Shown piece by piece: positions 1 to 64,000 of a DNA stretch of 64,000 nt; within the stretch, counting starts at the first letter, position 1; every line of letters begins with the position of its first letter. The translations under genes were made by a program, and so were the position numbers. Origin of the DNA: Candidatus Rokuibacteriota bacterium. GTDB taxonomy: Bacteria; Methylomirabilota; Methylomirabilia; Rokubacteriales; CSP1-6. The stretch spans positions 1 to 64,000 of the forward strand of contig QHRU01000059.1 in the NCBI GenBank assembly GCA_003220225.1. Direction: 5' to 3'. The notes under the pieces were generated by a model. That model had not been told where the DNA came from. It saw nothing but the letters and a program-made list of their open reading frames with translations, and ran no database searches.

Positions 1-443
1 TGCATCTCGAGGCTTCGGGCGAGGTTCGGCATGACCTTGTCGCCCGTGTAGTCCCAGAACATCAGATGGTCCGGTCCCGAGCAGCAGCGGAAGCCGTTCC
101 AGAAGTCGGCCGGGCCGGTGAAGCCGCCACGCCACGTGCCGCCGTACCGGCCGACTTCGTGCAGCGGCTTGATGACCAGCGGATCCTGCCCGATGCGCTC
201 GGCCACCGGTGGGAGCTTGCCGGCCTTCACCTGCTCCGCCAGCTGCGGCGCTTCCTTGAACGTCTTGGGGAATTTCGTGGGGTCGGCGACGACCTCCGGA
301 CCTTCCAGCTTGCCGATCAGCGCGCTCTTGCCCTGCGCCAGCGCTCCCGCGGCGACCAGGGCCGTGAGCAGCGCCACCAGCAGCGCGATGGTGAGTCGGG
401 ATCGGAGCGTGCCTCTCCGCGGCGTGCGCCAAAGCTGCGTCAT
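1..443 (-). CDS. ABC transporter family-5 substrate-binding protein, N-terminal part (cut by window edge)
   Basis: The minus strand reads openly from an ATG at 443 to the window edge, giving 147 residues of the N-terminus. Residues 1-35 form a signal peptide: an Arg-rich start, a Leu/Ala/Val core, then AGALAQG. After the leader comes a GRYGGTWRGG stretch followed by GPADFWN and LMFWDYTGD, which is typical of extracellular solute-binding family-5 (peptide/nickel/oligosaccharide) proteins. It should act in the periplasm, delivering ligand to an ABC permease; the ligand cannot be told. It is the last gene of a minus-strand series, 105 bases downstream of an SDR gene. The remaining roughly 400 residues lie outside the window. 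Confidence 0.85.
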   Translation of the reverse strand, partial: MTQLWRTPRRGTLRSRLTIALLVALLTALVAAGALAQGKSALIGKLEGPEVVADPTKFPKTFKEAPQLAEQVKAGKLPPVAERIGQDPLVIKPLHEVGRYGGTWRGGFTGPADFWNGFRCCSGPDHLMFWDYTGDKVMPNLARSLEM

Positions 444-548
444 GACCCTTCCCCCTTTGATCCTCGACGAGCCTCGTCGCTGGTCCCGGCCCGTCGGGGG
501 CCCGATTATCGTGATATTCCCCCGGCAAGTCCAGGCTCCCCCGGGCGA

Positions 549-1298
549 TCAGTGGAAGTGCACGCCGCCGTCGATGTTGAGGACCTGGCCGGTGACGCTG
601 TCGGCGCGGCAGAAGGCGACCACCTGGGCCGCGACGTCATCGACGGCGGTGGCGCGCTGGAGCACGGCGAGCCGGCGCGTGCTCTCCACCACCTCGGCGG
701 GGAGCCGCTTCGCCATGCGCGTGCCCTCCATCAGCCCGGGCGCCACGCAGTTCGCGGTCACCTCGGGAGCGAGCGCCACGGCCAGGCACCGCGTGAGGTG
801 AATCAGCCCGGCCTTGCTGACGGCGTAGGCGATGCTGCTGCCGGCCGGACGCAGGCCGGCCACCGACGCGACGTTCACGATTCGCCCGGCGCCCCGCGCG
901 CGAAGATGACGCGCGGCGGCCCGCGCCAGCAGAAACGGTCCGCGGAGGTTGACCTCGTTGATGTGGTCCCAGAGATCGGCGGTGAGGCCCTCGAGGTCTC
1001 GGAACGGAACGCCGATGTTCCAGCCCGCGTTGTTGACGAGGACGTCGAGCCGGCCGAGCTCGGCCGCGGCCGTGTCGACGACCGGCGCGATCGCGGCCGC
1101 GTCCCGCTGGTCGAGCTGGACCATGGCCGTGCGCCGCCCGCGCTTTTCGACCTGACGACACGTCTCGATCGCGCCCTCGCGAAAGCCGACCCAGGTGACG
1201 GCCACGTCGGCGCCGGCCTCGGCCAGCGCGATGGCGATCGCGCGGCCGAGGTCGCCCGAGCCTCCCGTGACCAGCGCCGCGCGCCCGGTCAGGTCCAC
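549..1298 (-). CDS. SDR family oxidoreductase (3-oxoacyl-ACP-reductase-like)
   Basis: A 249-residue classical short-chain dehydrogenase. The N-terminal Rossmann turn is TGGSGDLG (residues about 11-18), where the usual second glycine of TGxxxGxG is Asp. NNAGWN follows near 89-94, VASVAG supplies the catalytic Ser, and AYAVSKAG carries the Tyr and Lys. The C-terminal VTGQVLNIDGGVHFH matches FabG-type enzymes. It would catalyse NAD(P)-dependent alcohol/ketone interconversion in the cytoplasm; the substrate is unknown. The start is 7 bases after the stop of the upstream Ldh-family dehydrogenase, so the two form an operon of paired dehydrogenases. Confidence 0.92.
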   Translation of the reverse strand: MDLTGRAALVTGGSGDLGRAIAIALAEAGADVAVTWVGFREGAIETCRQVEKRGRRTAMVQLDQRDAAAIAPVVDTAAAELGRLDVLVNNAGWNIGVPFRDLEGLTADLWDHINEVNLRGPFLLARAAARHLRARGAGRIVNVASVAGLRPAGSSIAYAVSKAGLIHLTRCLAVALAPEVTANCVAPGLMEGTRMAKRLPAEVVESTRRLAVLQRATAVDDVAAQVVAFCRADSVTGQVLNIDGGVHFH

Positions 1299-1305
1299 CG
1301 CCGGC

Positions 1306-2400
1306 TCAGCTGATGGACGCCAGCGGCGCGATCCCGAGCTCGCGCGTACACTCGCCGAACCACTGGAGCACTTCCTTGTGCAGCGGGATGCCCTTGGCGC
1401 GGCGCTTCTGCAGCTCCTCGGCCTCCGACAGCCCGGGATAGAGGACGCGCTCCTGCCCTGGCGCCGGCGGCGCCGTGCGGAGCGTCTCGAGCATCCGGTC
1501 CATCGTGTCCTTGAACTGCTCGAGGTCGGTGAACGCCTCGATGTTGTACGCCGCGAAGTGGTTCTTCGATCCGCCGCCGGGGGCGAGCATCGTGGGCAGC
1601 GCGCCGGCCAGCACCGTGGAGAGGACCTCGGCCATGAGGGCGAAGCCGTAGCCCTTGTGCGAGCCCTGCTCGCGCGTGCCGCCGAGCGGCAGCTGGTGAT
1701 ACTCGTCGCGGTCGAAGACGGGCTTCTCTTCCGTGATCGGGTTGCCCTCCTTGTCCGTGACCCAGCCGGGCAGCAGCGGCGAGCCCAGCCGGATGGCCAG
1801 GCGGATCTTGTTGCCGGCGATCGCCGAGGTCGCGGCGTCGAAGAGCATCGGCGCCTCGCGGCGCGCGGGCGCGGCCACGGCGATCGGGTTGGTGCCCAGC
1901 ATCGGCTTCGCCGCGAACGTCGGCACGACGCTCAGGCCCGCGCCGGTGAAGCAGACGCCGACCATGTTCTGCTGCGCGGCCTGCATCGCGAAGTGGCCGA
2001 TCGCGCCGAAGTGGCCGCTGTTGTACACGGTGACCACGCCGACGCCGACGGTGCGCGCCTTGTCGATGGCCAGCCGCATCGCCTTCGGTCCGACGATGAT
2101 GCCGAGCCGCCGCTCGGCGTCGATCACCGCCGTCCCGGGCGACTCGCGGACGATCCGCCAGCCGGGCCGCGGGTCGAGCTTGCCGGCCCTGTAGTCGCGC
2201 ACGTACGCGCGGAGCATGTTGGACACGCCGTGCGTCTCGACGCCGCGCAGGTCGGTCATCGTCAGCACGTCCGCCGCGTCCGCGGCATCGTCCGCGCTCA
2301 CGCCGAGCTTCTCGAAGATCTGGGTCACCGTGCGGCGCAGCGCGCCTTCCGAGACCAGGACCTGATCCTTCTGGGGTACCTTGAAGCGCTCGAGAATCAT
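1306..2400 (-). CDS. Ldh family oxidoreductase (malate/L-lactate/sulfolactate dehydrogenase type)
   Basis: A 364-residue protein of the NAD(P)H-dependent type-2 malate/L-lactate dehydrogenase family, which oxidises 2-hydroxy acids and is unrelated to classical LDH/MDH. Family signatures include GVETHGVSNMLRAYVRDYRAG near residues 57-77, NSGHFGAIGHFA near 125-136, MLGTNPIA near 169 and KGYGFALMAEVLST near 249-262. The length is normal. ATG at 2400 is preceded by a clear AAGGAG. It starts a two-gene minus-strand operon with the SDR at 549-1298 and is divergent from the SDR/E1 operon at 2523. The exact hydroxy acid cannot be read from sequence. Confidence 0.93.
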   Translation of the reverse strand: MILERFKVPQKDQVLVSEGALRRTVTQIFEKLGVSADDAADAADVLTMTDLRGVETHGVSNMLRAYVRDYRAGKLDPRPGWRIVRESPGTAVIDAERRLGIIVGPKAMRLAIDKARTVGVGVVTVYNSGHFGAIGHFAMQAAQQNMVGVCFTGAGLSVVPTFAAKPMLGTNPIAVAAPARREAPMLFDAATSAIAGNKIRLAIRLGSPLLPGWVTDKEGNPITEEKPVFDRDEYHQLPLGGTREQGSHKGYGFALMAEVLSTVLAGALPTMLAPGGGSKNHFAAYNIEAFTDLEQFKDTMDRMLETLRTAPPAPGQERVLYPGLSEAEELQKRRAKGIPLHKEVLQWFGECTRELGIAPLASIS

Positions 2401-2422
2401 GGCCTACTCCTTCCCGCGCTGG

Positions 2423-2452
2423 AGAATACACCGGCGCCGGAGGGCGTGTCGG
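2423..2452 (-). promoter_or_regulatory. Putative sigma70-type promoter for the Ldh/SDR operon
   Basis: On the minus strand a CCGACA (2452-2447) and a TATTCT (2428-2423) are separated by 18 bases. This predicts transcription starting about 15 bases before the ATG at 2400. It lies in the 122-base divergent gap shared with the promoter for the gene at 2523. Confidence 0.45.
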
Positions 2453-2464
2453 AACGACGACGCC

Positions 2465-2493
2465 TTGACCGCGTGAGGCGCGCCGGCTAGGGT
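2465..2493 (+). promoter_or_regulatory. Putative sigma70-type promoter for the SDR-E1-amidase operon
   Basis: TTGACC (2465-2470) and TAGGGT (2488-2493) have an exact 17-base spacer. The implied start is near 2500, giving a 23-base leader that contains the GGGAGGAG ribosome binding site just before ATG 2523. Confidence 0.5.
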
Positions 2494-2522
2494 CTGGCAT
2501 CGCTGAGCGGGAGGAGACACCC

Positions 2523-3278
2523 ATGGGCAGACTCGCAGGCAAGGTCGCACTGATCAGCGGCGGCGCGCGCGGGCAGGGGGCCGCCGAGACCCAGCTGTTC
2601 GTCCGAGAGGGCGCGGCCGTCGTGTTCGGGGACGTCCTCGATGACGAGGGCAAGAAGGTCGAGACGGCGATCCGGGCCTCAGGGGGCCAGGCGACCTATG
2701 TGCACCTGAACGTCACCCAGGAACTGGACTGGCGAGCGGCCGTGGCCACGGCGGTGCAGACGTACGGCAAGCTCGACGTGCTGGTCAACAACGCCGGCAT
2801 CCTGTTGCGCGCGAAGATCGAGGACACGAGCGAAGCCGACTGGGACCGCATCATGGCGGTCAACGTCAAAGGCGTCTTCCTGGGTACGAAGTGTGCGATC
2901 CCGGCCATGCGGCAGGCCGGCGGCGGCTCCATCGTCAACATCTCGTCCACGGCCGGCCTGGTCGGCAGTCCGGGAGAGACGGCGGCGTACACCGCCACCA
3001 AGGGCGCCGTGCGGCTGTTCACCAAGGCGACGGCCATCCAGCACGCCAACGACCACATCCGCTGTAACTCCGTTCACCCCGGACCGATCGCGACCGACAT
3101 GATCAAGGACATGCTGGACAACCGTGCGGCCTGGGAGCAGCGTCTACGCCGTCTGCCCATGGGACGCGTCGGCACGGCGGACGAGGTGGCCTACGGCGTC
3201 CTGTACCTCGCCTCGGACGAAGCGTCCTACGTGACGGGCAGCGAGCTGGTCATCGACGGCGGGACGACGGCCGAGTGA
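2523..3278 (+). CDS. SDR family oxidoreductase (glucose/3-beta-hydroxysteroid dehydrogenase-like)
   Basis: A 251-residue classical SDR. It has a SGGARGQGAA cofactor turn at residues 12-21, NNAGIL near 88-93, ISSTAGLVGS with the active Ser, and YTATKGA with the Tyr-Lys pair. The end, SYVTGSELVIDGGTTAE, is typical of Rossmann-fold FabG/20-beta-hydroxysteroid dehydrogenase relatives. ATG 2523 follows a strong GGGAGGAG. Its TGA overlaps the next ATG by one base (TGATG), so it is translationally coupled to the 2-oxoacid dehydrogenase E1 genes. A role in making or removing an acetoin-like or hydroxyketone substrate is plausible but inferred from context. Confidence 0.93.
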   Translation: MGRLAGKVALISGGARGQGAAETQLFVREGAAVVFGDVLDDEGKKVETAIRASGGQATYVHLNVTQELDWRAAVATAVQTYGKLDVLVNNAGILLRAKIEDTSEADWDRIMAVNVKGVFLGTKCAIPAMRQAGGGSIVNISSTAGLVGSPGETAAYTATKGAVRLFTKATAIQHANDHIRCNSVHPGPIATDMIKDMLDNRAAWEQRLRRLPMGRVGTADEVAYGVLYLASDEASYVTGSELVIDGGTTAE

Positions 3279-4246
3279 TGACACTCGACAAAGCCCGGCT
3301 CGTGCAGATGCTGCGCACCATGATCCTGATCCGGGAGTTCGACGAGCGGGCCATCCAGCTGCGGCTCGCCGGCAAGATCTACGGCACGGTGCATCCCTAT
3401 GTGGGCCAGGAGGCCGTGGCGGTGGGAGTCTCCGCCCAACTGTCGGTGACGGATCGCGTGACGAGCACGCACCGGGGCCACGGGCACTGCATCGCCAAGG
3501 GCGCCGACATCCGCCGGATGATGGCCGAGCTGTTCGGCCGCGTCGACGGCTACTGCAAGGGCAAGGGCGGCTCCATGCACATCGCCGACTTCGCGGTGGG
3601 CATGCTGGGCGCCAACGGCATCGTGGGCGGCGGGCTGCCCATCGCGTGCGGCGCCGCGCTCGCCGGTCAGCTCGAGGGTAAGGGCGCCGTGACGGTGTGC
3701 TTCTTCGGCGACGGCGCCGCCGCCGAGGGCGAGTTCCACGAGTCGTTGAACATCGCCTCGCTCTGGAAGCTTCCGATCGTGTTCGTCTGTGAGAACAATC
3801 AGTACGCGGCGAACAATCCCGTCGGCGTCCAGCACCCGCGCGTCGACATCGCGGCCCACGCGGCTCCGTACGACATGCCGGGCGTCGGAGTCGATGGCAA
3901 CGACGTGCTCGCGGTCCACGCGGCCACCGCGGACGCCGTGACGCGCGCCCGGCGCGGCGACGGGCCGAGTCTGCTCGAGTGCAAGACCTACCGCTGGCAC
4001 TTTCACGCCATGCGCGCCGCCCGGCCCCCGGAGACGCGCCCCGCCGAGGAGATCGCGTCGTGGAAGGCGGGCGACCCCATCGCCCGCCTGGAGCAGCACA
4101 TGGTCGGCCGGGCCCTGCTCTCACCGGACGAGCTTCGAGCCATCCGCGACCGGGTCGGCGCCGAGCTCGACGAGGCCGTCGCCTTCGCGGAGGCCAGTCC
4201 CTTCCCCGACCCCAAAGACCTGATGGCCGACATGTTCGCGAGGTAA
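3278..4246 (+). CDS. Thiamine-diphosphate 2-oxoacid dehydrogenase E1 component, alpha subunit (acetoin/pyruvate type)
   Basis: A 322-residue E1 alpha subunit. The ThDP motif starts at GDGAAAEG with NIASLWKLPIVFVCENNQYA following (residues about 146-180), and GHGHCIAKGAD and GKGGSMHI are both conserved. I chose ATG 3278, which overlaps the previous TGA; a GTG one codon earlier is also possible. With the beta subunit it would oxidatively decarboxylate pyruvate, acetoin or a branched 2-oxoacid and pass an acyl group to a lipoyl E2. No E2 or E3 gene follows, so the complex must borrow these parts or act differently. Acetoin-type is my best guess. Confidence 0.93.
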   Translation: MTLDKARLVQMLRTMILIREFDERAIQLRLAGKIYGTVHPYVGQEAVAVGVSAQLSVTDRVTSTHRGHGHCIAKGADIRRMMAELFGRVDGYCKGKGGSMHIADFAVGMLGANGIVGGGLPIACGAALAGQLEGKGAVTVCFFGDGAAAEGEFHESLNIASLWKLPIVFVCENNQYAANNPVGVQHPRVDIAAHAAPYDMPGVGVDGNDVLAVHAATADAVTRARRGDGPSLLECKTYRWHFHAMRAARPPETRPAEEIASWKAGDPIARLEQHMVGRALLSPDELRAIRDRVGAELDEAVAFAEASPFPDPKDLMADMFAR

Positions 4247-4251
4247 CAGCC

Positions 4252-5214
4252 ATGCGCGAGATCACGTTTCAGAAAGCGCTCGAGGAGGCCGTGGCCGAGG
4301 AAATGCGGCGCGACCCGCGGGTCATCACCATGGGGACGGACTTCACCGGCGACCCCATCAAGGAGTTCGGCGCGTCGCGAGTGCGCTTCACGCCGATCTC
4401 CGAGGCGGTGCTGACCGGCATGGGCCTCGGCGCGGCCGGCTGCGGCGTGCGCCCCATCGTCAACTGGCGGATGGTGACGTTCTCGTTCGTGGCGATGGAT
4501 CAGGTCGTCAACCAGGCGAGCAAGATCCGCTACATGTTCGGCGGCCAGGCCGACTTCCCCGTGACGTATCGCTGCTCGACCGGCGGCGGCATCGGGCTCG
4601 CCGCCCAGCACTCGCAGAGCCCTTATTCGATGTGGATGCACCTCGCCGGGCTCAAGATCGTCCTGCCGTCGACGCCGGCGGACGCCAAGGGGCTGCTCAA
4701 GAGCGCCATCCGCGACAACAATCCCGTCGTTTCGTTCGAGTGTAGCCGGCTCGCGACGCTGACGGGCCCCGTGCCCGACGGCGACCATCTCGTGCCGCTC
4801 GGCGTGGCGGACGTGAAGCGGACGGGGACGGACGTGACCATCGTGGCCCTCGCCTACTATGTCCAGGAGTCGCTCGCGGTGGCCGACGAGCTGGCGCGCG
4901 AGGGCGTCTCGATCGAGGTGCTCGATCCGCGGACGCTCGTCCCGATGGACGTCGAGACGCTGCGCGCCTCGGTGCAGAAGACGGGCCGCGTCGTGATCGT
5001 GGACGAGGCGCCGGCGACGTGCTCGGCGGCCGCGGAGATCGCCGCGCTGATGGTCGAGGACCCCGACACGTTTCGCGCGCTGAAAGCTCCGGTGCGACGG
5101 GTCTGCGCGATGCCGGTCCCCGTGCCCTACAGCCCGCCGCTCGAAAAGGCCGCGCTGCCGAGCCGGGACGACATCAGGGCGGCCGTCCACGACGTGCTGA
5201 AGGAGTCTGTATGA
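4252..5214 (+). CDS. 2-oxoacid dehydrogenase E1 component, beta subunit
   Basis: A 320-residue transketolase-like E1 beta subunit. It opens MREITFQKALEEAVAEEMRR and contains the ThDP-activating Glu in FTPISEAVLTGMGLGAAGCG (about 47-66), plus QHSQSPYSMWMHLAGLKIVLPSTP and the C-terminal IVDEAPATCSAAAEIAAL. ATG 4252 is 5 bases after the alpha-subunit stop. Its last bases overlap the amidase ATG (ATGA, 5211-5214). The alpha-beta pair forms the usual heterotetramer in the cytoplasm. In acetoin operons E2 comes next; here that position holds an exported amidase, which is unusual. Confidence 0.93.
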   Translation: MREITFQKALEEAVAEEMRRDPRVITMGTDFTGDPIKEFGASRVRFTPISEAVLTGMGLGAAGCGVRPIVNWRMVTFSFVAMDQVVNQASKIRYMFGGQADFPVTYRCSTGGGIGLAAQHSQSPYSMWMHLAGLKIVLPSTPADAKGLLKSAIRDNNPVVSFECSRLATLTGPVPDGDHLVPLGVADVKRTGTDVTIVALAYYVQESLAVADELAREGVSIEVLDPRTLVPMDVETLRASVQKTGRVVIVDEAPATCSAAAEIAALMVEDPDTFRALKAPVRRVCAMPVPVPYSPPLEKAALPSRDDIRAAVHDVLKESV

Positions 5215-6770
5215 CCCACGCGCGGCTACGGCTGATCGCTCCGCTGCTCGTTCTGGCCTCGGGACTCCTCCTGGCGGCGCACGCCAGCGCCTTCCAGCTC
5301 TTCCGAACCGAGGAGGCGACCATCGCCGACATCCAGGCGGCCCTGAAGGCCCGCACGCTGACCTGTCGGGCGCTGGTGCAGATGTACCTCGACCGCATCG
5401 AGGCGTACGACAAGAAGGGCCCGGCCCTGAACGCGATCGTCGCCATCAACACCGACGCGCTCAAGACCGCCGCCGCGCTCGACGTGAAGTACGCCCAGTC
5501 CGGCCCGACCGGGCCGCTGCACTGCGTGCCGATCATCGTGAAGGACAACTACGACACGGTGGACATGCCGACCTCGGCCGGGTCGCTCTCTCTGAAGGGA
5601 TCGATTCCTCCGCGGGACGCCTTCCAGGTCCGCAAGCTGCGGGAGGCGGGCGCCATCATGCTCGTGAAGACCAACATGGCGGAGTTCGCCTTCGACCCGT
5701 TCGAGACGGTCGGCTCTCTGCTGCCCGGTTACACGAGGAATCCCTACGCGCTCGAACGCGTCACCGCGGGCTCGAGCGGCGGGACCGCCGCGGCGGTGGC
5801 GGCGAACTTCGGCACGGTCGGGCTGGGCACCGACACGGGCAACTCCATCCGCGGGCCGGCCTCTCACACGAGTCTGGTCGGCATCCGCTCGACGATGGGG
5901 CTCACCAGTCGCGACGGGATCGTCCCGCTGTTCCTCGACAAGGACATCGGCGGGCCCATGGCGCGGACGGTGACCGATGCCGTGGCCATCTTCGACGTGA
6001 TCGCCGGGTACGACCCGGCCGATCCGGTCACGGCGGCCAGCCAGGGCAAGCGGCCGGACAGTTACATGAAGTCTCTCGTCAAGGACGGCCTGCAGGGCGT
6101 GCGGCTCGGCGTCGTCCGTCAGCTATTCACGCCGCAGAACACCGATCCCGAGGTGATGAAGCGCATGGAGCAGGCTCTGATCGACCTGCAGCGGCAGGGG
6201 GCCCAGGTCGTCGATACCTTCCGCGTCGCCGAGATCGACGACATTCCCCCGGCGACGCTCTTCTGCCGCCGCTTCAAGTTCGACATCAACGAGTACCTGG
6301 CCCGGCTCGGTCCCTCGGCACCGGTGAAGAGCCTCGAGGAGATCATCAAGTCCACGAAGTTCCATCCCTCGATCGAAAAGCGGCTGATCGACCGGCAGGC
6401 CGAGCCCCCGCTGGCCGAGAACCAGTGGTGCATCCAGGCCGCCGAGAATACGCGGCGGCTGCGCGATGCCGTGCAGAAGGCAATGGACGACGCCAGGGTC
6501 GACGCGCTCGTCTATCCGACGTGGGCGTTCCCGCCGCGCCTGATCGGCGACCTGAACACACCTCATGGCAACAACAGCCCCCGGCTGTCACCGCCGACGG
6601 GCTTTCCGGCGATCACGGTGCCGATGGGCTTCGTGCACGGCACCCTGCCGGTCGGCCTTCAAGTCTTCGGCCGGGCGTGGAGCGAGCCGACGCTGATCAA
6701 GATCGTGTACGCGTACGAGCAGGCCACACGCCACCGGCGTCCGCCCGCGAGCACGCCGCCGCTCCCCTAG
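5211..6770 (+). CDS. Exported amidase (amidase signature family)
   Basis: A 519-residue amidase with an N-terminal signal peptide (MTHARLRLIAPLLVLASGLL to AHASA, about 29 residues). The Ser-cisSer-Lys triad is visible: Lys in HCVPIIVKDNYD, the cis-Ser in AGSSGGTAAAVAA, and the nucleophile in GTDTGNSIRGPAS. This family hydrolyses carboxylic amides to acid plus ammonia. The leader places it in the periplasm or outside the cell. ATG 5211 overlaps the E1 beta stop, so expression is tied to the dehydrogenase. One possible logic is that an amide is hydrolysed outside and the acid is oxidised inside; this is inference from gene order. Confidence 0.93.
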   Translation: MTHARLRLIAPLLVLASGLLLAAHASAFQLFRTEEATIADIQAALKARTLTCRALVQMYLDRIEAYDKKGPALNAIVAINTDALKTAAALDVKYAQSGPTGPLHCVPIIVKDNYDTVDMPTSAGSLSLKGSIPPRDAFQVRKLREAGAIMLVKTNMAEFAFDPFETVGSLLPGYTRNPYALERVTAGSSGGTAAAVAANFGTVGLGTDTGNSIRGPASHTSLVGIRSTMGLTSRDGIVPLFLDKDIGGPMARTVTDAVAIFDVIAGYDPADPVTAASQGKRPDSYMKSLVKDGLQGVRLGVVRQLFTPQNTDPEVMKRMEQALIDLQRQGAQVVDTFRVAEIDDIPPATLFCRRFKFDINEYLARLGPSAPVKSLEEIIKSTKFHPSIEKRLIDRQAEPPLAENQWCIQAAENTRRLRDAVQKAMDDARVDALVYPTWAFPPRLIGDLNTPHGNNSPRLSPPTGFPAITVPMGFVHGTLPVGLQVFGRAWSEPTLIKIVYAYEQATRHRRPPASTPPLP

Positions 6771-6839
6771 CAGCCGTGAGCGGGCTCTTTTGGACGAGGA
6801 CTGCGCGCGCTCCGGCGTCGCGAAGCTCCAGCCAGGGTA

Positions 6840-7784
6840 ATGTCGCTTGACGTGAGACGGACTGAGATCGAGGAAGAACTCAAGCGGGCGCTTCCTGCCT
6901 TTGGCGACATGACTCAATTCCGTCCGCTGATCAAAGGACATGGTCATCAATCTTTCATTCTTGAGACGAGCTCGAAAATCAACCTCTTGCTGAAGATCGC
7001 GTTGCGAAGTGAGCAGCTGGGCAAGATGAAGTCTCTGCGCCAGGTGTTGGAATTGGCTGCAAAACACCAGATCCCTGCGCCAAAGCTGCTCTACTTCTCC
7101 GAAGGAACAGCTTCCTTTGCGGGGCGTCCCTGGTTAATTCAAGAGTTCCTGACGGGGCAGGATGGCGAGGTCGCTATCGCGGGGATGTCTGAGCTCCAGA
7201 GAGCGACATTCTTTCGGGACTTTGGTCAAGCGGTAGCTCGGCTTCACTCGATCAACTCGGGTTATTTTTCCGAAGACCTGGCGTCTTCAAGACGAGAGGA
7301 GACCTGGACTTCGGTAGTCGAATCGCGGCTTGAACGTCTGAAGAACAATCATCTGCAAGCAGAGTTGCTGTCTCCCCAAAGCATTGAGTCAGCTGAAGGG
7401 GCGATCCTCTCGATCGTACGAGCGGTTTCTCGTGAGGTACGTCCTTCTCTGGTGCATCGCGATCTCTATCTTCCAAACACTCTCGTTGCTGCTGGGCGTT
7501 TTCGGTGTCTCCTTGATTTCGAACATGCGCGTTCCTGGGACGCACTATCCGACTTCGTCAAACTCAAGATGTGGGTTTTTGACAGCGTCCCCGGTTCCGA
7601 ATCGGAGTTTTGCTCGGGATATGGCTCGAATCCGTTGATGACGAACGAAGGCCGGATGCGCTTCCACGTGGGGCTCGGGTTAGAGCTTCTTTCCGGGTTG
7701 GTTTACTGGAAGACGACGGGACAATCAGCGATGCTCACGGATTACCAGAGACGGTTCAAGCATTGGCAATCCATTCCTTCATGA
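6840..7784 (+). CDS. Aminoglycoside/choline-kinase-like phosphotransferase (APH family)
   Basis: A 314-residue protein kinase-like phosphotransferase. The Brenner motif is LVHRDLYLPNTLV near residue 200, followed by the metal-binding LLDFEHARSWD near 225; an N-lobe Lys lies in LLLKIALRSE. It should transfer ATP phosphate to a small molecule such as an aminoglycoside, choline or a sugar. Base composition is about 50% G+C, far below its neighbours, with A/T-ending codons, which indicates recent transfer. It stands alone and overlaps the 3' end of the convergent gene at 7756 by 29 bases. Whether it confers antibiotic resistance cannot be judged from sequence. Confidence 0.82.
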   Translation: MSLDVRRTEIEEELKRALPAFGDMTQFRPLIKGHGHQSFILETSSKINLLLKIALRSEQLGKMKSLRQVLELAAKHQIPAPKLLYFSEGTASFAGRPWLIQEFLTGQDGEVAIAGMSELQRATFFRDFGQAVARLHSINSGYFSEDLASSRREETWTSVVESRLERLKNNHLQAELLSPQSIESAEGAILSIVRAVSREVRPSLVHRDLYLPNTLVAAGRFRCLLDFEHARSWDALSDFVKLKMWVFDSVPGSESEFCSGYGSNPLMTNEGRMRFHVGLGLELLSGLVYWKTTGQSAMLTDYQRRFKHWQSIPS

Positions 7785-9285
7785 AGCGGGCGTAGCACTC
7801 GCGCTCGCCCGGCATCTTCGGCCAGCCCGCGAGCAGCCGCACCGTGGCGATCAGCAGGCGATCCCGCAGGTGGGTGGAGTTGTGGCCGTATTCCTCGAGG
7901 CTGGAATGGGTGATCTTCTGGTTGTGCGGGTCGTCCTGGAACTTGCACGCCGTGACGGCGACCGACGCCTGGTACGCGTTGCGATCCGCGCCCGATTTCA
8001 GATAGGCGCTGGCCAGCGCGGTGGCGCGCGGGATGTCGTAGGCGAGAATGGCCTCGTCCAGCTCGTCCAGCAGCGCGGACGGTGTCCGTCCCGAGGCGTC
8101 GAATCCGGCGCACTCGCGCTCGAGCACCGGTGTCACCAGCTTGTTGGAGCGGGCCGCGTCGTTCACGAAGTTGGCCATGAGGTACAGCACGCGCGGCCGG
8201 TAGGGGCTCTCGCTCGTGCGCAGCCAGTCGTTCGCCGTGTTGCAGTAGTCGAACGGATGTTGACCGTCCGTGAACTGCTTGGGCACCGTCGTCCTTAGAA
8301 TCAGCTCGGCGGCGCCGATCTGGATGGTGTCGCCCAGGCTTCGGATCGACCGGCCGTTGCGTAGATGCGTGGTGAGCAGGGCCCAGATGGTCGGCCCGTC
8401 CGCCTCCATGAGCAGCCGGACCATCTCCTCGACCTCGCCCGGAGTGAGCGGCGTGTGATTCGTCTGCGCGAGATTCTTTCCGGCGTCGGGCAGCTCGCTG
8501 GCGACCGTCACGCAGGCCGCGTCGTAGAGTGAGTAGTAGAGCGGGCCGACGGCCATGTCGGGGACGCCGATGTAATAGACGCCGTGGGACCGGTCCCACC
8601 CGATGAACTCGGCGAGGTCGGTCACGGCACGCGCCCGCAGCGCCTTGTGACCCGTGTTGCGCGCCTTCCGCCCGATGATCGTGTCTTGCACGTCGATCAG
8701 GCCCAGGAAGATCAGGTGATCGCGCAGCCGCGGGCGGACGCGCGCGTCGGCGGCCAGACCCAGGAAGAGGCCGTAGGCTCGCCGCACGTCGCCGCTCATC
8801 GTCGCGATCATGTGCGCGTGCAGCCGCTCCTCGACGGTGCCCTCTTCCGTGATCGGCGCCTGCTCCTGGTGCCACACGACCGGACCGTAGCTCGGCGGCG
8901 GCACGTTCATGCCTTTCATCGTGGCGTAGCGGCCGGGATACTTGCCGAGCAGCTGGTTCCAGATGTCGAGCCCGGCCGGGATGTACCAGACACCCTGCAA
9001 GAGCGGCAGCAGCCGATAGCGCTCGGGCAGGAACGGCGCCAGATTCAGGGCGGCCCGGAGGCCGAGAATCGTGTGGTCGTTGTTGATCAGCGTGATCTGG
9101 CCGTCGCGCACGTTGATGTGGCTCGGCACCTGCACGAACGGCGCCTCGGCCCTCGTCACCACGTCGAGGGCGTCGCTCAGCGCGCGGCCCTCCCGCGTCA
9201 CCATCTGATGGAAGAGATCAGTCGTGCGCGGTTGATCGCGCTCCAGAATGGCTTCCGTCAACAGGGCGAAGGATCTGTCGGCCAT
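7756..9285 (-). CDS. Conserved hypothetical protein, His-rich helical (paralogue of 15117-16574)
   Basis: I do not recognise the family. This is a 509-residue soluble, mostly helical protein with no signal peptide. It is rich in His, Tyr and Trp: NNDHTILGLRAALNLAPFLP (about 78-97), GPVVWHQEQAPITEEGTVEERLHAHMIA, LRDHLIFLGLIDVQD, and a late ACKFQDDPHNQKITHSSLEEYGHNS block near 465. It aligns in order, though weakly, with the gene at 15117, especially the C-terminal block and the AL-(Y)-GW segment. ATG 9285 has a GAGGAG site. It is last in an operon with LLM monooxygenase, hydrolase and VOC genes, so an oxidative catabolic role is possible. Confidence 0.8.
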   Translation of the reverse strand: MADRSFALLTEAILERDQPRTTDLFHQMVTREGRALSDALDVVTRAEAPFVQVPSHINVRDGQITLINNDHTILGLRAALNLAPFLPERYRLLPLLQGVWYIPAGLDIWNQLLGKYPGRYATMKGMNVPPPSYGPVVWHQEQAPITEEGTVEERLHAHMIATMSGDVRRAYGLFLGLAADARVRPRLRDHLIFLGLIDVQDTIIGRKARNTGHKALRARAVTDLAEFIGWDRSHGVYYIGVPDMAVGPLYYSLYDAACVTVASELPDAGKNLAQTNHTPLTPGEVEEMVRLLMEADGPTIWALLTTHLRNGRSIRSLGDTIQIGAAELILRTTVPKQFTDGQHPFDYCNTANDWLRTSESPYRPRVLYLMANFVNDAARSNKLVTPVLERECAGFDASGRTPSALLDELDEAILAYDIPRATALASAYLKSGADRNAYQASVAVTACKFQDDPHNQKITHSSLEEYGHNSTHLRDRLLIATVRLLAGWPKMPGERECYARFMKEWIANA

Positions 9286-9340
9286 CGCGCTCTCCTCGGG
9301 TCCGGTCTGGGCTCGTACTATACCGCGCGGCCCGCGTCGA

Positions 9341-9856
9341 TCAGACGTTGGTGAGCGCCGGCGTCGCCTGGCGCAGGGCCTCGTCCCAGGGCCCCGGGAA
9401 CCGTCCCTTCGCGCCGCCTCCGGAGAACGGCCGCTCCTGGTGCCACTGGCTGCGCGGCAGCTCGTAGTAGACCTCGAGCCCATTGCCGTCGGGATCCGAG
9501 AAGTAGACGCCGATGGAAACCGTGTGGTCGGCGACGCGAACGGCCACACCCTGGTCGTTCAGGCGCCGATAGATCTCCGCGAGGTCGTCGAGGCTCGCCA
9601 TCCGCCAGGCCACGTGGTTCAGACCCACCTGGGTCTTCTGCGGCCCGGCGGCGTCGTCTCCAACCTCGAAGAGGGCGATGTCGTGCGCGTGGCCGGGGTC
9701 ACACGCAAGGAAGGCCGCGCGCAGCCGCTCGGTGCCGGAATGATTGAACGTATCCTGGGTGTGGAGGCCGAGGACCTCCGTATACCATCGGTGCGACCGC
9801 TCGGCGTTGCGCACGAAGATGTTGACGTGGTCCAGGGACATCGGCTTATAGCTCAT
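9341..9856 (-). CDS. VOC family protein (glyoxalase/extradiol dioxygenase superfamily)
   Basis: A 171-residue vicinal-oxygen-chelate protein. It starts MSYKPMSLDHVNIFVRN with a metal-ligand-type His, then GLHTQDTF, and VGLNHVAWRMASLDDLAEIYRRL begins the second module. The closing IGVYFSDPDGNGLEVYYELP carries the usual C-terminal Glu ligand. Such proteins bind a divalent metal and do isomerisation, ring cleavage or conjugation. It lies 16 bases downstream of the alpha/beta hydrolase gene in an operon with an LLM monooxygenase. A ring-cleavage dioxygenase followed by a C-C hydrolase would fit, but the substrate is unknown. Confidence 0.9.
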   Translation of the reverse strand: MSYKPMSLDHVNIFVRNAERSHRWYTEVLGLHTQDTFNHSGTERLRAAFLACDPGHAHDIALFEVGDDAAGPQKTQVGLNHVAWRMASLDDLAEIYRRLNDQGVAVRVADHTVSIGVYFSDPDGNGLEVYYELPRSQWHQERPFSGGGAKGRFPGPWDEALRQATPALTNV

Positions 9857-9872
9857 CTCTCCCTCTCCTTGC

Positions 9873-10670
9873 CTACGGGTGGATCACCGTCGGCGTACGG
9901 CTGATGACGAACGCCTCGTGACGGTCGAGGAAATCGGCCACCACATCGGCGAACGCCTCGGGCCGATCGGTGCTGATCGCGTGCGCGGCGTCGTAGACGA
10001 ACACGAGGTGGCAGTTGGGCATCGTCTCCTTGTAGATGCGCCCCATGGCGGGCGCGATGACGCGGTCCAGGGTGCCGAACAGCACGAGCGTCGGCGTGGC
10101 CAGCCCGGACAGACGGCCCTCGAGGTCCGCGTCACGGTCCGGACCTCTCAGACGCTGCACCAGTGGCTGTGTCTTGGCCCGTGTGGCCGCGTCCGGCAGC
10201 AGGATTGCGCCGAGCCGTTCGGGGTGCGCGTACAGGCGGAGCGCGATCTCTTCGGGAGATCCGGCCGGCGACGCGGCGCCTTCCTGACGGATCGCTGCGG
10301 GGGCTTCCAGCACGAGGGCGCGCACCCGCTCCGGCGCCTGCAGCGCGAGCCACAGCGCCGTCTTGCCTCCGAACGAGGTGCCCATGAGGTTGAAGGTGTC
10401 GAGCCCGAGGTTGCCGATCGCCTGGGCCATCGTCGAGGCCAGCTCGGGCATGCTGGTCGTCCGGAGGTTCTCGGGCGACTGACCGAACCCAGGCATCTCG
10501 AAGAGCACCACCCGGAAGTGGCGGGACAGCAGGTCGTGCGCCGGCGTGAGGCGCGGCCCGCCCGCGCCGTGCAGATGCACCAACGGCGCACCGTCGCCAG
10601 CCTCCAGGTAGCGGATCCGGAAGCCGTCCGCCTCGACGTAGCCGTCGCTGAACAATCCCGGTGCCCTCAC
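9873..10670 (-). CDS. Alpha/beta hydrolase
   Basis: A 265-residue alpha/beta hydrolase. LHGAGG forms the oxyanion region near residue 33, the nucleophile elbow is GTSFGG near 98-103, an acid lies in LFGTLDRV, and the catalytic His is in VYDAAHAIS near 230. Its GTG start (10670) overlaps the TGA of the upstream LLM gene as GTGA, implying translational coupling. The resemblance to meta-cleavage-product hydrolases, together with a VOC gene just downstream, suggests C-C bond hydrolysis after ring opening. Ester or epoxide hydrolysis cannot be excluded. Confidence 0.92.
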   Translation of the reverse strand: MRAPGLFSDGYVEADGFRIRYLEAGDGAPLVHLHGAGGPRLTPAHDLLSRHFRVVLFEMPGFGQSPENLRTTSMPELASTMAQAIGNLGLDTFNLMGTSFGGKTALWLALQAPERVRALVLEAPAAIRQEGAASPAGSPEEIALRLYAHPERLGAILLPDAATRAKTQPLVQRLRGPDRDADLEGRLSGLATPTLVLFGTLDRVIAPAMGRIYKETMPNCHLVFVYDAAHAISTDRPEAFADVVADFLDRHEAFVISRTPTVIHP

Positions 10671-11743
10671 ATGCCGCGAATGCGCGGCAGCACCTTCTTG
10701 CCGAACAGCTCGAGCGATCGCATCAGGGGCTCCAGCTCAGCGGACCCCGGCGGGTGCAGAGACAGATCGATGACGCCGGCGCCGACCACGTCGCGACAGC
10801 GCCTGACCTGCTCGACGATGGTATCCGGGCTGCCGACGAACGTCGTGGGCAGCGCGCCGCTCACGATCGGCGCCCGCGCCTCGCCGGCGATGTTGCGAGC
10901 ATCCAGCTTCATGAACGCGTCGCGGACGCCTGCCCGCATGGCGAACGGCGCCTGGTTCGGCTGCGCGCGCAGCGTCGCGTGCGCCTCGTCGTCGGTCTCG
11001 GCCAGGACCATGTTCGCGCGATAGACGATCTGCTCGGGCGCCGGCTCCCAGCCGTAGCGCGCGCACTGCTCGCGGTAATACCGCGTGGCCTTCGCCATGA
11101 CCTCGAACGGTCCGTAAGAGACGCCGTAGCCGAGGTGGTGGCGCGCGGCGAACTCGCCGGCTTCGCGACTCGTTCCCAGCGCATAGGTGGGTGGATGTGG
11201 CTGCTGCAACGGGCGTGGCCAGATGGAGACGGTGCGGTACTGGAAGTGACGCCCCTGCCAGCCGAAGGGCTGCGGCTCCGTCCACGCCTTGAGGATCAGC
11301 TCCATTCCTTCGTCGGTCCGCTCCCGCGCCTCCGCCGGGTTGAGGTCGTAGGTGAGGTACTCGTTCGTCGTCCCGCGCAGGAGGCCGACGACCAGGCGGC
11401 CCTGGGCGAGGGTGTCGAGCATCGCCAGCTCCTCGGCCACGCGCACCGGATTGCTCTGGGGAACGATGGGGCCGAGCAGGGCGATGGTGATCTTCTTCAG
11501 CCGCGCGGCGATGAACGCGGCCGAGAGCATCGGGGCCGGGGACAGGATCCGGGGCGAGTAGTGATGCTCGGACACGCTCACCCAGTCGAAGCCCAACTCC
11601 TCGACGTACTCGAGCCGCTCGATCATGCCGCGGTACGCCTCGGCGCCGGCGTCACGGTCGTACGCCCCGGAGGGCACCGGCCACTCGGAGGGCAGGGCCT
11701 GAGGGGCCCGATAGCGCACGGTTTCGAAGAACGAGACCTTCAT
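10667..11743 (-). CDS. LLM class flavin-dependent oxidoreductase (luciferase-like monooxygenase)
   Basis: A 358-residue bacterial-luciferase-fold protein starting MKVSFFETVRYR. The TIM-barrel motifs are present: FDWVSVSEHHYSP near residue 50, LGPIVPQSNPVRVAEELAMLDTLAQGRLVVGLLRG near 90-125, and PPTYALGTSREAGEFAARHHLGYG. Such enzymes use FMNH2 or F420H2 to oxygenate small organics. A much longer in-frame extension exists upstream, but ATG 11743 matches the family N-terminus. It is first in a minus-strand operon with hydrolase, VOC and hypothetical genes. No flavin reductase gene is adjacent. Confidence 0.92.
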   Translation of the reverse strand: MKVSFFETVRYRAPQALPSEWPVPSGAYDRDAGAEAYRGMIERLEYVEELGFDWVSVSEHHYSPRILSPAPMLSAAFIAARLKKITIALLGPIVPQSNPVRVAEELAMLDTLAQGRLVVGLLRGTTNEYLTYDLNPAEARERTDEGMELILKAWTEPQPFGWQGRHFQYRTVSIWPRPLQQPHPPTYALGTSREAGEFAARHHLGYGVSYGPFEVMAKATRYYREQCARYGWEPAPEQIVYRANMVLAETDDEAHATLRAQPNQAPFAMRAGVRDAFMKLDARNIAGEARAPIVSGALPTTFVGSPDTIVEQVRRCRDVVGAGVIDLSLHPPGSAELEPLMRSLELFGKKVLPRIRGM

Positions 11744-11860
11744 GGCGCCGCTCGGAGCATGGCGCCGGACGTTACCACGAACAGGTGAGACAGGCCACGC
11801 CGCGCGACCGCGTAGTAAGCTCCCGGTCGACGGACATCGCGCCACACGGGAGGATCGAGT

Positions 11861-12823
11861 ATGAAGGCCTACTTCCTCACCCCCGGTCCCGGCGGGACCG
11901 GGGTCGAGCTTCGCGAGACCGCCACGCCCGAGCCCAAGCCCGGCGAGCTTCTCGTGCGGGTCCGGGCCACGTCGTTGAACCGCGGCGAGCTGCTGGGCGG
12001 CAAGCCCGGCGCGCCGGCCAGAGCCGGTGGCGGCGAATGCGCGGGGGACGTGGTCAAGCTCGGCGACGGCGTCACCGCCGTGTCGACGGGCGACCGTGTG
12101 ATGGGACGCTGCGCTGGCGGCTTCGCCGAGTACGCGCTGATGGACGCGCGCGAGGCGATGCGGGTGCCCGGCCCGCTCGCGTGGGAAGAGGCGGCGGCCA
12201 CGCCGCTGGTCTTCGTCGTCGTCTACGACATGCTGGTTGCCCAGGGCCAGCTCGCGGCCGGGCAGTGGCTGCTCGTGACGGGCGTGTCGTCGGGGGTCGG
12301 CGTCGCCGCCCTGCAGACCGGCAAGGTGCTGGGCGCGCGGGTCATCGGCACCTCCGGCTCTGCCGACAAGCTCGCCCGGCTGGAGAAGCTCGGCCTCGAC
12401 GTCGGCATCCGCACGCGGGCCGCGGATTTCCACGACGCCGTGCTGAAGGCCACCGACGGCAAGGGCGTGAGCCTCGTGGTCAACAACGTCGGCGGCTCCG
12501 TCTTCGCCGAGTGCATCAAGAGCCTGGCCTTCGAGGGGCGGCTGGCGACGGTGGGACACATGGATCGCGTGCTGAGCGCCCCTCTGGATCTCGAAGCCCT
12601 GCACAGCAAGCGCCTCACGGTCTTCGGCGTGAGCAACCGGCTCCGCACGGCAGCGCAGCGCGCGGCGACGGTGCGCGGCTTCGTCAAGGACGTCCTGCCT
12701 TACTTCGAGGACGGTCGGCTGCGGCCGCTGGTCGACAGGATCTTCGGCTTCGACGACCTGCCGTCGGCCATCAAGTTCATGGAGTCCGACGCTCAGGTCG
12801 GCAAGATCGTGGTGCGTTTGTAG
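11861..12823 (+). CDS. Zinc-binding-dehydrogenase-superfamily oxidoreductase (quinone oxidoreductase-like)
   Basis: A 320-residue medium-chain dehydrogenase/reductase. The N-terminal GroES-like domain has no obvious catalytic zinc Cys/His set, as in zeta-crystallin/quinone oxidoreductases. The Rossmann domain carries VTGVSSGVGVAALQTGKVLGARVIGT near residues 143-168. It probably reduces quinones or enones with NADPH. ATG 11861 follows GGGAGGATCGAGT. The last nine codons and stop lie inside a 65-base unit that is repeated 105 bases downstream (see the repeat at 12796-12965). Its end overlaps the convergent Mug reading frame by 31 bases. Confidence 0.92.
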   Translation: MKAYFLTPGPGGTGVELRETATPEPKPGELLVRVRATSLNRGELLGGKPGAPARAGGGECAGDVVKLGDGVTAVSTGDRVMGRCAGGFAEYALMDAREAMRVPGPLAWEEAAATPLVFVVVYDMLVAQGQLAAGQWLLVTGVSSGVGVAALQTGKVLGARVIGTSGSADKLARLEKLGLDVGIRTRAADFHDAVLKATDGKGVSLVVNNVGGSVFAECIKSLAFEGRLATVGHMDRVLSAPLDLEALHSKRLTVFGVSNRLRTAAQRAATVRGFVKDVLPYFEDGRLRPLVDRIFGFDDLPSAIKFMESDAQVGKIVVRL

Positions 12824-13467
12824 AGGAGCGGCCCGGCATTGCCGGGCTGCGACGAACGTTGGGGGGTGTGGGGGGCCATGTCGGGGCCCCCCACGCGGTC
12901 GGTCGGCAAGATCGTGGTGCGTTTGTAGAGGAGCGGCCCGGCTTTGCCGGGCTGCGACGAACGTTCCGTCCATCGCCTGAGGCGTCGGTACCACACGAGC
13001 TTGTCCCCGAAGCCCGGATAGGCGGCGTTGCGGCCGCTGGGGTTGGGCACCACGAAGACGGTGGCACCGCCGATGCGCTCTGGCTTGCGCCCCGGCCCGG
13101 CGCTCGCGGACGGACCGAAGAACTGTCGGTACGCCGTGCTCCCGACAAACGCCACCACGGCCGGCTCGATGCCCGCGATCGTGCGGGCCAGCCGTTTGCG
13201 ACCGCGCGCATAGTCGGCCGCCGTCAGCTCGGAGGCCTCGCGCGTCGCGCGCTCCGCGATGTTGGTCAGCGCGAGCCCGAACTCCGGAAGGCGAACGTCG
13301 TCCGCAAACGTCAGCGGCTCGGACACGAAGCCCGCGGCGTGGAGCAGGCGATAGAAGGGATTACCGGGCCCCGCGAAGTGATGACCGACACGGGCCGACG
13401 TCAGGCTCGGGTTGATGCCGACGAAGAGGATGCGCGGCTTCGGGCACAGGCGCGCCGGCAAGCGCAC
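12793..13467 (-). CDS. mug: Mismatch-specific uracil/thymine-DNA glycosylase (Mug family)
   Basis: A 224-residue family-2 uracil-DNA glycosylase. Motif 1 is LFVGINPSLTSARVGHHFAG near residues 14-33 and motif 2 is VPNPSGRNAAYPG near 139-151. It removes U or T opposite G (and ethenocytosine) in base-excision repair. GTG 13467 begins one base after the stop of the upstream gene. Family members are usually about 165-180 residues. Here residues after about 170 are translated from the antisense of the 12796-12965 repeat, giving two copies of a 21-residue stretch starting RSSQPG. The functional protein probably ends near residue 170, and the extension is a by-product of the repeat. Confidence 0.88.
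   Translation of the reverse strand: MRLPARLCPKPRILFVGINPSLTSARVGHHFAGPGNPFYRLLHAAGFVSEPLTFADDVRLPEFGLALTNIAERATREASELTAADYARGRKRLARTIAGIEPAVVAFVGSTAYRQFFGPSASAGPGRKPERIGGATVFVVPNPSGRNAAYPGFGDKLVWYRRLRRWTERSSQPGKAGPLLYKRTTILPTDRVGGPDMAPHTPQRSSQPGNAGPLLYKRTTILPT
12796..12965. repeat. Tandem 65-bp repeat: gene 3' tail plus hairpin of family A element
   Basis: 12796-12860 and 12901-12965 are identical except for one base. Each unit holds the last nine codons and TAG of the gene at 11861, then a 7-bp GCCCGGC/GCCGGGC hairpin and a shared CGACGAACGTT. Between the copies lies the second family-A hairpin, GGGGGGCC-N7-GGCCCCCC. The first hairpin probably also ends transcription. The duplicated gene tail shows that the unit was copied after the element was already in place. 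Confidence 0.9.
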
Positions 13468-13468
13468 G

Positions 13469-14650
13469 CTAGAACAGCGGGCTGTTCGACTCGAGGCCGA
13501 GCATCGTGCGCCCCACCGCCTCGTAGTTCACGAACTGCAGCTGGTTGTGCCGGGTGACGACCTCGGCGTCGCGCGCGTAGCGCTCGAGCGGGCTGCTGTT
13601 GAAGATGGACGTGGTGCCGGCCGTCGCGCAGACCATGTGCGTGGCCTGGGCTGCGCTCTGAGCGGCGTGGGTCATGGCCATGCGGAGATCCGAGCGCTGT
13701 CGCTCCGTGACGAACTCGCCCGCTACCACCGTCTGCCACATCGCCTGCACGGTGTCGAACAACAAGGCCCGGCCGGAGCGCAGCAGCGCCTCGGCTTCGC
13801 CGATTCTCGCCTGCACCAGCGGCCGGTCGCGCAGCAGCTCCGACGACGAGCGCGGCACCTTCACCTGGGCGAGCTCGACGAACTCGTCGACGGCGGCGCG
13901 GGCCACGCCGAGCCCGACGCAGCAGAAGCCGCAGCCGGCGAGATCGAAGCCGTGCATCCGGTTCATCGGCCCGGTGACGCGCGCGCGCCGATCGAGCGCC
14001 GAGAACGTATGCTCCTCGGGCACGAACAGGTCCTCGACCTCGATGTCGTGGCTGCCCGTCCCCCGCATCCCGCTGACGTTCCAGGTGTCGATGATGCGCA
14101 CCTGCGATTTCGGATGGAAGTAGGCGATGCGCACATCCTGATCGCCGTTGGGCCGCCGCCGGGGCACATCACCGTCGAAGACCTTGCAGGCGCCGTGGAG
14201 CAGGAACGAATGCATGCAGCCGCTGGCGAAGAACCAGTGCCCGGTGACGCGGTAGCCGCCCGGCACGGCGACGGCCCGGCCGCGCGGGTTCGCCGAGCCT
14301 GCCGAGACGCCGATCGGATCGCTGTGGAAGAGCGTGCGGCGGACCTCCGGCGCGAATTGAGCGCTCTGGCGGAAGCTGTTGATGCCCATGGCCAGGCACC
14401 AGCCCGTCGAGCCGTCGGCCCGGGCCACTTCCTCGATCACGCGCAGGGTCGTGAGGATGTCGGCGCCCAGGCCGCCCTCGGCCTCGGAGATCGCGACCTT
14501 GAACAGCTTCGCGTTGGCGATCTCGAGCACGAGATCGCGCGGCAGCTGCCGCGCGGCCTCGATCTCGTCGGCCCGCTCGCGGATGCGCGGCGCCAGCGCG
14601 CGGGCGACATCGAGCGGGCTGGTCGCCGCGCGGGCGGAGTCGGTGATCAT
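13469..14650 (-). CDS. Acyl-CoA-dehydrogenase-fold flavin monooxygenase (HsaA/DszC-like)
   Basis: A 393-residue protein with the acyl-CoA dehydrogenase fold. It contains FKVAISEAEGGLGAD and ADGSTGWCLAMG near residues 50-85, GYRVTGHWFFASGC near 130-144, TWNVSGMRGTGSHDIEVEDLFVPEEHTF near 190-216, and a C-terminal ATAGTTSIFNSSPLERYARDAEVVTRH. The absence of the catalytic Glu region and the GTGSHD motif fit group-D two-component monooxygenases, which hydroxylate aromatics with reduced flavin. Acyl-CoA dehydrogenation is the alternative. It sits 10 bases downstream of a CMD-family gene and one base before mug. Confidence 0.85.
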   Translation of the reverse strand: MITDSARAATSPLDVARALAPRIRERADEIEAARQLPRDLVLEIANAKLFKVAISEAEGGLGADILTTLRVIEEVARADGSTGWCLAMGINSFRQSAQFAPEVRRTLFHSDPIGVSAGSANPRGRAVAVPGGYRVTGHWFFASGCMHSFLLHGACKVFDGDVPRRRPNGDQDVRIAYFHPKSQVRIIDTWNVSGMRGTGSHDIEVEDLFVPEEHTFSALDRRARVTGPMNRMHGFDLAGCGFCCVGLGVARAAVDEFVELAQVKVPRSSSELLRDRPLVQARIGEAEALLRSGRALLFDTVQAMWQTVVAGEFVTERQRSDLRMAMTHAAQSAAQATHMVCATAGTTSIFNSSPLERYARDAEVVTRHNQLQFVNYEAVGRTMLGLESNSPLF

Positions 14651-14660
14651 GCGGTCCGGG

Positions 14661-15002
14661 TCAGCTCCGCTTGAACGCGCCCTCGACCTCGAGCTGCATG
14701 ATGCTTTTCACGCCGGCGCTGAGGGTCGGCCCGCCGCCCGGCACCGCCGCCGCCTGGATCGCCTCCAGCAGCTCGCGCTTCGTGGCGCCGTGCTCGACGG
14801 CCCGGCGCATGTGGGCGACGACGCCGTCCTCTCGCCCGCGAAACGCCAGGATCCCGATGATGACCATCTCGCGGTGCTTGATCGACAGCTCCTTGCCTTC
14901 GCCGACCGACAGCTCGCTCACCGGCTGTCGCGCGGCGGCGTACTGCGGGTCTTCGCGCGCCAGCCAGTCCGCCCACGGGTACCCATACGGGCTCTTGCTC
15001 AT
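14661..15002 (-). CDS. Carboxymuconolactone-decarboxylase (CMD) family protein lacking CxxC
   Basis: A 113-residue all-helical CMD/AhpD-fold protein. The central LSIKHREMVIIGILAFRGREDGVVAHMRRAVEHGATKRELLEAI stretch matches the family, but the AhpD CxxC is absent: the equivalent place reads FRGREDG. It therefore cannot be a thiol peroxidase. A decarboxylase, hydrolase or ligand-binding role remains. ATG 15002 is preceded by GAGGAGG. Gene order hypothetical, CMD, monooxygenase, mug suggests one minus-strand transcript, interrupted by a family-A hairpin element before this gene. Confidence 0.82.
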   Translation of the reverse strand: MSKSPYGYPWADWLAREDPQYAAARQPVSELSVGEGKELSIKHREMVIIGILAFRGREDGVVAHMRRAVEHGATKRELLEAIQAAAVPGGGPTLSAGVKSIMQLEVEGAFKRS

Positions 15003-15042
15003 CTCTGCCTCCTCACGCCAAACACATCACCTCGGCCCCCTT

Positions 15043-15113
15043 AGAGGAGCGGGCCGGCTTGGCCGGGCCGCTCCGAAGGCCCGGGGGGAGTGGGGGCCAT
15101 TTCGGGGCCCCCA
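15043..15113. repeat. Family A double-hairpin intergenic element
   Basis: It begins TAGAGGAGCGGG and contains a 13-bp stem with one mismatch (GGAGCGGGCCGGC / GGCCGGGCCGCTCC), then a G-run and GGGGGCC-N7-GGCCCCC. It lies between the stop of the gene at 15117 and the start of the CMD gene at 15002, where it could end or attenuate transcription. Confidence 0.8.
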
Positions 15114-15116
15114 CGT

Positions 15117-16574
15117 TCAAAAGCCCATGACCTCGGCGGCGTGCTCGTAGACGTCCTGGATGCGTCCGTGCGAGATGGCCGCCGCCTGCACCGCGGCCAC
15201 CAGGTGGCGCCAGCGCAGCGACGGCCGCGTGGCGTGGAACTCCTCGTAGGTCGCCTGGTGATGCTTGAGCGCGTGCATCTCGGTGAAGTTGTCGCGGCAC
15301 GCGATCCTGCCGAGCAGGGCGATCAGCGCCTCGGGCGCGTAACCGGCGTTGGCATACTGCTGGGCCAGCGCGGCGGCCTGCTTGACCTCGTCGGTCGAGC
15401 GCCACGTCGCGAGGTTCGCCTTCGGCAGCCGCTCGCCCACCGGCAGGCGCGCGATGAGCGCCTCGATGTCGGCCAACAACTCGTCCTGCGTGCGGGGCGG
15501 CAGCGCCGCCACGCGCTCGGGCTCGGGCTGCAGGTCCGGGGCCAGCATGCGCTGGGCCATGAGCACTTCCGGCCCCGTGTTCCACACCAGCAGCGCGCGC
15601 AGCTTCGTGCGCAGGGACAGCTCCGGCTGCCGCAGCAGATAGCGCCGCGTGTTGGCGCCGGTGTTGATGTGCACGTCCATCGGGTTGCCGGTCTGCGAGC
15701 GCAGGAAGAGCGTCGAGCCTCCCACGGAGAGCCCCTCGCCGGCGCCTTCCAGGGACACGCCGTCGGCGAGCGCGCGCGCCAGCATCCCGGGAACCTCGCT
15801 GAACTTGTGGCAGCGGCCGATCTCGTCGGCGAGCGCGGTGAGGGCGGCCGTCTCGTCGTCGCCGGTCGCGACGCGGAGGTCGCGCTCGAGCAGTCCGAAC
15901 GTCGCGATCAGCGCGTCCACGTCGTCCAGCGACGCCGGCATGGTCGGACGCGTCACGTAGCGCACGGGCGCCCGGCCGATGTACTGCGCGTACTCCCAGC
16001 CGAGATATTCGAGCGCCCGCCACGTGAAGACGGGGAACAGGAAGTAGTGGTCGTCGAGCTGGTTCTTCGGAATGGCGACGTGGAGCAGGTGCTCGAGGAC
16101 CTGCATGGGCGAGAGCCGCTGCAGCAGGTAGAGATAGTAGTGATCGCACGCGTGGTAGACGCCGCGGCTCGCCGCCATCCGGAACGACTCGAGCGTGGCC
16201 TCCACGCTGTCCTGCTCCGACACCGGCTGCGCGTCAGGCAGGATGAACGGGCCCATGGCCGGCGAGTGGATGTGCTTGTTCGCCACGGCCACGTTCTGGA
16301 TCACGGGCAGCCGCGCGTACTCTCCGGGCAGCCTGGCGGCGATGTGCCGCACGGCGTGCAGCCCCGCCAGCGGGTGGAGCGGGCCGCCGTGATGCCCCGG
16401 CGGCAGATCCGAAGAGCGCACCACGGCCAGGGCGGAGGCGAGCAGCACGTCCTTGACCGGGGTGCCGGCGGCGAGCCGGTCGTGGGTGCGGGCGACGATG
16501 TGCTCGGGCGGCGTCTCCTCGACGAAGCGCACGAGCGGCTCGATGGACTCGGGATACGCGACGGGTCGGGCCAT
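15117..16574 (-). CDS. Conserved hypothetical protein, His-rich helical (paralogue of 7756-9285)
   Basis: An unrecognised 485-residue soluble protein. Its notable histidines are in PPGHHGGPLHPLAGLHAVRH (residues about 58-77), NKHIHSPAMGPF, YHACDHYYLYLLQRLSP, LLHVAIPKNQLDDHYFLFPVF and a C-terminal CRDNFTEMHALKHHQATYEEFHA near 430-452. The last block matches the C-terminal Cys/His/Glu block of the 509-residue protein at 7756, and the order of the other blocks is also shared. The clustered His, Asp and Glu suggest a metal site. ATG 16574 is near the window-typical codon usage start. It heads the minus-strand group with CMD, monooxygenase and mug. Confidence 0.82.
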   Translation of the reverse strand: MARPVAYPESIEPLVRFVEETPPEHIVARTHDRLAAGTPVKDVLLASALAVVRSSDLPPGHHGGPLHPLAGLHAVRHIAARLPGEYARLPVIQNVAVANKHIHSPAMGPFILPDAQPVSEQDSVEATLESFRMAASRGVYHACDHYYLYLLQRLSPMQVLEHLLHVAIPKNQLDDHYFLFPVFTWRALEYLGWEYAQYIGRAPVRYVTRPTMPASLDDVDALIATFGLLERDLRVATGDDETAALTALADEIGRCHKFSEVPGMLARALADGVSLEGAGEGLSVGGSTLFLRSQTGNPMDVHINTGANTRRYLLRQPELSLRTKLRALLVWNTGPEVLMAQRMLAPDLQPEPERVAALPPRTQDELLADIEALIARLPVGERLPKANLATWRSTDEVKQAAALAQQYANAGYAPEALIALLGRIACRDNFTEMHALKHHQATYEEFHATRPSLRWRHLVAAVQAAAISHGRIQDVYEHAAEVMGF

Positions 16575-16688
16575 GCCGCATCCTCCAGGTACGGGGCACT
16601 CCTGCTCACAGCGTCACCAAATACTACGCCCGTGTGCTACGCTTCGCGCTCGCCGGGGACGACCCTACCACACCACAGAGGTGCAAGG

Positions 16689-17456
16689 ATGCGACCGAAC
16701 AAGATCAAGCAGATCTGGCGCGACGGCCGGTTCGTCACGATGGGTTGGCTCTCGGTGTCCCACGGGTTCACCGCGGAGATCATGGCCCGCCAGGGCTTCG
16801 ACGCGCTGGTCGTCGACATGCAGCACGGGCTGACCGACATGAACGACGTCTGGCCGATGCTGCAGGCGATCTCGCAGACCGACACCGTCCCCGTCGTCCG
16901 CGTGCCGTGGAACGATCCGGCGACCCTCATGAAGGTGCTGGACTTCGGCGCTTACGGCGTGCTCGTGCCGCTCATCAACACCGCGGAGGACGCGAAGAAG
17001 GCGGTGGCGGCGTGCCGCTATCCGCCGGTGGGCATCCGCTCGTCCGGGCCCATCCGCGCCGTGCATTACGGCGGGTCCGACTACGTGGCCAAGGCCAACG
17101 ACGAGATCGTGGTGATGGGCATGATCGAGACGAAGGAAGGCCTCGCCAACCTCGACGCGATCTGCGCCACGCCCGGCCTCGACGCCGTCTACATCGGCCC
17201 CGCCGACCTCTCGTTCGCGCTCGGGCTGCCGCCGGGGCCCGACAAGACCGACGCGGTGCACATGGCCACGTGCGACAAGATCCGGGAGGCGGCGCACAAG
17301 CACGGCATCAAGGCGTGCATGCACTGCGCGAGCGCGGCGTTCGCCGCGGGCTCGGTGAAGCGCGGCTTCGACCTCGTCATGCTCACATCGGACCTGGCGT
17401 CGATGATCGCCGGTGTCCGCCGCCAGCTCGACGAGCTGAAGGCGGCGACCGCGTAG
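16689..17456 (+). CDS. HpcH/HpaI aldolase family protein (2-oxo-acid aldolase)
   Basis: A 255-residue class II pyruvate-type aldolase. VVDMQHGLTDM near residue 40 carries the catalytic His, and VVRVPWNDPATLMKVLDFGAYGVLVPLI near 70-97 carries the Arg. Metal ligands lie in GMIETKEGLANLDAI (Glu) and VYIGPADLSFALGLPPG (Asp). It should cleave 4-hydroxy-2-oxo acids to pyruvate plus an aldehyde, or form them. ATG 16689 follows CAAGG. Four bases later a D-2-hydroxyacid dehydrogenase starts, so a pathway for a hydroxy or keto acid is likely. Confidence 0.93.
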   Translation: MRPNKIKQIWRDGRFVTMGWLSVSHGFTAEIMARQGFDALVVDMQHGLTDMNDVWPMLQAISQTDTVPVVRVPWNDPATLMKVLDFGAYGVLVPLINTAEDAKKAVAACRYPPVGIRSSGPIRAVHYGGSDYVAKANDEIVVMGMIETKEGLANLDAICATPGLDAVYIGPADLSFALGLPPGPDKTDAVHMATCDKIREAAHKHGIKACMHCASAAFAAGSVKRGFDLVMLTSDLASMIAGVRRQLDELKAATA

Positions 17457-17460
17457 GGAC

Positions 17461-18417
17461 ATGCGGATCGTCTTTCCCGACGGCGCTGGCTGCGTGCAGC
17501 ACCCGTCGGAGCTCGAGCCGCTGCGCAAGCTCGGGCAGGTGGACTTCTACGACGGCCCGCCGCCCGATCGCGCGACGCTGATCGAGCGCCTGCGTCCGGC
17601 CGAGGCGGTCGTCCTCGACTACTCCGAGATGGATGCCGAGATCCTGCGCGCGTGTGAGCGCCTGCGCTTCGTCAGCTTTCTCGGCATCGGCTACAACAGC
17701 TGCATCGACGTGGCCGAGGCCACGCGCCGGGGCATCGCCGTCGCCTTCACGCCGGACTACGGCGCCACCTCGGTGGCCGAGCACGCGCTGGCCATGATCC
17801 TGGCCCTCACGCGGCACATCGGTCCCGCGTTCGTGAGCGCGCGCGAAGGGCGCTGGGAGCCCGGGCGCTTCGTGGGAATGGAGCTGCGGGGCAAGACGCT
17901 CGGCATCGTCGGCCTGGGCCCGATCGGCGCGGAGATGGCGCGACTCGGGGCGGGGCTCGGCATGCGCCTGCTCGGCTGGACGCGTCGCCCGTCGTTGCCG
18001 CGCGCGGTGCACGGCGTCACGCTCGTCTCGCTCGAGGAGCTGTTCGACACCGCCGACGTGGTGACGCTGCATCTGGCCTACACGCGCGAGTCACAGGGCA
18101 TCATCACGCGGGCGCTGCTCACGCGCATGAAGCCCGGGGCGTGGTTCGTGAACACGGCGCGCGCGAGGCTGGTCGACAACGAGGCGCTGGTGGACCTGTT
18201 GCGCGCCGGCCGCATCCGCGGCGCCGCGCTCGACGTGCACGAGACGGAGCCGATCCCGCCAGGGGAGTACGTCTTCCGCACGCTGCGCAACGTGCTCATC
18301 ACGCCGCACATCGGCTACAACACGCGCGAGGCGTCGGCGAACATGCTGCGCATCGCCATCGAGACGGTGCAGGCGTTCGCCCGCGGCGAGCGCCTGCACG
18401 TCGTCAATGGTGTGTGA
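17461..18417 (+). CDS. D-isomer-specific 2-hydroxyacid dehydrogenase
   Basis: A 318-residue NAD-dependent 2-hydroxyacid dehydrogenase. The cofactor turn is GIVGLGPIGAEMARL near residues 147-161. The catalytic Arg is in NTARARLVDNEAL near 230, the Glu in DVHETEPIP near 260, and the His in ITPHIGYNT near 280. It reduces 2-oxo acids to D-hydroxy acids or the reverse. It starts 4 bases after the aldolase stop, with GGGA as binding site, forming a two-gene operon. Its end abuts the convergent gene at 18418 with no gap. Confidence 0.93.
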   Translation: MRIVFPDGAGCVQHPSELEPLRKLGQVDFYDGPPPDRATLIERLRPAEAVVLDYSEMDAEILRACERLRFVSFLGIGYNSCIDVAEATRRGIAVAFTPDYGATSVAEHALAMILALTRHIGPAFVSAREGRWEPGRFVGMELRGKTLGIVGLGPIGAEMARLGAGLGMRLLGWTRRPSLPRAVHGVTLVSLEELFDTADVVTLHLAYTRESQGIITRALLTRMKPGAWFVNTARARLVDNEALVDLLRAGRIRGAALDVHETEPIPPGEYVFRTLRNVLITPHIGYNTREASANMLRIAIETVQAFARGERLHVVNGV

Positions 18418-19038
18418 TCAGAAGATCCGCTCGCTGACGATCCATTTCTTGTTGTAGGTGTACGGACGCACCTCGGGTTTCCAGCGCCCGATGTCCGAGG
18501 TGTCGTTCCACGCCTTCGACATCGGCAGGTCAGCGCGCTCGACCTCGTACACGCACAGGTAGCGCGGCTCGCCGGCGGTGGCCGTGCGATAGCGCACGGC
18601 GTTCACGTAGCCGGACAGCTTGGACAGGAGCGGCAGGTGCTCGGCGTCGTACAGCTCGTTGAAGAGTGCCTCGCGGTGCGGCTCGATGTCCATCATCACC
18701 CAGAACACGTACGGTGTTTTTCCGGTGAGGGCGGCGGCGCCACCCACCCACTCGTACACGGCGCGATGGCGGTTCATCGTGTGCGGGCGGATCTCGCCGG
18801 GCCAGCGCCCCGCCTCGCCCGCCGCCTTCCACGCCGCGCTGTCGAGGACGGCGGCGCTGTCCAGCTCGTAGGCCGCGAGGTAGCGCGGCTCGGTCGGCGA
18901 GGGCTGCCGGTAGCGGCCCGCGCGCCGCACGCCGGGCACCGCCGCGAGATTCGGCACGTGCTCCTTGTCGTAGACCTCGTTGAACCTGGCCTCGAGGTCA
19001 TGCGCCACGTCCATCCGGACGAGGAACAGCGCGCTCAT
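18418..19038 (-). CDS. Hypothetical protein with two copies of a dimeric alpha/beta-barrel domain
   Basis: A 206-residue protein made of two homologous halves. Residues 1-95 contain RFNEVYDKEHVPNLAAVPGV, EPRYLAAYEL and AGRWPGEIRPHT. Residues about 108-206 repeat these as LFNELYDAEHLPLLSKLSGY, EPRYLCVYEV and IGRWKPEVRPYT. The half-unit looks like the ferredoxin-like EthD/DUF4286 type, small stress-responsive or oxygenase-accessory barrels. A fused pair would form in one chain what others make as a dimer. ATG 19038 overlaps the stop of the VOC gene (ATGA), so it belongs to the ABC-transporter transcript. Confidence 0.85.
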   Translation of the reverse strand: MSALFLVRMDVAHDLEARFNEVYDKEHVPNLAAVPGVRRAGRYRQPSPTEPRYLAAYELDSAAVLDSAAWKAAGEAGRWPGEIRPHTMNRHRAVYEWVGGAAALTGKTPYVFWVMMDIEPHREALFNELYDAEHLPLLSKLSGYVNAVRYRTATAGEPRYLCVYEVERADLPMSKAWNDTSDIGRWKPEVRPYTYNKKWIVSERIF

Positions 19039-19466
19039 TGGTGCGTCCCCGCGGACTCCATCACGCGCGCGCCGGCCTTCTTCGACGGCCCGATGAACTC
19101 CACCATGTTGCCGTCGGGGTCCTTCACGAAGACCTGGCGCAGGCCGGTGGGTCCGGAGAAGACGTCGCGGCAGACGAGCCCGAGCGCCTCGATCTTCGCG
19201 GCCGTCGCGTCGCAGTCGTCGGTCCACAGCGCGAAGTGGGGATAGCGCGCCTCGATCGTCTCGCGCTCGACGGCGGGCCGCACGAGGGCGTCGTTCAGGA
19301 TGATGTGGAGCTGAAGGTCGCCGCCCAGGCTGTACCAGATCCCGGGAAAATTGAAGGCCGGCCGCGCGATTTCCTGGAAGCCCAGGACGTTCGAGTAGAA
19401 CTCGCGGGCCTTGGCGACGTCGGTCACGGTGACGCTCACGTGCGTGAATTGCTTGAAGAGACTCAT
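19035..19466 (-). CDS. VOC family protein (lactoylglutathione-lyase-like)
   Basis: A 143-residue protein opening MSLFKQFTHVSVTVTDVAKAREFY, with PHFALWTDDCDATAAKIEALGL beginning the second half and VFVKDPDGNMVEFIGPS near the end. The VOC fold and a His/Glu metal-site pattern are clear. It lies between dipeptide-type permease genes and the duplicated-domain gene, 20 bases after the permease stop and with a 4-base overlap at its end. It may act on the compound imported by the transporter. Its substrate is not readable from sequence. Confidence 0.9.
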   Translation of the reverse strand: MSLFKQFTHVSVTVTDVAKAREFYSNVLGFQEIARPAFNFPGIWYSLGGDLQLHIILNDALVRPAVERETIEARYPHFALWTDDCDATAAKIEALGLVCRDVFSGPTGLRQVFVKDPDGNMVEFIGPSKKAGARVMESAGTHQ

Positions 19467-19486
19467 GGGGTCCTCCTTCGCGGGGC

Positions 19487-20386
19487 TCAGACCCGCGGAT
19501 CCAGCGCGTCGCGGAGCCGGTCGCCGACGAGGTTGATGGCGAGCACGGTGGCCAGGATAGCAAGTCCGGGAAACGTCGGCAGCCACCAGGCCACGCTCAC
19601 GAAGTCGCGGCCGAGCGCGATCATCTGGCCCCAGGTCGGGTAGGTGCGGCCCGAGCCGACTCCGAGAAACGACAGCGCGGCCTCCTGCAAGATCGCCTGT
19701 GCCACCTGCAGCGTCGACAGCACCACGATGGACGAGAACGTGTTGGGCAGCACGTGGCGCACGAGGATCCGTGCGGAGCCGATGCCCATCGCGCGCGCAG
19801 CCTCGATGAAGTCCTTCTCCCGCAGCGCGAGGACCTCGGCGCGCACCACGCGGGCGTAGCGCTCCCAGCCGGTGAAGCCGAGCACGAGGATGACGGTGAC
19901 CAGGCTCGGCCCCAGCGCCGCCACGAAGGCGAGGGCGAGCAGGATCTGGGGAAACGACCACGTGATGTCCACGATGGTCATGATCACGGTGTCGGCGCGC
20001 CCGCCCACGAAGCCGCTGATCAGCCCCAGCGTCACGCCGACGAGCACGCTGATCACCACGGCCAGCACGCCGACCAGCAGCGAGATGCGCGCGCCGTGGA
20101 TGATGCGGCTCAGGACGTCGCGTCCGACCTGATCGGTGCCCAGCAGGTATCCGGCGTTGCCGCCCGGCGCCCACACCGGCGGCGTGAAGCGGCGGATGAG
20201 GCTCTGCTTGGCCGGATCGTGGGGCGTGATCCACGGCGCGCTCAGGGCGGCGCCCACCACGACGAGCAGGATCAGCGCGCCGGTGAGGGCGGCGGGGTTC
20301 CGGGCGAACTTGCGCCACGCGCGCGAGCCCGACGCCAGCCGGGGGATGTCGTCGGCATAGGCGATCGGCAAGGACCCGACGGCCAC
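19487..20386 (-). CDS. ABC transporter permease, DppC/OppC type
   Basis: A 299-residue inner-membrane permease. The N-terminal segment is SRAWRKFARNPAALTGALILLVVVGAALSAPW. A periplasmic part contains GYLLGTDQVGRDVLSRIIHGARISLLVG, and the EAA loop for ATPase contact is FIEAARAMGIGSARILVRHVLPNT near residues 195-218. Six membrane segments are expected. GTG 20386 directly abuts the stop of the DppB-type gene. It forms the pore with that protein for the ligand bound by the protein at 21486. No ATPase genes follow. Confidence 0.93.
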   Translation of the reverse strand: MAVGSLPIAYADDIPRLASGSRAWRKFARNPAALTGALILLVVVGAALSAPWITPHDPAKQSLIRRFTPPVWAPGGNAGYLLGTDQVGRDVLSRIIHGARISLLVGVLAVVISVLVGVTLGLISGFVGGRADTVIMTIVDITWSFPQILLALAFVAALGPSLVTVILVLGFTGWERYARVVRAEVLALREKDFIEAARAMGIGSARILVRHVLPNTFSSIVVLSTLQVAQAILQEAALSFLGVGSGRTYPTWGQMIALGRDFVSVAWWLPTFPGLAILATVLAINLVGDRLRDALDPRV

Positions 20387-21304
20387 TCAGCGGACCCGGA
20401 TCTGGGGGTTGAGGTAGAGATAGAGCACGTCGACGAGAAAGTTCACGCTCACCACGATCATGGCCAGCATGAACACGCCGGCCTGCACGACCGGGAAGTC
20501 GAGCTGGCGGATGGCGCCGACGATGAGGCGCCCCACGCCCGGCACCGCGAACACCGTCTCCGTGATCACGGCGCCGCCGAGCAGCAGGCCGAACTGCAGC
20601 CCCGTCACCGTGACCAGCGGCAGGGCCGCGTTCTTCAGGGCGTGCCGGCAGATCACCAGCCACTCCGACACGCCCTTGGCCCGCGCCGTCCGCACGTAGT
20701 CGAGCCCGATCACGTCGAGCATGCTGGAGCGGACGATGCGCAGCAGCAGCGGCGCGGTGAAGGTGCTCAGGGTGGCGGTGGGCAGGATCACCGCCGCCCA
20801 CGACTCCCAGCCGGACACGGGCAGCAGCCGCCACTGCACGGAGAACAACAAGATCAGCATGATCCCGGTCCAGAAAACCGGCATCGACTGTCCGAGGAAC
20901 ACGGTGCCGGTCGCCAGCTGGTCCACCGCGCGGCCTCGGCGCACCGCGCTGTAGATGCCCACCGGCAGCGCGATGGCCAGGGCCACGCCCATCGAGAACA
21001 CCGTGAGCATGAGCGTGGTCGGCATCCGCTCGAGCACGAGGGCCGAGGCCGACTGGCCGTGGTGGAAGAACGACTTGCCGAAGTTGCCGGTGACGGCGTT
21101 GCCGACGAAGCGCGCGAACTGGACGGGCAGCGGGTCGTGCAGACCCAGCGTGCGGCGCAGGACGGCGCGGTCGGCCTCGGGCGCCTCGGGCATGATGAGC
21201 GACACGGGGTCGCCGCTGGCGTGCAGGATCGCGAACGTCACCAGCGAGACCCCGGTGATCACCACCGCCAGGCGAACGAGCCGGCGGACGAGGAACGCCG
21301 ACAT
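20387..21304 (-). CDS. ABC transporter permease, DppB/OppB type
   Basis: A 305-residue permease with the family start FLVRRLVRLAVVITGVSLVTFAILHASGDPV and GLHDPLPVQFARFVGNAVTGNFGKSF. The EAA motif is YVRTARAKGVSEWLVICRHALKNAALPLVT near residues 200-230. It is the partner of the DppC-type gene. A tandem family-B hairpin repeat (21314-21503) separates it from the upstream binding-protein gene and ends only 10 bases before its ATG. No clear ribosome binding site is visible, so its expression may depend on limited read-through. Confidence 0.93.
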   Translation of the reverse strand: MSAFLVRRLVRLAVVITGVSLVTFAILHASGDPVSLIMPEAPEADRAVLRRTLGLHDPLPVQFARFVGNAVTGNFGKSFFHHGQSASALVLERMPTTLMLTVFSMGVALAIALPVGIYSAVRRGRAVDQLATGTVFLGQSMPVFWTGIMLILLFSVQWRLLPVSGWESWAAVILPTATLSTFTAPLLLRIVRSSMLDVIGLDYVRTARAKGVSEWLVICRHALKNAALPLVTVTGLQFGLLLGGAVITETVFAVPGVGRLIVGAIRQLDFPVVQAGVFMLAMIVVSVNFLVDVLYLYLNPQIRVR

Positions 21305-21313
21305 TTTAAGTCA

Positions 21314-21503
21314 GAGGGGCCGAGACGGCCCCTCCGACACCTCCCACGGCCTTGGCGCCGGCAAAGCCGGCGCTCGAACCCGCATTCGACCGTTAGCGCT
21401 TGGGCTTGGCGCCGAGACGGCCCCGCCGACACCTCCCCACGGCCTTGGCGCCGGTGGAGCCGGCGCTCGATCCGGCATACGATCGTTAGCGCTTGGGCTT
21501 GGC
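21314..21503. repeat. Tandem family B hairpin repeat including gene 3' tail
   Basis: Units 21319-21410 and 21411-21503 are direct, adjacent copies of about 92 bases with a handful of mismatches. The first opens with GAGGGGCC-gagac-GGCCCCTC (21314-21334). Each has GCGCCGGC-N3-GCCGGCGC and ends in TTAGCGCTTGGGCTTGGC. That is the reverse complement of the last codons and stop of the binding-protein gene at 21486. So the gene tail was copied together with the hairpins. The hairpins probably act as terminators or attenuators between binding protein and permeases. Confidence 0.9.
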
Positions 21504-23012
21504 GTCGAAGAGCCAGAGCCACTCGTCGCCGCGGGCGGCGTACTCGACGCGCTTGGAGATCGCCAGCGTGTCGTACTGCGTGAACAGGTAGATCGCCGGC
21601 GCCTCCTCGCGGATCAGCTTCTGGATCTGCGAGTACGTCCGCTTGCGGGCCGCCTGGTTCAGCGTCGAGCGGCCCTCGTCGATCAGCTTGTCCAGCCCCT
21701 CGACCCGCGTGTAGTGCTTGCCGATCCAGCCGCCCGGCTCCGTGTGGAAGAGCGGGTGGAGCACGGCGTCGGCGTCGAAGACCGAGTAGTTGCCCCACGA
21801 GCCGTAGGCGCCGTTGGTGGCCTTGCCCTCGGCCTGCAGAAACTTGTTCCACGCCGGGCCCGGGTCCCACATCCGCGCGTTCGTGCGGATGCCGACCTCG
21901 GTCAGCATCTGGGTGAGCGCCTCGAAGACCGGCCGGAACTCGACGAACGCGCTGTGCAGCGTGATGTCGACGCCGCTGGGATAACCGGCCTGGGCCAGCA
22001 GCTCTTTGGCCTTCTTGGGATCGAACGGGAACGGCTGGACCTCCGGATCGTGGCCAAAGGCCGGCGGCTGCACGACGGTGGCCACCTGTCTGCCGAGCCC
22101 GCCCATCAGCCTCTGGATGATGGCCTGCTTGTCGATCGCGAGGTTCGCGGCCTGCCGCACGAGCTTCTTGTCGAACGGCGCCGACCGCATGTCGAGCTCG
22201 ACGTAGTGCACGCGGAGAATGGGCGCGGACGACACGTACGTCTGCGCGTGCGCCTTGAGCTCGGGCGCGATGTCGGCCGACACGTTGCGGATCAAATCCA
22301 CCCCGCCCGTCTTGATCTCGGCGATCTGGGTGGCCACCTCCGGGATGGCGCGGATGACGAGGTGCTTGAACGCGGGCTTGCCGCGCCAGTGGCCGTCGAA
22401 GGCCTCCAGGCGGATGTACTGGTCGCGCTTCCACTCGACGAACTTCCACGGCCCCGTCCCGACGGCGGCCGTGGTGCCGAACGCGTCGTCGCCGACCTTC
22501 TCGAGGTGCTTCTTGGGGACGATGGGAAAGAAGACCAGCCGCTCGAGCAGGAGCGGGAACGGCTTGTCGGTGACGAGGTGAATCGTGTCGGCGTCGACGA
22601 TGCGGACGTCCTTGATGGCGCGGACGTTGCCGTACTGGGGCGACTTCTTCTTCTCCTTGCCGGGCTCGGTCACCCGCTCGATCGAGAACTTCACGTCCTC
22701 GGCGGTCAGCGTGTCGCCGTTGTGGAACTTCACGCCCTTGCGGAGCTTGAACTCCCAGGTCGTGTCGTTGAGCGCCTTCCACGAGGTCGCCAGCGACGGC
22801 TCGTACTCCAGCCTGGCGTTCTTGTGCAGCAGCGAGTCGAACATGTTGATGTTGACCAGGATGCCGACCCGCTCGAAGTGCATGTGGGGATCGAGGGTCG
22901 GCGCGTGGGAGATCAAGGCGACGGTCAGCGTGTCCTTGGGCTGGGCGTCGGCGCCCGGCGCGAGCGCGAGCAACAGGGCGAGGGCGAGCAGCGGCAGCGA
23001 CCAGTGCCTCAT
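21486..23012 (-). CDS. ABC transporter family-5 substrate-binding protein
   Basis: A 508-residue periplasmic binding protein. The signal peptide is MRHWSLPLLALALLLALAPGADAQ (cleavage after ADA). TLTVALISHAPTLDPHMHFE, the WEFKLRKGVKFHNGDTLTAEDVKFSIER signature (about 80-108), LRVHYVELDMRSAPFDKKLVRQAANLAID and KAKELLAQAGYPSGVD are all typical. It captures peptides or other small organics for the permeases at 20387 and 19487. ATG 23012 has an AAGGAGG site and overlaps the stop of a small upstream frame (ATGA). Confidence 0.93.
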   Translation of the reverse strand: MRHWSLPLLALALLLALAPGADAQPKDTLTVALISHAPTLDPHMHFERVGILVNINMFDSLLHKNARLEYEPSLATSWKALNDTTWEFKLRKGVKFHNGDTLTAEDVKFSIERVTEPGKEKKKSPQYGNVRAIKDVRIVDADTIHLVTDKPFPLLLERLVFFPIVPKKHLEKVGDDAFGTTAAVGTGPWKFVEWKRDQYIRLEAFDGHWRGKPAFKHLVIRAIPEVATQIAEIKTGGVDLIRNVSADIAPELKAHAQTYVSSAPILRVHYVELDMRSAPFDKKLVRQAANLAIDKQAIIQRLMGGLGRQVATVVQPPAFGHDPEVQPFPFDPKKAKELLAQAGYPSGVDITLHSAFVEFRPVFEALTQMLTEVGIRTNARMWDPGPAWNKFLQAEGKATNGAYGSWGNYSVFDADAVLHPLFHTEPGGWIGKHYTRVEGLDKLIDEGRSTLNQAARKRTYSQIQKLIREEAPAIYLFTQYDTLAISKRVEYAARGDEWLWLFDAKPKR

Positions 23013-23212
23013 GAAGTGCCTCCTTGCGTGACGCGGAAGGCAGGATATATCACGGCCTCGTCGCCTGCGAGCCACTCCTTCTGCGGCTTGTCGTGCAGGA
23101 CGAACTTCGTCCCGTCCTTCGCGGGATCGGTGTTGGGCGCCTCGGGGGTGGCGAACGAGATCCCGCCGGCCACGAGCGAGCGCAGCGAAGCGCAGCGCGC
23201 GCACTCGGCCAC
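23009..23212 (-). CDS. Small hypothetical protein (67 aa) with CxxC, coupled to the binding-protein gene
   Basis: GTG 23212 opens a 67-residue frame beginning MAECARCASLRSLVAGGISF and ending FRVTQGGTS. Almost every codon ends in G or C until the last few, which is strong coding bias. The stop overlaps the binding-protein ATG as ATGA. No family is recognised, and no signal peptide or membrane segment is seen. It has one CxxC pair near the start. It could be a real small coupled gene, or the end of a decayed longer gene; its 5' side abuts the divergent antitoxin promoter. Confidence 0.5.
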   Translation of the reverse strand: MAECARCASLRSLVAGGISFATPEAPNTDPAKDGTKFVLHDKPQKEWLAGDEAVIYPAFRVTQGGTS

Positions 23213-23230
23213 CGTGCCCGCGGGAGCGAC

Positions 23231-23259
23231 TTGACGTTTTGTGCTACATGTAGCACACT
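23231..23259 (+). promoter_or_regulatory. Toxin-antitoxin promoter with 18-bp perfect palindromic operator
   Basis: TTGACG (23231-23236) is followed after 17 bases by CACACT (23254-23259), six bases before the antitoxin ATG 23266. The perfect palindrome TGTGCTACATGTAGCACA (23240-23257) fills the spacer and overlaps the -10. This is the expected place for an autorepressor site bound by the Phd-type antitoxin/toxin complex. Confidence 0.75.
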
Positions 23260-23265
23260 CCGGCC

Positions 23266-23502
23266 ATGCGCACCGCCGGCGTCCGCGAAGCCCGCCAGAA
23301 CCTCTCCGCGCTCCTCGACGAGGTCAAGAAAGGCCGCGAGGTGGTGATCACGGAGCACGGGCGCCCCGTGGCGAAGCTGGTGCCGCCGGATCGTCCGCGT
23401 GGCAAAGGGGTTCCTGACCTCGCGGCGTTCCGCCGGACGATGCCGATCCTCGATCCACCCCTGTCCACGACGATAGAAGAGGATCGCGAGGATCGCATCT
23501 AG
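23266..23502 (+). CDS. Type II toxin-antitoxin system antitoxin, Phd/YefM family
   Basis: A 78-residue Phd/YefM-type antitoxin. The N-terminal DNA-binding part reads RTAGVREARQNLSALLDEVKKGREVVITEHGRPVAKLVPP, an almost textbook family signature. The C-terminal tail (RGKGVPDLAAFRRTMPILDP to EEDREDRI) should wrap the toxin. It is expected to repress its own operon through the palindrome at 23240-23257. The stop at 23500-23502 is followed by the PIN toxin, whose reading frame is already open here. Lack of a leader suggests leaderless translation. Confidence 0.93.
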   Translation: MRTAGVREARQNLSALLDEVKKGREVVITEHGRPVAKLVPPDRPRGKGVPDLAAFRRTMPILDPPLSTTIEEDREDRI

Positions 23503-23566
23503 CCGGCGCGCTCCGGCGCGGCTTCGAGAGCAGCGCGCCGCATATCGCGCCGCGCTGCCTGGGCCG

Positions 23567-24007
23567 CTGTACTGCGACGCCAGCGCACTGGTCAAGCTCT
23601 ACATGCCCGAGCCCGGCAGCGCCGAGTTCAACCAGAGTGTCGATCGCCGGAACGACCTTGTCGTGTCCGATCTGGGAGTGACCGAGGTCGTTTCTGCGCT
23701 CGCGCGACGCGTGCGCCACGCCGAGGTCACGCCGGAGGCTGCGCGTCGCGTGCAACACGCGCTGGTCGTCGGCCTCGACGATGGCGTATACCAGCGCGTC
23801 GAGCTGACACCCGGCGTGCACCGCCAGGCCGAGCACTTTCTCTCGAGCTTGACCGAGACTCCGCTCCGGGCGGCGGACGCGCTTCACCTTGCCCTGGCGA
23901 CGTCGGCCCGGGCGGCGTCGCTCGCGTCGTTCGACAGGCGGCTGAGCGCGGCGGCCCGGGCGCTCGGCCTCGCCACGTACCCGGCCCGAGTCGGCTCGCC
24001 GCCTTGA
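23567..24007 (+). CDS. PIN-domain toxin (VapC type) with probable non-ATG start
   Basis: The conserved PIN opening LYCDASALVKLYMPEPGS is encoded from 23567, but the first ATG is at 23603, after the essential Asp. The only start-like codon placed correctly is CTG 23567; the frame is open back to about 23478 without ATG, GTG or TTG. From the CTG it gives 146 residues. Other acidic residues are in VSDLGVTEVVSAL, LRAADALHLALA and SFDRRL, completing the Mg site of an RNase. It pairs with the antitoxin at 23266. A frameshift that destroyed an earlier start is the alternative. Confidence 0.82.
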   Translation: MYCDASALVKLYMPEPGSAEFNQSVDRRNDLVVSDLGVTEVVSALARRVRHAEVTPEAARRVQHALVVGLDDGVYQRVELTPGVHRQAEHFLSSLTETPLRAADALHLALATSARAASLASFDRRLSAAARALGLATYPARVGSPP

Positions 24008-24111
24008 CAAAACCGCGCGGACAGCCAACAGTCTCGCCTCATGACACCGCTCCGACGCGCGCGCCCCGAATTCTACATGTCGCTCTACGAGGACCTGAGG
24101 CTGAAGCGGCC

Positions 24112-25194
24112 ATGACCCTGCATTTCGGGCTCTTCTTCCTGATGCAGCGGGACGAGCGGTGGAGCGAGCAGGCCGTCTATGACTCCGACGTCGAGCAGAT
24201 GCTGGCCGCGGAGTCGCTCGGCTATGATTCCGTCTGGATCGCCGAGCACCACTTCAACGACTACGGTCTCTGCCCGGCGCCGCAGGTGCTGGCGGCGTTT
24301 CTCGCCGCGCGCACGCGGACGCTGCGGCTGGGCATGGGCGTGAGCCTGCTGCCGCTGCACCACCCGGTGGACCTCGCCGAGCAGCTCGCCGTGCTCGACG
24401 TGGCGAGCGGCGGGCGGCTGGACGTGGGCATCGGGCGCGGCGGCACGCTCCAGGACTATCAGACCTTCCGGTCCGAGCGGGCGGACGCGCGGCTGCGCAT
24501 CGAGGAAGGCATCGCCCTGATGCAGCAATGCTGGACCGGCGCGCCGTTCGACTTCGGCGGCCAGTTCCACTCCGCGGAGCGGCTGCACGTCCGGCCGCGC
24601 CCCGTGCAGCGACCGCACCCGCCCCTGTTCATCGCCGCCAACAGCGAGGACAGCGTCTTGTCGGCCGCGCGCCTGGGACTGCCCACGCTGTCGTCTTTCT
24701 TCGTGCCCGTCCCCGAGCTGCAGCGGCGCCGTCAGGTCTATCGTGAGACGGCGCGGGCGGCCGGCCGCTCGGAGGCGGAGATCGACGAGCTCGAGCGCCG
24801 GTGCGGCGGCATGCGCGTGGTGCACGTCGCGCCCGACCGCGACGCGGCCCTGCGCGCGACCGAGCCGCCCTTCATGAGCTACCAGCGCAAGATGGCGGTC
24901 CTCCGCTCCGACGCCACGGGCGGCAACGTGCCCAACTCCTTCGATCGCTCGCTGCTGCGCCTGCGCAGCTTCCACGAATACCTGGCCGACGGCTGGGCGC
25001 TGATCGGCTCGCCGGGCGAGGTGAGAGACGGGCTGCAGCAGTATCTCGAGGCGACCGGGTACCAGCGCGTCCTGCTGTTGATGGCGCTGCCGGGGATCGA
25101 GACAAAGCTGGCCCTGCGCTCGATGCGGATGTTCGCCGAAGACGTCGCGCCGGCCATGGCGGCGCCGGCAGCGGCGACGAGGACGGCGGAGTAA
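24112..25194 (+). CDS. LLM class flavin-dependent oxidoreductase
   Basis: A 360-residue luciferase-like monooxygenase starting MTLHFGLFFLMQRDE. YDSVWIAEHHFNDYGL (about 43-58), LRLGMGVSLLPLHHPVDLAEQLAVLDVASGGRLDVGIGRGG (about 80-120), the RPRPVQRPHPPLFIAANS block and ADGWALIGSPGEVRDGLQQYL are all classical. A longer frame extends back to a TTG at 24004, but ATG 24112 fits the family. A nitroreductase gene lies 21 bases downstream and could supply reduced flavin or process the product. The substrate is unknown. Confidence 0.92.
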   Translation: MTLHFGLFFLMQRDERWSEQAVYDSDVEQMLAAESLGYDSVWIAEHHFNDYGLCPAPQVLAAFLAARTRTLRLGMGVSLLPLHHPVDLAEQLAVLDVASGGRLDVGIGRGGTLQDYQTFRSERADARLRIEEGIALMQQCWTGAPFDFGGQFHSAERLHVRPRPVQRPHPPLFIAANSEDSVLSAARLGLPTLSSFFVPVPELQRRRQVYRETARAAGRSEAEIDELERRCGGMRVVHVAPDRDAALRATEPPFMSYQRKMAVLRSDATGGNVPNSFDRSLLRLRSFHEYLADGWALIGSPGEVRDGLQQYLEATGYQRVLLLMALPGIETKLALRSMRMFAEDVAPAMAAPAAATRTAE

Positions 25195-25215
25195 ATTCCC
25201 CCCAGGAGGACCGGC

Positions 25216-25866
25216 ATGCCGGACAAGAGCGACCTGTTCGAGATCATGCAGACGACGCGCGCCATGCGACGGCTGAAGCCCGATCCCGTCCCCGACGCGC
25301 TCATCCGCAAGATCATCCAGGCCGGTGTGTGCGCGCCGAACGGCGGCAACTCGCAACGGTGGCGGTTCCTGGTCGTCAAGGACGCGCGGATCAAGCGGCA
25401 GGTGCAGGTCTACTACAAGCGCGCGTTCGACGAGGTGATCGGCCCGCGCTATCTCAAGAGCGCGCCGCCCCCCGGCGTCACGCGCGAGGCGTACGTGCGG
25501 CAGCACGCGGCCGTGGAGTACCTCACGGACCACTTCCACGAAGCGCCGGTGTGGATCGTCGCCTGCATCGAGGAAGCGACGGCGCCCACGCGCTGGTCGG
25601 GCGCATCCGTGTATCCGGCCGTCCAGAACATGCTGCTGGCGGCGCGCGCTCTCGGGCTGGGAGCCACCCTGACGACGCGCCACCTCCTCTTCGAGAAGGA
25701 GACCGAGGCCGCGCTGGGCCTGCCGCCCGGCGTGCACTCGTACGCCATCCTTCCGATCGGCTATCCGATGGGACGCTTCGGTCCCGTCGGCCGCGGGCCG
25801 CTGAAGGAGGTCGTGTACGAGGACCAGTGGGGACGCCCGTATCTGTCCGGAGAGGATGGCGCGTGA
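25216..25866 (+). CDS. Nitroreductase family protein
   Basis: A 216-residue FMN-dependent nitroreductase-fold protein. It has MQTTRAMRRLKPDPVPDALIRKIIQAGVCAPNGGNSQRWRFLVVKD at the N-terminus (FMN-binding Arg/Ser-type residues), YPAVQNMLLAARALGLGATLTTRHLLFE near residues 136-163, and the terminal IGYPMGRFGPVGRGPLKEVVY. It would transfer hydride from NAD(P)H to nitro groups, flavin or enones. It follows an LLM monooxygenase with AGGAGGACC before ATG, so the pair probably functions together. A family-A element follows its stop. Confidence 0.92.
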   Translation: MPDKSDLFEIMQTTRAMRRLKPDPVPDALIRKIIQAGVCAPNGGNSQRWRFLVVKDARIKRQVQVYYKRAFDEVIGPRYLKSAPPPGVTREAYVRQHAAVEYLTDHFHEAPVWIVACIEEATAPTRWSGASVYPAVQNMLLAARALGLGATLTTRHLLFEKETEAALGLPPGVHSYAILPIGYPMGRFGPVGRGPLKEVVYEDQWGRPYLSGEDGA

Positions 25867-25875
25867 AGCGCTAAG

Positions 25876-26015
25876 AGCCTGGCGGAATATCGAGGGGTGC
25901 CACGGCTTCGCCGGGGCGCCCCGAGCGTGTGGGGCTGGGGGATAGAGGAGCGCCCGGGTTCATCCCGGGCGCTCCGAACGTTTGGGGGGTTTGGGGGGCC
26001 ATATCGGGGCCCCCC
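25876..26015. repeat. Two family A hairpin elements in tandem
   Basis: 25876-25942 has GAGCCTG, TATCGAGGGGTGCC and a compound hairpin closed by GGGGYGCC/GGCGCCCC. 25943-26015 has a perfect 12-bp stem (GGAGCGCCCGGG, loop TTCAT, 25947-25975) and then GGGGGGCC-N7-GGCCCCCC (25993-26015). The region lies between the convergent ends of the nitroreductase and MFS genes, where two-way termination is expected. Confidence 0.88.
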
Positions 26016-26021
26016 ATCTTC

Positions 26022-27251
26022 CTAGTGCATCGCCGACCCGCGCGCCCGCGGCCGCGCGAGCCAGAAGCACACCGAGCCCAGCACGCAGAAGCCGACGGCG
26101 ATCAGGAACGCGACGCGATAGCTTCCGGTCAGGTCGTGCACGACGCCGCCGAACCACGGCGCGACGCCGCCACCGATGCCGTTGCCCACGCTGAGGATCC
26201 CGTAGAGGACGCCGAAGCGCCGTCCCGGGAAGAGCTGGGACGCCATCGCGGTGATGATGGGGCCGCGCGCGCCGAAGCCGAGGCCGAAGAGGAGCGCGTA
26301 GGCGTACAGGGCCGCCGCGTGCGGCCAGATCTCGAGTCCGAGCAGACAGAGCGTTCCCGCCGCCGTGCAGCCGTAGGAGATCGTGGCCGACGCCGCGCGT
26401 CCGATGCGGTCGGCGGCCATGCCGAACAGAATCCGACCCGCGACCGAGAGCAGACCGGTGAGCCCGAAGATGCCCGCCACGAACAGGCGCGGGAAGCCGT
26501 GGTCCACCGCGAAGGCCACCGAATGGGTGACGACCGAGAAGACGGCGAGCGGCGTGCAGAGGTAGGCGAAGAAGAGCGCCCAGAACGTCCCCGTCCGCAG
26601 CGCGTCGCCGACGTCGCGGCGCGCCGGCGCCGGGGTCGGCTCGGCCGCGGCTCGGGCCGGCGCCGTCACGATCGGCGCCTCGCGCACGCCGAACCAGATG
26701 AGGGGAACGAGGACGACGAGCGTGCCCACGCCGAGAACGACGTAGGCGGCGCGCCAGCCGTGCCCCGTGATCAGCCACTGGGCGAGCGGGCCCATGACCA
26801 GCACGCCCGCCCCCATGCCCGAGAAGGCCAGGCCCAGCATGCTGCTCCGCCGCTCGGTGAACCACCGCGCGATCAGCGTCCCGCTCGGCACCCAGCTCAC
26901 CGCGCACAGCCCGGTCGCGGCCAGCACGCCCACGATCAGGTAGAGGGACCACAACGAGCCGATCCGGCTCGACAGCACACACGCGGCGCCGAGCAGGCAC
27001 GCCCCGCCGAGCATGACGCGGCGCGGGCCCAGGCGGTCCACGAGGATCCCGATCATGGGCGAGAGCGCGCCCTGCACGACCGACGAGATCGAGAACGCCG
27101 CCGCGGTGGCCCCGCGCGACCAGCCGAACTCCTCGAGCAGGGCCACGAAGAAGACCGGGAACGAGAAGTAGAGGCCGGAGGCGATGGCCAGGGTGACCCA
27201 GACCGTGCCGACGACCAACCATGGCCGGCGTGAGCGGGAGGAGGTCGGCAT
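26022..27251 (-). CDS. MFS transporter (monocarboxylate/oxalate-formate antiporter-like)
   Basis: A 409-residue major facilitator with about 12 membrane segments. TM1 is WLVVGTVWVTLAIASGLYFSFPVFFVALLEEFGWSRG, followed by LVDRLGPRRVMLGG (the loop 2-3 signature). TM5 reads SGMGAGVLVMGPLAQWLI, and loop 8-9 is GMAADRIGRAAS. The FGWSRGATAAAFS pattern is common in the MCT/OFA subgroup, which moves small organic acids. ATG 27251 was chosen because an upstream extension has no MFS character. The stop TAG sits five bases from the family-A hairpin. Confidence 0.92.
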   Translation of the reverse strand: MPTSSRSRRPWLVVGTVWVTLAIASGLYFSFPVFFVALLEEFGWSRGATAAAFSISSVVQGALSPMIGILVDRLGPRRVMLGGACLLGAACVLSSRIGSLWSLYLIVGVLAATGLCAVSWVPSGTLIARWFTERRSSMLGLAFSGMGAGVLVMGPLAQWLITGHGWRAAYVVLGVGTLVVLVPLIWFGVREAPIVTAPARAAAEPTPAPARRDVGDALRTGTFWALFFAYLCTPLAVFSVVTHSVAFAVDHGFPRLFVAGIFGLTGLLSVAGRILFGMAADRIGRAASATISYGCTAAGTLCLLGLEIWPHAAALYAYALLFGLGFGARGPIITAMASQLFPGRRFGVLYGILSVGNGIGGGVAPWFGGVVHDLTGSYRVAFLIAVGFCVLGSVCFWLARPRARGSAMH

Positions 27252-27354
27252 CGCGCCATCATAAAGGCGAAGGGGCGACGCCCCCCTCGCGCTGCCCAGG
27301 TCGGTGGTACGATGCCGACACGCTTCGACCTCCTCGCGACCGGGGGATGGACCG

Positions 27355-28188
27355 ATGATCAGGGTGCAGCGCCTGGGACCGCAGATCGGCGCCGAGATCC
27401 GGGGCGTCGACGTCAAGACCCTCGACGACGCGAGCTTCGCCGTGATCTATCGCGCGTGGCTCGAGTACAACGTGGTGGTGGTGCCCGGCCAGGAGCTCGC
27501 GATCGAGGACTTCCTGCGCTACAGCCGCCGCTTCGGCGTCATCCACCCGCATCCCTCGAAGTCCACGCGCCACCCGGACCATCCCGAGATCACCCTGCTC
27601 GGCGTGAACAAGTTCGGGCCGGACGGGCGCCTGGATGCGGCGATCTATCGGCGCGGCGCCGAGGGCTGGCACACCGACGGCGCCTACGACGCCGAGCCCT
27701 TCAAGGCGACCCAGCTCTACGCGCTGGCCGTCCCGAGCCGGGGTGGCGACACGCTGTTCGCGAGCATGTACGCGGCGTACGAGGCGCTGCCGCAGCACCT
27801 CAAGAACAGGCTCGACGGACGCAAGGGCGTCTTCACCTACGGCGGCCGGCGGAAGGCGACGGCGCTGCTCAACGCCGAGGATCGCGACTGGGTTCCCGTC
27901 CGGCATCCCATCATTCGCACTCATCCCGAGACCGGGCGCAAGGCGCTCTATTTCGACCCCGGCAAAATTCTCGAGATCGAGGGCCTCGAGGAGGAGGAGA
28001 GCGACGCGCTGATCGACGAGCTGACCGGCCGGATGATCCAGCCCGAGGGCGAGTACCGCCACCGGTGGCGCAAGGGGGACATCGTCATCTGGGACAACCG
28101 GTGCTCGTATCACAAGGCCGCGGGCGACTATCCCCCCGAGGAAGACCGCGTCCACTGGCGCGTCTCGATCAAGGAGCGTCAGCCATGA
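27355..28188 (+). CDS. TauD/TfdA family dioxygenase
   Basis: A 277-residue Fe(II)/2-oxoglutarate dioxygenase. The N-terminus is VQRLGPQIGAEIRGVDVKTL. The iron triad is HTD in EGWHTDGAYDAEP (about 105) and the distal His in DNRCSYHKAAG (about 250); Arg in HWRVSIKE binds 2-oxoglutarate. Members hydroxylate sulfonates, aryloxy acids or similar, releasing CO2 and succinate. ATG 27355 with GGGGGA upstream. The stop overlaps the VOC gene as ATGA, so it leads a four-gene operon up to 30270. Confidence 0.93.
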   Translation: MIRVQRLGPQIGAEIRGVDVKTLDDASFAVIYRAWLEYNVVVVPGQELAIEDFLRYSRRFGVIHPHPSKSTRHPDHPEITLLGVNKFGPDGRLDAAIYRRGAEGWHTDGAYDAEPFKATQLYALAVPSRGGDTLFASMYAAYEALPQHLKNRLDGRKGVFTYGGRRKATALLNAEDRDWVPVRHPIIRTHPETGRKALYFDPGKILEIEGLEEEESDALIDELTGRMIQPEGEYRHRWRKGDIVIWDNRCSYHKAAGDYPPEEDRVHWRVSIKERQP

Positions 28189-28640
28189 TCCGTCTCACGG
28201 GAATCGGCCACGTCCTGCTGCGCGTGCTCGATCTGGAGGCCTCCAAGAAATTCTACGCCGAGGTCCTCGGGTTCTCGGTCCTGGAGGAAGACCCCGAGCA
28301 CGGCGGCGTCTTCATGGCGCTCGCGGGGCAGAGCCACGCGATCGACCTGTTCGCCGTCAAGGATCCCGAGGCCGCCGGGCGGCAGACGCCCGGGGTGCGG
28401 GGGCTCGGTCACGTCGCGTTTCGGGTGGAGAGCGAAGAGGCGCTCAGGGACGCGTACGCCACGCTCGGCAGGCACGGCGTGGAGGTGACGCGCTCCATCG
28501 ATCACGTCAGCCAGAAGAGCATCTACTTCCAGGACCCCGACGGCAACACCCTCGAGATCTACTACGAGCGTCCGGACGCTCTGGCGATCTTCGCCCGGGG
28601 CCGCAACGACCGGGACGTGCCGCTCGTCTTCGACCGATAG
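28185..28640 (+). CDS. VOC family protein (catechol-2,3-dioxygenase/glyoxalase-like)
   Basis: A 151-residue VOC protein. It opens with IGHVLLRVLDLEASKKFYAEVLGF, with GLGHVAFRVESEEALRDAYATLGRHG in the second module and KSIYFQDPDGNTLEIYYERPD at the C-terminal metal-ligand strand. The set of His, His and Glu fits an active metal centre. The 4-base overlap with the TauD gene and 21-base gap to the dienelactone hydrolase gene put it in one transcript. Oxidation followed by ring opening and lactone hydrolysis is the implied chemistry; this is an inference. Confidence 0.92.
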   Translation: MIRLTGIGHVLLRVLDLEASKKFYAEVLGFSVLEEDPEHGGVFMALAGQSHAIDLFAVKDPEAAGRQTPGVRGLGHVAFRVESEEALRDAYATLGRHGVEVTRSIDHVSQKSIYFQDPDGNTLEIYYERPDALAIFARGRNDRDVPLVFDR

Positions 28641-28661
28641 GCTCTGGGAGGAATCACGGAC

Positions 28662-29378
28662 ATGACGATCACCGCGCGCATGCTCACGCAGGACAAGGAC
28701 GGCATCGGCGGCTACCTGGCGCATCCGGACGGCGCCGGCGCCCGGCCAGGCATCATGATGGTGCACCACGCCCACGGCGTCACCGCCGACTACAAGATCG
28801 ACGCGTACCGACTGGCCGGCCTCGGCTTCAACGTGTTCGTGCCGAGCCTGTTCAACATGTTCGGCATTCTCGGCACGAATCACATCGGCCAGGGCGCCGA
28901 TCTGCAGCAGAAGCACTCCGACCCGGAGTTCCTCGGCAAGATGGACGAGGCCTGGCACTACCTCATCGGGCCCATGAAGTCGGACCCCGCGCGCACCGCG
29001 TGCATCGGGCACTGCCTGGGCGGCCGGCTGCTGATTCCCTTCGCGGCCGACCATCCTCAGGTGAAAGCCATCGTCCTCTACTATCCGTCCATCCGCGACG
29101 AGCCCGAGACGTCGCACCGGCCGCGCCACGCCTTCAAGGTGGCCAGGACGCTCACGTGCGCCTCGCTCGTGTTCTGCGCCGGCAAAGACCACATCGCGAC
29201 GCCCGCCATCCAGGGTCCGCTGTGGCAGAGCTTCGTCGCCAACGGCCAGCCCGTCGAGTGGCACTTCTTCTCCGACGCCAACCACGGCTTCCGCCACCCC
29301 GACAACGAGGGCTTCCAGCCGCACTACGCGGACCTCGCCTGGCCGCTCGTCACCGACTTCCTGCAGCGCCGGGTGTGA
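28662..29378 (+). CDS. Dienelactone hydrolase family protein
   Basis: A 238-residue alpha/beta hydrolase of the dienelactone hydrolase family. The nucleophile elbow is IGHCLGGRLLIP near residues 112-123, with Cys as nucleophile. The Asp is in CAGKDHIATP near 170 and the His in DANHGFRHPDNEGF near 205. Such enzymes open dienelactones to maleylacetate in chlorocatechol breakdown, but many have other ester substrates. ATG follows GGGAGG. The next TauD gene starts 4 bases after its stop. Confidence 0.92.
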   Translation: MTITARMLTQDKDGIGGYLAHPDGAGARPGIMMVHHAHGVTADYKIDAYRLAGLGFNVFVPSLFNMFGILGTNHIGQGADLQQKHSDPEFLGKMDEAWHYLIGPMKSDPARTACIGHCLGGRLLIPFAADHPQVKAIVLYYPSIRDEPETSHRPRHAFKVARTLTCASLVFCAGKDHIATPAIQGPLWQSFVANGQPVEWHFFSDANHGFRHPDNEGFQPHYADLAWPLVTDFLQRRV

Positions 29379-29382
29379 TGCC

Positions 29383-30270
29383 ATGACCATCACGACGCGT
29401 CAGATCGGCCCGTGCTTCGCCGCCGAAGTCGAGGGGCTCGACCTCCGCAAGCCGCTCTCGCCGGACGAGGTGGCGGCGGTCCACGCCGGGATGGACGAGC
29501 ACGCGGTGCTCGTGTTCCGCGACCAGCGCATCGACGACGCCGAGCAGCTGGCCTTCAGCCGCAGCCTGGGCGAGCTCGAGCACGCGATCGGCACGAGCCT
29601 GCGGGCGCCGGACGAGTACCGCCTGCCGACCACGTTCGCCGACGTGTCGAACCTCGACCAGCATCATCAGGTGTTCGCGCGCGACGACCGGCGCCGGCTC
29701 TTCGCCATCGGCAACCGCCTCTGGCACTCCGACAGCTCGTTCAAGGCGATCCCGGCGAAGTACTCGCTGCTGCACGCGCGCAGCATCCCGTCCAGGGGCG
29801 GCAACACGGAGTTCGCCGACATGCGCGCGGCCTACGACGCGCTGGACGACGAGACGAAGACCGAGGTCGAGGACCTGATCTGCGAGCACTCGCAGATCTT
29901 CTCGCGCCAGCAGCTCGGCTTCACCGACTTCACCGACGAGGAGCGCGCGCGCTTCGCGCCGGTGCGCCAGCGCCTGGTGCGCACGCACCCGTCGACGGGA
30001 CGCAAGTCGCTCTACCTGTCGTCGCACGCGGGCGGCATCCTGGGCTGGCCGGTGCCGGAGGCGCGCGCCTTCCTGCGCGACCTCGTCGAGCACGCCACAC
30101 AGCGGCAGTTCGTCTACGCGCACCGCTGGCGCGTCGGCGACCTCGTGATGTGGGACAACCGCCGCACCATGCATCGGGCGCGGCCGTTCCCCGTGCACGA
30201 GCCGCGCGACATGCGCCGCACCACGCTCGTCGGCACGCCGACGGTGGCGCAGGTGACCGCTACGTCTTGA
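29383..30270 (+). CDS. TauD/TfdA family dioxygenase (2,4-D/alpha-ketoglutarate type)
   Basis: A 295-residue 2-oxoglutarate dioxygenase. It begins TTRQIGPCFAAEVEGLDLRKPLSPDEVAAVH. The iron site is NRLWHSDSSFKAIPAKYSLL (HSD, about 118-120) and MWDNRRTMHRARPF (distal His, about 265), with the Arg in DMRRTTLVG. THPSTGRKSLYLSSHAGGILGWP closely matches TfdA-type enzymes that cleave aryloxyacetates. It is last in the TauD-VOC-DLH-TauD operon and overlaps the convergent amidohydrolase by 11 bases. The only other TauD family member here shares low identity with it. Confidence 0.93.
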   Translation: MTITTRQIGPCFAAEVEGLDLRKPLSPDEVAAVHAGMDEHAVLVFRDQRIDDAEQLAFSRSLGELEHAIGTSLRAPDEYRLPTTFADVSNLDQHHQVFARDDRRRLFAIGNRLWHSDSSFKAIPAKYSLLHARSIPSRGGNTEFADMRAAYDALDDETKTEVEDLICEHSQIFSRQQLGFTDFTDEERARFAPVRQRLVRTHPSTGRKSLYLSSHAGGILGWPVPEARAFLRDLVEHATQRQFVYAHRWRVGDLVMWDNRRTMHRARPFPVHEPRDMRRTTLVGTPTVAQVTATS

Positions 30271-31366
30271 TCCCGAGCAGCTTCACCGCGTTGCCGCCGA
30301 GGATGGCGACGCGATCGGCGTCGCTCAGGCCCGGCGTGCCGAGGACGTGGTCGACGGCGGTCTTCGTCCACGGATACGGGAAGTCGGTGCCGATCATGAG
30401 CCGACTGACGCCGACCTCGGCCGCGAGGTGGCGCAGGCCTTCGGGCGTGAAGACCATCGTGTCGTAGTACATCTGCTTGAGATACTCCGTCGGCTTCTTC
30501 TTGATCGGCCCATGCGGTCCGCCCGGGCATTGCGTGGGCTGGGTCGAGCAGCCCAGATCGGAGCGCGCCGCGTAGGACGGCAGATAGCCGCCCCCGTGGG
30601 CCCCGCAGATCTTCAGGCCGGGGAATTTGTCGAGGGTGCCGTCGAAGATCAGGTGCGAGAGCGCGATGGTCGTCTCCAGCGGGTTGCCGATGATGTTGCC
30701 CAGCAGCCCGTTGCCCTTGAGCCGCTTCGGGATCTCGGAGGCGACGCCCGAGCCCTGCGGATGGATGAAGACGAGCACGCCGAGCTGCTCGGCCTTGGCC
30801 CAGAACGGATCGAACTTCGGATCGCTGATCTCCTCGCCGTTGACGCTGCCGCCGATGCCGGCGCCGCGCAGCCCGTACTTCTTCACGCCGTCCTCGAGCT
30901 GCTCGGCGGCCAGATCGGGATACTGCAGCGCCACCGTCGCGAAGGCGACGAAGCGGTCGGGATGGGCGGCGCAGGCCTCGCCGAGCTTCGAATTCTGGAT
31001 CTGACAGATCTGCCTGGCGAGATCGCGCTCGGTCTTGTACCAGTACGGGTTGATGCTGAGCGCCTCGACGTCGATGCCCTGCTCGTCCATCGCGCGAAGC
31101 CGCTCGGACACGTGCGTCACCATGCTGAGCTCCGGCCGCGTCGGCGGCGCCGGCGCGCCGAGCGTCATCCCTACCAGGGCCATCGCCTCGGCCACCGCGC
31201 AGTGCGCGTGCACGTCGACGGTCTTGACGCGCCGGCCGCTCACCACGACCTCGCGGCGGCGCGTCTGCGCGCGGACGGGCGCGGCGGCCAGGAGATCGCA
31301 GCCGACGAACGCGAGGCCGGCCAGCGCGCCCGTGGTCGTCCCGAGGAACTCCCTGCGCGTGGTCAT
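30260..31366 (-). CDS. Exported amidohydrolase (ACMSD-like amidohydro_2 family), Tat signal
   Basis: A 368-residue amidohydrolase. The leader MTTRREFLGTTTGALAGLAFVGC has the twin-Arg RREFLG motif and a possible lipobox (AFVGC). The TIM-barrel metal motifs are VDVHAHC near residue 50, FIHPQG near 200, ICGAHGGGYLP near 258 and MIGTDFPYPW near 330. This subfamily covers decarboxylases and hydrolases of aromatic or lactone acids. ATG 31366 has AAGGAGG. It is divergent from the HEAT gene at 31410 with a 43-base shared gap. Confidence 0.9.
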   Translation of the reverse strand: MTTRREFLGTTTGALAGLAFVGCDLLAAAPVRAQTRRREVVVSGRRVKTVDVHAHCAVAEAMALVGMTLGAPAPPTRPELSMVTHVSERLRAMDEQGIDVEALSINPYWYKTERDLARQICQIQNSKLGEACAAHPDRFVAFATVALQYPDLAAEQLEDGVKKYGLRGAGIGGSVNGEEISDPKFDPFWAKAEQLGVLVFIHPQGSGVASEIPKRLKGNGLLGNIIGNPLETTIALSHLIFDGTLDKFPGLKICGAHGGGYLPSYAARSDLGCSTQPTQCPGGPHGPIKKKPTEYLKQMYYDTMVFTPEGLRHLAAEVGVSRLMIGTDFPYPWTKTAVDHVLGTPGLSDADRVAILGGNAVKLLGIKT

Positions 31367-31395
31367 GGTGGGTCCTCCTTTTCGACGGGGCAGGG

Positions 31396-31401
31396 TATCA
31401 T
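31396..31401 (+). promoter_or_regulatory. -10 box (TATCAT) for the HEAT-repeat gene; implies leaderless mRNA
   Basis: TATCAT ends 8 bases before ATG 31410, so transcription should begin at or next to the start codon. No ribosome binding site fits in between. The reverse strand of the same box gives TGATAC, which could serve the divergent amidohydrolase gene, whose mRNA does carry AAGGAGG. Confidence 0.5.
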
Positions 31402-31409
31402 GCCGGGTC

Positions 31410-32465
31410 ATGGGACGCTTCCTGTGGCCCCTCGCCGTCGTGGCCGCGCTCGCCATCGGCTGGGCGGCCGCCGGCGTCGCCGGCAAGACGTCCGCTGCGC
31501 GCGAAACCGGGCAGCTGAAGCAGCAGGTGTCGACGCTGCAGGCCCGGCTCCACGCGCGAGAGGAGGTCGCCGCCGCGCGGTCGTCCGACGCGGGCGGTCG
31601 GCCGGGGACGCCATCGGCGTCCCGTGCCTCGACGCCGGGTGAGCGCGGCCTCGCGGCGGCCGTCACGGAAGACCGCGTCCTTCGCGATCTGCGCGCGCGC
31701 GGCGGCGGGCCGGCCGATCGCGCGGCGTCCCGCCCCGGATCGTCCGGATCGTCGCCGAGCATCGAGGCCGCGCTCGACCGCTTCTACCGGTATCTGGAGG
31801 CGACGAGGGGCACGGAGGGGGGCGAGCGCTGGCAGCGGGCGCGCGAGCTGGTCGAAGAGCTGCGGGGCATGGGCGACGTCGCCGGCGTGGCGCTGATGAA
31901 AGTGCTCAGCGCCGGCAACGACAGCGACGAGCGGCGCGCGGCGGCGCGGCTCCTGGGCACGCTGCAAGTGCCGCAATCGCTGCCGCTGCTGAAGGACATC
32001 GTCGAGAAGGACAGCGACGTGCTCCTGCGCCGCGCCGCCGCCGTCGGGCTGCGCCAGCTGCAGACACCCGAGTCGCTGCCCGTGCTGGAGAGCATCCTGG
32101 CCAACGGCGGCGACGATCGCTTCGTCCGCCTGAGCGCCGCGTACGGCCTGGCCGAGTCGGGCCGACCGGGCGGCGTCACCGGGTTGGCGCAGATCTTCCA
32201 GGAATCGAGCGCCGACGGGCGCGGGCGCGAGATGGCGTTCCGCGCGCTCGTCTCGCTGAACGACGAGCGCTCGCTCCCGTTCATGCGCCAGGTCGTGGCG
32301 TCGGAGGTCGAGCCGTCGTATCGGCTGCGCGCGATCCAGTACCTGACCGCGCAGGGCGATCGGCAATCCGTGGCGACGCTGCAGGTCCTCATGCAGTCTC
32401 CCACCGAGCAGGCGTCGATTCGCGACGCCGCCGCGCAGGCGTACCGGACCCTCGGCGGCAGGTGA
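31410..32465 (+). CDS. Membrane-anchored HEAT-repeat protein
   Basis: A 351-residue protein with one N-terminal membrane helix (LWPLAVVAALAIGWAAAGVAG). A short coiled-coil-like part (ETGQLKQQVSTLQARLHAREEV) and a low-complexity Ser/Gly/Arg linker follow. About six HEAT/PBS-lyase-type helical repeats fill residues 140-350, such as DERRAAARLLGTLQVPQSLPLLKDIV and LLRRAAAVGLRQLQTPESLPVLESIL. It is likely a periplasm-facing scaffold. The GTG of the next gene overlaps its stop. Function unknown. Confidence 0.85.
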   Translation: MGRFLWPLAVVAALAIGWAAAGVAGKTSAARETGQLKQQVSTLQARLHAREEVAAARSSDAGGRPGTPSASRASTPGERGLAAAVTEDRVLRDLRARGGGPADRAASRPGSSGSSPSIEAALDRFYRYLEATRGTEGGERWQRARELVEELRGMGDVAGVALMKVLSAGNDSDERRAAARLLGTLQVPQSLPLLKDIVEKDSDVLLRRAAAVGLRQLQTPESLPVLESILANGGDDRFVRLSAAYGLAESGRPGGVTGLAQIFQESSADGRGREMAFRALVSLNDERSLPFMRQVVASEVEPSYRLRAIQYLTAQGDRQSVATLQVLMQSPTEQASIRDAAAQAYRTLGGR

Positions 32466-33697
32466 TCGTCTCCGCCGACGTCGTCGTCGTCGGCTCGGGC
32501 GCCTTCGGGGCGAGCGCGGCCTATCACCTCGTGCGGCGCGGCCTCCGCGTGGCGGTGCTCGAGCGCGCCGCGCTCGCGTCGCAGACCTCTCCGCGCGCGG
32601 CCGGGCTGACCAGCCAGGTGCGGGCCACGCCGGCGCTCACGACGCTCGCCCGGCGCGCGGTCACGAAGCTCGCCGCCTTCAGCGACGAGACCGGCCAGCC
32701 GCTGCGCTTCACCCAGAGTGGCGCGCTGAAGATCGCGCGCACCGAGCGCGACGCCGAGCAGCTCGCTCTCGAGGTGACGCGCGGCGTCGCCGCGGGCATC
32801 CCGATCGACTTCGTCTCGGTGGCGGAGGCGCGGCGGCGGCTGCCGATCCTCGGCGAGCGCGGCATCGTCGCCATCACGTGGAGCCCGACCGACTGCAACG
32901 TCGAGCCGTCCGAGCTGCCGCTCGGCTACTGCCGGGCGGCGGAAAAGCTCGGCGCCGTGCTGCTCCCGCACACGCCGGCCACGGGCTTCGAGATCGGCCC
33001 GCGGGGCGTGGAGGGCGTGCGGACGCCGCGCGGCACCATCGCGACGCGCGCGGTGGTGGACGCCGCCGGCGCGTGGGCGCGCCTCGTCGCCGCGGGGCTG
33101 GGCGCGCCGCTGCCGGTGGTGCCGACGCGCCATCAGCTGCTGATCACCGAGCCGATCCCCGGCGTCGGACCCGAGTTCCCGATCGCGCGCGTGATCGACG
33201 TCAACGTCTACGTGCGCCACGAGCGCGGCGGGCTGATGCTCGGTGGCTACGAGCCCGATCCCGTGCAGGTCGACGCGGCCACGCTGCCGCCGGCCTTCGA
33301 CGTCGCCGACCTCCCGCTCGACCTCGAGGTGCTGTGGCGCCTGGCCCGCAGCGTGCGCGAGCAGTTTCCGATCTTTCAGGAGCCGACGATCCGCGTCGCC
33401 GAGCACCGCGGCGGGCTGCCCACGCTCACGATGGACGACCGCTACCTCGTGGGACCGCTGCCCGGCGTGGCCGGCGCGTGGGTGATGAGCGGCTGCTGCG
33501 TGGGCGGCCTCAGCGTGTCGCCCGCGCTCGGCGAGGCGATCGCCGAGTGGATCGTGGACGGCGCGCCGGCCCTCGACTGCTCCGACATCTCCCCCGCGCG
33601 CTTCGCGGGGCCCATCGACGAGGCCGCGTTGCGCGAGCGCTGCCGGCACGCGTACGCGACCCACTACCGCGCGAGCGGCGGCGCGCCCGCTCGGTGA
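32462..33697 (+). CDS. FAD-dependent oxidoreductase (DAO/sarcosine-oxidase-like)
   Basis: A 411-residue D-amino-acid-oxidase-superfamily flavoprotein. VVVVGSGAFGASAAYHLVRRGLRVAVLER near residues 5-33 is the dinucleotide fold, VVDAAGAWARLVAAGLGAPLPVVPTRHQLLITEP lies near 200-232, and a C-terminal PGVAGAWVMSGCCVGGLSVSPALGEAIAEWI closes the FAD site. It should oxidise a secondary or primary amine, N-methyl amino acid or hydroxy acid. GTG 32462 overlaps the HEAT gene stop as GTGA. The mgtE gene starts 14 bases after it. Confidence 0.92.
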   Translation: MIVSADVVVVGSGAFGASAAYHLVRRGLRVAVLERAALASQTSPRAAGLTSQVRATPALTTLARRAVTKLAAFSDETGQPLRFTQSGALKIARTERDAEQLALEVTRGVAAGIPIDFVSVAEARRRLPILGERGIVAITWSPTDCNVEPSELPLGYCRAAEKLGAVLLPHTPATGFEIGPRGVEGVRTPRGTIATRAVVDAAGAWARLVAAGLGAPLPVVPTRHQLLITEPIPGVGPEFPIARVIDVNVYVRHERGGLMLGGYEPDPVQVDAATLPPAFDVADLPLDLEVLWRLARSVREQFPIFQEPTIRVAEHRGGLPTLTMDDRYLVGPLPGVAGAWVMSGCCVGGLSVSPALGEAIAEWIVDGAPALDCSDISPARFAGPIDEAALRERCRHAYATHYRASGGAPAR

Positions 33698-33711
33698 ACC
33701 AGGGAGAGAGC

Positions 33712-35076
33712 ATGGACGATCAGCGGCTGGCGACTTCCGACCCCGCACGTCTCGCGAGCACGCTGGAGCGCGTCCACGACGCCGACGTCGCGGAAGCGCT
33801 CAACGCCATCGACCCTCCGGCCGCGGCCCGCGTGCTGGCCGCGCTGCCGTTCGATCTGGCGGTGCGCGCGCTCAACCAGCCGGAGCTCGATCACCGGGCG
33901 CGTCTGTTCGAGCACCTGCCCATCGAGAGAGCGGTCGCGCTGATGGGGGCGATGTCGGCCGACCAGCGCGCGGAGGTCTTCCGCGACCTGCCCCAGCGCA
34001 CCGCGGCGCGGCTGCTCGCCGCCGTCGACACGAGCACCCAGGAATCGCTGCGCTCGCTCCTGAACTACCCGCCCACCACGGCGGGCGGCATCATGACCAC
34101 GGAGCACGTGGAGGCGCCGGCGACGTGGACGGTGGAGCGTACGCTCGTCCAGATTCGCAGCGGCGGCCATCCGCGCCGCCCCGTCTATGCGGTGTACGTC
34201 CTCGACCCCGTGGATCGCCGCCTCGTCCACACGGTGACGCTGCGCGAGCTGGTGCTCGCGGATCCGACGCGCACGCTGCTCGAGGTCGGCGACCGGCACC
34301 CGCCCGTCACCGTGCACGTGTGGACGGATCGCGAGGAGACGGCGCGGCTCATCGCCAAGTACGATCTCCTGGCGGTGCCGGTCATCGACGAAGGCGGCCA
34401 CCTGCTCGGCATCGTCACCGTGGACGACGTCATCGACGCGCTGATCAAGGAGCAGACGGAGGACGTCCACAAGCTCGGCGGCATGCAGGAGCTCGACGAG
34501 CCGTACACGAAAGTCGGCTTCGGGACCATGATCCGCAAGCGCGGCGGCTGGCTGTGCGCGCTGTTCGTCAGCGAGATGCTCACGGCGACGGCCATGCAGC
34601 ACTTCGAGGGCCAGCTGAGCCGCGCCATCGTGCTGACGCTCTTCATCCCGCTCATCATGAGCTCCGGCGGCAACTCCGGATCGCAGGCGACCTCGCTCAT
34701 CATCCGCGCGCTCGCGCTGCGCGAGGTGCGGGTGCGCGACTGGTGGTGGGTCGCCATGCGCGAGCTCCCGACGGGCGTCACGCTCGGCGTGATCCTCGGC
34801 GCCATCGGCATCGCGCGCATCGTCTCGTGGCAGCTCTTCGGTTTCTACAACTATGGCCCGCACTGGGTCCTGGTGGCGCTCGCCGTCGGCTTCGCGCTGG
34901 TCGGCGTCGTGACGTTCGGCTCGCTGGCGGGGTCGATGCTGCCGTTCGTCCTGCGCCGCCTCGGGTTCGATCCCGCCAGCGCCTCGGCGCCGTTCGTCGC
35001 CACGCTGGTCGACGTCACCGGGCTGGTGATCTACTTCAGCGTCGCCTACCTGGTGCTACGCGGGACGCTGCTGTAG
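33712..35076 (+). CDS. mgtE: Magnesium transporter MgtE
   Basis: A 454-residue MgtE channel. The N-terminal helical domain contains EALNAIDPPAAARVLAALPFDLAVRAL. A CBS pair spans about 125-260 (TTAGGIMTTEHVEAPATWTV and LAVPVIDEGGHLLGIVTVDDVIDAL). Five membrane helices start about residue 280, with the conserved IMSSGGNSGSQATSLIIRALALREV pore region. It admits Mg2+ and is gated by Mg2+ binding to the cytoplasmic domains. ATG 33712 follows AGGGAGAG. Its 3' end overlaps the convergent dehydrogenase gene by 21 bases. It seems unrelated to its neighbours. Confidence 0.95.
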   Translation: MDDQRLATSDPARLASTLERVHDADVAEALNAIDPPAAARVLAALPFDLAVRALNQPELDHRARLFEHLPIERAVALMGAMSADQRAEVFRDLPQRTAARLLAAVDTSTQESLRSLLNYPPTTAGGIMTTEHVEAPATWTVERTLVQIRSGGHPRRPVYAVYVLDPVDRRLVHTVTLRELVLADPTRTLLEVGDRHPPVTVHVWTDREETARLIAKYDLLAVPVIDEGGHLLGIVTVDDVIDALIKEQTEDVHKLGGMQELDEPYTKVGFGTMIRKRGGWLCALFVSEMLTATAMQHFEGQLSRAIVLTLFIPLIMSSGGNSGSQATSLIIRALALREVRVRDWWWVAMRELPTGVTLGVILGAIGIARIVSWQLFGFYNYGPHWVLVALAVGFALVGVVTFGSLAGSMLPFVLRRLGFDPASASAPFVATLVDVTGLVIYFSVAYLVLRGTLL

Positions 35077-36117
35077 CGGCAGCTCCACCCGCCGGCCCGT
35101 CGCGCTCGAGCGCTGCCCGGCGGCGATGACCTCCTGGACGTCGCACCCGACGTCGGCGGCGCAGAAGCCGGTCACGTCGCGGCCCGCGCTCACGCAGGCG
35201 AGGAAATGCGTGGGGCCGTCGCACTCGTCGGGACCGAGCGGCGGCGGATCGAGGAAGCGGCTGCCCTCCGGCGAGACGACCTGCACGCGCCCGGCCCCGG
35301 CGCGCTCGCCCTCGCGCGTCGGGCGCGGCTGGTGGACGAGCAGCGTCCCGCGCTCGCCGTAGACGATCATCGCGAAGGCCGGCTCGCCGCCGATCTGGGT
35401 CCAGCTCGCTTCGAGCAGCCCCAGCGCGCCGGGGTAGGAGAGGACGACCACCGCGTTGTCTTCGGCGACGAGGCCCGCCTTGCGCGGCGCCGGTGTCACC
35501 GCGGTGACCGCCTGCGGCCGGCCGAGCACGAGGCGACAGAGCACCGCGCCGTACCCGCAGTAGTCGACGAGCGCGCCGCCGCCGTTTCGCCGCGGGTCGT
35601 AGAGCCAGTCGCAGAACTGCGGCGAGCAGCCGAACTCACGCGGCCCCGCGTGGCCGCCGCGGTGGCTCAGCTGGACCGGCGCGCCGACGGCGCCCTCGAG
35701 CGCCAGCGTCAGGCCATGACGGAGCGCGGGCCGCCACGCCGTCGGCCAGTTCACCATGAGCGGGACGCCGGCGGTCCGGGCCGCCGCGAGCAGCGCACGC
35801 GCGCCGGCCAGGTCGGCGGCCATCGGCTTTTCGAGCATCACCGGGAGCCGGTGGCCCAGCGCGCGCACGCCGAGCTCGGCCGACGTCCGGTTGTCGGAGA
35901 AGACGAGGACGGCGTCGAGGTCGCGGCGCTCGAGCACGGCGTCGAACGTGTCGTGAGTGGCCACGGCGCCGTGCAGCGCACGGAGCCGGTCGCGCAGGCC
36001 CGCGTCGGGATCGGCGGCCGCCACGAGGCGGCCGTGATGGCCGGCCGCCAGCGCGGCGAGGTTGCCCCACACGTGATCGTGGCTCAGCCCGAGGACCCCG
36101 ACGTTCAGGCGCGCCAT
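35056..36117 (-). CDS. Gfo/Idh/MocA family oxidoreductase
   Basis: A 353-residue NAD(P)-dependent sugar or inositol dehydrogenase-like protein. The cofactor turn is the variant VGVLGLSHDHVWGNLAAL at residues 5-22, where the usual GxGxxG is replaced by GLSHDH. LDAVLVFSDNRTSAELGVRAL and the catalytic VMLEKPMAADLAGARALL near residues 90-110 are clear. GGALVDYCGYGAVLCRLVLG is the central substrate-side segment. It probably oxidises a sugar or polyol. It is divergent from the enolase-superfamily gene at 36294, and the two may share a carbohydrate-acid pathway. Confidence 0.9.
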   Translation of the reverse strand: MARLNVGVLGLSHDHVWGNLAALAAGHHGRLVAAADPDAGLRDRLRALHGAVATHDTFDAVLERRDLDAVLVFSDNRTSAELGVRALGHRLPVMLEKPMAADLAGARALLAAARTAGVPLMVNWPTAWRPALRHGLTLALEGAVGAPVQLSHRGGHAGPREFGCSPQFCDWLYDPRRNGGGALVDYCGYGAVLCRLVLGRPQAVTAVTPAPRKAGLVAEDNAVVVLSYPGALGLLEASWTQIGGEPAFAMIVYGERGTLLVHQPRPTREGERAGAGRVQVVSPEGSRFLDPPPLGPDECDGPTHFLACVSAGRDVTGFCAADVGCDVQEVIAAGQRSSATGRRVELPLQQRPA

Positions 36118-36170
36118 CGAGCCGACATTGTCGCAGCCGCCGGGTGAGTTGGCACCCGCCCGCTGTAATT

Positions 36171-36285
36171 GTCACGATCCCCGCGCCGTGACGGACGGCA
36201 CCGGCCATGCACCGGGCTGTTCACCACGGCGGCGTCTGACACGCCGCCGCCGGGTGTCCGGCGTCCCCGCCGCCCGTTGTATGAT
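36171..36285 (+). promoter_or_regulatory. Divergent regulatory region: GTCACG inverted repeat and -10 box TATGAT
   Basis: The 176-base gap between divergent genes holds the inverted repeat GTCACG-N10-CGTGAC (36171-36192), a possible regulator site. Near its right end is TATGAT (36280-36285), only 8 bases before the GTG start at 36294, again implying a leaderless or near-leaderless message. No good -35 is seen. Confidence 0.35.
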
Positions 36286-36293
36286 CCACCCCC

Positions 36294-37451
36294 GTGAAGG
36301 TGACCCGGCTCGACACCTACTTCCTCTCCGCGCCGCTGCCACAGCCGGTCAGCACCTCGACCCATCGGATCACGAGCGTCAGCGAGGTCGTCGTCAAGCT
36401 CACGACCGATGCCGGGCCCGTGGGCATCGGCGAGGCCCACGGCCCGTTCCTGTTCCAGCAGGGACCGGACGGCCTGCGCACCGTGAGCGACATCATCACG
36501 GCGATCACGCCGCTCGTGGTCGGCCAGGATCCGTTCGACGCCGAGCGGATCTGGCAGGACCTGTTCGCGCTGACCTACACCAGCGTGCGCGGCATTCCCA
36601 CGCTGGCGCGGCAGCAGCGTCCGCTCGTGACGGCGATGAGCGCGATCGACATCGCGCTGTGGGACCTCAAGGGCAAGGCGATCGGCCGGCCGGTGTGGGC
36701 GCTGCTCGGCGGCGCTCTTCGCCGGCGCGTGCCCGCCTACGTGACGGGCTTCTACTACCGGGACGGCGAGCGGCCGGACGATCTCGTGCGCGAGGCGGCG
36801 ATGTACGTGGCGCAGGGGTATCGCACGCTGAAGGTGAAAGTCGGCGGCCTCACGCCCGAGGCGGATGCCGAGCGCGTGGGCGTGATCCGCAAGGCCGTGG
36901 GCAAGGACGTCGCGATCATGCTCGACGCCAATCAGGGCTGGAACCTGCCGACCGCGGTGCGCGCGGCGACGCTGTGCGCGCCGCACGACATCTTCTGGCT
37001 CGAGGACCCGATGCCCTGGTACGACGAGCGGCGCACGCTGGAGCGGCTGAAGGCCGAGGTCGACATCCCGATCGCGGCCGGCGAGACGGAATACAGCCCG
37101 TTCGGGCTGCGCACGATGCTGGCCGAGGGCCTGGTCGACTACCTGATCATCGACTCGACGTGGGCCGGCGGGCTCACGACGTGGCGCAAGGCGGCCGTCA
37201 TGGCCGAGCTCTACCAGATCCCGCTCGCCGCGCACCACGATCCGCAGATCCACGTCCACGCCATCGCGGCCAGTCCGACGGGGTTCATCCTGGAATCGTT
37301 CGCGGACCCGACCCGCGATCCCCTCTGGTTCGAGCTGTTTCGCGAGCGTCCGTCGATCGTCGACGGCTTCATGGCGCTGCCGGACGCGCCGGGGCTGGGG
37401 CTCGAGCTGCGCGACGACACGCTGCAGAAGTACGGCGTCAAGATCGGCTGA
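36294..37451 (+). CDS. Enolase-superfamily sugar-acid dehydratase/racemase (mandelate racemase type)
   Basis: A 385-residue mandelate-racemase/muconate-lactonising-enzyme protein. The catalytic set is seen: KxK in TLKVKVGG (about 180), metal ligands Asp in MLDANQGWN, Glu in FWLEDPMPW and Glu in AAGETEYSPF, and the His in AAHHDPQIHVHA. This combination fits the MR subgroup, acid-sugar dehydratases or racemases. GTG 36294 is the start. A small cupin gene and an LLM gene follow closely (13 and 16 bases) in the same direction. Confidence 0.93.
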   Translation: MKVTRLDTYFLSAPLPQPVSTSTHRITSVSEVVVKLTTDAGPVGIGEAHGPFLFQQGPDGLRTVSDIITAITPLVVGQDPFDAERIWQDLFALTYTSVRGIPTLARQQRPLVTAMSAIDIALWDLKGKAIGRPVWALLGGALRRRVPAYVTGFYYRDGERPDDLVREAAMYVAQGYRTLKVKVGGLTPEADAERVGVIRKAVGKDVAIMLDANQGWNLPTAVRAATLCAPHDIFWLEDPMPWYDERRTLERLKAEVDIPIAAGETEYSPFGLRTMLAEGLVDYLIIDSTWAGGLTTWRKAAVMAELYQIPLAAHHDPQIHVHAIAASPTGFILESFADPTRDPLWFELFRERPSIVDGFMALPDAPGLGLELRDDTLQKYGVKIG

Positions 37452-37464
37452 GAGGACGGCGAGC

Positions 37465-37836
37465 ATGCCGAAGATGTGGCGCGTGTACAGCGGCGCGGAC
37501 GGCCAGTCGCACCTCGCGGAGGTGCCGCTGGCGATGAAGCCGTTCAGGGACGTCGAGGGCGCCCACGGCGAGGGCACGCCGATGCAGGCGGCCACCGGCA
37601 TCGCGTTTCGCGCGGCGCCGCCGGGCTACGTGCTCGACTGGCACTGCGCGCCCCGGCGGCAGTACTCGATCTCGTTGTCGGGAACCGCGGAGATCGAGGT
37701 CGGCGACGGCACCATCGCGCGCGTCGAGGCGGGCGACGTGGTGCTGGCCGAAGACCTCACCGGACGCGGCCACGTCACACGCGTGATCGGCGACCGGCCA
37801 CGGCTGTACGCGATCGTGCCCCTCACGGACACGTAG
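37465..37836 (+). CDS. Cupin domain protein
   Basis: A 123-residue single-domain cupin. The core reads LDWHCAPRRQYSISLSGTAEIEVGDGTIARVEAGDVVLAEDLTGRGHVTRVIGD, with His in LDWHCAP and RGHVTRV as probable metal ligands, and GEDLTG-like strand turns. It may be a sensor or a small isomerase or dioxygenase of acidic substrates. Its position between the enolase-superfamily enzyme and an LLM oxidoreductase suggests a role in the same catabolic series; the substrate is unknown. Confidence 0.85.
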   Translation: MPKMWRVYSGADGQSHLAEVPLAMKPFRDVEGAHGEGTPMQAATGIAFRAAPPGYVLDWHCAPRRQYSISLSGTAEIEVGDGTIARVEAGDVVLAEDLTGRGHVTRVIGDRPRLYAIVPLTDT

Positions 37837-37852
37837 GCGAGCGGACCCGAGC

Positions 37853-38695
37853 ATGGACGTCGGCGCGGCGATCTTCTTCACGGACTACTCGATGGGGCCG
37901 GCCGAGCTCGGCCGGGCGCTGGAGGAGCGCGGGTTCGGATCGCTGTGGGCGCCGGAGCATTCGCACATCCCGCTCTCACGCCGCACGCCGTTTCCGCAGG
38001 GCGGCGAGCTCCCGAAGAAGTATTACGACGTGATGGACCCCTTCGTGACGCTGGCGGCCGCCGCCGCCGCGACCACGCGCCTGCGCGTGGCCACCGGCGT
38101 GTGCCTCGTCGTCCAACGCGATCCCATCCAGACCGCCAAGCAGGTCGCGAGCCTGGATCAGATCTCGGGCGGGCGGTTCCTCTTCGGCATCGGCGCCGGC
38201 TGGAACGCCGAGGAGATGGCCGACCACGGCACGGAGTTCGGGTCGCGCTTCGAGGTGATGCGGGAACGCGTCGAGGCGATGAAGGCGATCTGGACCAGGT
38301 CGAAGCCGGAGTACGATGGCAAGTTCGTCAAGTTTCCGCCGATGATGACGTGGCCGAAGCCCGTGCAGAAGCCGCACCCGCCGGTGCTCGTGGGCGGCGC
38401 CTTCCCGTATGGCGCGCGGCGGGCGATCGCCTTCGGCGACGGCTGGGTGCCGCACGCGCGCCGCCCGACCTACGGCGACGTGCTGGGCCTGCTGCCGGAG
38501 TTTCGCAAGCTGGCCGTGGAGGCCGGGCGCGACCCGGCCGCGCTGCCGATCACGATCTTCGGCGTGCCGGAAGACCGCGACCTCATCGAGCGCTATCGCG
38601 CCGCCGGCGTCGCCCGTCTCGTCTTCAACCTGCCGCCGGCGAAGGCCGACGAAGTGCTGCCCGTGCTCGACCGGTGCGCGCGGCTGGTCCGCTAG
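37853..38695 (+). CDS. LLM class F420-dependent-type oxidoreductase (TIGR03619-like)
   Basis: A 280-residue luciferase-fold protein starting MDVGAAIFFTDYSMGPAELGRALEERGFGSLWAPEHSHIP. VATGVCLVVQRDPIQTAKQVASLDQISGGRFLFGIGAGWNAEEM is the nucleotide-side barrel segment. WPKPVQKPHPPVLVGGAFPYGARRAIAFGDGWVPHARRP resembles proteins predicted to use coenzyme F420. No F420 biosynthesis gene is in the window, so FMN use is also open. It ends a three-gene run with the enolase-superfamily and cupin genes. Confidence 0.9.
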   Translation: MDVGAAIFFTDYSMGPAELGRALEERGFGSLWAPEHSHIPLSRRTPFPQGGELPKKYYDVMDPFVTLAAAAAATTRLRVATGVCLVVQRDPIQTAKQVASLDQISGGRFLFGIGAGWNAEEMADHGTEFGSRFEVMRERVEAMKAIWTRSKPEYDGKFVKFPPMMTWPKPVQKPHPPVLVGGAFPYGARRAIAFGDGWVPHARRPTYGDVLGLLPEFRKLAVEAGRDPAALPITIFGVPEDRDLIERYRAAGVARLVFNLPPAKADEVLPVLDRCARLVR

Positions 38696-38721
38696 CGAGA
38701 ACGCACGTCCCTCGACGCCCC

Positions 38722-38737
38722 TTGGACCAAGGTCCAA
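38722..38737. promoter_or_regulatory. Inverted repeat TTGGACC-AA-GGTCCAA upstream of the secreted hydrolase gene
   Basis: A 7-bp perfect inverted repeat (38722-38728 / 38731-38737) centred about 86 bases before ATG 38816. It is too short-looped for a terminator and is followed by AATACC. It looks like an operator for a dimeric regulator, perhaps a LuxR/NarL-type response regulator by general shape. This is inference only; no such regulator is encoded in the window. Confidence 0.5.
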
Positions 38738-38815
38738 TACCGCCTCCGCGACCTCGGCGGGTACGGTCCCGGTCATTCCACGGGCGTGCGGCTTTCACGA
38801 ATAGGGGGAACGACG

Positions 38816-41014
38816 ATGAAATCGCTCTACCAGATGCTGCGGCGCGAGCGGCGTCAGGGCGCAAGGCTCCTGACTGCGGTCGCTCTTCTCTCGCTGCTCG
38901 GTATGGCATCCACCGTTGAGGCACGGATCACCCGCATCCAGATCACGAACACTGAATCACCGACGTTCGCCGGGGCGTCGTTCGGGAGCGTCGGGCAATT
39001 CGAAAAGCTTACCGGCACCGCCTACGGTGAGGTGGATCCTCACCACCCCTCGAACGCGATCATCCAGGACATCGATCTGGCTCCCCGGAATGCGCACGGG
39101 ATGGTCGAGTATTCGACCGACCTCTACATACTGAAACCGATCGATATGGCGAAGGGCAATCGGATGCTCTTTTACCATGTCGTCAACCGTGGCAACGGCG
39201 GCATTCCGTTCAACATCGGCGTGCTCGGGGGTAACAATCCCACTACGGCCGGCGACGGCTTCATCCAGAACATGGGCTACACCCTCATCAAGAGCGGATG
39301 GCAGCCGGACGTCCTACCAGGCAATAGCCGGATGACCATGCAGGTGCCGATCGCGCAAAACCGCGATGGCTCAGCGATCACCGGGACGGTGCGCGCGGAA
39401 TTCATCGTGGCCACCGCCACCACGACCCTCAATCTCAGCAGCGGGACCTTCACGGGGCTCACGCACGCAAGTTATCCGACGGTCAGTACCGATAATAAGG
39501 TCGCGCTCGCCGACGGCTTCCTTCCGACGCTGACCGTGCGCTCGCACGAGAAGGACCCGCGAGTGCCCATGTCGAACAATGCCTGGGCGTTCGGGTCGTG
39601 CCCTGACGGCGTGACTCTGACCCCGAGCGCGACTCAGATCTGCATGTTCGGCCCCGGCTTTCAGCCGGGCAAGATCTACGAATTGCTGTACCGCGGCAAG
39701 GATCCCATCGTCATCGGCCTGGGCTACGCTGGCATGCGAGATCTGATCGCCTTCTTCAAGCACGAGCGTCATGACGATGCCGGTACGGCAAATCCGCTCT
39801 GGGTCGCAGACGAGCGAGGTCGAAAGTCCGATCGCGACGACGATCGGCGAGACGATCACGGAACCCTCGCTGTGTTTTCTGGCGCCTCGCAAAGCGGTCG
39901 TAACATGCGTACGTTCATCCACCTGGGATTCAACCAGGACGAGCGCGGACGGATCGTCTTCGACGGCGCCTTCCCGCTGATCGGCGGGGGTCGCGCGGCC
40001 TTCAACATTCGCTTCGGCCAGCCCGGCCGGGCGTGGGGCCACGTCGCGGATCACGTCTACCCCGCGTATCAATTTCCATTTACCTATGGCGAGCTGCACG
40101 ATCCCATCAGTGGACAGAAGGGAGGGATCCTCAGACGGTGCCTCAAGACGGACACCTGCCCAAAGATCTTTCATTTCGCGACCTCACTGGAGATCTGGGA
40201 AGGTCGACAATCCCTCGGCTTGACGGACCCGTTGGGCATTCGTGACGTCCATGACCCGGACTTCGTGAGGACCTACCTTCAGACGAGCACGCAACACGGG
40301 CCGGCCGCATTCCCACCAGGGTTCACAGCATCGCTGGGCCGGTGCCAGCAGCAGTTGAACCCCAACAGCTATCTCGAAACCCAGCGCGCGCTGTGGGTCG
40401 CTCTGACCGATTGGCTCAAGCGCGGGATGGAACCGCCGCCGAGCCATGCGCCACGCCTTCGTGACGGAACGCTCGTACCACCCGCAAGGGTGAACTTCCC
40501 CCACATTCCTGCCAACGACTACGGCGGGGTCAGCCGACCGGCGGTCAAATTCCTCGCGCTCGCGAATCCGCTGAGCGTCCTGAGCTATGGGCCGCTGTTC
40601 AAGGGGCTCGATGAAACCGGCATTCTCACCGTCGAGCCTCCGGCGGTCGGTACCCGGCAGTACACGATCCTGGTCCCGCAGGTGGACGCGGACGGAAATG
40701 ACATCGGGGGCATTCGGTCGACCGCGGTGTTGGCCCCGACCGCGACCTACACCGGATGGAATCTCTACAGCGGGGTGTTCCCGGATGATTTCTGCACCCT
40801 CTCGGGGAGTTACATCCCGTTCGCGCGGACGCTGCAGGAACGGATGAGTACGGGCGATCCGCGCCTGTCGCTCGAAGAGCGATATGGTACCCACGCCGGG
40901 TACGTTGACGCGGTTCGCAAGGCCACACAGACGTTGGTCAAGCAACGCCTGCTCCTCCAAGGCGACGCCGACCGCCTGATCGGCGCGGCAGACGCAAGTG
41001 ACATCTTGAAGTAA
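38816..41014 (+). CDS. Exported alpha/beta hydrolase domain protein (Abhydrolase_10-like)
   Basis: A 732-residue protein with a signal peptide (Arg-rich start, LLTAVALLSLLGMASTVEA). RITRIQITNTESPTFAGASFGSVGQFEKLTGTAYGEVDP and YSTDLYILKPIDMAKGNRMLFYHVVNRGNGG are typical of the large alpha/beta-hydrolase-domain family. The nucleophile elbow is probably FSGASQSGRNMRTFIHLGFN near residue 355. Likely an extracytoplasmic esterase or lactonase of unknown substrate. A start 10 codons upstream (GTG 38786) is possible, but AGGGGGAA sits before ATG 38816. Codon use is less GC-biased (about 60%) than its neighbours, suggesting transfer. Confidence 0.85.
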   Translation: MKSLYQMLRRERRQGARLLTAVALLSLLGMASTVEARITRIQITNTESPTFAGASFGSVGQFEKLTGTAYGEVDPHHPSNAIIQDIDLAPRNAHGMVEYSTDLYILKPIDMAKGNRMLFYHVVNRGNGGIPFNIGVLGGNNPTTAGDGFIQNMGYTLIKSGWQPDVLPGNSRMTMQVPIAQNRDGSAITGTVRAEFIVATATTTLNLSSGTFTGLTHASYPTVSTDNKVALADGFLPTLTVRSHEKDPRVPMSNNAWAFGSCPDGVTLTPSATQICMFGPGFQPGKIYELLYRGKDPIVIGLGYAGMRDLIAFFKHERHDDAGTANPLWVADERGRKSDRDDDRRDDHGTLAVFSGASQSGRNMRTFIHLGFNQDERGRIVFDGAFPLIGGGRAAFNIRFGQPGRAWGHVADHVYPAYQFPFTYGELHDPISGQKGGILRRCLKTDTCPKIFHFATSLEIWEGRQSLGLTDPLGIRDVHDPDFVRTYLQTSTQHGPAAFPPGFTASLGRCQQQLNPNSYLETQRALWVALTDWLKRGMEPPPSHAPRLRDGTLVPPARVNFPHIPANDYGGVSRPAVKFLALANPLSVLSYGPLFKGLDETGILTVEPPAVGTRQYTILVPQVDADGNDIGGIRSTAVLAPTATYTGWNLYSGVFPDDFCTLSGSYIPFARTLQERMSTGDPRLSLEERYGTHAGYVDAVRKATQTLVKQRLLLQGDADRLIGAADASDILK

Positions 41015-41053
41015 GGCTCTCTGGCCGGCGACGAGCCGGGAGCGGATCTGGAA

Positions 41054-41338
41054 TCAGCGTGCGTCTTGGCTGTGGGTCGGGCCCGGGCGGGCTGGGGCAG
41101 TCTTGTGCTTCGACTTCTGGTGGCGGCCGAGGTGCATCGGCAATGAAAAGCGGCGACCACAGAGGCCGCAGACGTGTGGACGCTCGGCGATGGTCGGCGC
41201 CGTAGCCTCTCGTTCCTTCTCGATACCAAGCAATTGACGGATCGCCTCCGCGCGATCCTGCGAAATCCGCCGTCGCGCGATACGGGCCAGCCGAGTGTGC
41301 TCGCTTTCTTGCCGCGCAAACTTCTCGGAGAGTTTCAT
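41054..41338 (-). CDS. Small C2H2 zinc-finger protein
   Basis: A 94-residue protein with a basic/acidic helical N-terminal half (MKLSEKFARQESEHTRLARI, then RRRISQDRAEAIRQLLGIEKERE) and one eukaryote-like zinc finger, HVCGLCGRRFSLPMHLGRHQ then KSKH. The spacing is C-x2-C-x12-H-x4-H, different from the Ros/MucR pattern (C-x2-C-x9-H). A nucleic-acid-binding role is likely. No clear ribosome binding site is seen; ATG 41338 was chosen, though the frame is open far upstream. The gene lies in a lower-GC patch beside a CARDB relic. Confidence 0.68.
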   Translation of the reverse strand: MKLSEKFARQESEHTRLARIARRRISQDRAEAIRQLLGIEKEREATAPTIAERPHVCGLCGRRFSLPMHLGRHQKSKHKTAPARPGPTHSQDAR

Positions 41339-41467
41339 ATGAATCCACGATACCAGATGTTCCTCTGTGGCCGGATCAATCCTGGCAACGAGGTGGCAGA
41401 GTCTAACGAAAACAACAACGTGACCTGCCTCGTGGTCACGGTGCTGCGCTCGATCGACGTGCGCTAG
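41339..41467 (+). pseudogene. Relic of a CARDB-domain protein (C-terminal end)
   Basis: The plus strand encodes YQMFLCGRINPGNEVAESNE followed by NNNVTCLVVTVL and a TAG at 41467. The pattern INPxNEVxESNExNNV is the closing strand of CARDB (cell-adhesion-related) domains. The longer frame upstream of 41339 is antisense to the zinc-finger gene and has no CARDB character. Only the final strand of one domain is left, so it is a fragment of a lost exported protein, now overlapping the end of the gene at 41464. Confidence 0.55.
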
Positions 41468-42261
41468 CCGGGCCGGGCGACGAGGAGCCGTCCGGCGCTC
41501 CTGATCTCGTCGGCGTCGAACGGTGGCGAAACCAGCAAGATGAGGCGCTGGACGCCGGCCCGCTCGAGCGACTGCCGCGCGCGCGAGTCCGCGCGCAGCA
41601 TGCGCTCGTCGAGCCCCGCGAACACCGTGACGACGAAGCGCGAGGCGTCGCGGCCGGAGGCCGCGTGCTCGTCGCGCGCGCGCTGGACGAGGGCGCCGAG
41701 CTGCGGATGGAAGGCCTGCGTGTTGAAGCCGTCCGCGTGTCGACCGGCGACGGCGGCCATGCGCGGACCGAAGCCGCCCACGATGATCGGCGGCGGCGGC
41801 TCGGGCCGCAGGAATCCCGACTCGCCCGCCCACAGCCGCCGGATGAGCGCGATCGCGTCGACGACGCGCTGCGCGCGGACCGCGTCGCGCTCGACCGGCT
41901 GACCGATCGCGGCCTGCTCGGCCGCGTACGGCGTGCGGCGATTGCCGCCGGCGCCCAAACCCAGGAGCAGCCTCCCGCCGGAGACTGTCTGAAGCGTCGC
42001 CGCCATGTTGGCGAGGACTCCCGCAGGGCGATTGGCGACGTTGAGCACGAGCGGGCCGAGCGAGACGCGTCGCGTGACTTCCGCCAGCGCCGTCAGCACG
42101 GTCCACGCCTCGGGGACGCCCGGGCCCCCGCCGTCGTCCGGATCGCGCAGGTGATCCCACGTCCACACTCCGTCGAAGCCGGCCCCCTCGGCGGCGAGCG
42201 CAGCGGCGCGCATCTCGGCCCAGCGCGCGCTCATCGGGATGAGGAGCAGGTCGGTCTTCAT
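41464..42261 (-). CDS. LLM class flavin/F420-dependent oxidoreductase
   Basis: A 265-residue luciferase-fold protein. It begins MKTDLLLIPMSARWAEMRAAALAAEGAGFDGVWTWDHLRDP. LGPLVLNVANRPAGVLANMAATLQTVSGGRLLLGLGAGG is the barrel segment near residues 75-112, and PPPPIIVGGFGPRMAAVAGRHADGFN lies near 165-190. It is short for the family and ends with VQRLILLVSPPFDADEIRSAGRLL. Divergent from the BNR-repeat gene at 42294, with a 32-base gap. The cofactor, F420 or FMN, cannot be decided. Confidence 0.9.
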   Translation of the reverse strand: MKTDLLLIPMSARWAEMRAAALAAEGAGFDGVWTWDHLRDPDDGGGPGVPEAWTVLTALAEVTRRVSLGPLVLNVANRPAGVLANMAATLQTVSGGRLLLGLGAGGNRRTPYAAEQAAIGQPVERDAVRAQRVVDAIALIRRLWAGESGFLRPEPPPPIIVGGFGPRMAAVAGRHADGFNTQAFHPQLGALVQRARDEHAASGRDASRFVVTVFAGLDERMLRADSRARQSLERAGVQRLILLVSPPFDADEIRSAGRLLVARPG

Positions 42262-42281
42262 GCTGTCGTGGCGCCCGAGAG

Positions 42282-42287
42282 TATCAT
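42282..42287 (+). promoter_or_regulatory. -10 box (TATCAT) for the BNR-repeat gene; implies leaderless mRNA
   Basis: TATCAT ends 6 bases before ATG 42294. On the minus strand the same place reads GATACT (42285-42280), a possible -10 for the LLM gene at 42261, so the box may serve both directions. No ribosome binding site precedes either start. Confidence 0.55.
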
Positions 42288-42293
42288 TCGGAC

Positions 42294-43205
42294 ATGGACG
42301 CGAGAATCTTCGTGGGCACCGGGGGCGGGCTGTGGACACTGGAAGGGGAGACCTCGAGGCCGGTGGAGGCGCTCGCCGGGCGATCGGTGACGGCCCTCGC
42401 CCTCGGCCCCGCGTCGGTCTGGGCCGTCGTGGATGGCTCGGCGCTGCTGGAGCTGCGCGACGGCGCCTGGACGACGCGCGCGTCGATCGACGGCCCGCCG
42501 GCGACGTGCGTCGCGCCGGCGCGTGACGGCGTTCTCGTCGGCACCGAGCAGGCCCGTCTCTTCCGGCTGACCGGGGCCGGGCTGGCGCCCATGCCGTCGT
42601 TCGAGACCGTCGAGGGCCGCGACGCCTGGTACACGCCCTGGGGCGATCCCGCCGACGTGCGGTCGATCGCCGTCGCGCTCGACGGCGCCATCCACGTCAA
42701 CGTCCACGTCGGCGGCGTCGCGCGCTCGCGCGACGGCGGGACGTCGTGGGCGCCGACGGTCGACATCGAGAGCGACGTCCATCAGGTGCTCGCCCATCCC
42801 ACGCGTCCGGAGGTCGTGCTGCTCGCGGCCGCCGAGGGCTTCGGGCTCAGTCGGGACGGCGGCGACTCGTGGACGTTCGCCACCGCGGGCCTGCACGCGC
42901 ACTACCTGCGTGCGGTGACGGTGGCCGGCGACCAGGCGCTCGTGTCGGCCTCGACGGGGTTCCGCGGACGGCGCTCGGCGATCTATCGCACGCCGCTCGA
43001 CGGCGAGACGCGCTTCGAGCGGTGTCGCGCCGGCCTGCCGGCGTGGTTCGACGACAACGTCGACACCGCGTGCCTGGCCGCGGCCGGCCCGCTCGTCGTC
43101 TTCGGCACCGGTGACGGACGCGTGTACCGGTCGCTCGATGCGGGCGCGCGCTGGGCGCTCGCCCTCAAAGGGTTGCCGCCCGTCGGCTGCGTCGCCGTCG
43201 GCTGA
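42294..43205 (+). CDS. BNR/sialidase-like beta-propeller protein
   Basis: A 303-residue cytoplasmic beta-propeller. Asp-box motifs (S-x-D-x-G-x-x-W) are seen as SRDGGTSWAP, SRDGGDSWTF and SLDAGARWAL. The N-terminus, MDARIFVGTGGGLWTLEGET, carries no signal peptide. Repeats such as VHQVLAHPTRPEVVLLAAAEGFGL support a six- or seven-bladed fold as in the exo-alpha-sialidase/photosystem-stability (Ycf48-like) group. Catalytic sialidase residues are not evident, so a binding or monitoring role is more likely than glycoside hydrolysis. Confidence 0.87.
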   Translation: MDARIFVGTGGGLWTLEGETSRPVEALAGRSVTALALGPASVWAVVDGSALLELRDGAWTTRASIDGPPATCVAPARDGVLVGTEQARLFRLTGAGLAPMPSFETVEGRDAWYTPWGDPADVRSIAVALDGAIHVNVHVGGVARSRDGGTSWAPTVDIESDVHQVLAHPTRPEVVLLAAAEGFGLSRDGGDSWTFATAGLHAHYLRAVTVAGDQALVSASTGFRGRRSAIYRTPLDGETRFERCRAGLPAWFDDNVDTACLAAAGPLVVFGTGDGRVYRSLDAGARWALALKGLPPVGCVAVG

Positions 43206-43211
43206 CCCTCG

Positions 43212-44420
43212 TCAGCCCAGCACGCCCTGGGCGCGCAGCTTCGCGACCTCGTCGGCCGACAGGCCGAGCACCTCCGCCAGCACGGCGGCGGTGTGCTCGC
43301 CGGCCAGCGGCGGCGGCGTCGTCGGCGCCTCCGAGGCCGACAGGTGGACCGGGCAGCCCGGAAGGCGGAAGCGGCCGCGCGTCGCGTGCTCGATCGTGTG
43401 AATCTGGCCGCGCGCGTTGAGATGCGGGTCGTCGAGCACCTCGCCGGTGTCCAGCACGGCGCCGCACGGCACGCCGGCCTTGCCCAGCGTCGCCATCACC
43501 TCGTGCTTCGTGCGCGCGCGCGTCCACCCCGCGATGATCTCGTTGAGCGCGTCGCGGTGCTCCCAGCGCGTCTTCGCGTCCTTGCAGCGCGCGTCCGCGA
43601 GCAGGTCCTCGCGACCGATCGCCGTCGCGAAGTCGCGCCACATGTCCTGGTTCATCGTCTGCACGTAGATGTAGGCGTAGTCGTTGGTTCCGCCCGGCGC
43701 GCAGGGATACGCGCCGCCCGGCACGCCGCCGATCAGCGCGTTGCCCCGGCGCTCGCTCGGCTTGCCGTCGCGGTAGTGATCGACGAAGCGGCCGCGCAGG
43801 AAGTTGGCGACCACCTCCTGCATGGCCACCTCGACGAGCTGGCCCTGGCCCGTGCGCTGGCGCTGGATGTAGGCGGCCATGATGGCGGCCGCCGTGTGGA
43901 CGCCGGTGCCGGTGTCGCCGATGGCCGCGCCGCAGCGCACGGGCTCGCGGTCGTCGAACCCGGTCACGCTCATCACGCCGCCCGTGGCCTGGGCGATCAT
44001 GTCGAAGCTCTTGTACTCGTGGTACGGACCGGAGAGCCCGAAGCCCTTGATGCGCGCGACGATGATGCGCGGGTTCGTCGCGCGCAGCCGGTCGTAGTCG
44101 AGGCCCAGCCGCTCCATCAGCCCGGGCGCGAAATTCTCCACCACGACGTCGGCGCGCTCGACCATCCTCAGGAACAGCGCGCGGCCCGCGGGGTTCTTGA
44201 GGTCGATGGTCACGCTGCGCTTGTTGGCGTTGAAGACGAGGAAGAACATCGCGTCGAGGCCGGGCACCTCGGGCCGGTTGCGCCGCGACTGCTCGCCGCC
44301 CGGCGGCTCGATCTTGAGGACGTCGGCCCCGAGCCAGCCGAGGAACTGCGTGCAGGTGGTGCCCGCTTCGAACTGCGTGAGGTCGAGGATCCGCATGCCG
44401 GTCAGCGCGCGTTCGGCCAT
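43212..44420 (-). CDS. Family III CoA transferase (CaiB/BaiF)
   Basis: A 402-residue CoA-transferase. RILDLTQFEAGTTCTQFLGWLGADVLKIEPPGGEQSRRNRPEVPG lies near residues 10-54. The catalytic Asp is in GAAIGDTGTGVHTAAAIMAAY near 170, after VVENFAPGLMERLGLDYDRL and IIVARIKGFG. It moves CoA between carboxylic acids via an aspartyl-CoA intermediate, as in formyl-CoA:oxalate or carnitine transferases. GAGGAG precedes ATG 44420, with TATACT about 30 bases upstream on the same strand. The acid partners are unknown. Confidence 0.94.
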   Translation of the reverse strand: MAERALTGMRILDLTQFEAGTTCTQFLGWLGADVLKIEPPGGEQSRRNRPEVPGLDAMFFLVFNANKRSVTIDLKNPAGRALFLRMVERADVVVENFAPGLMERLGLDYDRLRATNPRIIVARIKGFGLSGPYHEYKSFDMIAQATGGVMSVTGFDDREPVRCGAAIGDTGTGVHTAAAIMAAYIQRQRTGQGQLVEVAMQEVVANFLRGRFVDHYRDGKPSERRGNALIGGVPGGAYPCAPGGTNDYAYIYVQTMNQDMWRDFATAIGREDLLADARCKDAKTRWEHRDALNEIIAGWTRARTKHEVMATLGKAGVPCGAVLDTGEVLDDPHLNARGQIHTIEHATRGRFRLPGCPVHLSASEAPTTPPPLAGEHTAAVLAEVLGLSADEVAKLRAQGVLG

Positions 44421-44584
44421 CGCTCAGTCTCCTCTCGGAACAACCGGCAGTATACTGCGCCCGAATCCCGGAGACCGGATGATCCGCCCGGCCTGGGTGC
44501 GCTCCTGCGCTACCCGTCCCCGGTGCCGCAGGCGGTGCGCTGAGCGTCGCGATCGACACTCGCCGGGCGGCGCCAGATTCGTCA

Positions 44585-44590
44585 TATACT
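44585..44590 (+). promoter_or_regulatory. -10 box (TATACT) for the LLM gene at 44598; implies leaderless mRNA
   Basis: TATACT ends 7 bases before the GTG start codon at 44598, so the transcript should start at that codon. No good -35 at 17 bases is visible. Confidence 0.55.
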
Positions 44591-44597
44591 CCGCCAC

Positions 44598-45731
44598 GTG
44601 AAATTCGGCGTCTTCGACCACATCGAGCCGGTGCCCGGCCTGCGTCTCGACCAGATCTATCGTGAGCGGCTGCTCCAGATCGAGCGCCTCGACGCCGCGG
44701 GGTTCTACGCCTATCACCTGGCGGAGCATCACACGCCCGCGATCCACAGCCTGGCGCCCTCCCAGAACGTCTTCCTGGGCGCCGTCGCCCAGCGCACGCG
44801 ACGCCTGCGATTCGGTCCGTGCGTCTACGTCTTGCCGCTGCATCATCCGCTGCGCCTGATCGAAGAGATCAGCATGCTCGACCACCTGAGCGACGGGCGT
44901 CTGGAGATCGGCGTGGGGCGCGGGGGCGTCATGGAAGCCTACTTCTGGGGCCAGGAGGCGGATCCCGAGACGAACTACGCGCGCTACCTCGAGACGCTGG
45001 CGATCATCCGGGAAGGGCTGAGTCACGACGAGCTGACCTACGCGGGGCGCTTCCACAGCTTCGACAAGCTGCCGATGTACCTGCGGCCGCTCCAGAAGCC
45101 GTATCCGCCGCTGTGGTACATGCGCAACCCGGTGACGGCGGCGATGGAAGGCATGCACACCATCATCGTGGGCTCGCTCGACGGCCTCGCGGTCGCGGTG
45201 CCCCGCTACCGGGCCGCGTGGGAAGAGCATCAGGGGGCGGGGGCGCTGACCGCGCAGGGCGAGGCGCCCATGATCGGGCTCGTCGTCCACCTGGTGGTGG
45301 CGGACACGGACGACGAGGCGATCTCTGCCGCCGCGCCGGCCTGGGAAAAATACCGCTGGAATCTGGCCGCGCCGCGCCGTCTCGAGGCCGAGAAGCGCAA
45401 CCTCACGCAGTTCATGTCGACGAGGGACGGCTCGTTCGGCTTCGTCGGCGATCGCCCCGCCGGCCTGCCGACGCGCGAGCTGCGGCGCGACATCGACGCG
45501 GAGCTCGAGCGCTTCGATCAGCAGACGAGCCGGCCGCATCCCAATCGGCTCGGCGGCGTGGCCCTCGCCGGCTCGCCGGCCGCGGTGCGCGACTACATGG
45601 ACGAGTACGTGGCGACCGGAGCGAATTATTTCGTCTGCTCGTTCCAGTGGGGTGACCTCTCCCACGCCCAGGCGATGCGATCCATCGAGCTCTTCACCGC
45701 GGACGTGATGCCGCGGTACGCCAGGGCGTAA
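44598..45731 (+). CDS. LLM class flavin-dependent oxidoreductase
   Basis: A 377-residue luciferase-like monooxygenase starting MKFGVFDHIEPVPGLRLDQIYRERLLQIERLDAAGFYAYHLAEHHTP. LRFGPCVYVLPLHHPLRLIEEISMLDHLSDGRLEIGVGRGG near residues 70-113, LPMYLRPLQKPYPPLWYMRNP near 155-175 and the end, NYFVCSFQWGDLSHAQAMRSIELF, are all typical. It should oxidise an unknown organic substrate with reduced flavin. The initiator is GTG immediately downstream of a -10 box. Confidence 0.92.
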   Translation: MKFGVFDHIEPVPGLRLDQIYRERLLQIERLDAAGFYAYHLAEHHTPAIHSLAPSQNVFLGAVAQRTRRLRFGPCVYVLPLHHPLRLIEEISMLDHLSDGRLEIGVGRGGVMEAYFWGQEADPETNYARYLETLAIIREGLSHDELTYAGRFHSFDKLPMYLRPLQKPYPPLWYMRNPVTAAMEGMHTIIVGSLDGLAVAVPRYRAAWEEHQGAGALTAQGEAPMIGLVVHLVVADTDDEAISAAAPAWEKYRWNLAAPRRLEAEKRNLTQFMSTRDGSFGFVGDRPAGLPTRELRRDIDAELERFDQQTSRPHPNRLGGVALAGSPAAVRDYMDEYVATGANYFVCSFQWGDLSHAQAMRSIELFTADVMPRYARA

Positions 45732-45752
45732 CGCCGCCTCGAGCCGGTCGGG

Positions 45753-46538
45753 CTACCGGTGGCGCTCGAGCCGCGTGCGCTCCTCCGGCGTCCACGACAG
45801 AGCCGTCTCCTGCGCCGCGCGCGCGCACCAGCTCGAATCCTCGTCGCAGGCGCGCAGGAATGCCTGCCGGGCGGCGTCGATTCGACCGGCGCGCAGCGCG
45901 ACGCTGCCGACCGCATACCGGTGGACGGCGCACGGCCCCGGCTCGGGACCGCGGCAGTACCTTTCGAGCACGCGCGCGGCATCTTCCTCCCAGCGCGTGG
46001 GCGGCGCGGTCGGCGCGCGCTCGGCGGATTCGAGGAGCCGGGTCGCGATGATGTCGCAGGCGGCGTCGACCCCCAGACGGCACGGGCGCAACCGCGAGTC
46101 GTCGCCGACGAGCCAGACCACGCCGAGCGTGAGCGCGACGCCCGTGCCGGCGAGCAACAGCAGGTCGATCCTCCGGAAGGCGCGCTTGTTGTACTTCACG
46201 CGCCTCACGAGCATGAAGAGGGCGACCACGCCGGCGACGGCGAGGACGATTCCCAGCAGATAGACGCGCGCGAGCAGGTCGTCGGTGGCGCCGAGCCCTC
46301 GGAACCTCAGATAGCTCGTGGCGATCCAGCCGAGGGCGACGAGACCGGCGCCGAGGCCCGCCCTGACGAGCAGCGCGGCCGCGCGCGAGCGTCCCGCCAG
46401 CCCCGCCCCGAGGACGATGAGCAAGATGCCGAAGGCGAGCAGCGGCGGCTCGCGCTCGAAGATGGAGCCGCCGGCCCAGAGGTACGCGACGCAGGCCCCG
46501 CCGAGCATGAGGAAGATCGCGCCGACGAACATATGCAT
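45753..46538 (-). CDS. Membrane protein with Cys-rich Sel1/TPR-like C-terminal domain
   Basis: A 261-residue protein of unknown function. Five membrane helices occupy about residues 1-150 (for example FVGAIFLMLGGACVAYLWAGG, LLAFGILLIVLGAGLAG, VYLLGIVLAVAGVVALFMLVRRV and LLLLAGTGVALTLGVVWLVGD). The soluble end has paired cysteines: PCRLGVDAACD, YCRGPEPGPC and ACDEDSSWC. These sit in helical Sel1-like repeats such as GSVALRAGRIDAARQAFLRAC. Disulfide bonds are likely, so the tail probably faces the periplasm. It is divergent from the lipoprotein gene at 46566; CATAAT lies 6 bases before its ATG. Confidence 0.8.
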   Translation of the reverse strand: MHMFVGAIFLMLGGACVAYLWAGGSIFEREPPLLAFGILLIVLGAGLAGRSRAAALLVRAGLGAGLVALGWIATSYLRFRGLGATDDLLARVYLLGIVLAVAGVVALFMLVRRVKYNKRAFRRIDLLLLAGTGVALTLGVVWLVGDDSRLRPCRLGVDAACDIIATRLLESAERAPTAPPTRWEEDAARVLERYCRGPEPGPCAVHRYAVGSVALRAGRIDAARQAFLRACDEDSSWCARAAQETALSWTPEERTRLERHR

Positions 46539-46565
46539 CGTACGATTATGACTTAGAGTTGCGGC

Positions 46566-47615
46566 ATGACGCTGCGCTCATGCGCGCTGGCCGTTGCCGT
46601 CGCCCTGTCGCTCGCCGGCTGCTCCGACGGCCCTTTACCGGTCACGGCCACCCGGGTCCTCGAGGTGGCGGGTCTACGCGCGGTGGTGAACGCGGTCGCC
46701 CTCAGTCCCGACGGCAGTCTGGTCGTCGTCGGCGATATGGACGGCGACCTGATCGCGCGCGAGGTGCCCGCCGGCGCCGAGCGCTGGAAGGTGCCGGTGC
46801 ACCCCCGGGGCGCCGCGCGCAGCATCGACGGCGTCGCGTTCTCGCCCGACGGCTCGCTCCTCGCCACGATTGGACACGGCGCGCGGACGGTCGAGCTGTG
46901 GGAGGCGGCGACCGGCCGCCAGGCGGCGGTGCTGAGTATCGGCCAGAGCCGCGGGTCCGCGTTCCACCCGACCGAGCGCGTGCTCGTCGTCGTCGGGGGA
47001 ACGACCATTCACCTGGTCGACCTCGAGCGCGGCGAGCTCGTCCGTACCCTTCCCAACGCGCACCAGGGAGACCGCATCGACGCGGTCGCCTTCTCGGGCG
47101 ACGGCCGCGTGCTGGCCACCACCTCGGACGGCGGCGGGCTGAAGCTCTGGAACTGGCCGGCGCTGACCCTGCGAGGGTCGGTGTCGATGGCGAGCTCGCT
47201 GGAGGCCATGGCGCCGGTCTCGCTCGCGCTGAATCGCGACGGGACGCGCGCGGCAGCCAACGGCATCCTCGGCCAGGTGCACGTGATGAGCGTGGTGAAG
47301 GAGCGCGAGGAGCGCACCTTCGCCAACACCGCCCAGGCGCCGGGCCACGGCCTGCACGGCGAGATGCGCTACTCGCTCGCGTTCACCGAAGACGGCGACT
47401 GGCTGTTCGCCCCCGACACCCACGACCGCGGCCTGCGCATCCTGCACGTGCCCGGGGGCAAGGGCTTCAGCGTTCTGCGCGGCGAGGGGCCGTTCTACAA
47501 GGCGATGGCGCTCGCGCTCGGGGCCAGCATGGTGGCGCTGCTGCGTCCCGGCGACACCGAGGGCCGGGGCCCGTACGGCGTGGAGGTGTGGCGCCTGACG
47601 TACCGCGCGAAGTGA
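46566..47615 (+). CDS. WD40-repeat lipoprotein
   Basis: A 349-residue beta-propeller with a lipoprotein signal: MTLRSCALAVAVALSLAGCS, where LAGC is the lipobox. WD40-type blades include VNAVALSPDGSLVVVGDMDGDLIARE, IDGVAFSPDGSLLATIGHGARTVELW and IDAVAFSGDGRVLATTSDGGGLKLWNW. It is expected to be anchored to the inner or outer membrane and to act as a protein-binding scaffold. It shares a 27-base gap with the divergent membrane-protein gene, suggesting joint expression. No enzymatic motif. Confidence 0.88.
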   Translation: MTLRSCALAVAVALSLAGCSDGPLPVTATRVLEVAGLRAVVNAVALSPDGSLVVVGDMDGDLIAREVPAGAERWKVPVHPRGAARSIDGVAFSPDGSLLATIGHGARTVELWEAATGRQAAVLSIGQSRGSAFHPTERVLVVVGGTTIHLVDLERGELVRTLPNAHQGDRIDAVAFSGDGRVLATTSDGGGLKLWNWPALTLRGSVSMASSLEAMAPVSLALNRDGTRAAANGILGQVHVMSVVKEREERTFANTAQAPGHGLHGEMRYSLAFTEDGDWLFAPDTHDRGLRILHVPGGKGFSVLRGEGPFYKAMALALGASMVALLRPGDTEGRGPYGVEVWRLTYRAK

Positions 47616-47622
47616 GGGCCCC

Positions 47623-49170
47623 TCACTTCCCGTTCCGCAGCGACATCCAGGCGCCGACGAGCTGCTCCGAGGACAGCGCCTGGAAGCTCAGCCGCTTGTT
47701 GACCCCGTAGATGTCGACCTGCTGATAGAGCGGCAGCACCCCGCCGTCGTCGACGACCATCCGCTGGGCGCGCGCGTAGAGCTCCAGGCGACGCCTGGGG
47801 TCGATCGAGGTCTGGGCCTCGTCGATCAGCCCGTCGAAATCCGGGTTGTAGTAGTTCGACTGCGGCGTTCCGCTGCGGAAGAGCGCGCCGAGCGTGCCGT
47901 CGGCGTCCCACGTCGTGTTGCCCCAGCCGATGAGGTACATGGGGTTCGCCTTGTGCGGGTACACGTACTGGCTGAGGTACGTCGTCCATTCGTGGGTCTT
48001 CACGCGCGTCCGGATGCCCGCCTTCGTGAGCTGACCGGCCACCGCCTCCGCCACCTCCTTGTCCTTCTGATACCGCCCGTCCGGCGAGTTCAGCGTGAGG
48101 TCGAGCCCCTGGGGAAAGCCCGCCTCGGCGAGGAGCTTGCGGACGCGGTCGACGTCGAGCTTCACCGGCGCGAACGAGGGATCGAAGCCGAAGTGCTTCG
48201 GCGTCAGCGGCGTCGCCGTGCGAACGGCGTTGCCCTCGAGCACCGTCTTGATGATCTCGTCGACGTTGACGGCGGCGAGCAGCGCCTGCCGCACACGCTT
48301 GTCGCGCGTCGGCCCCTCCACCGGGCCCACGGGCTTGTTCGCGGTGTCGTACTGGTACGCGTAGATCGGGATGAAGATCGTGCGGACGCTCGGGGCCTTC
48401 GAGACGTAGAGCCTGGGATGCTTTTCGATGCTCTGCACCAGGTGGGGCGGGATGTTGACGGCGACGTCGATTTCACCCGCCTGGAGCGCGGCCGCGCGGA
48501 CCGCGTGCTCGGGGATCGGACGGAAGACGATCGTCTTGATCTTCGGCGCGCCGCCCCACCAGCTCGGGTTGGCCTCGAGCTCGATCTGCTCGTCCTTCAC
48601 CCACCGCACGAACTTGTACGGGCCGCTGCCGACCGGGTTCCGGTCGGCGAAGACCTTGTCCTTCCCGCGGAAGTGACCGGGCGGCATGATGGCGCCGCGC
48701 AGCGCGAGGTGGTTCTCCAGCGTCGGGTACGGTCTCGACGTGACCACGCGGACGGTATGCTTGTCGACGACGTCGACGGAGGTGACCAGCCGGAAGTAGA
48801 CCGTCTGCCGGGCCTTCAGCTCGGGGTCACGGATGCGGTCGAGGCTGAACTTCACCGCCTCGGCATCGACCTCCTCGCCGTTGTGGAACTTCACGCCCTT
48901 GCGGATCTTGAACTCCCACGTGGTCGGGTTCACCAGTCGCCACGACTCGGCGAGCCAGGGGATGATCTTCAGATCCTTGTCGCGGAACAGCAGCGTGTCG
49001 TAGATGTTCAGGAGCACGTTGTAGGCGGGCGTCTCCTCGTGCCATTGCGGGTCGAGGGTGGTCGGGTCGACGCCCTGGGCGATGACGATCTTCCCCTCGG
49101 GCGCGGCGGCGGCGAGGGCGGGCAGGAGCAGCAGCGCGGCGAATACCAGCGCGACACGGCACGCGGTCAT
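47623..49170 (-). CDS. ABC transporter family-5 substrate-binding protein
   Basis: A 515-residue periplasmic binding protein. The signal peptide is MTACRVALVFAALLLLPALA ending AAA, followed by IVIAQGVDPTTLDPQWHEETPAYNVLLNIYDTLL and the WEFKIRKGVKFHNGEEVDAEAVKFSLDRI signature near residues 85-115. The end contains YQQVDIYGVNKRLSF. It lacks adjacent permease or ATPase genes. It follows the ThDP lyase gene (109-base gap with a family-A element), so it might deliver the substrate of that enzyme, or a peptide. Confidence 0.92.
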   Translation of the reverse strand: MTACRVALVFAALLLLPALAAAAPEGKIVIAQGVDPTTLDPQWHEETPAYNVLLNIYDTLLFRDKDLKIIPWLAESWRLVNPTTWEFKIRKGVKFHNGEEVDAEAVKFSLDRIRDPELKARQTVYFRLVTSVDVVDKHTVRVVTSRPYPTLENHLALRGAIMPPGHFRGKDKVFADRNPVGSGPYKFVRWVKDEQIELEANPSWWGGAPKIKTIVFRPIPEHAVRAAALQAGEIDVAVNIPPHLVQSIEKHPRLYVSKAPSVRTIFIPIYAYQYDTANKPVGPVEGPTRDKRVRQALLAAVNVDEIIKTVLEGNAVRTATPLTPKHFGFDPSFAPVKLDVDRVRKLLAEAGFPQGLDLTLNSPDGRYQKDKEVAEAVAGQLTKAGIRTRVKTHEWTTYLSQYVYPHKANPMYLIGWGNTTWDADGTLGALFRSGTPQSNYYNPDFDGLIDEAQTSIDPRRRLELYARAQRMVVDDGGVLPLYQQVDIYGVNKRLSFQALSSEQLVGAWMSLRNGK

Positions 49171-49202
49171 GATCGTCGTCCTCCCTCGCGGGGCCGCCCG
49201 TA

Positions 49203-49279
49203 GCATCGAGGGGCGCCACGGCTTCGCCGGGGCGCCCCGAGCGTTGGGGGGTTTGGGGGGCCATTTCGGGGCCCCCCAT
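49203..49279. repeat. Family A double-hairpin intergenic element
   Basis: The first hairpin is GGGGCGCC (49210-49217) with GGCGCCCC (49231-49238) around an inner CGGC-TTC-GCCG. GAGCGTT and G-runs follow, then GGGGGGCC (49255-49262) pairs with GGCCCCCC (49270-49277). It touches the stop codon of the gene at 49279 and sits before the start of the binding-protein gene at 49170. A terminator or read-through control is likely. Confidence 0.88.
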
Positions 49280-50925
49280 CAGGTGGTATACGCGGAGAAC
49301 CGCACCGTCTGCGCGCGCGCCTTGTGGTCGGTGATCACGTTGACGATGGCGGGCTTGCCCGACGCGAACGCCCGCTCGAGCGCGGGCCGGATGTCGTGCG
49401 GCTTCTCGACGAACTCGCCGTGCGCGCCCAGGTCCATGGCCATGCGGTCGTAGCGGGTGTGGCCGAGGTTGCGGCCGGGCTTGGGCAGCGGCCGGGTCCA
49501 CGGCGTGTCCGCCGTCCAGCCGCCGTTGTTGCTGATGACACACACGACCGGGATCCGGTGGCGGACCGCCGTGTCGATGTCCATGGCGTTGATGCCGAAC
49601 GAGCCGTCGCCGTGCAGCACCAGCACCTGCTTGTCGGGCCTGGCGACCTTGGCGCCCACGCCGTAGGGCAGGCCGACGCCCATCGTGCCGAACGCCCCCG
49701 AGTTGAGCCGGTGGCCGGGCATGTAGGTCGGAATCGCCTGGCGGCCGTAGTTGAGGATCTCCTGGCCGTCCACGACGAGGATCGCGTCGCGCTTGAGGAA
49801 GTCGCGCACCTCCTTGCAGAGGCGCAGCGGGTGGATGGGCAGCTCGTCGCTGCTCATCGCCTTGTCCTGCTCCGAGCCCTTCTCGGCGTCGAGCGTGCGC
49901 AGCTTGCCCGTCCAGCTCGCGTACGTCTTGGGATTGATCTTGCCCTGCGCCTCGGCGTGGAGCTGCGCGAGGACGGCGCGGGCGTCGCCGACGATCGGCA
50001 CGTCCACCGCGCGGTTGTGGCCGAGCTGGGTGGGGTTCACGTCGACGTGGATGACCTTGAGGTCGGCCGCGAAGCGCGGCGGCCGTCCGAACTGGATCAT
50101 CCAGTCGAAGCGGGTGCCGACGGCGAGGACGACGTCGGCCTCGGTGAACGCCTTGCTGCGCGCGTTCAGGAACGAGAGCGCGTGGTCCTCGGGGATGAGG
50201 CCGCGCGAGATCGGCTTCGTGTAGAACGGGATGCCCGTGGCCTCGACGAAGGCCTGCAGCGCGGCGGCGCCGTCCGACCACCACACGCCGCTGCCCGCGA
50301 TGAGCATCGGCCGCTCGGCCTTCGCCAGGAGCGCGATCGCTTCCTTCACCGCCGCGGGATCACCGAGCGTGCGCGGCGCCGGCTTCCACGCCGGCGCGTA
50401 CTTGACGGCGTCCTCCTCGACCTTCTCGCCGAGGACGTCGCCGGGCATGTCGATGTACACGGGGCCCGGCCGCCCGCTCGTCGCCTGGCGGAAGGCGGTG
50501 GCGACCACGTCGGGGATGCGCTTGGCGTCGTAGATCCGCTCCGCCCACTTGGTGACGGGCTTGAACACCGCCAGCTGGTCGATCTCCTGAAACGCCTCCA
50601 TGCCCAGGTACACGCGCGGGCTCGAGCCGCCGATGGCCACGAGCGGGGCGCAGTCGGTGAACGCGGTCGCGACGCCGGTCAAGAGATTGGTGGCGCCGGG
50701 ACCCGAGCAGCCCATGCAGACGCCGGGGCGCCGCATCACGCGCGTGTAGGCGTGGGCGGCGAAGGAGGCGGCCTGCTCGTGCCGGTGGTCGATGGCCCGG
50801 ATGCCGAGCTGGATGCACGCGGCCTCCGTCTCGAGCATCGGCCCGCCCATCAGGTAGAACATCGTGTCGACGCCCTGCGTGCGGAGCGCCGTCGCCAGCA
50901 CCTCGGAGCCCGTGATCGTCGCCAT
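49279..50925 (-). CDS. ThDP-dependent enzyme (2-hydroxyacyl-CoA lyase / acetolactate-synthase-like)
   Basis: A 548-residue three-domain ThDP enzyme. The activating Glu is in IDHRHEQAASFAAHAYTRV near residue 50. MGCSGPGATNLLTGVATAFTDCAPLVAIGG follows near 72-100, and the ThDP/Mg motif is HGDGSFGINAMDIDTAVRHRIPVVCVISNNGGW near 430-460. The MGCSGPGATN pattern and C-terminal DLGAHGEFVEKPHDIRPAL suit oxalyl-CoA decarboxylase and 2-hydroxyacyl-CoA lyases more than true acetolactate synthase. It lies 16 bases after an enoyl-CoA hydratase gene in one transcript, supporting acyl-CoA chemistry. Confidence 0.88.
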   Translation of the reverse strand: MATITGSEVLATALRTQGVDTMFYLMGGPMLETEAACIQLGIRAIDHRHEQAASFAAHAYTRVMRRPGVCMGCSGPGATNLLTGVATAFTDCAPLVAIGGSSPRVYLGMEAFQEIDQLAVFKPVTKWAERIYDAKRIPDVVATAFRQATSGRPGPVYIDMPGDVLGEKVEEDAVKYAPAWKPAPRTLGDPAAVKEAIALLAKAERPMLIAGSGVWWSDGAAALQAFVEATGIPFYTKPISRGLIPEDHALSFLNARSKAFTEADVVLAVGTRFDWMIQFGRPPRFAADLKVIHVDVNPTQLGHNRAVDVPIVGDARAVLAQLHAEAQGKINPKTYASWTGKLRTLDAEKGSEQDKAMSSDELPIHPLRLCKEVRDFLKRDAILVVDGQEILNYGRQAIPTYMPGHRLNSGAFGTMGVGLPYGVGAKVARPDKQVLVLHGDGSFGINAMDIDTAVRHRIPVVCVISNNGGWTADTPWTRPLPKPGRNLGHTRYDRMAMDLGAHGEFVEKPHDIRPALERAFASGKPAIVNVITDHKARAQTVRFSAYTT

Positions 50926-50941
50926 GGCTGTCCTTTCCGGT

Positions 50942-51718
50942 TCAGTCCTTCGAGCGTCCCTTGCGAGCGATGAAGTCCGGGAAGGCGTCCTCGGCCTTCG
51001 CCGGGCGCGCGACGTTGGTCGTGTAGTCGCGCTCGTTCTTCCACTGCTGCTCGAGATCGCGTCCCATGCCCTGCAGCAGCAGGGCCTTGACGCCCATCAC
51101 CGACGGTCGGCGGTTCTTGGCGATCATCGTGGCCAGCCACAGCGTCTTGTCGCGGAGCTCGGCGCACGGCACCAGGTGGTTGAGCAGGCCGATGCGCTGC
51201 GCCTCCGGAGCCGACACCTCCCGGCCGGAGAACAGCAGCTCCTTCGCGATGGGCCAGCCGACCTGGTTGGGCAGCGTCCACGTGGTGTTGATGCGGCCGT
51301 ACGCGGCGGCCAGGAAGCGGAACGACGCGTGCTCGCAGCCCACGCGCATGTCGAGCGACGAGGCCAGCACGCCGGCGCCGCCGTAAGCGAGGCCGTTGAT
51401 CATCCCGATGGTCGGCTTGGCGCAGGCGCCGATCTCGTAGAAGCCGCGGGCGCGCTCGGCGCCGAGCGCATCCAGCTCCGCCTGCGTGTACTTCTTGTCG
51501 TCCTCGCGCTGCTCGTGGATGTCGCCGCCCGCGGAGAACGCCTTCTGCCCGGCGCCGGTGATGACGATGCAGCCGACGTCGTCGTCGGCGACCGCGCGCG
51601 TGACCGCCTCGTGCAATTCCGCCGAGAGCTGGCGGTTGAGCGCGTTGAGCTGGTTCGGCCGGTTCAGGGTGAGGATCGCGACGCCGTCCGCCTTCTCGGT
51701 GAGCAGGTAGTCTGCCAT
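50942..51718 (-). CDS. Enoyl-CoA hydratase/isomerase family protein
   Basis: A 258-residue crotonase-fold protein. VAILTLNRPNQLNALNRQLSAELHEAV is the N-terminal signature. The oxyanion hole includes QKAFSAGGDIHEQRED (about 60-75) and TIGMINGLAYGGAGVLASSLDMRVG (about 105-130). The usual catalytic Glu near FRFLAAAYGRINTTWTLP is not obvious, so the reaction may be isomerase- or hydrolase-like. It leads the ThDP lyase operon. A GGGAGGCC ribosome site precedes ATG 51718, mirrored on the other side of the divergent promoter. Confidence 0.92.
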   Translation of the reverse strand: MADYLLTEKADGVAILTLNRPNQLNALNRQLSAELHEAVTRAVADDDVGCIVITGAGQKAFSAGGDIHEQREDDKKYTQAELDALGAERARGFYEIGACAKPTIGMINGLAYGGAGVLASSLDMRVGCEHASFRFLAAAYGRINTTWTLPNQVGWPIAKELLFSGREVSAPEAQRIGLLNHLVPCAELRDKTLWLATMIAKNRRPSVMGVKALLLQGMGRDLEQQWKNERDYTTNVARPAKAEDAFPDFIARKGRSKD

Positions 51719-51720
51719 CC

Positions 51721-51762
51721 GGCCTCCCTCGCGAGTGCGGTGTAGCATACGCCCGGGAGGCC
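51721..51762. promoter_or_regulatory. Symmetric divergent promoter with mirrored ribosome binding sites
   Basis: GGCCTCCC (51721-51728) and GGGAGGCC (51755-51762) are inverted copies; each is the binding site for its outward gene (51718 minus, 51768 plus). Between them TGTAGCATAC holds TAGCAT on the plus strand (51743-51748) and TATGCT on the minus strand (51749-51744). A single A/T core can thus serve both directions. Confidence 0.5.
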
Positions 51763-51767
51763 CCGAG

Positions 51768-52856
51768 ATGAAAATCACCCACGTCACCACGCGGATCCTC
51801 AGGACGCCCGCCGACAACCCGCTCGTGGTGGGGCTCCCGGCGCCCACCGACACGCGCGAGTTCGTCACGCTGGAGCTGGGCACCGACCAGGGCCTCACGG
51901 GCATCGGCCTCACGTTCTTCGGCGGCGCCCTCACCCCGGCCCTCCGGGCGGCGGTGGAGGGGCTCGCCGGACTTCTGATCGGCGACGATCCCGCCGAGAC
52001 CGAGGCCATCGCCGCCAAGGCGCGGCGCGCGGCCGGCAGCTCGGGCCCCGGCGGCATCTTCACGCTCGCCCTCTCCGCGATCGACATCGCGTGCTGGGAC
52101 CTCAAGGGCAAAGCCCTCGGCCGCTCGGTTGCCGCGCTGCTCGGCGGGCTGCGTGAGCGCGTGCCGACCTACGCGAGCGGCGCGCTCCTGCGCGCGCACC
52201 CGGTCAAGTACCTGGCCGAGGCCGGACCGCGGCTGGTGAAGATGGGCTTCCGCCAGATGAAGATGCAGTGCGGCAGCGAGCCGACGGTGGCCGCCTCGGT
52301 CGAGCGCGTCCGCGTGATGCGCGAGGCGATCGGCCCCGACGTCGACCTGATGTGCGACATCAACCAGCTCTGGAGCGTGAACCAGGCGATCGAGGTGGGC
52401 CGCCGCGTCGAGCCCTACCATCTCTTCTGGCTGGAGGACCCCACCGCGCACGACGACTTCTCCGGTCTCGCGCGCATCGCCGACAACCTCGCGACGCCGA
52501 TCGCCGCCGGCGAGTACCACTACGGCATCGTGCCCTTCCGCCACATGCTGCAGGCGCGCTCGATCGACATCGTGATGATCGACCTGCTGCGCGTCGGCGG
52601 CATCACGCAGTGGATGAAGGTGGCGGGCATGGCGGAGGCGTTCAACCTGCCGGTGGTGAGCCACCTCGTGCCCGAGCTGCACGTGCACCTGATCGCGGCG
52701 ATCCCCAACGGGCTCACCGTGGAGTACATGCCGTGGACGGTGCGGCTCTACGAAGAGACGCCGACGCTCGAGAATGGCCACCTCGTGGTGCCGACGAAGC
52801 CGGGGCTCGGCCTCGCCTTCGACCAGGCGGCGCTCAAGCGCTACCAGGTCGGCTGA
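51768..52856 (+). CDS. Mandelate racemase/muconate lactonizing enzyme family protein
   Basis: A 362-residue enolase-superfamily protein. Metal and catalytic residues are in QMKMQCGS (Lys; the second Lys of KxK is Gln), MCDINQLWS (Asp), FWLEDPTAHDD (Glu), AAGEYHYG (Glu) and VVSHLVPELHVHLIAA (His). The KMQ variant and the ALLGGLRERVPTYASG capping region suggest a sugar-acid dehydratase- or racemase-like activity not identical to the gene at 36294. It is divergent from the enoyl-CoA hydratase gene and overlaps the convergent MarR gene by 23 bases. Confidence 0.92.
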   Translation: MKITHVTTRILRTPADNPLVVGLPAPTDTREFVTLELGTDQGLTGIGLTFFGGALTPALRAAVEGLAGLLIGDDPAETEAIAAKARRAAGSSGPGGIFTLALSAIDIACWDLKGKALGRSVAALLGGLRERVPTYASGALLRAHPVKYLAEAGPRLVKMGFRQMKMQCGSEPTVAASVERVRVMREAIGPDVDLMCDINQLWSVNQAIEVGRRVEPYHLFWLEDPTAHDDFSGLARIADNLATPIAAGEYHYGIVPFRHMLQARSIDIVMIDLLRVGGITQWMKVAGMAEAFNLPVVSHLVPELHVHLIAAIPNGLTVEYMPWTVRLYEETPTLENGHLVVPTKPGLGLAFDQAALKRYQVG

Positions 52857-53334
52857 CGCTGCGGCCCAGCTTCTTCGCGAGCCGGCCGAGCTGCTCCTGC
52901 TCGGCGGGGGTGAGCGCGGAGAACGCCTCGACGATGGCCGCCACGTGGCCGGGAAAGACTCGGGAGATGAGGCGGCGGCCCTCGGAGGTGAGGTGGACTG
53001 TCACGTGACGGCGATCGTCACCGCGCCGTTCGCGGCGCACCAGACGCCGACGCTCGAGGTTGTCGACGACGGTCGTGATGTTGCCACCGCTCATCAGCAG
53101 CTTGCCGCCGAGGACGCGCTGCCCGAGCGGTCCGAGATGCAGCAGCGCCTCCAGGACGCCGAGCTGGGTCGGCGTCAGCCCGGCCTCCGCCAGTCCTCGG
53201 CTCAGCCGGACACCCACCGAGCTGGTGGCCCGCGTCAGCTTGATGTACGTGTCGAGGGCCCGGACTTCGGCCGCCCGCCCGCGGTAGTGCGTCCCCATCC
53301 CGTCCCTCCGGCCCGTGAATCCCTCGCCATCCAT
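52834..53334 (-). CDS. MarR family transcriptional regulator
   Basis: A 166-residue winged-helix regulator. The wing and recognition helix are GQRVLGGKLLMSGGNITTVVDNLERRRLVRRERRGDDRRHVTVHLTSEGRRLI near residues 70-122, with a dimerising N-terminal helix and C-terminal GHVAAIVEAFSALTPAEQEQL. It is expected to repress the divergent pirin gene and itself, released by a phenolic or oxidant ligand. Start may be ATG 53334 or ATG 53298 (MGTHYRG); the longer form places the start next to the operator candidate at 53349. Confidence 0.9.
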   Translation of the reverse strand: MDGEGFTGRRDGMGTHYRGRAAEVRALDTYIKLTRATSSVGVRLSRGLAEAGLTPTQLGVLEALLHLGPLGQRVLGGKLLMSGGNITTVVDNLERRRLVRRERRGDDRRHVTVHLTSEGRRLISRVFPGHVAAIVEAFSALTPAEQEQLGRLAKKLGRSVSRPGSA

Positions 53335-53348
53335 CCTACATCAAATCA

Positions 53349-53360
53349 TTCGATATCAAA
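53349..53360. promoter_or_regulatory. Near-palindromic operator candidate between marR and pirin genes
   Basis: TTCGATATCAAA matches its own reverse complement at 10 of 12 positions (core GATATC). It sits in the 53-base divergent gap, an A/T-rich island in GC-rich sequence, where a MarR dimer would control both genes. A second ATCAAA lies just upstream (53340-53345). Confidence 0.5.
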
Positions 53361-53387
53361 GTAATTGCCCGGAAAAGGAGCCAGCCC

Positions 53388-54260
53388 ATGAGCCAGTCAG
53401 CGCGCCCGGTCGCCGACGTCATCACGCCCGAGCCCGTCGTCGAAGGCGCCGGGGTCCACCTCCGCCGGAGCATCGGCACCCGTCGACTCGACCACCTCGA
53501 CCCGTTCCTGCTCCTCGACCACTTCGAGTCGGTCAGCCCGGCCGACTACGAGGCGGGCTTCCCGTACCATCCCCATCGGGGCATCGAGACGGTGACGCTC
53601 GTCCGGAAAGGGGAGGTGCGGCACGGCGACTCGCTGGGCCATCGCGGAGCGATCGGCGCCGGTGACATCCAGTGGATGACCTCGGGCAGCGGGATCATGC
53701 ACGAGGAGATGCCGCAGGTGCGGCCGGAGGGGATCGCCGGCCTGCAGCTCTGGCTCAACCTGCCGGCGCGAGAAAAGATGAGCCGCCCGAAGTATCGCGA
53801 CCTCCAGGCGGACGGCCTGCCGCCGGCGACGACGGACGGCGGAGCCGAGGTGCGGGTGATCGCGGGCGAGGCGATGGACGGCCGCCTCACGGGGCCGGTC
53901 AGCGGCCTGGCCGTCGCGCCGAAGTTCGTCGACGTCGTGCTCGCTCCGCGCACCACGTTCCGCGACGTCGTGCCGAGGGGCCACACGGCGTTCGCCTACG
54001 TCGACGCGGGCGCGGTCCGGTTCGGACCCGAGCGCAAGGTCGTGCGCGCGCCGGCCCTCGTCGTCTTCGGTGACGGCGACCTCGTGGAGGCCGACGCCGG
54101 TGACGAGGGCGGTCGCTTCTTGCTCGCGGCCGCCCGGCCGCTGCACGAGCCGATCGCGCGGTACGGGCCGTTCGTCATGAACACGCGCGCCGAGATCGAG
54201 CAGACGCTCGCAGAGCTGCGCTCCGGGCGGTTCCTCCGCGAGGAGCCGCGCGACGAATGA
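53388..54260 (+). CDS. Pirin family protein
   Basis: A 290-residue two-domain cupin. Metal ligands are in FPYHPHRGIETVTLVRKGEVRHGDS (two His, about 60-65) and MTSGSGIMHEEMP (His and Glu, about 103-107). LDHLDPFLLLDHFESV near the N-terminus is the family start. Bacterial pirins act as quercetinase-like dioxygenases or redox-sensing cofactors. ATG 53388 has AAAAGGAG upstream. Regulated by the divergent MarR gene, as is common for pirins, which suggests a response to phenolics or oxidants. Confidence 0.94.
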   Translation: MSQSARPVADVITPEPVVEGAGVHLRRSIGTRRLDHLDPFLLLDHFESVSPADYEAGFPYHPHRGIETVTLVRKGEVRHGDSLGHRGAIGAGDIQWMTSGSGIMHEEMPQVRPEGIAGLQLWLNLPAREKMSRPKYRDLQADGLPPATTDGGAEVRVIAGEAMDGRLTGPVSGLAVAPKFVDVVLAPRTTFRDVVPRGHTAFAYVDAGAVRFGPERKVVRAPALVVFGDGDLVEADAGDEGGRFLLAAARPLHEPIARYGPFVMNTRAEIEQTLAELRSGRFLREEPRDE

Positions 54261-54291
54261 GCCGGCTCAGCGCGCGGAAGGCTTGAGGGAA

Positions 54292-54370
54292 GTCGGAGGG
54301 GGCGTCTCACAGGCGCGCCTCCGGCGCGACGGCCCCCTCCGATGCCTCCCCCTGGACTGGATGGCGCCGG
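54292..54370. repeat. Family B hairpin element (terminator-like)
   Basis: An 11-bp perfect stem, TCGGAGGGGGC with GCCCCCTCCGA (54293-54342), encloses an inner GC-rich stem (GCGCGCC...GGCGCG). GATGCCTCCCCC follows, and a shortened GGCGCCGGCG. It lies between the convergent pirin and dehydrogenase genes, suited to end both transcripts. Confidence 0.8.
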
Positions 54371-54390
54371 CGATCCTCGGCGCGGCGCGG

Positions 54391-55455
54391 TCAGGAGTCA
54401 CGGTAGGCGGCGAGCACCGCGCCCGCCATCTCCTTCGTCGTCGCGGTCCCGCGCTGGTCGGGCGTGAGCGCCTTGCCGTCGCGATAGACCCGTGCGACGG
54501 CCGCCTGCAGGCGCTCGGCCTCGGCGGCGAGCCCGAGGTGCTCGAGCATGAGCGCGGCGGACAGCAGCGTGCCGGTCGGATTCGCGATGCCGCGGCCCGC
54601 GATGTCCGGCGCGGAGCCGTGCACCGACTCGAAGTACGCCCAGCGTCCGTCGCCGAAGTTGGCCGAGGGCGCGACGCCGAGGCCACCGGCGACCTCGCCC
54701 GCGACGTCGGACAGGATATCGGCGTACTGGTTCATGCACACGACGACGTCCATGGTCTTCGGAAAACGGATGATCCGCCGCGCGGCGTCGTCCACGTGGA
54801 AGTGCTCGAACGCGAGATCGGGATACGTGGCGACGGTCTCTTTGACGATCGCGTGGAACAGCCCGTCGGTCTGCGGCAGCACGTTGGACTTCGTCACGCA
54901 GGTGACTTTGCCGGCGTGGCCGCGCGCCTTGCGCCGGCGGGCCAGCTCGCACGCGAAGCGCGCGATCCGCGCGGCGCCGTCGCGCGTCACCACCTTGACG
55001 GCGAAGCGCCCGTCCTTGTAGCGGTCGAGGCCGCGCCCGAAGCGATCGCGCACGGTCGGTAGCGCGCGTGCCAGCTCTGCGATATCGCCCTCGCGGCCGG
55101 GATACATGCCCTCGGAGTTCTCGCGGATGACGACGAGGTCGATGCCGTCGGGGTCGGCGAGCGGCGAGCGCATGCCCGGGTAGAACTTCGCGGGCCGCAC
55201 GCCGGCCCACGCGTCCATCTCCCAGCGGAGCCAGCCGACCACCCGCGTCGTCGCCGGGCCCGCGGCGCCGAAGAGCACGGCGTCCGCCTCTCGGCACGCG
55301 CGCTGCGTGTCCTCGGGCACCGGCGAGCCCGGCGCCGAGATCTGCGGCGGCGTCACGATCTTCACGGGCATGCCGGCGCCGCTCAGGAGCGCGCACGTGG
55401 CCTCGACCACCTCGACGCCGATGCCTTCACCGGGGAGCGCGACGATCGTTTTCAT
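54391..55455 (-). CDS. Isocitrate/isopropylmalate dehydrogenase family protein (tartrate-dehydrogenase-like)
   Basis: A 354-residue beta-decarboxylating dehydrogenase. It starts KTIVALPGEGIGVEVVEAT. The substrate loop is DLVVIRENSEGMYPGREGD near residues 110-130, the catalytic Lys is in VTCVTKSNVLPQTDGLF near 195, and metal Asp residues are in VVVCMNQYADILSDVAGEVAGG near 235-255. ESVHGSAPDIAGRGIANPTGTLLSAALMLEH is the NAD loop. The divergence in the LRWEMDAWAGVRPAKF region leaves the substrate (malate, tartrate or homologue) open. Its ATG is 22 bases from the divergent binding-protein ATG. Confidence 0.9.
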   Translation of the reverse strand: MKTIVALPGEGIGVEVVEATCALLSGAGMPVKIVTPPQISAPGSPVPEDTQRACREADAVLFGAAGPATTRVVGWLRWEMDAWAGVRPAKFYPGMRSPLADPDGIDLVVIRENSEGMYPGREGDIAELARALPTVRDRFGRGLDRYKDGRFAVKVVTRDGAARIARFACELARRRKARGHAGKVTCVTKSNVLPQTDGLFHAIVKETVATYPDLAFEHFHVDDAARRIIRFPKTMDVVVCMNQYADILSDVAGEVAGGLGVAPSANFGDGRWAYFESVHGSAPDIAGRGIANPTGTLLSAALMLEHLGLAAEAERLQAAVARVYRDGKALTPDQRGTATTKEMAGAVLAAYRDS

Positions 55456-55462
55456 GGGCGCC

Positions 55463-55470
55463 AGTATAAT
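55463..55470. promoter_or_regulatory. Bidirectional -10 element serving two leaderless divergent genes
   Basis: AGTATAAT reads as TATAAT on the plus strand (55465-55470) and as TATACT on the minus strand (55468-55463). The plus box is followed by 7 bases (GCCGGCC) and ATG 55478. The minus box is followed by 7 bases (GGCGCCC) and ATG 55455. Both transcripts should begin at or near the first codon. The core is almost perfectly symmetric. Confidence 0.7.
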
Positions 55471-55477
55471 GCCGGCC

Positions 55478-57055
55478 ATGAAAACGTTCCTGACCGCGCT
55501 CGCCCTCGTCTCGCTGCTGGTCACGCCCGCTGCCGCCCAGGAGACGCCCCGCCGCGGCGGCGAGCTGGTCTTCGTCGTCGCCGCCGAGCCCCCGAGCTTC
55601 GACGCCCACCAGGAAGAGACCTTCGCGATGCTGCACCCGGGCGCGCCGCAGTACAACACGCTGATGCGCGTGGACCCCACCGACCGCACCGGTACCAAGC
55701 TCGTCGGCGACCTCGCCGAGTCGTGGACGATCTCGCCCGATCGCCGCATCTACACGTTCAAGGTCCGCAAGGGCGTGAAGTTCCACGACGGCAGCGTGAT
55801 GACGTCGGCGGACGTGAAGGCCTCCTACGACCACATCATCTTCCCGCCGGCCGCCGTGGTGTCGAGCCGTCAAGCCACCTACGGCGCGGTGCAGTCGGTG
55901 CAGGCGCCGGCGCCGGACACGGTCGTCTTCCGCCTCAAGCACCCCGAAGCCTCGTTCCTGACGAACCTCGCGCAACCGTGGAACTGGATCTACAAGGCCG
56001 ACATCCTGGCCAAGGATCCGAACTGGTACAAGACGAACGTGATGGGCACGGGCCCGTTCAAGTTCGTGGAATACGTGCGTGGCTCGCACTGGGTCGGCAA
56101 GAGGAATCCGGATTACTGGGACAAGGGCAAGCCCTACCTCGACGGCTTCCGCGCCATCTTCATTCCGAGCGCCTCGGCGCAGGTGGCGGCCGTCCGGGGC
56201 GAGCGCGCCATGATCCAGTTCCGCAGCTTCACCCCGGCTGACCGCGACAGCCTCGTCAACGCGCTCGGCAGCAAGATCACCGTGCAGGAAAGCGCGTGGA
56301 ACTGCTCGATCGGAGTGACGCCCAACGAGCAGAAGAAACCGTACGACGACAAGCGCGTGCGCCGGGCGCTCTCGCTCGCGCTGGACCGCTGGGAGGGCTC
56401 CAAGGCGCTGTCGCGCATCGCGCTGATCAAGGAGGTGGCCGGCATCCAGGTGCCCGGCACCCAGTGGGCGACGCCGCCCGCCGAGCTGGAGAAGCTGGCC
56501 GGCTACGGGCGTGACATCAACGCCGCGCGCGCCGAGGCGCGGCGGCTGCTGAAGGAGGCGGGCGTCGAGAACCTGTCCTTCACGCTGCTCAATCGCGCGG
56601 TGCCGCAGCCCTACGAGCCGTTCGGCATCTGGCTCATCGACCAGTGGCGGCAGATCGGCATCACCGTCAAGCACAATGCCGTGGAGACGTCGTCCTGGTT
56701 CGGGGCGCTGAGGAGCGGTGATTTCGAAGTCGCGGTCACGGCGCCGTGCAACACGATCGTCGAGCCGGATCTCGACATCCACTGGTTCCTCACGACGTCG
56801 CCGGTGAACTACGGCAAGCACAAGGACACCGTGATGGACGACCTGTACTCCCGGCAGTCGCGCACGCTCGATTCCGAGGAGCGGCGCCGACTCCTGCGCC
56901 AGTACGAGAAGCGGCTCTACGACGAGGAAGTGCACTTCATCATGGGCTTCCAGTGGCACCGGATCGTGCCGCACCTGGCGAAGGTGCGGGGCTGGACGAT
57001 CAGCCCGAGCCACTTCCTGAATCAGCAGCTCGATACGGTCTGGCTCAGCGACTAG
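55478..57055 (+). CDS. ABC transporter family-5 substrate-binding protein
   Basis: A 525-residue periplasmic binding protein. The signal peptide is MKTFLTALALVSLLVTPAAAQ, followed by TPRRGGELVFVVAAEPPSFDAHQEETFAMLHPGAPQYNTLM and the IYTFKVRKGVKFHDGSVMTSADVKASYDHI signature near residues 88-117. FGIWLIDQWRQIGITVKHNAVE is a late family block. No permease or ATPase genes adjoin it; a ThDP enzyme gene follows 108 bases later. An ATG 9 bases upstream (55469) is less likely because it lies within the -10 box. Confidence 0.92.
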   Translation: MKTFLTALALVSLLVTPAAAQETPRRGGELVFVVAAEPPSFDAHQEETFAMLHPGAPQYNTLMRVDPTDRTGTKLVGDLAESWTISPDRRIYTFKVRKGVKFHDGSVMTSADVKASYDHIIFPPAAVVSSRQATYGAVQSVQAPAPDTVVFRLKHPEASFLTNLAQPWNWIYKADILAKDPNWYKTNVMGTGPFKFVEYVRGSHWVGKRNPDYWDKGKPYLDGFRAIFIPSASAQVAAVRGERAMIQFRSFTPADRDSLVNALGSKITVQESAWNCSIGVTPNEQKKPYDDKRVRRALSLALDRWEGSKALSRIALIKEVAGIQVPGTQWATPPAELEKLAGYGRDINAARAEARRLLKEAGVENLSFTLLNRAVPQPYEPFGIWLIDQWRQIGITVKHNAVETSSWFGALRSGDFEVAVTAPCNTIVEPDLDIHWFLTTSPVNYGKHKDTVMDDLYSRQSRTLDSEERRRLLRQYEKRLYDEEVHFIMGFQWHRIVPHLAKVRGWTISPSHFLNQQLDTVWLSD

Positions 57056-57138
57056 CGGCGACGGAGTGCTCCTCCACGCCGTCGACCCGGGCCGCGAAGC
57101 GCGGAGCGAGCGGGGTCACGCCGACTGGCATGGGCCTT

Positions 57139-57144
57139 TATACT
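57139..57144 (+). promoter_or_regulatory. -10 box (TATACT) for the ThDP enzyme gene
   Basis: TATACT is placed so that transcription starts near 57151, leaving a 13-base leader with GAGGTG as ribosome binding site for ATG 57164. This contrasts with the leaderless genes nearby. Confidence 0.5.
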
Positions 57145-57163
57145 ACCCGGCAGCGAGGTGACC

Positions 57164-58897
57164 ATGCGCAAGACCATTACCGGCACCGGCGGCATGCTGC
57201 TGCTCCAGACCCTGAAGGACGCGGGGGTCGAGTACCTCTTCACGAATCCCGGCTCCGCGGAGACCGGGATCTTCGCGGCGCTCGCCGAGAGCGAGGAGCA
57301 TCGGCTCGTGGTCGGCAAGCACGAGGGGCTCGTGGCGGCGATGGCCGACGGCTACCACCGCCTCAGCGGCAAGGTCGGCGTCGTCATCGCGCACGTGATG
57401 GGCGGCTCCTATCAGCTCGCCGGCCAGCTCTTCAACGCCCAGAACGCGGGCTCCTCGCTGCTGGTCATCGCCGGCGACTGGGCGTCCGAGCTCCAGGACT
57501 ATCGCGGCCTGGCGCCGTATCCCGGGCTGAGCCAGGCGGAGTCGATGCGCCCGATCACCAAGGATGCGCGGGCGGCCTATTCGGTCGTGGCGAACCCGAT
57601 CGCCATCCCCGTGGCCACCGCGCGGGCGCTCCGCGAGGCGACCACGCCGCCCACCGGCCCGGTGTATCTCTCGATCAGCGCGCAGCTGTTGAACCGCGAG
57701 GGGCTCGAGGCGGAGATCGGCGAGGGCGCGGGCTACCGGATCGAGCCGCCGTCGCCGGCGCGACCGCAGACCCTCGATGCCATCGCGCGCCGGCTCGGCG
57801 CCGCGCAGTGCCCGGTCTTGATGTTCGGCGACGACGTCTGGCGCGGCGGCGCGCAGGCCGAGGCCGTGCGTCTGGCCGAGCTGCTGCACGCGCCCGTGTT
57901 CCCCTCCCGGCAGATCTTCGTCAACTTCCCCAACCGGCACCCGCTGTACTGCGGCATGTATCCGGTCTCCAACGACTTCGTGAAGACGACGGGGCTGAAG
58001 CCGGACCTGCTCTTCCTCGTCGGCTGCCAGGGCGTGCACGGCCCCGTCGCCGAGCCCTCGGTGATGCAGATCGGTCCGAATCCCGTGCTCATGGGCCGCC
58101 ACTATCCGCTCGACGTCGCCGCCCAGTGCGAGGTGAAGGGCACGCTGCAGGCGCTTCTCGAGACGCTCACCCGCATGCATGGCTCGGACGCGGTGGCGGG
58201 CTGGGCGAAGCGGCGCGACAAGGTGCGCGCCTACGCCAAGACGCTGATCGAGCGCGAGGAGACGCTGGTGCGCGAGCACGAGCACGACGCCGTCGTCCAT
58301 CCCGCCGTGCTGGAGGCGCATCTGGCCGACGTGCTGCCGCGCGACACGGTGATGGTGCAGGAGAGCTCGACGGCGCGGACGGCGCTGCTGCCGTTCGGCC
58401 ACGGCGGCATGACGTGGACGCGCAGCGGCGGCGGCTCGCTCGGCTTCGGTGTGGGCGCCGCCATCGGCGCCAAGATCGCCGTCGGCCGCGAGCGGCCCGT
58501 CGTGCTGCACCTCGGCGACGGCGCGCTCGGCTACAGCGCGATGGGGTTCTGGACCATGGCGCGCTACAACACCGCGATGCTCATCGTCGTGTCGAACAAC
58601 GAGAGCTACCAGATCGTCCGCCACAACTGGGCGAAGGACATGCCGGACAGCAAGATGGTGCGTGACGGCAAGTACCCGGGGCTCATGCTCGGCTCGCCGA
58701 TGGTCGACTACGTCGGGCTGGCTCGCGCGCAGGGCGTGGAGGGCGAGGCCGTCACCAAGGTGAAGGAGCTGGAGACGGCGCTGCGCCGCGGCCTGGAGCG
58801 GGTCACCAAGGAGAACCGTCCATACCTGCTCGACGTCTCGGTCGCGCGCGAGGGCGTGGGCGCCGACGCGACGTGGGACCAGGACTGGTCGCTCTGA
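57164..58897 (+). CDS. ThDP-binding enzyme (benzoylformate decarboxylase/acetolactate-synthase-like)
   Basis: A 577-residue ThDP enzyme. It begins TITGTGGMLLLQTLKDAGVEYLFTNPGSAETGIFAAL. The activating Glu is in VVGKHEGLVAAMADGYHRLSG near residue 55, and the ThDP/Mg motif is LHLGDGALGYSAMGFWTMARYNTAMLIVVSNNESYQ near 450-485. NPGSAE and KHEG are like those of benzoylformate or indolepyruvate-type decarboxylases, but the exact 2-oxo acid is unknown. It could act on an acid imported through the preceding binding protein. A strong family-B hairpin follows its stop within 5 bases. Confidence 0.9.
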   Translation: MRKTITGTGGMLLLQTLKDAGVEYLFTNPGSAETGIFAALAESEEHRLVVGKHEGLVAAMADGYHRLSGKVGVVIAHVMGGSYQLAGQLFNAQNAGSSLLVIAGDWASELQDYRGLAPYPGLSQAESMRPITKDARAAYSVVANPIAIPVATARALREATTPPTGPVYLSISAQLLNREGLEAEIGEGAGYRIEPPSPARPQTLDAIARRLGAAQCPVLMFGDDVWRGGAQAEAVRLAELLHAPVFPSRQIFVNFPNRHPLYCGMYPVSNDFVKTTGLKPDLLFLVGCQGVHGPVAEPSVMQIGPNPVLMGRHYPLDVAAQCEVKGTLQALLETLTRMHGSDAVAGWAKRRDKVRAYAKTLIEREETLVREHEHDAVVHPAVLEAHLADVLPRDTVMVQESSTARTALLPFGHGGMTWTRSGGGSLGFGVGAAIGAKIAVGRERPVVLHLGDGALGYSAMGFWTMARYNTAMLIVVSNNESYQIVRHNWAKDMPDSKMVRDGKYPGLMLGSPMVDYVGLARAQGVEGEAVTKVKELETALRRGLERVTKENRPYLLDVSVAREGVGADATWDQDWSL

Positions 58898-58898
58898 C

Positions 58899-58976
58899 TT
58901 CGGAGGGGGCCTCGACGGCCCCCTCCGATGCCTCCCCCCAGAACTCGATTGCGCCGGCAAAGCCGGCGCTCGAACC
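58899..58976 (+). terminator. Family B double hairpin acting as terminator of the ThDP enzyme gene
   Basis: CGGAGGGGGCC (58901-58911) pairs with GGCCCCCTCCG over a 5-base loop, an 11-bp perfect stem beginning 3 bases after TGA 58897. A second perfect hairpin, GCGCCGGC-AAA-GCCGGCGC (58951-58969), follows. The same two hairpins occur at 21314-21503, and the first type at 54292. Confidence 0.82.
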
Positions 58977-58977
58977 G

Positions 58978-59031
58978 CGCGAGGTCGATTTCGCGATCAA
59001 CTTCGAGCGCAGCTCCTACTTCGAACCGTAG
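58978..59031 (+). other. Possible gene-tail fragment carried with a family B element
   Basis: Directly after the second hairpin, codons read REVDFAINFERSSYFEP and then TAG (59029-59031). There is no start, and the preceding DNA is the hairpin itself. The two duplicated elements elsewhere each carry the 3' tail of their gene, so this may be the tail of another gene brought along with the element. No local gene has this ending. It could also be chance reading. Confidence 0.3.
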
Positions 59032-59063
59032 AAGCTCATGCGGGTAAGACCGAGCATCTACCG

Positions 59064-60140
59064 GTGACGGCCCCGCGGCAGGTCGTCGTGTGCGGTGCCG
59101 GCGTGGTGGGCGCGTCGGTCGCGTACTTCCTGGCGCTCCGCGGCGTCGCCGTCACCGTGGTCGAGCGCTCGGGGGTCGCCTGCGCCGCCTCCGGCAAGTC
59201 CGGCGGATTTCTCGCGCTCGACTGGTGTGACGGCTCGGCGCTCGGCCCGCTGGCCCGCGCGAGCTTCGCGCTCCACGCGGAGCTGGCGCAGAAGCTGGGG
59301 GCCGACTACGGCTACCGCCGTCTCGACACCTTCATGCTGGCGGCGCGCGAGCGCGGGAGGCTGGGCGGCGGCCATCGCGTGGCGGCGCCGTCGTGGCTCG
59401 ACGATGCCGGTGTCGTCACCGGCGTGCTCGGCTCGACCGACACCACCGCGCAGGTCCACCCGGCGCGCTTCACGACCGCGCTGCTCGACGCGGCGCGGGC
59501 CCGCGGCTGCACGCTCCGCCTCGGCGTGGTCGAGGATGTGGTGCAGCGCGACGGTGTCGCGCGTGGGGTGAGGGTCGACGGCGCGACGCTCGACGCCGAC
59601 GCCGTCGTGCTGGCGATGGGGCCGTGGACGACGCGAGCCGTCCGCGGGCTGCGGCTGCCGACCGTCCGCGGACTCAAGGGCTACAGCGTGACGCTCGACG
59701 TGGCCGACGTCCCCGCCCACGCGCTCTTCGTCGACTACCGCGCCGCCGACGGCCGCGCGTTCGAGCCGGAGATCATTCCGCGGCCGGACGGTGAGGTGTA
59801 CGTGTGCGGGATGGCCGACCCGGCGCCGCTGCCGGATTCGCCCGATGCCGTGAAGGTCGACGATGCCGCGTGCGACACGCTCTGCCGCGCGGCGCGCCGG
59901 GTGTCGACGCGGCTCGCTTCAGCACGCGTCACCCGCCGCCAGGCGTGCTATCGTCCCGTCACCGACGACGGTCTGCCGCTGATCGGCCGCGTGCCCGGGG
60001 TGGCCGGCGCGTACGTGGCGACCGGCCACGGTCCGTGGGGAATGCTCAACGCGCCGGCGACCGGCCTCGCCCTCGCGGAGCTGATCACCGAGGGCGCCGC
60101 CGCGCTGGATCTCGGCCCGTTCGACCCGGCGCGCTTGTAG
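59064..60140 (+). CDS. FAD-dependent oxidoreductase (DAO family)
   Basis: A 358-residue glycine/sarcosine-oxidase-like flavoprotein. The FAD fold is VVVCGAGVVGASVAYFLALRGVAVTVVER at residues 6-34, followed by CAASGKSGGFLALDW. AVVLAMGPWTTRAV lies near 180, and the C-terminal PLIGRVPGVAGAYVATGHGPWGMLNAPATGLALAELI near 300-336 binds FAD and substrate. It would oxidise an amine or amino acid, releasing peroxide or feeding electrons on. GTG 59064 is used as start; no strong ribosome site is visible. A family-A element follows its stop. Confidence 0.92.
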   Translation: MTAPRQVVVCGAGVVGASVAYFLALRGVAVTVVERSGVACAASGKSGGFLALDWCDGSALGPLARASFALHAELAQKLGADYGYRRLDTFMLAARERGRLGGGHRVAAPSWLDDAGVVTGVLGSTDTTAQVHPARFTTALLDAARARGCTLRLGVVEDVVQRDGVARGVRVDGATLDADAVVLAMGPWTTRAVRGLRLPTVRGLKGYSVTLDVADVPAHALFVDYRAADGRAFEPEIIPRPDGEVYVCGMADPAPLPDSPDAVKVDDAACDTLCRAARRVSTRLASARVTRRQACYRPVTDDGLPLIGRVPGVAGAYVATGHGPWGMLNAPATGLALAELITEGAAALDLGPFDPARL

Positions 60141-60230
60141 GAGCCTGTTGGAGTATCGAAGGGTGCCACGGCTCCGCCGGGGCACCCCGAGCGTGGGGGG
60201 GTATGGGGGGCCATTTCGGGGCCCCCCATT
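60141..60230. repeat. Family A double-hairpin intergenic element
   Basis: GAGCCTG, TATCGAAGGGTGCC and a compound stem closed by GGGTGCC/GGCACCC are followed by GAGCG, a long G-run and GGGGGGCC-N7-GGCCCCCC (ends 60229). It starts directly at the TAG of the oxidoreductase gene. The GAGCCTG left extension is shared with 25876. Confidence 0.85.
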
Positions 60231-60260
60231 TACGAGACACGCCGCGAAGGAGGACACGCG

Positions 60261-61079
60261 ATGGAGCTCGGACTCTCAGGCAAGAATGCGATCGTGACCG
60301 GCGGAAGTCTGGGCATCGGCAAAGCCATCGCGCTCGAGCTGGCCCGCGAAGGCGTGAACGTGGCCATCGCGGCGCGCTCGAAGGGGCCGCTGGAAGCGGC
60401 GGCGCACGAGCTGGCCACCGCCACCGGGCGGCGCATCATCCCCATCGTGGCCGATGTCACCAGCAAGGCGCAGGTGGATGGCATGGTGGCCCAGGCGGCC
60501 GCGCAGCTCGGCGGCGTGCACATTCTCGTGAACAGCGGCTCGCCGCCCGGCGGCTCCGCCACCGCCACCGGCCCCATCGAGACCGTGGTCGACGAGGATC
60601 TCCTCCACGACTTCAACGTCAAGTACGTGGGCGCGCTGCGCTGCGCCCGCGCGGTCCTTCCTCACATGAAGGAGCACCGCTGGGGCCGCATCATCAACAT
60701 CAGCGGCACCAACGCCCGCAATGCCGGCAATCTCAGCGGCGGCGCGCGCAACACGTCGCTGGTGCACCTCACCAAGACCCTGGCCGTGCAGGTGGGCCGC
60801 TTCGGGATCACGGTCAACTGCATCCACCCCGGGACGACGCGCACCGAGCGCACGCCACGCCTGCTGGCCGCCCGCGCCAAAGAGCTGGGTATCGCTGCCG
60901 ACGAGGTCGAGTCGCGCGACTTCGCCGCCGATTCCCCGCGCGGCAACGCCATCTGCCGCATGGTGGACGCGGCGGAGATCGCCTATCTCGCGGTCTTCCT
61001 GGCGTCGGACAAGGCGTGGGCCGTGAGCGGCGAGCTCGTCGTGGCGACCGGCGGGGCCGGCCGCTCGGTGTACTACTGA
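60261..61079 (+). CDS. SDR-fold protein lacking the catalytic Tyr-x-x-x-Lys
   Basis: A 272-residue short-chain dehydrogenase fold. The cofactor turn TGGSLGIGKAIA is intact at residues 12-23. The NNAG strand is replaced by LVNSGSPPGGS. The site where YxxxK is expected, aligned by the following SLVHLTKTLAVQVGRFGITVNCIHPG, reads GGARN: Tyr is Gly and Lys is Asn. The catalytic Ser (INISGTN) remains. It therefore probably binds NAD(P) without ordinary dehydrogenase chemistry, or uses other residues. ATG 60261 follows AAGGAGG. It stands alone after a family-A element. Confidence 0.88.
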   Translation: MELGLSGKNAIVTGGSLGIGKAIALELAREGVNVAIAARSKGPLEAAAHELATATGRRIIPIVADVTSKAQVDGMVAQAAAQLGGVHILVNSGSPPGGSATATGPIETVVDEDLLHDFNVKYVGALRCARAVLPHMKEHRWGRIINISGTNARNAGNLSGGARNTSLVHLTKTLAVQVGRFGITVNCIHPGTTRTERTPRLLAARAKELGIAADEVESRDFAADSPRGNAICRMVDAAEIAYLAVFLASDKAWAVSGELVVATGGAGRSVYY

Positions 61080-61206
61080 TCGCCCGCGCTCCGCCGCCTC
61101 CCAGAGCGCGCGAACATCCGCCGGGCATCGCGCCCGGTCCTTCCGATCGGTGGGCATCGACTCTTCTCCAGGGGTGCTGCGTGTGCTACACGACGGTGAG
61201 CTTGCG

Positions 61207-61704
61207 CTAGCGCGAAGGTTCTTTGCGGAAGATCCCATACAGCACGATCAGCGGCATGATGGTGACCGCCAAAGCGAGGAACGCCAGCTCGTTGTTCCAG
61301 CGCTCTCTTATCTCGCCCGGGATGTTGAGATCTGGCTTCGACGGCACGTAATAGATCATGATGCGATGACCGGGCTTCAGTTCCCGACAGTCGGGATTGC
61401 CGTAGCCGGCACTGCCAGAATCGTCGTACTCCCGGCCTTGGACCTCGAATCTGTAAAACACCGAGGCGTGATTGTCACAATTCGTACGTAGCACCACGGC
61501 ATGAGCGGAACGACCGAATCTTAATAGTTGCCAGTAGGTCGGAAGATTCAAGTGACCCACCACTACGCCAAAGACGACAGCCAGGACTACGTACAGGCCC
61601 ACCACCGTGGTTTTCGTGGCCCTGATTCGCCACGCGCCAACGACGACAGCCAGGATGACGTACAGGCCGGCGATCGTGGTCCTCGTGGCTCTGACTCGCC
61701 TCAT
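61207..61704 (-). CDS. DUF3592-like membrane protein with duplicated transmembrane segment
   Basis: A 165-residue protein. Two near-identical 23-residue units, IRATKTTVVGLYVVLAVVFGV and VRATRTTIAGLYVILAVVVG, give tandem membrane helices. A DUF3592-type soluble domain follows (SAHAVVLRTNCDNHASVFYRFEVQGREY and ELKPGHRIMIYYVPSKPDLNIPG), then a last helix, LAFLALAVTIMPLIVLYGIF. The DNA repeat is 61573-61631 and 61642-61700, period 69. ATG 61704 was chosen. The frame continues upstream through a PIN-like relic, so a longer fusion is possible. Composition is less GC-rich than the neighbourhood. Confidence 0.7.
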   Translation of the reverse strand: MRRVRATRTTIAGLYVILAVVVGAWRIRATKTTVVGLYVVLAVVFGVVVGHLNLPTYWQLLRFGRSAHAVVLRTNCDNHASVFYRFEVQGREYDDSGSAGYGNPDCRELKPGHRIMIYYVPSKPDLNIPGEIRERWNNELAFLALAVTIMPLIVLYGIFRKEPSR

Positions 61705-61998
61705 TAGTCGAGTATAGGCTGCACGCTCGCATCGCCCTCCCTCCTCGCTGCTTGTATTGACCTCGTGCGCGCTCTTCAGCCGCTCGACCTGCAGCCGCGT
61801 CTCGCGGGAGGTGACAGTCGCGTACTCGCCCAAAGTCAGCCATGAGACGGCAAGGGTGCCGCGCCTCGCCTTCAGCGCGGCCGCGAGCCGCTCAGTCCGC
61901 ACCTCGCTCTCGGCGATCCGCCTGAGGCCGAAGTGGTCGCAATACCCCATCGGTGAGGCAGGACGCACCACGAGGCCAGCAGCGGTCAGTTCAAGCAC
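61705..61998 (-). pseudogene. Truncated PIN-domain-like N-terminal fragment, in frame with the membrane protein
   Basis: From GTG 61998 the frame gives SPMGYCDHFGLRRIAESEVRTERLAAALKARRGTLAVSWLTLGEYATV. This looks like the start of a PIN ribonuclease: first Asp in YCDHF and a Glu in LGEYA. The rest of the PIN domain (second half and last Asp residues) is missing. The sequence runs on through RLQVERLKSAHEV and a Ser/Glu/Gly-rich join into the DUF3592 protein. Most likely a relic fused by deletion; whether it is expressed is unknown. Confidence 0.4.
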
Positions 61999-62153
61999 AA
62001 CGGTCTATTTTCGCATGGCTGAACTCGCGCGCCCGGAGGCACCGACGTCGGCCCCCGATACTCGGGGCCGGCGCCGGATGGTAGGCTCGGCTACCGCTCG
62101 ATGCGGCCGCGGAACTCGACCGAAAGGGGTGAGTGTCCTACCGTACGGGACCC

Positions 62154-62176
62154 TTCGGGGCCCCCCATCTTCCTAG
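62154..62176. repeat. Truncated family A element
   Basis: TTCGGGGCCCCCCATCTTCCTAG is identical in its last 19 bases to the end of the element at 25943-26024, including the adjoining stop codon (CTA) of a minus-strand gene. The left hairpin arm and the G-runs are gone. Confidence 0.65.
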
Positions 62177-62787
62177 ACGGGAGCGGGAATCGTGTCGAGG
62201 TCGCGCACGAAATAGCGCACGTCACCGAAGTGCTCGTAGCGTTCGGTGTGGGCGTCCAGCCCCGTCAGGTCGGCGTCGAGACCGGCCCAGCGAAGCGCCG
62301 CTTCGGTGAGCAGGATGTAGGCCCGCCGTCCGACGCTGTTCTTGAGCAGCCGGTGCGCGAGGACGACGTTGACCCCGGCCGCCTGGCTTCGGTCGCCGAC
62401 CATCTGACGCAGGAACCGCCCGTGATGGGCGACGATCTTGAGATCGAGGTTTCCGACGTTCCGGCAGGCATTGCACGAGCAGCTGTCGTCCGCCTGCAGC
62501 TCGCGCTGCCGGCCTCGGAAGGCGGCGACGGCGTCTTCCAGCACGTCGAGCAGGGTCGCGGGCGGCCCCAGCACCCGGTCTGCGGCGAGCGCGAATACCG
62601 CGTCGCCCTCCACCTCCTGGATCTCCAGGGGCGGGGAGATCTGCCGCATGACCTCTCCGAGCAGCTCCGCGATGATCGGCGGGCCGTGCTCGATCTCGGT
62701 CGCGGTGACGAACTCTGTGAAGCCCGAGATGTCCGCCAGGACCAGGACGCCGAGCCCGACCTCAGTAGAGGTGGCAGGCGACCTCAC
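62173..62787 (-). CDS. DUF2652 protein (class III nucleotide-cyclase-related)
   Basis: A 204-residue protein. VLVLADISGFTEFVTATEIEHGPPIIAELLGEVM (residues about 13-46) and LEIQEVEGDAVFALAAD (about 54-70) are the family pattern, resembling the first metal-binding strand (DISGFT) and second (EGDAVF) of class III cyclases. CSCNACRNVGNLDLKIVAHHGRF gives a Cys-rich loop, and GVNVVLAHRLLKNSV follows. Cyclase activity is not established for the family. GTG 62787 lies inside the end of the ABC ATPase gene (26-base overlap), so the two are co-transcribed. Confidence 0.85.
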   Translation of the reverse strand: MRSPATSTEVGLGVLVLADISGFTEFVTATEIEHGPPIIAELLGEVMRQISPPLEIQEVEGDAVFALAADRVLGPPATLLDVLEDAVAAFRGRQRELQADDSCSCNACRNVGNLDLKIVAHHGRFLRQMVGDRSQAAGVNVVLAHRLLKNSVGRRAYILLTEAALRWAGLDADLTGLDAHTERYEHFGDVRYFVRDLDTIPAPV

Positions 62788-63727
62788 CGCCGCCGTTGCG
62801 ACGCGTCAGCGCCGGCTCCACCTCGGAGCAGACGGGCATGGCGAGCGGGCATCGCGGGTGGAAGCGGCACCCCGACGGCAGGGCGAGCGCGCTCGGAACC
62901 TCCCCGGTGATGGCTCGTTCCTGCCCCTGGTCGTCGGGACGGGACGGCAGGGCGGCGGCGAAGAGGGCCTGGGTGTACGGGTGCATCGGACGCGCGCATA
63001 GCGCGTCGCCGTCCGCCGACTCGACGATCCTGCCGAGATACATCACCGCGATGCGATGACTGATGTGCGCCACCGTGGCGAGATCGTGGCCGATGAAGAG
63101 ATAGCTCACGCCGAGCGTCCGCTGCAGGTGCTCCAGCTGGTTGATGATCTGGGCTCTGACCGAGACGTCGAGCGCGGAGACCGGCTCGTCGAGCACGATG
63201 AGGCGGGTGTTGGTGGCGAGCGCTCGCGCGATGGCGATCCGTTGCCGCTGCCCGCCGCTGAACTCGTGCGGGAACAGCGGCGCCACGTCGGGCTGGAGGC
63301 CGACCAGTCCGAGCACCTCGTCCACGCGCGCCCGAACCGCCGCGTGCGAGAGATCGGTATGGATCTCCAGGGGCTCGGCGATGATGTCCTGCACGCGCAT
63401 GCGCGGGCTGAGCGAGCTGAAGGGGTCCTGGAATACCACCTGCACGGCCCGGCGGTAGTCCATGAGGTCTCGGCCCCTGAGCTCGGCGATGTCCCGGCCC
63501 TCGAAGGCGATCGTCCCGGCCGTCGGCTGCTCCATCTTCAAGATCAGCTTGGCGGTGGTCGTCTTACCGCACCCGGACTCGCCGATGAGCCCGAGCGTCT
63601 CACCGGCGTGGATGGCGAAGTCCACTCCGTCCACGGCTTTCACCCAGGTGGCCCCGCGGCCGAACAGCCCGTGCCGCGCAGGGAAGTGTTTCGCGAGCCC
63701 CCGGACTTCGAGGACGGGTTCAGCCAT
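62762..63727 (-). CDS. ABC transporter ATP-binding protein, DppF/OppF type
   Basis: A 321-residue ATPase. Walker A is GESGCGKTTTAKLI near residues 49-62, the Q-loop VVFQDPFSSLSPRMRVQDII near 97, the signature FSGGQRQRIAIARAL near 150, Walker B RLIVLDEPVSALD near 172 and the H-loop FIGHDLATVAHI near 206. The C-terminal oligopeptide/dipeptide domain has PSGCRFHPRCPLAMPVC, in other members an Fe-S or Zn-type Cys set. ATG 63727 overlaps the upstream ATPase by 8 bases. It powers a peptide-type importer whose other parts lie right of the window. Confidence 0.95.
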   Translation of the reverse strand: MAEPVLEVRGLAKHFPARHGLFGRGATWVKAVDGVDFAIHAGETLGLIGESGCGKTTTAKLILKMEQPTAGTIAFEGRDIAELRGRDLMDYRRAVQVVFQDPFSSLSPRMRVQDIIAEPLEIHTDLSHAAVRARVDEVLGLVGLQPDVAPLFPHEFSGGQRQRIAIARALATNTRLIVLDEPVSALDVSVRAQIINQLEHLQRTLGVSYLFIGHDLATVAHISHRIAVMYLGRIVESADGDALCARPMHPYTQALFAAALPSRPDDQGQERAITGEVPSALALPSGCRFHPRCPLAMPVCSEVEPALTRRNGGGEVACHLY

Positions 63728-64000
63728 GGAGCCAGCACCTGGCGACGCTTCCGTCGGCGAGGCGGAAGTCCCGGGGCTCGTCGGTCGTGCAGCGTGGCAG
63801 GACATCGGGACAGCGCGGATGGAAGTGACAGCCGGGAGGCAGGTCGGCCAGGTTGGGTGGCTGGCCCGCGATCGAATACAGCGGTTCCTTGCTGCCGAGC
63901 TTCGGCACCGAGCCGATCAAGGCGCGCGTGTACGGATGCTTGGGGGCGTCGAACAGCTCCCGCACCGGCGCCTGCTCGACGATCTTGCCCGCATACATCA
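63720..64000 (-). CDS. ABC transporter ATP-binding protein, DppD/OppD type, C-terminal part (cut by window edge)
   Basis: The last 93 or so residues of an ATPase: MYAGKIVEQAPVRELFDAPKHPYTRALIGSVPKLG followed by the oligopeptide-transporter C-terminal LADLPPGCHFHPRCPDVLPRC. The Walker motifs lie outside the window. Its stop overlaps the next ATPase start by 8 bases, the usual dppD-dppF arrangement. Since the 5' end is missing, coordinates run to the edge. Confidence 0.9.
   Translation of the reverse strand, partial: MYAGKIVEQAPVRELFDAPKHPYTRALIGSVPKLGSKEPLYSIAGQPPNLADLPPGCHFHPRCPDVLPRCTTDEPRDFRLADGSVARCWLHG

Follow-up and report, generated by a model that had tools for sequence, protein, structure and literature searches.

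Copies of upstream flanking DNA at the 3′ ends of two-hairpin repeats in Rokubacteria, including a duplicated gene tail

Introduction

The way in which small palindromic repeats that have no transposase spread through bacterial genomes is poorly understood. The MIRUs of Mycobacterium tuberculosis are small repeats that lie at overlapping stop/start codons in operons, form tandem arrays and have a short target duplication. Integrative elements that restore the 3′ end of a gene carry integrase genes and use a fixed attachment site. REP, BIME and REPIN sequences are short, high-copy, intergenic palindromes with imperfect stems and compensatory changes; they are non-autonomous, are associated with TnpA-REP (RAYT) transposases and occur singly, as pairs and in clusters. 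CGTC-tagged palindromes are dispersed palindromic repeats reported without a dedicated transposase (PMC3733652), and the STAR elements of staphylococci, in the available part of their description, combine a 14-bp GC-rich motif with 40–44 bp spacers in intergenic arrays (PMC3532100).

Here we analyse the repeats of a window (the whole stretch of DNA under study, 64,000 nucleotides) and of the MAG to which it belongs (G000, 6.03 Mb). The MAG is from the Rokubacteria, uncultured bacteria of soil and groundwater. Its two-hairpin elements share the REP, BIME and REPIN traits listed above, but they have no GTAG tag or RAYT, are built as a fixed pair of hairpins (hpA and hpB) in the same orientation, carry copies of flanking DNA at their 3′ end and also occur in divergent regions. 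MIRUs resemble them as small repeats that enter operons at overlapping stop/start codons and form tandem arrays, but differ in sequence and in their short target duplication, whereas the Rokubacteria elements copy 16–120 bp. As with integrative elements, a gene end can flank the insert on either side while the gene itself remains intact, but the present elements are non-coding and ~76 bp long, with a flank that differs from element to element. With CGTC-tagged palindromes they have in common that they are palindromic, dispersed and without a recognised transposase of their own (PMC3733652). The likeness to STAR, as far as the available part of that description goes, lies in GC-rich intergenic arrays with variable copy number and locus-specific spacers, whereas STAR has no two-hairpin unit (PMC3532100). 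Literature searches on Rokubacteria repeats and on long target duplications in bacteria turned up no description of such elements, and we class them as non-autonomous palindromic interspersed repeats, possibly with a new way of moving.

Results

Two families of two-hairpin elements

The genome contains two families, fam1 and f2, both with the plan TCGAGG-hpA-G-run-hpB. In fam1, hpA, G-run and hpB together span ~75 bp (consensus GATCGAGG), and f2, of ~76 bp, runs from TTCGAGCGCCGGC to CTCCGA (consensus TTCGAGCG). Compensatory changes in the hpA stem affect 5 pairs and 2 pairs in the two families. At up to 3 mismatches the hpB core is matched 252 times in G000, compared with none for a reversed-pattern control, and 139 element blocks were counted in the 2.05 of 6.03 Mb (about one third) that was read in stretches. 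Matches to the hpB pattern lie nearly all in Rokubacteria: fam1 is nearly confined to one family of the phylum, at 0 to >400 copies per genome, and f2 is present in other families of the order too. Arrays of hpA, of hpB or of hpA-hpB occur with many different periods. A fam1 variant with a third hairpin (GGCCGGGGGAGTCCGAGGGGGGCGTAGCCCCCTTCGCTTGAAGA) between hpA and hpB is found at C1:23675, C28:28967, C33:3193 and other places.

Several described classes do not accommodate these elements. GTAG is absent from the 5′ foot of both family consensus sequences, and the GTAG within TTTGTAG at 12820–12823 is a chance overlap with a stop codon. A search for RAYT (Y1 transposase, PF01797) returned nothing in G000, where positive controls were detected, and one partial match in 12 element-rich genomes. 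A REP/RAYT origin is therefore rejected. Neither an unpaired CGTC tag nor a CCA-like tail is present in the consensus sequences or alignments of either family, so the elements do not belong to the CGTC-tagged REPs. MITEs of DDE insertion sequences are discarded because the flank copies are variable and 16–120 bp long, not a short fixed target duplication; the element ends, TCGAG and CCCCCC/CCGA, are not inverted repeats of each other. Intrinsic terminators are ruled out by the absence of a T-run after hpB and by the 20 of 105 placed fam1 blocks that lie in divergent intergenic regions (23% for background gaps), and a described RNA family by the absence of any Rfam match within the window. As to retrotransposition, three reverse-transcriptase-like genes are encoded in G000 and nothing ties them to the elements.

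The duplicated gene tail of the window

The locus at the end of the dehydrogenase gene (Table 1) reads tail, hpA, hpB, ACGCGGTC, tail, hpA and then the convergent glycosylase ORF. As the sequence-only reading had proposed, it holds two near-identical 65-bp units with a start-to-start distance of 105 bp: 12796–12860 and 12901–12965 agree at 64 of 65 positions, the sole mismatch being an A/T difference in the hairpin loop. That reading gave each unit nine codons and a stop; the count is eight codons, TAG and one base of a ninth. The 40-bp gap between the units is made up of hpB, the stronger hairpin of the two, and ACGCGGTC.

Table 1. Positions of genes, gene tails and repeat elements in the window
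Feature	Position	Strand	Evidence or remark
Zinc-type alcohol dehydrogenase/quinone reductase-like gene, tail duplicated	11861–12823	+	PF00107 3e-22, PF08240 7e-12
Uracil-DNA-glycosylase-superfamily ORF, convergent	12793–13467	-	PF03167 over aa 7–153
Gene tail copy 1, in use	12796–12823	+	eight codons + TAG
fam1 hpA copy 1, stem 12828–12850	12820–12865	+	overlaps stop codon; hairpin scan, profile match
G-run and fam1 hpB	12866–12892	+	GGGGGGCCATGTCGGGGCCCCCC at 12870–12892
8-nt junction ACGCGGTC, hpB 3′ end to duplicated flank	12893–12900	+	other elements follow this rule
Gene tail copy 2, after stop, non-coding in this frame	12901–12928	+	28/28 identical to copy 1
fam1 hpA copy 2, stem 12933–12955	12929–12965	+	no hpB behind
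fam1 hpA-hpB element	15038–15115	+	
Complete f2 element (hpA-hpB)	21308–21378	-	E 2e-9
Copy of 23-bp tail of solute-binding protein gene	21393–21415	-	
Degenerate f2 element between the two tails	21416–21475	-	hpB cut short at junction
Solute-binding protein family 5 gene	21486–23204	-	PF00496 6e-83; tail 21486–21508
fam1 hpA-hpA-hpB block	25888–26018	+	
fam1 hpA-hpB element	49202–49279	+	
f2 element, hpA truncated on 5′ side	54290–54373	-	E 4.8e-9
f2 element	58898–58974	-	E 2.5e-18
fam1 hpA-hpB element	60152–60229	+	

It is extremely improbable that this repeat is an assembly artefact or a coincidence. The source is a short-read MAG, which is where such an error could arise, but chance would produce a 65-bp repeat in the window ~5e-26 times, the two copies differ and other arrays are more diverged. 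Furthermore, the same architecture recurs in many separately assembled MAGs from several studies, and ordinary reads should be able to span a 105-bp unit.

No element follows the stop codon in four orthologues of the dehydrogenase (82–87% amino acid identity). Their neighbour genes differ, however, so that the window locus has no true empty site for comparison. On the opposite strand the glycosylase ORF runs in frame across both 105-bp units, such that its last ~57 residues are element-encoded. All three reverse frames are open in the array, which makes this read-through weak evidence of use, and we do not argue for the extension as functional.

A second locus lies at the end of a minus-strand solute-binding protein gene, where 21343–21415 and 21436–21508 (73 bp) are 89% identical with a period of 93. 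The proposal that the same event had taken place there (at 21314–21503) was right as to a second tail duplication; the plan is the same, with hairpins of the f2 family.

Short duplications gather at the elements

Among the non-coding tandem repeats found in 1.26 Mb, 17 of 28 overlap a fam1 element, compared with 1.8 expected and a maximum of 7 in 500 placements. The elements are thus the main sites of non-coding duplication here, in line with the earlier suggestion that the hairpin region promotes short tandem duplication. We also sought the last 60 bp of each of 1,520 genes, called by a simple script, within 350 bp downstream. At a score of at least 20, copies number 6 beside elements (an element within 250 bp; 0.04 expected) and none elsewhere (0.47 expected; Fisher p 2e-5). 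Two of the 6 (C1 27778 and C1 59124) proved to be false ORFs within elements and were removed; the remaining true tail duplications are those at C18:30062, at C65:20109 and at the two window loci. A further one of ~120 bp (C108:106793) was overlooked by the gene caller and recovered by the flank test. Gene-tail duplications, whose absence from the rest of the genome would have spoken against the sequence-only reading, thus recur in this genome and its relatives, only beside elements.

Two further tandem duplications were noted. Approximately five tandem copies of a 136-bp non-coding unit at G000:C96:96932–97584 are without these hairpins, and a perfect 145-bp tandem duplication that starts from a gene's stop codon (G000:C98:33054–33344) has no recognised element.

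The flank copy abuts the 3′ end of hpB

The position of the copies relative to the element is fixed on one side. Among 108 f2 elements from several genomes, in locus sets picked by similarity search and not at random, 12 have a copy of their upstream flank within 8 nt after the hpB 3′ end (0.11 expected), and none of the 108 has one further away. The 12 correspond to ~10 independent loci, as one case (L301:235) is a match within the element itself and two others belong to a single locus. The minimal case, at L301, is a 49-bp repeat that stands flush on both sides of f2. In fam1, the general flank test with blocks as units gave one case (C96:99357); the signal becomes visible only on setting the array spacer against the upstream flank. 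In 24 of 39 arrays, against 0.8 expected, the spacer that separates hpB from the following hpA repeats the flank upstream of the first hpA (at least 70% identity, 13–44 bp). The window locus follows this spacer rule with 76% over 33 bp, its copied flank being the gene tail. The rule also supplies a STAR-like feature, since fam1 spacers are copies of the flank that lies upstream at the same locus; this is a working likeness with no sequence relation claimed, and the available part of the STAR description contains no statement that spacers copy the upstream flank (PMC3532100).

Between the first flank copy and hpA lie anything from 0 to 76 bp, a spread for which our explanation below does not account. 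The copied flank is often plain intergenic DNA. The fixed boundary is therefore the element's own 3′ end, the end of hpB, and the copied part is whatever stands upstream of hpA. A gene tail is copied because it happens to form the flank and not on account of its being the end of a gene, and the suggestion that a mobile element takes gene ends as its boundary is ruled out by the hpB-end boundary together with the copied intergenic flanks. Most elements, ~89% of f2 and nearly all single fam1 copies, have no flank copy, which weighs against our explanation; such copies may be erased quickly, or may not form every time.

The fam1 arrays are plain (flank–element)n series without a trailing flank. 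This form would also result from local replication slippage alone, in which polymerase stalling at hpA/hpB lets the nascent strand pair again 60–170 bp upstream. The window locus would then reflect a tandem duplication of tail, hpA and hpB followed by loss of the second hpB, with element movement a separate matter. The many periods of the hpA, hpB and hpA-hpB arrays agree with slippage, as does a backward jump at L332, where a further partial duplication ends within the hpA 5′ arm. The 12 of 108 f2 elements with a trailing flank have no second element, however, and the junctions described below have acquired an element that an element-free template could not supply. Overall, we regard slippage on its own as unlikely.

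Occupied and empty sites in relatives

Comparison with relatives reveals junctions with and without an element. At the thiolase–3HCDH junction, three genomes of one genus have f2 and two tails, the second of which has decayed in G036, and at least six other genera have the same gene order with one tail and no element. The sucC–sucD junction contains f2 and two tails in G010 and G031 (in G031 the tails are identical through the stop codon) and is element-free in G051, of the same genus, and in G003, G004, G006, G001 and G002. Between RNase J and ftsK, the element, in the same two-tail arrangement, is present in G010 only and absent from nine other genomes; both tail ends in G010 differ from the relatives' consensus. 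These three operon junctions are insertions that duplicated 34–65 bp of the target. In the first two, the element entered the coding tail; the upstream copy completes the first gene and the downstream tail still overlaps the following gene as in the ancestor, which indicates a target-duplicating insertion and not a tandem duplication after an intergenic insertion. This preserved overlap beside a new element is also what slippage fails to explain.

Elements have hit the sucC–sucD junction repeatedly (G010/G031, G007 and G094; loci L398–L400 and L409): one genus has f2 accompanied by tail copies, another a long f2 variant that contains an additional hairpin, and a third an inverted f2-like hairpin. 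The junction of the fumarase alpha and beta genes (G000:C65:20109–20400) contains two f2 elements and two alpha tails, and the apparent N terminus of the beta subunit includes the second f2 in frame. At the same fumarase gene of a second genome (L314), f2 is accompanied by a tail copy. L332 (G013:C29) has three gene tails parted by two f2 elements, and tails 1 and 2 differ by synonymous changes only.

Differences between tail copies are mostly synonymous, in 26 versus 11 codons at C18, L324, L332, L314 and L385 (26/37 differing codons; with a half-constrained expectation of 0.4, p 2e-4). Since the second tail should be free of coding constraint, such a bias is unexpected and counts against duplication. 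It would follow if imported DNA, a donor gene tail with its element ending at hpB, had been joined to an element-free resident allele, so that one tail came from the donor and the other from the resident; both copies indeed have a plausible native C terminus at L314, L332 and G010 sucC. Import is nevertheless very unlikely, because intergenic flanks obey the same rule and because identical or near-identical pairs exist (G031 sucC; L317, 38/38; L303, 34/34; C108, ~117/120), as expected of duplication at birth. If the tails are duplicates, subsequent recombination between alleles or gene conversion of tail 1 could be the source of the synonymous bias.

Discussion

When an element arrives or multiplies, 13–120 bp upstream of hpA are copied and joined 0–8 nt from the 3′ end of hpB. 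Our favoured explanation, which we consider probable, is that these are a RAYT-less, REP-like family of mobile hairpins whose insertion and local amplification duplicate 13–120 bp of upstream flank, with the window locus as a gene-tail case. A copied intergenic flank gives an array with a locus-specific spacer, whereas a copied gene end gives the tail twice. Mechanistically, the new strand may be joined to an upstream point after breakage or strand exchange at the end of hpB, by staggered opening of the target and insertion or by a template switch. The process would be anchored at the 3′ end and independent of a RAYT transposase. Candidate agents are a SbcCD-like hairpin cleavage activity or a nicking enzyme. 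An insertion that lands in overlapping genes and copies the tail leaves both of them intact, and this would account for the persistence of such cases. In the window, the copied flank would have comprised the gene tail and hpA, hence a second hpA without hpB. As this locus has neither a second hpB nor an empty site with the same neighbours, tandem duplication with loss of hpB is equally possible there.

A more specific version, which we put forward tentatively as a possibility, is RAYT-less transposition with the hpB 3′ end as its anchor, in which target duplications are long (16–120 bp) and of variable length and coding tails stay whole. If true, such movement would be a way of moving not described before for a bacterial non-coding element, closer to target-primed or break-templated insertion than to any known insertion sequence or REP. 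Retrotransposition is retained only as part of this version.

The flank copy flush with the hpB end is a readable scar and, together with element-free relatives, makes models of insertion and amplification testable on sequence. The scar shows how an element can enter an operon with overlapping genes, as in sucCD, fumarase and thiolase, and leave both genes unbroken, and it suggests that the locus-specific spacers of other arrays, such as those of STAR, may be copied flanks.

What the first reader, a model, noticed from the sequence alone, without database searches (positions are those of the whole stretch)
55456..55477. Symmetric 22-bp divergent promoter driving two leaderless genes
Two start codons face away from each other with only 22 bases between. 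A single AGTATAAT gives TATAAT on one strand and TATACT on the other, each exactly 7 bases from its ATG. There is no room for ribosome binding sites. This is about as compact as a divergent promoter can be.
Basis: seen in the sequence. Interest (0 to 1): 0.72.

Follow-up and report, generated by a model that had tools for sequence, protein, structure and literature searches.

The report
Shared promoter for two leaderless genes
In an uncultured soil bacterium (Rokubacteria), two genes pointing away from each other appear to share one 8-letter promoter core with their start codons 7 bases away on each side, a compact layout that recurs elsewhere in this genome and is kept in close relatives.

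Summary
CAT-GGGCGCC-AGTATAAT-GCCGGCC-ATG lies at 55453-55480, with TATAAT and TATACT each 7 nt from an ATG and no Shine-Dalgarno between. The minus gene is an isopropylmalate/isocitrate dehydrogenase-like enzyme. The plus gene is a family-5 ABC solute-binding protein with a signal peptide. Two congeneric Rokubacteria keep the pair and the exact AGTATAAT core (spacers 7-8 nt), while a 1-nt indel in one and base changes in both abolish the alternative upstream starts. So the start codons, and by inference two leaderless mRNAs, are well supported.

It is not unique. TANNNT boxes in this genome peak 6-9 nt before ATG (mode 7). Among 200 called divergent pairs in 2.3 Mb, 16 have boxes on both sides (decoy mean 0.9, maximum 5) and in 10 the boxes overlap (decoy mean 0.6, maximum 3). 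Two other AGTATANT sites are equally compact: metH/CoA-transferase (21 bp) and sppA/threonine dehydratase (23 bp). So "as compact as possible" is wrong.

[quoted passage not shown] coli), each orientation giving a leaderless mRNA. The combination is a variant of two known kinds. No transcript data exist here.

The parts
55463..55470 (.). Shared core AGTATAAT: two -10 hexamers overlapping by 4 bp (common TATA)
   Evidence: Sequence. Invariant in the two congeners G001 and G002. Same core type at two other divergent pairs of the genome.
55465..55470 (+). -10 element TATAAT for the plus gene, 7 nt before its ATG
   Evidence: Genome-wide peak of TANNNT at 6-9 nt before ATG.
55463..55468 (-). -10 element TATACT for the minus gene, 7 nt before its ATG
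   Evidence: TATACT is among the two most frequent boxes in the genome's leaderless-type set.
55478..57055 (+). ABC transporter substrate-binding protein, family 5 (SBP_bac_5), 525 aa, N-terminal signal-peptide-like MKTFLTALALVSLLVTPAAAQ; predicted leaderless mRNA from A55478
   Evidence: N-terminus kept in G001 and G002.
54391..55455 (-). Isocitrate/isopropylmalate dehydrogenase-like enzyme, 354 aa (MKTIVALPGEGIG...); predicted leaderless mRNA from A55455
   Evidence: no equivalog reaches its cut-off. Orthologues begin MKT at the same place.
55444..55489 (.). 46-bp quasi-palindrome centred in the TATA, covering both start codons and the first codons (GTTTTCATGG / CCATGAAAAC arms)
   Evidence: 83% complementary, no loop. 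Arms of about 11-12 bp in the congeners.

Best explanation
The 22-bp gap is a bidirectional sigma-70-type promoter. The two -10 elements, TATAAT and TATACT, share the self-complementary TATA, so RNA polymerase can melt and bind this one core in either orientation. It then starts at or within a base of the A of the ATG on that side (predicted starts 55478 on + and 55455 on -, 23 bp apart). Each start gives an mRNA without a 5' leader, translated by binding of ribosomes to the 5'-terminal AUG. The two orientations exclude each other at any one moment because both polymerase footprints cover the same DNA. Shown: the geometry, the conservation of core and start codons in the genus, the absence of SD and -35, and the genome-wide enrichment of this architecture. 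Inferred: polymerase binding in both orientations, start sites, leaderless translation.
For: Exact geometry. Core AGTATAAT invariant in three congeneric species, with spacers 7/7, 8/7 and 7/7, while the right spacer varies. In G001 one inserted base puts the far ATGs out of frame, and TATAATG is TATAATC in both congeners, leaving only the described ATGs in common. In G002 the minus gene's N-terminus differs by about 4 codons, yet an ATG again sits 7 nt from the box. TANNNT peaks 6-9 nt upstream of ATG genome-wide, mode 7: 90 genes at 6-8 nt against a decoy mean of 15, maximum 49 for a decoy overlapping the true motif. Boxes on both sides within 45 bp in 16 of 200 called divergent pairs (decoys 0.9, maximum 5), overlapping in 10 (decoys 0.6, maximum 3); the focal pair is not in that count. 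Independent replicates: metH/CoA-transferase (kept in G002) and sppA/threonine dehydratase. Overlapping symmetric -10 elements are known to drive divergent transcription in E. coli and Salmonella (PMC12825309, PMC10268837), and TANNNT next to an ORF drives leaderless mRNA in Deinococcus (PMC12340547).
Against: No transcript data. No -35 and no TGn extended -10 on either side, so both directions may be weak or need an activator. The predicted TSS distance (21-23 bp) is not the 18-bp optimum reported for bidirectional promoters (PMC10268837). In G002 an AGGAGG stands 6 nt before an in-frame far ATG of the minus gene, so a led mRNA for that gene cannot be excluded in that species.
Confidence: 0.8

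Rival explanations
1. Only one direction uses the box. The other gene is transcribed from a promoter further upstream, inside the opposite gene, with an SD-led or long-leader mRNA.
For: The minus strand of the own genome has AGGA 8 nt, and G002 AGGAGG 6 nt, before an in-frame far ATG (55479 in the window). Most genes of this genome use SD.
Against: In G001 that ATG is out of frame and no AGGAGG is present, so the signal is not conserved while both boxes are. CCTCCT arises easily in a GC-rich leucine-coding stretch. No two-box promoter lies nearby.
Confidence: 0.13
2. The 46-bp palindrome is mainly an operator for a dimeric regulator, and the promoter symmetry is a by-product.
For: 46-bp quasi-palindrome. 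Arms stay paired in the congeners although one codon-3 base differs (ACG/ACG in the window, ACC/ACC in both congeners).
Against: The arms are coding sequence (MKT in both genes). The other shared-box pairs of the genome lack such arms. No regulator gene is next to the site. Concerted arms can also arise by template switching in a palindrome.
Confidence: 0.1
3. The symmetric box and its placement are chance.
For: The TATA core is self-complementary, so any TATANT is half-symmetric. ANTATANT itself is not over-represented in the genome (33 against 35).
Against: 0.03 copies of AGTATAAT expected in the window. Core and spacing kept in three species. Both-sided placement exceeds all 59 decoys.
Confidence: 0.02

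Closest known systems
Bidirectional promoters with a shared symmetric -10 element (Warman et al. 2021, cited in PMC12825309; Middlemiss et al. 2023, PMC10268837)
   Same: One -10 region read on both strands; divergent starts either side of it; no need for a -35.
   Different: Most common arrangement there has TSSs 18 bp apart with -7 and -11 reciprocally paired (I read this as TANNNTA). Here the hexamers overlap as ANTATANT, with predicted starts 21-23 bp apart. Here both RNAs are mRNAs that would begin at the start codon.
Leaderless genes with the -10 box adjacent to the ORF (Deinococcus-Thermus, PMC12340547; Mycobacterium tuberculosis, PMC3898074)
   Same: TANNNT box immediately upstream of ATG, no SD.
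   Different: Two genes share one box; lineage is Rokubacteria, for which the paper library search on leaderless genes found nothing.
M. tuberculosis prpD (Rv1130) / Rv1129c and other closely juxtaposed divergent promoters (PMC3898074)
   Same: Divergent neighbours with both TSSs at start codons; closely juxtaposed divergent promoters called common there.
   Different: Whether one -10 core is shared there was not tested here. The Rokubacteria sites are defined by sequence and conservation only.
lysG/lysE of M. tuberculosis (PMC5648196)
   Same: Divergent pair with overlapping promoter motifs and an inverted repeat; one leaderless transcript.
   Different: 108-bp intergenic region, a LysR regulator and separate promoters; not a minimal shared core.

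Membership tests
Bidirectional promoter with shared -10 | -10 hexamers on both strands that overlap | tested here: met
   TATAAT 55465-55470 (+) and TATACT 55468-55463 (-), 4 bp shared
Bidirectional promoter with shared -10 | Mapped TSSs on opposite strands 7-25 bp apart | not testable with these tools
   Predicted 23 bp (A55455, A55478); no RNA data
Bidirectional promoter with shared -10 | Most common 18-bp configuration (-7T and -11A reciprocally paired) | tested here: not met
   Core is ANTATANT, not TANNNTA (definition from PMC10268837). It is the commonest form, not a requirement.
Leaderless gene | -10 box TANNNT 6-8 nt before the start codon | tested here: met
   7 nt on both sides; genome peak at 6-9
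Leaderless gene | No Shine-Dalgarno before the start codon | tested here: met
   GGGCGCCAGTATAATGCCGGCC has none on either strand
Leaderless gene | Start codon correctly assigned | tested here: met
   Frame shift and base changes in the congeners leave only these ATGs in common
Leaderless gene | mRNA 5' end at the A of AUG | not testable with these tools
   Needs 5'-end mapping

The most novel reading that the evidence does not exclude
Rokubacteria use a genome-wide class of minimal divergent gene pairs (19-29 bp between start codons) in which one overlapping -10 core drives two leaderless mRNAs. The whole regulatory and start-site information of two genes is packed into one symmetric element, in places copied from one side to the other by palindrome template switching.
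Probability: 0.45. Interest if true: 0.55.

Novelty: new variant of a known kind. Interest (0 to 1): 0.45.

Why it matters
It joins two known themes, symmetric bidirectional -10 elements and leaderless mRNAs, in about the smallest space they allow, in a phylum that to my knowledge has no cultured member. If the starts are confirmed, this is a natural test bed for how polymerase chooses a direction with no -35 to guide it, and for mutual exclusion between two essentially overlapping promoters. It also gives a rule for correcting start codons in such genomes: an ATG 6-9 nt after TANNNT.

Tried and rejected
Alternative in-frame starts (55454 and 55469 on +, 55479 on -) were considered and rejected by comparison with G001 and G002. 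SD depletion as evidence for leaderless genes (3 of 90 against 516 of 1105) was discounted: decoy boxes in the same place show much of the same depletion (9%), since box and SD compete for space. A general -35 was looked for: full or near matches are somewhat more frequent in the leaderless-type set (9 of 90 against 5% for decoys) but absent at the focal site. Conservation outside the genus: in the relatives examined the two genes were not found side by side and the solute-binding orthologues have SDs or other upstream regions. G001:C70, a 7/7 pattern match, looks doubtful as a gene pair. Rfam has nothing here.

Full report
WHAT IS THERE. The sequence at 55453-55480 reads CAT GGGCGCC AGTATAAT GCCGGCC ATG. 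The gap between the two ATGs is 22 nt. The plus strand carries TATAAT at 55465-55470, the minus strand TATACT at 55468-55463, and each is 7 nt from its ATG. AGTATAAT occurs once in the window, with 0.03 expected in shuffles. There is no Shine-Dalgarno sequence in the gap, no two-box sigma-70 site around it, and the best -35 match is 2 of 6 bases on either side.

THE TWO GENES. The minus gene (54391-55455, 354 aa) belongs to the isocitrate/isopropylmalate dehydrogenase family (PF00180, E 5.6e-80); no NCBIfam equivalog reaches its cut-off, so the substrate is open. The plus gene (55478-57055, 525 aa) is a family-5 ABC substrate-binding protein (PF00496, E 1.8e-69) with what reads as a signal peptide directly after the ATG. 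The genome is 6.03 Mb in 167 contigs. Its closest named relatives are 'Candidatus Rokuibacteriota' MAGs.

ARE THE START CODONS RIGHT? This mattered, because other in-frame ATGs exist: 55454 and 55469 on the plus strand, 55479 on the minus strand. Two species of the same genus, G001 and G002, keep the divergent pair. All three share AGTATAAT exactly. The spacers (minus/plus side) are 7/7 in the window, 8/7 in G001 and 7/7 in G002. The extra base in G001 puts both far ATGs out of frame, and the ATG inside TATAATG is TATAATC in both congeners. Orthologues of the minus gene in other genera also begin M-K-T at this codon, some of them behind a clear SD. In G002 the minus gene has about four extra N-terminal codons, but again an ATG stands 7 nt from the box: the distance to the box is kept while the protein's end is not.

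IS THE ARCHITECTURE GENERAL HERE? I analysed about 2.3 Mb of the same genome. -10-like TANNNT boxes pile up 6-9 nt before ATGs, with the mode at 7 nt, although most genes use SD. At 6-8 nt, 90 of 1195 ATG genes have TANNNT; 59 decoy motifs of the same make-up average 15, and the highest (49) overlaps the true motif. Among 200 called divergent gene pairs, 16 have a box at 6-9 nt on both sides within 45 bp (decoys: mean 0.9, maximum 5), and in 10 the two boxes overlap (decoys: mean 0.6, maximum 3). The focal pair is not among these, because my simple gene caller lost its minus gene, so the count does not rest on it. One counted locus had been fetched because it held a hit, a small bias. One or two of the 16 also carry an SD-like sequence (e.g. 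L103).

REPLICATES. Whole-genome pattern search gave exactly three sites with TATANT 6-8 nt from ATG on both strands and a shared core: the focal site; C159:145819-145847, CAT-N7-AGTATACT-N8-ATG, between an SppA-like protease and a threonine dehydratase-like enzyme; and C96:38886-38912, CAT-N6-AGTATAGT-N7-ATG, between a MetH-like methionine synthase and a CaiB-like CoA transferase (names by my reading of the sequences). The C96 gap is 21 bp, shorter than the focal one. Its core is kept in G002 (gap 19 bp, 4 nt on the metH side), and TATAGTAGCG before the CoA-transferase start is kept in G010, G020 and G035, which are other genera. A further pair, QueC-like and YhhQ-like (C113, L211:4988), uses the wider overlap ANNNTANNNT. 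In the class, the exact 7/7 symmetric pattern is rare: 4 of 95 genomes.

MECHANISM. The best-supported reading is a bidirectional promoter. The TATA common to both hexamers lets polymerase melt the same core in either orientation, and the 7-nt discriminator puts the start at the A of the ATG, so both mRNAs are leaderless. In E. coli, symmetric -10 elements produce 19% of detected RNAs (PMC12825309), usually with starts 18 bp apart (PMC10268837). Here the hexamers overlap differently (ANTATANT), and the predicted distance is 21-23 bp. In the fetched part of this genome the TANNNTA arrangement, which I take to be the 18-bp form, gave no both-sided pair in 158 occurrences, against 7 of 318 for ANNNTANNNT and 3 of 13 for ANTATANT with any start codon. 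That is suggestive but small. The Deinococcus work shows by experiment that TANNNT next to an ORF drives leaderless mRNA (PMC12340547). Simultaneous use of both orientations is excluded by footprint size. Whether this creates competition depends on strength; for five E. coli promoters it did not (PMC12825309).

THE PALINDROME. Both genes begin ATGAAAACG, so the site is a 46-bp quasi-palindrome. In the congeners the arms are about 11-12 bp and the third base of codon 3 differs from the window on both sides alike (ACG/ACG against ACC/ACC). The extra codons ATG AAA ACC CTG of G002's minus gene copy, in inverted orientation, the start of the plus gene (11 of 12 bases in G002, 12 of 12 in G001). 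Template switching within the palindrome would explain this; an operator for a dimeric regulator is the rival. With three species neither is settled. The other shared-box pairs lack such arms.

VERDICT. Observation confirmed; interpretation supported by comparison but without RNA data; 'as compact as can be' not correct. It is a variant of two known kinds joined together, repeated in this genome and conserved within its genus.

Noticed in passing
55444-55489; L170, L171: 46-bp quasi-palindrome whose arms change together between species. G002 has extra start codons in the minus gene that copy the plus gene's start in inverted orientation, possibly palindrome template switching.
   Followed up: partly
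L167 (G000:C96:38886-38912); L233 (G002): metH-like / CoA-transferase-like divergent pair, 21-bp gap (19 bp in G002), shared core AGTATAGT. TATAGTAGCG before the CoA-transferase start is kept in several genera.
   Followed up: yes
L166 (G000:C159:145819-145847): sppA-like / threonine dehydratase-like divergent pair, 23-bp gap, fully symmetric core AGTATACT.
   Followed up: partly
L211:4988 (G000:C113, about 184990): QueC-like and YhhQ-like genes, both tied to queuosine by my own knowledge, divergent over a 25-bp gap with overlapping boxes ATAATACACT.
   Followed up: partly
window 31364-31412, 42259-42296, 46536-46568: Three further compact divergent start-codon pairs in the window (gaps 43, 32 and 27 bp) with TATCAT or TACGAT boxes near an ATG.
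   Followed up: no
window 44449-44456: A second, perfectly palindromic AGTATACT without ATGs at the leaderless distance on both sides.
   Followed up: no
whole genome: At least 24 relatives of the solute-binding protein in this genome, several in tandem (e.g. C93:97657-102454), a large expansion of family-5 binding proteins.
   Followed up: no
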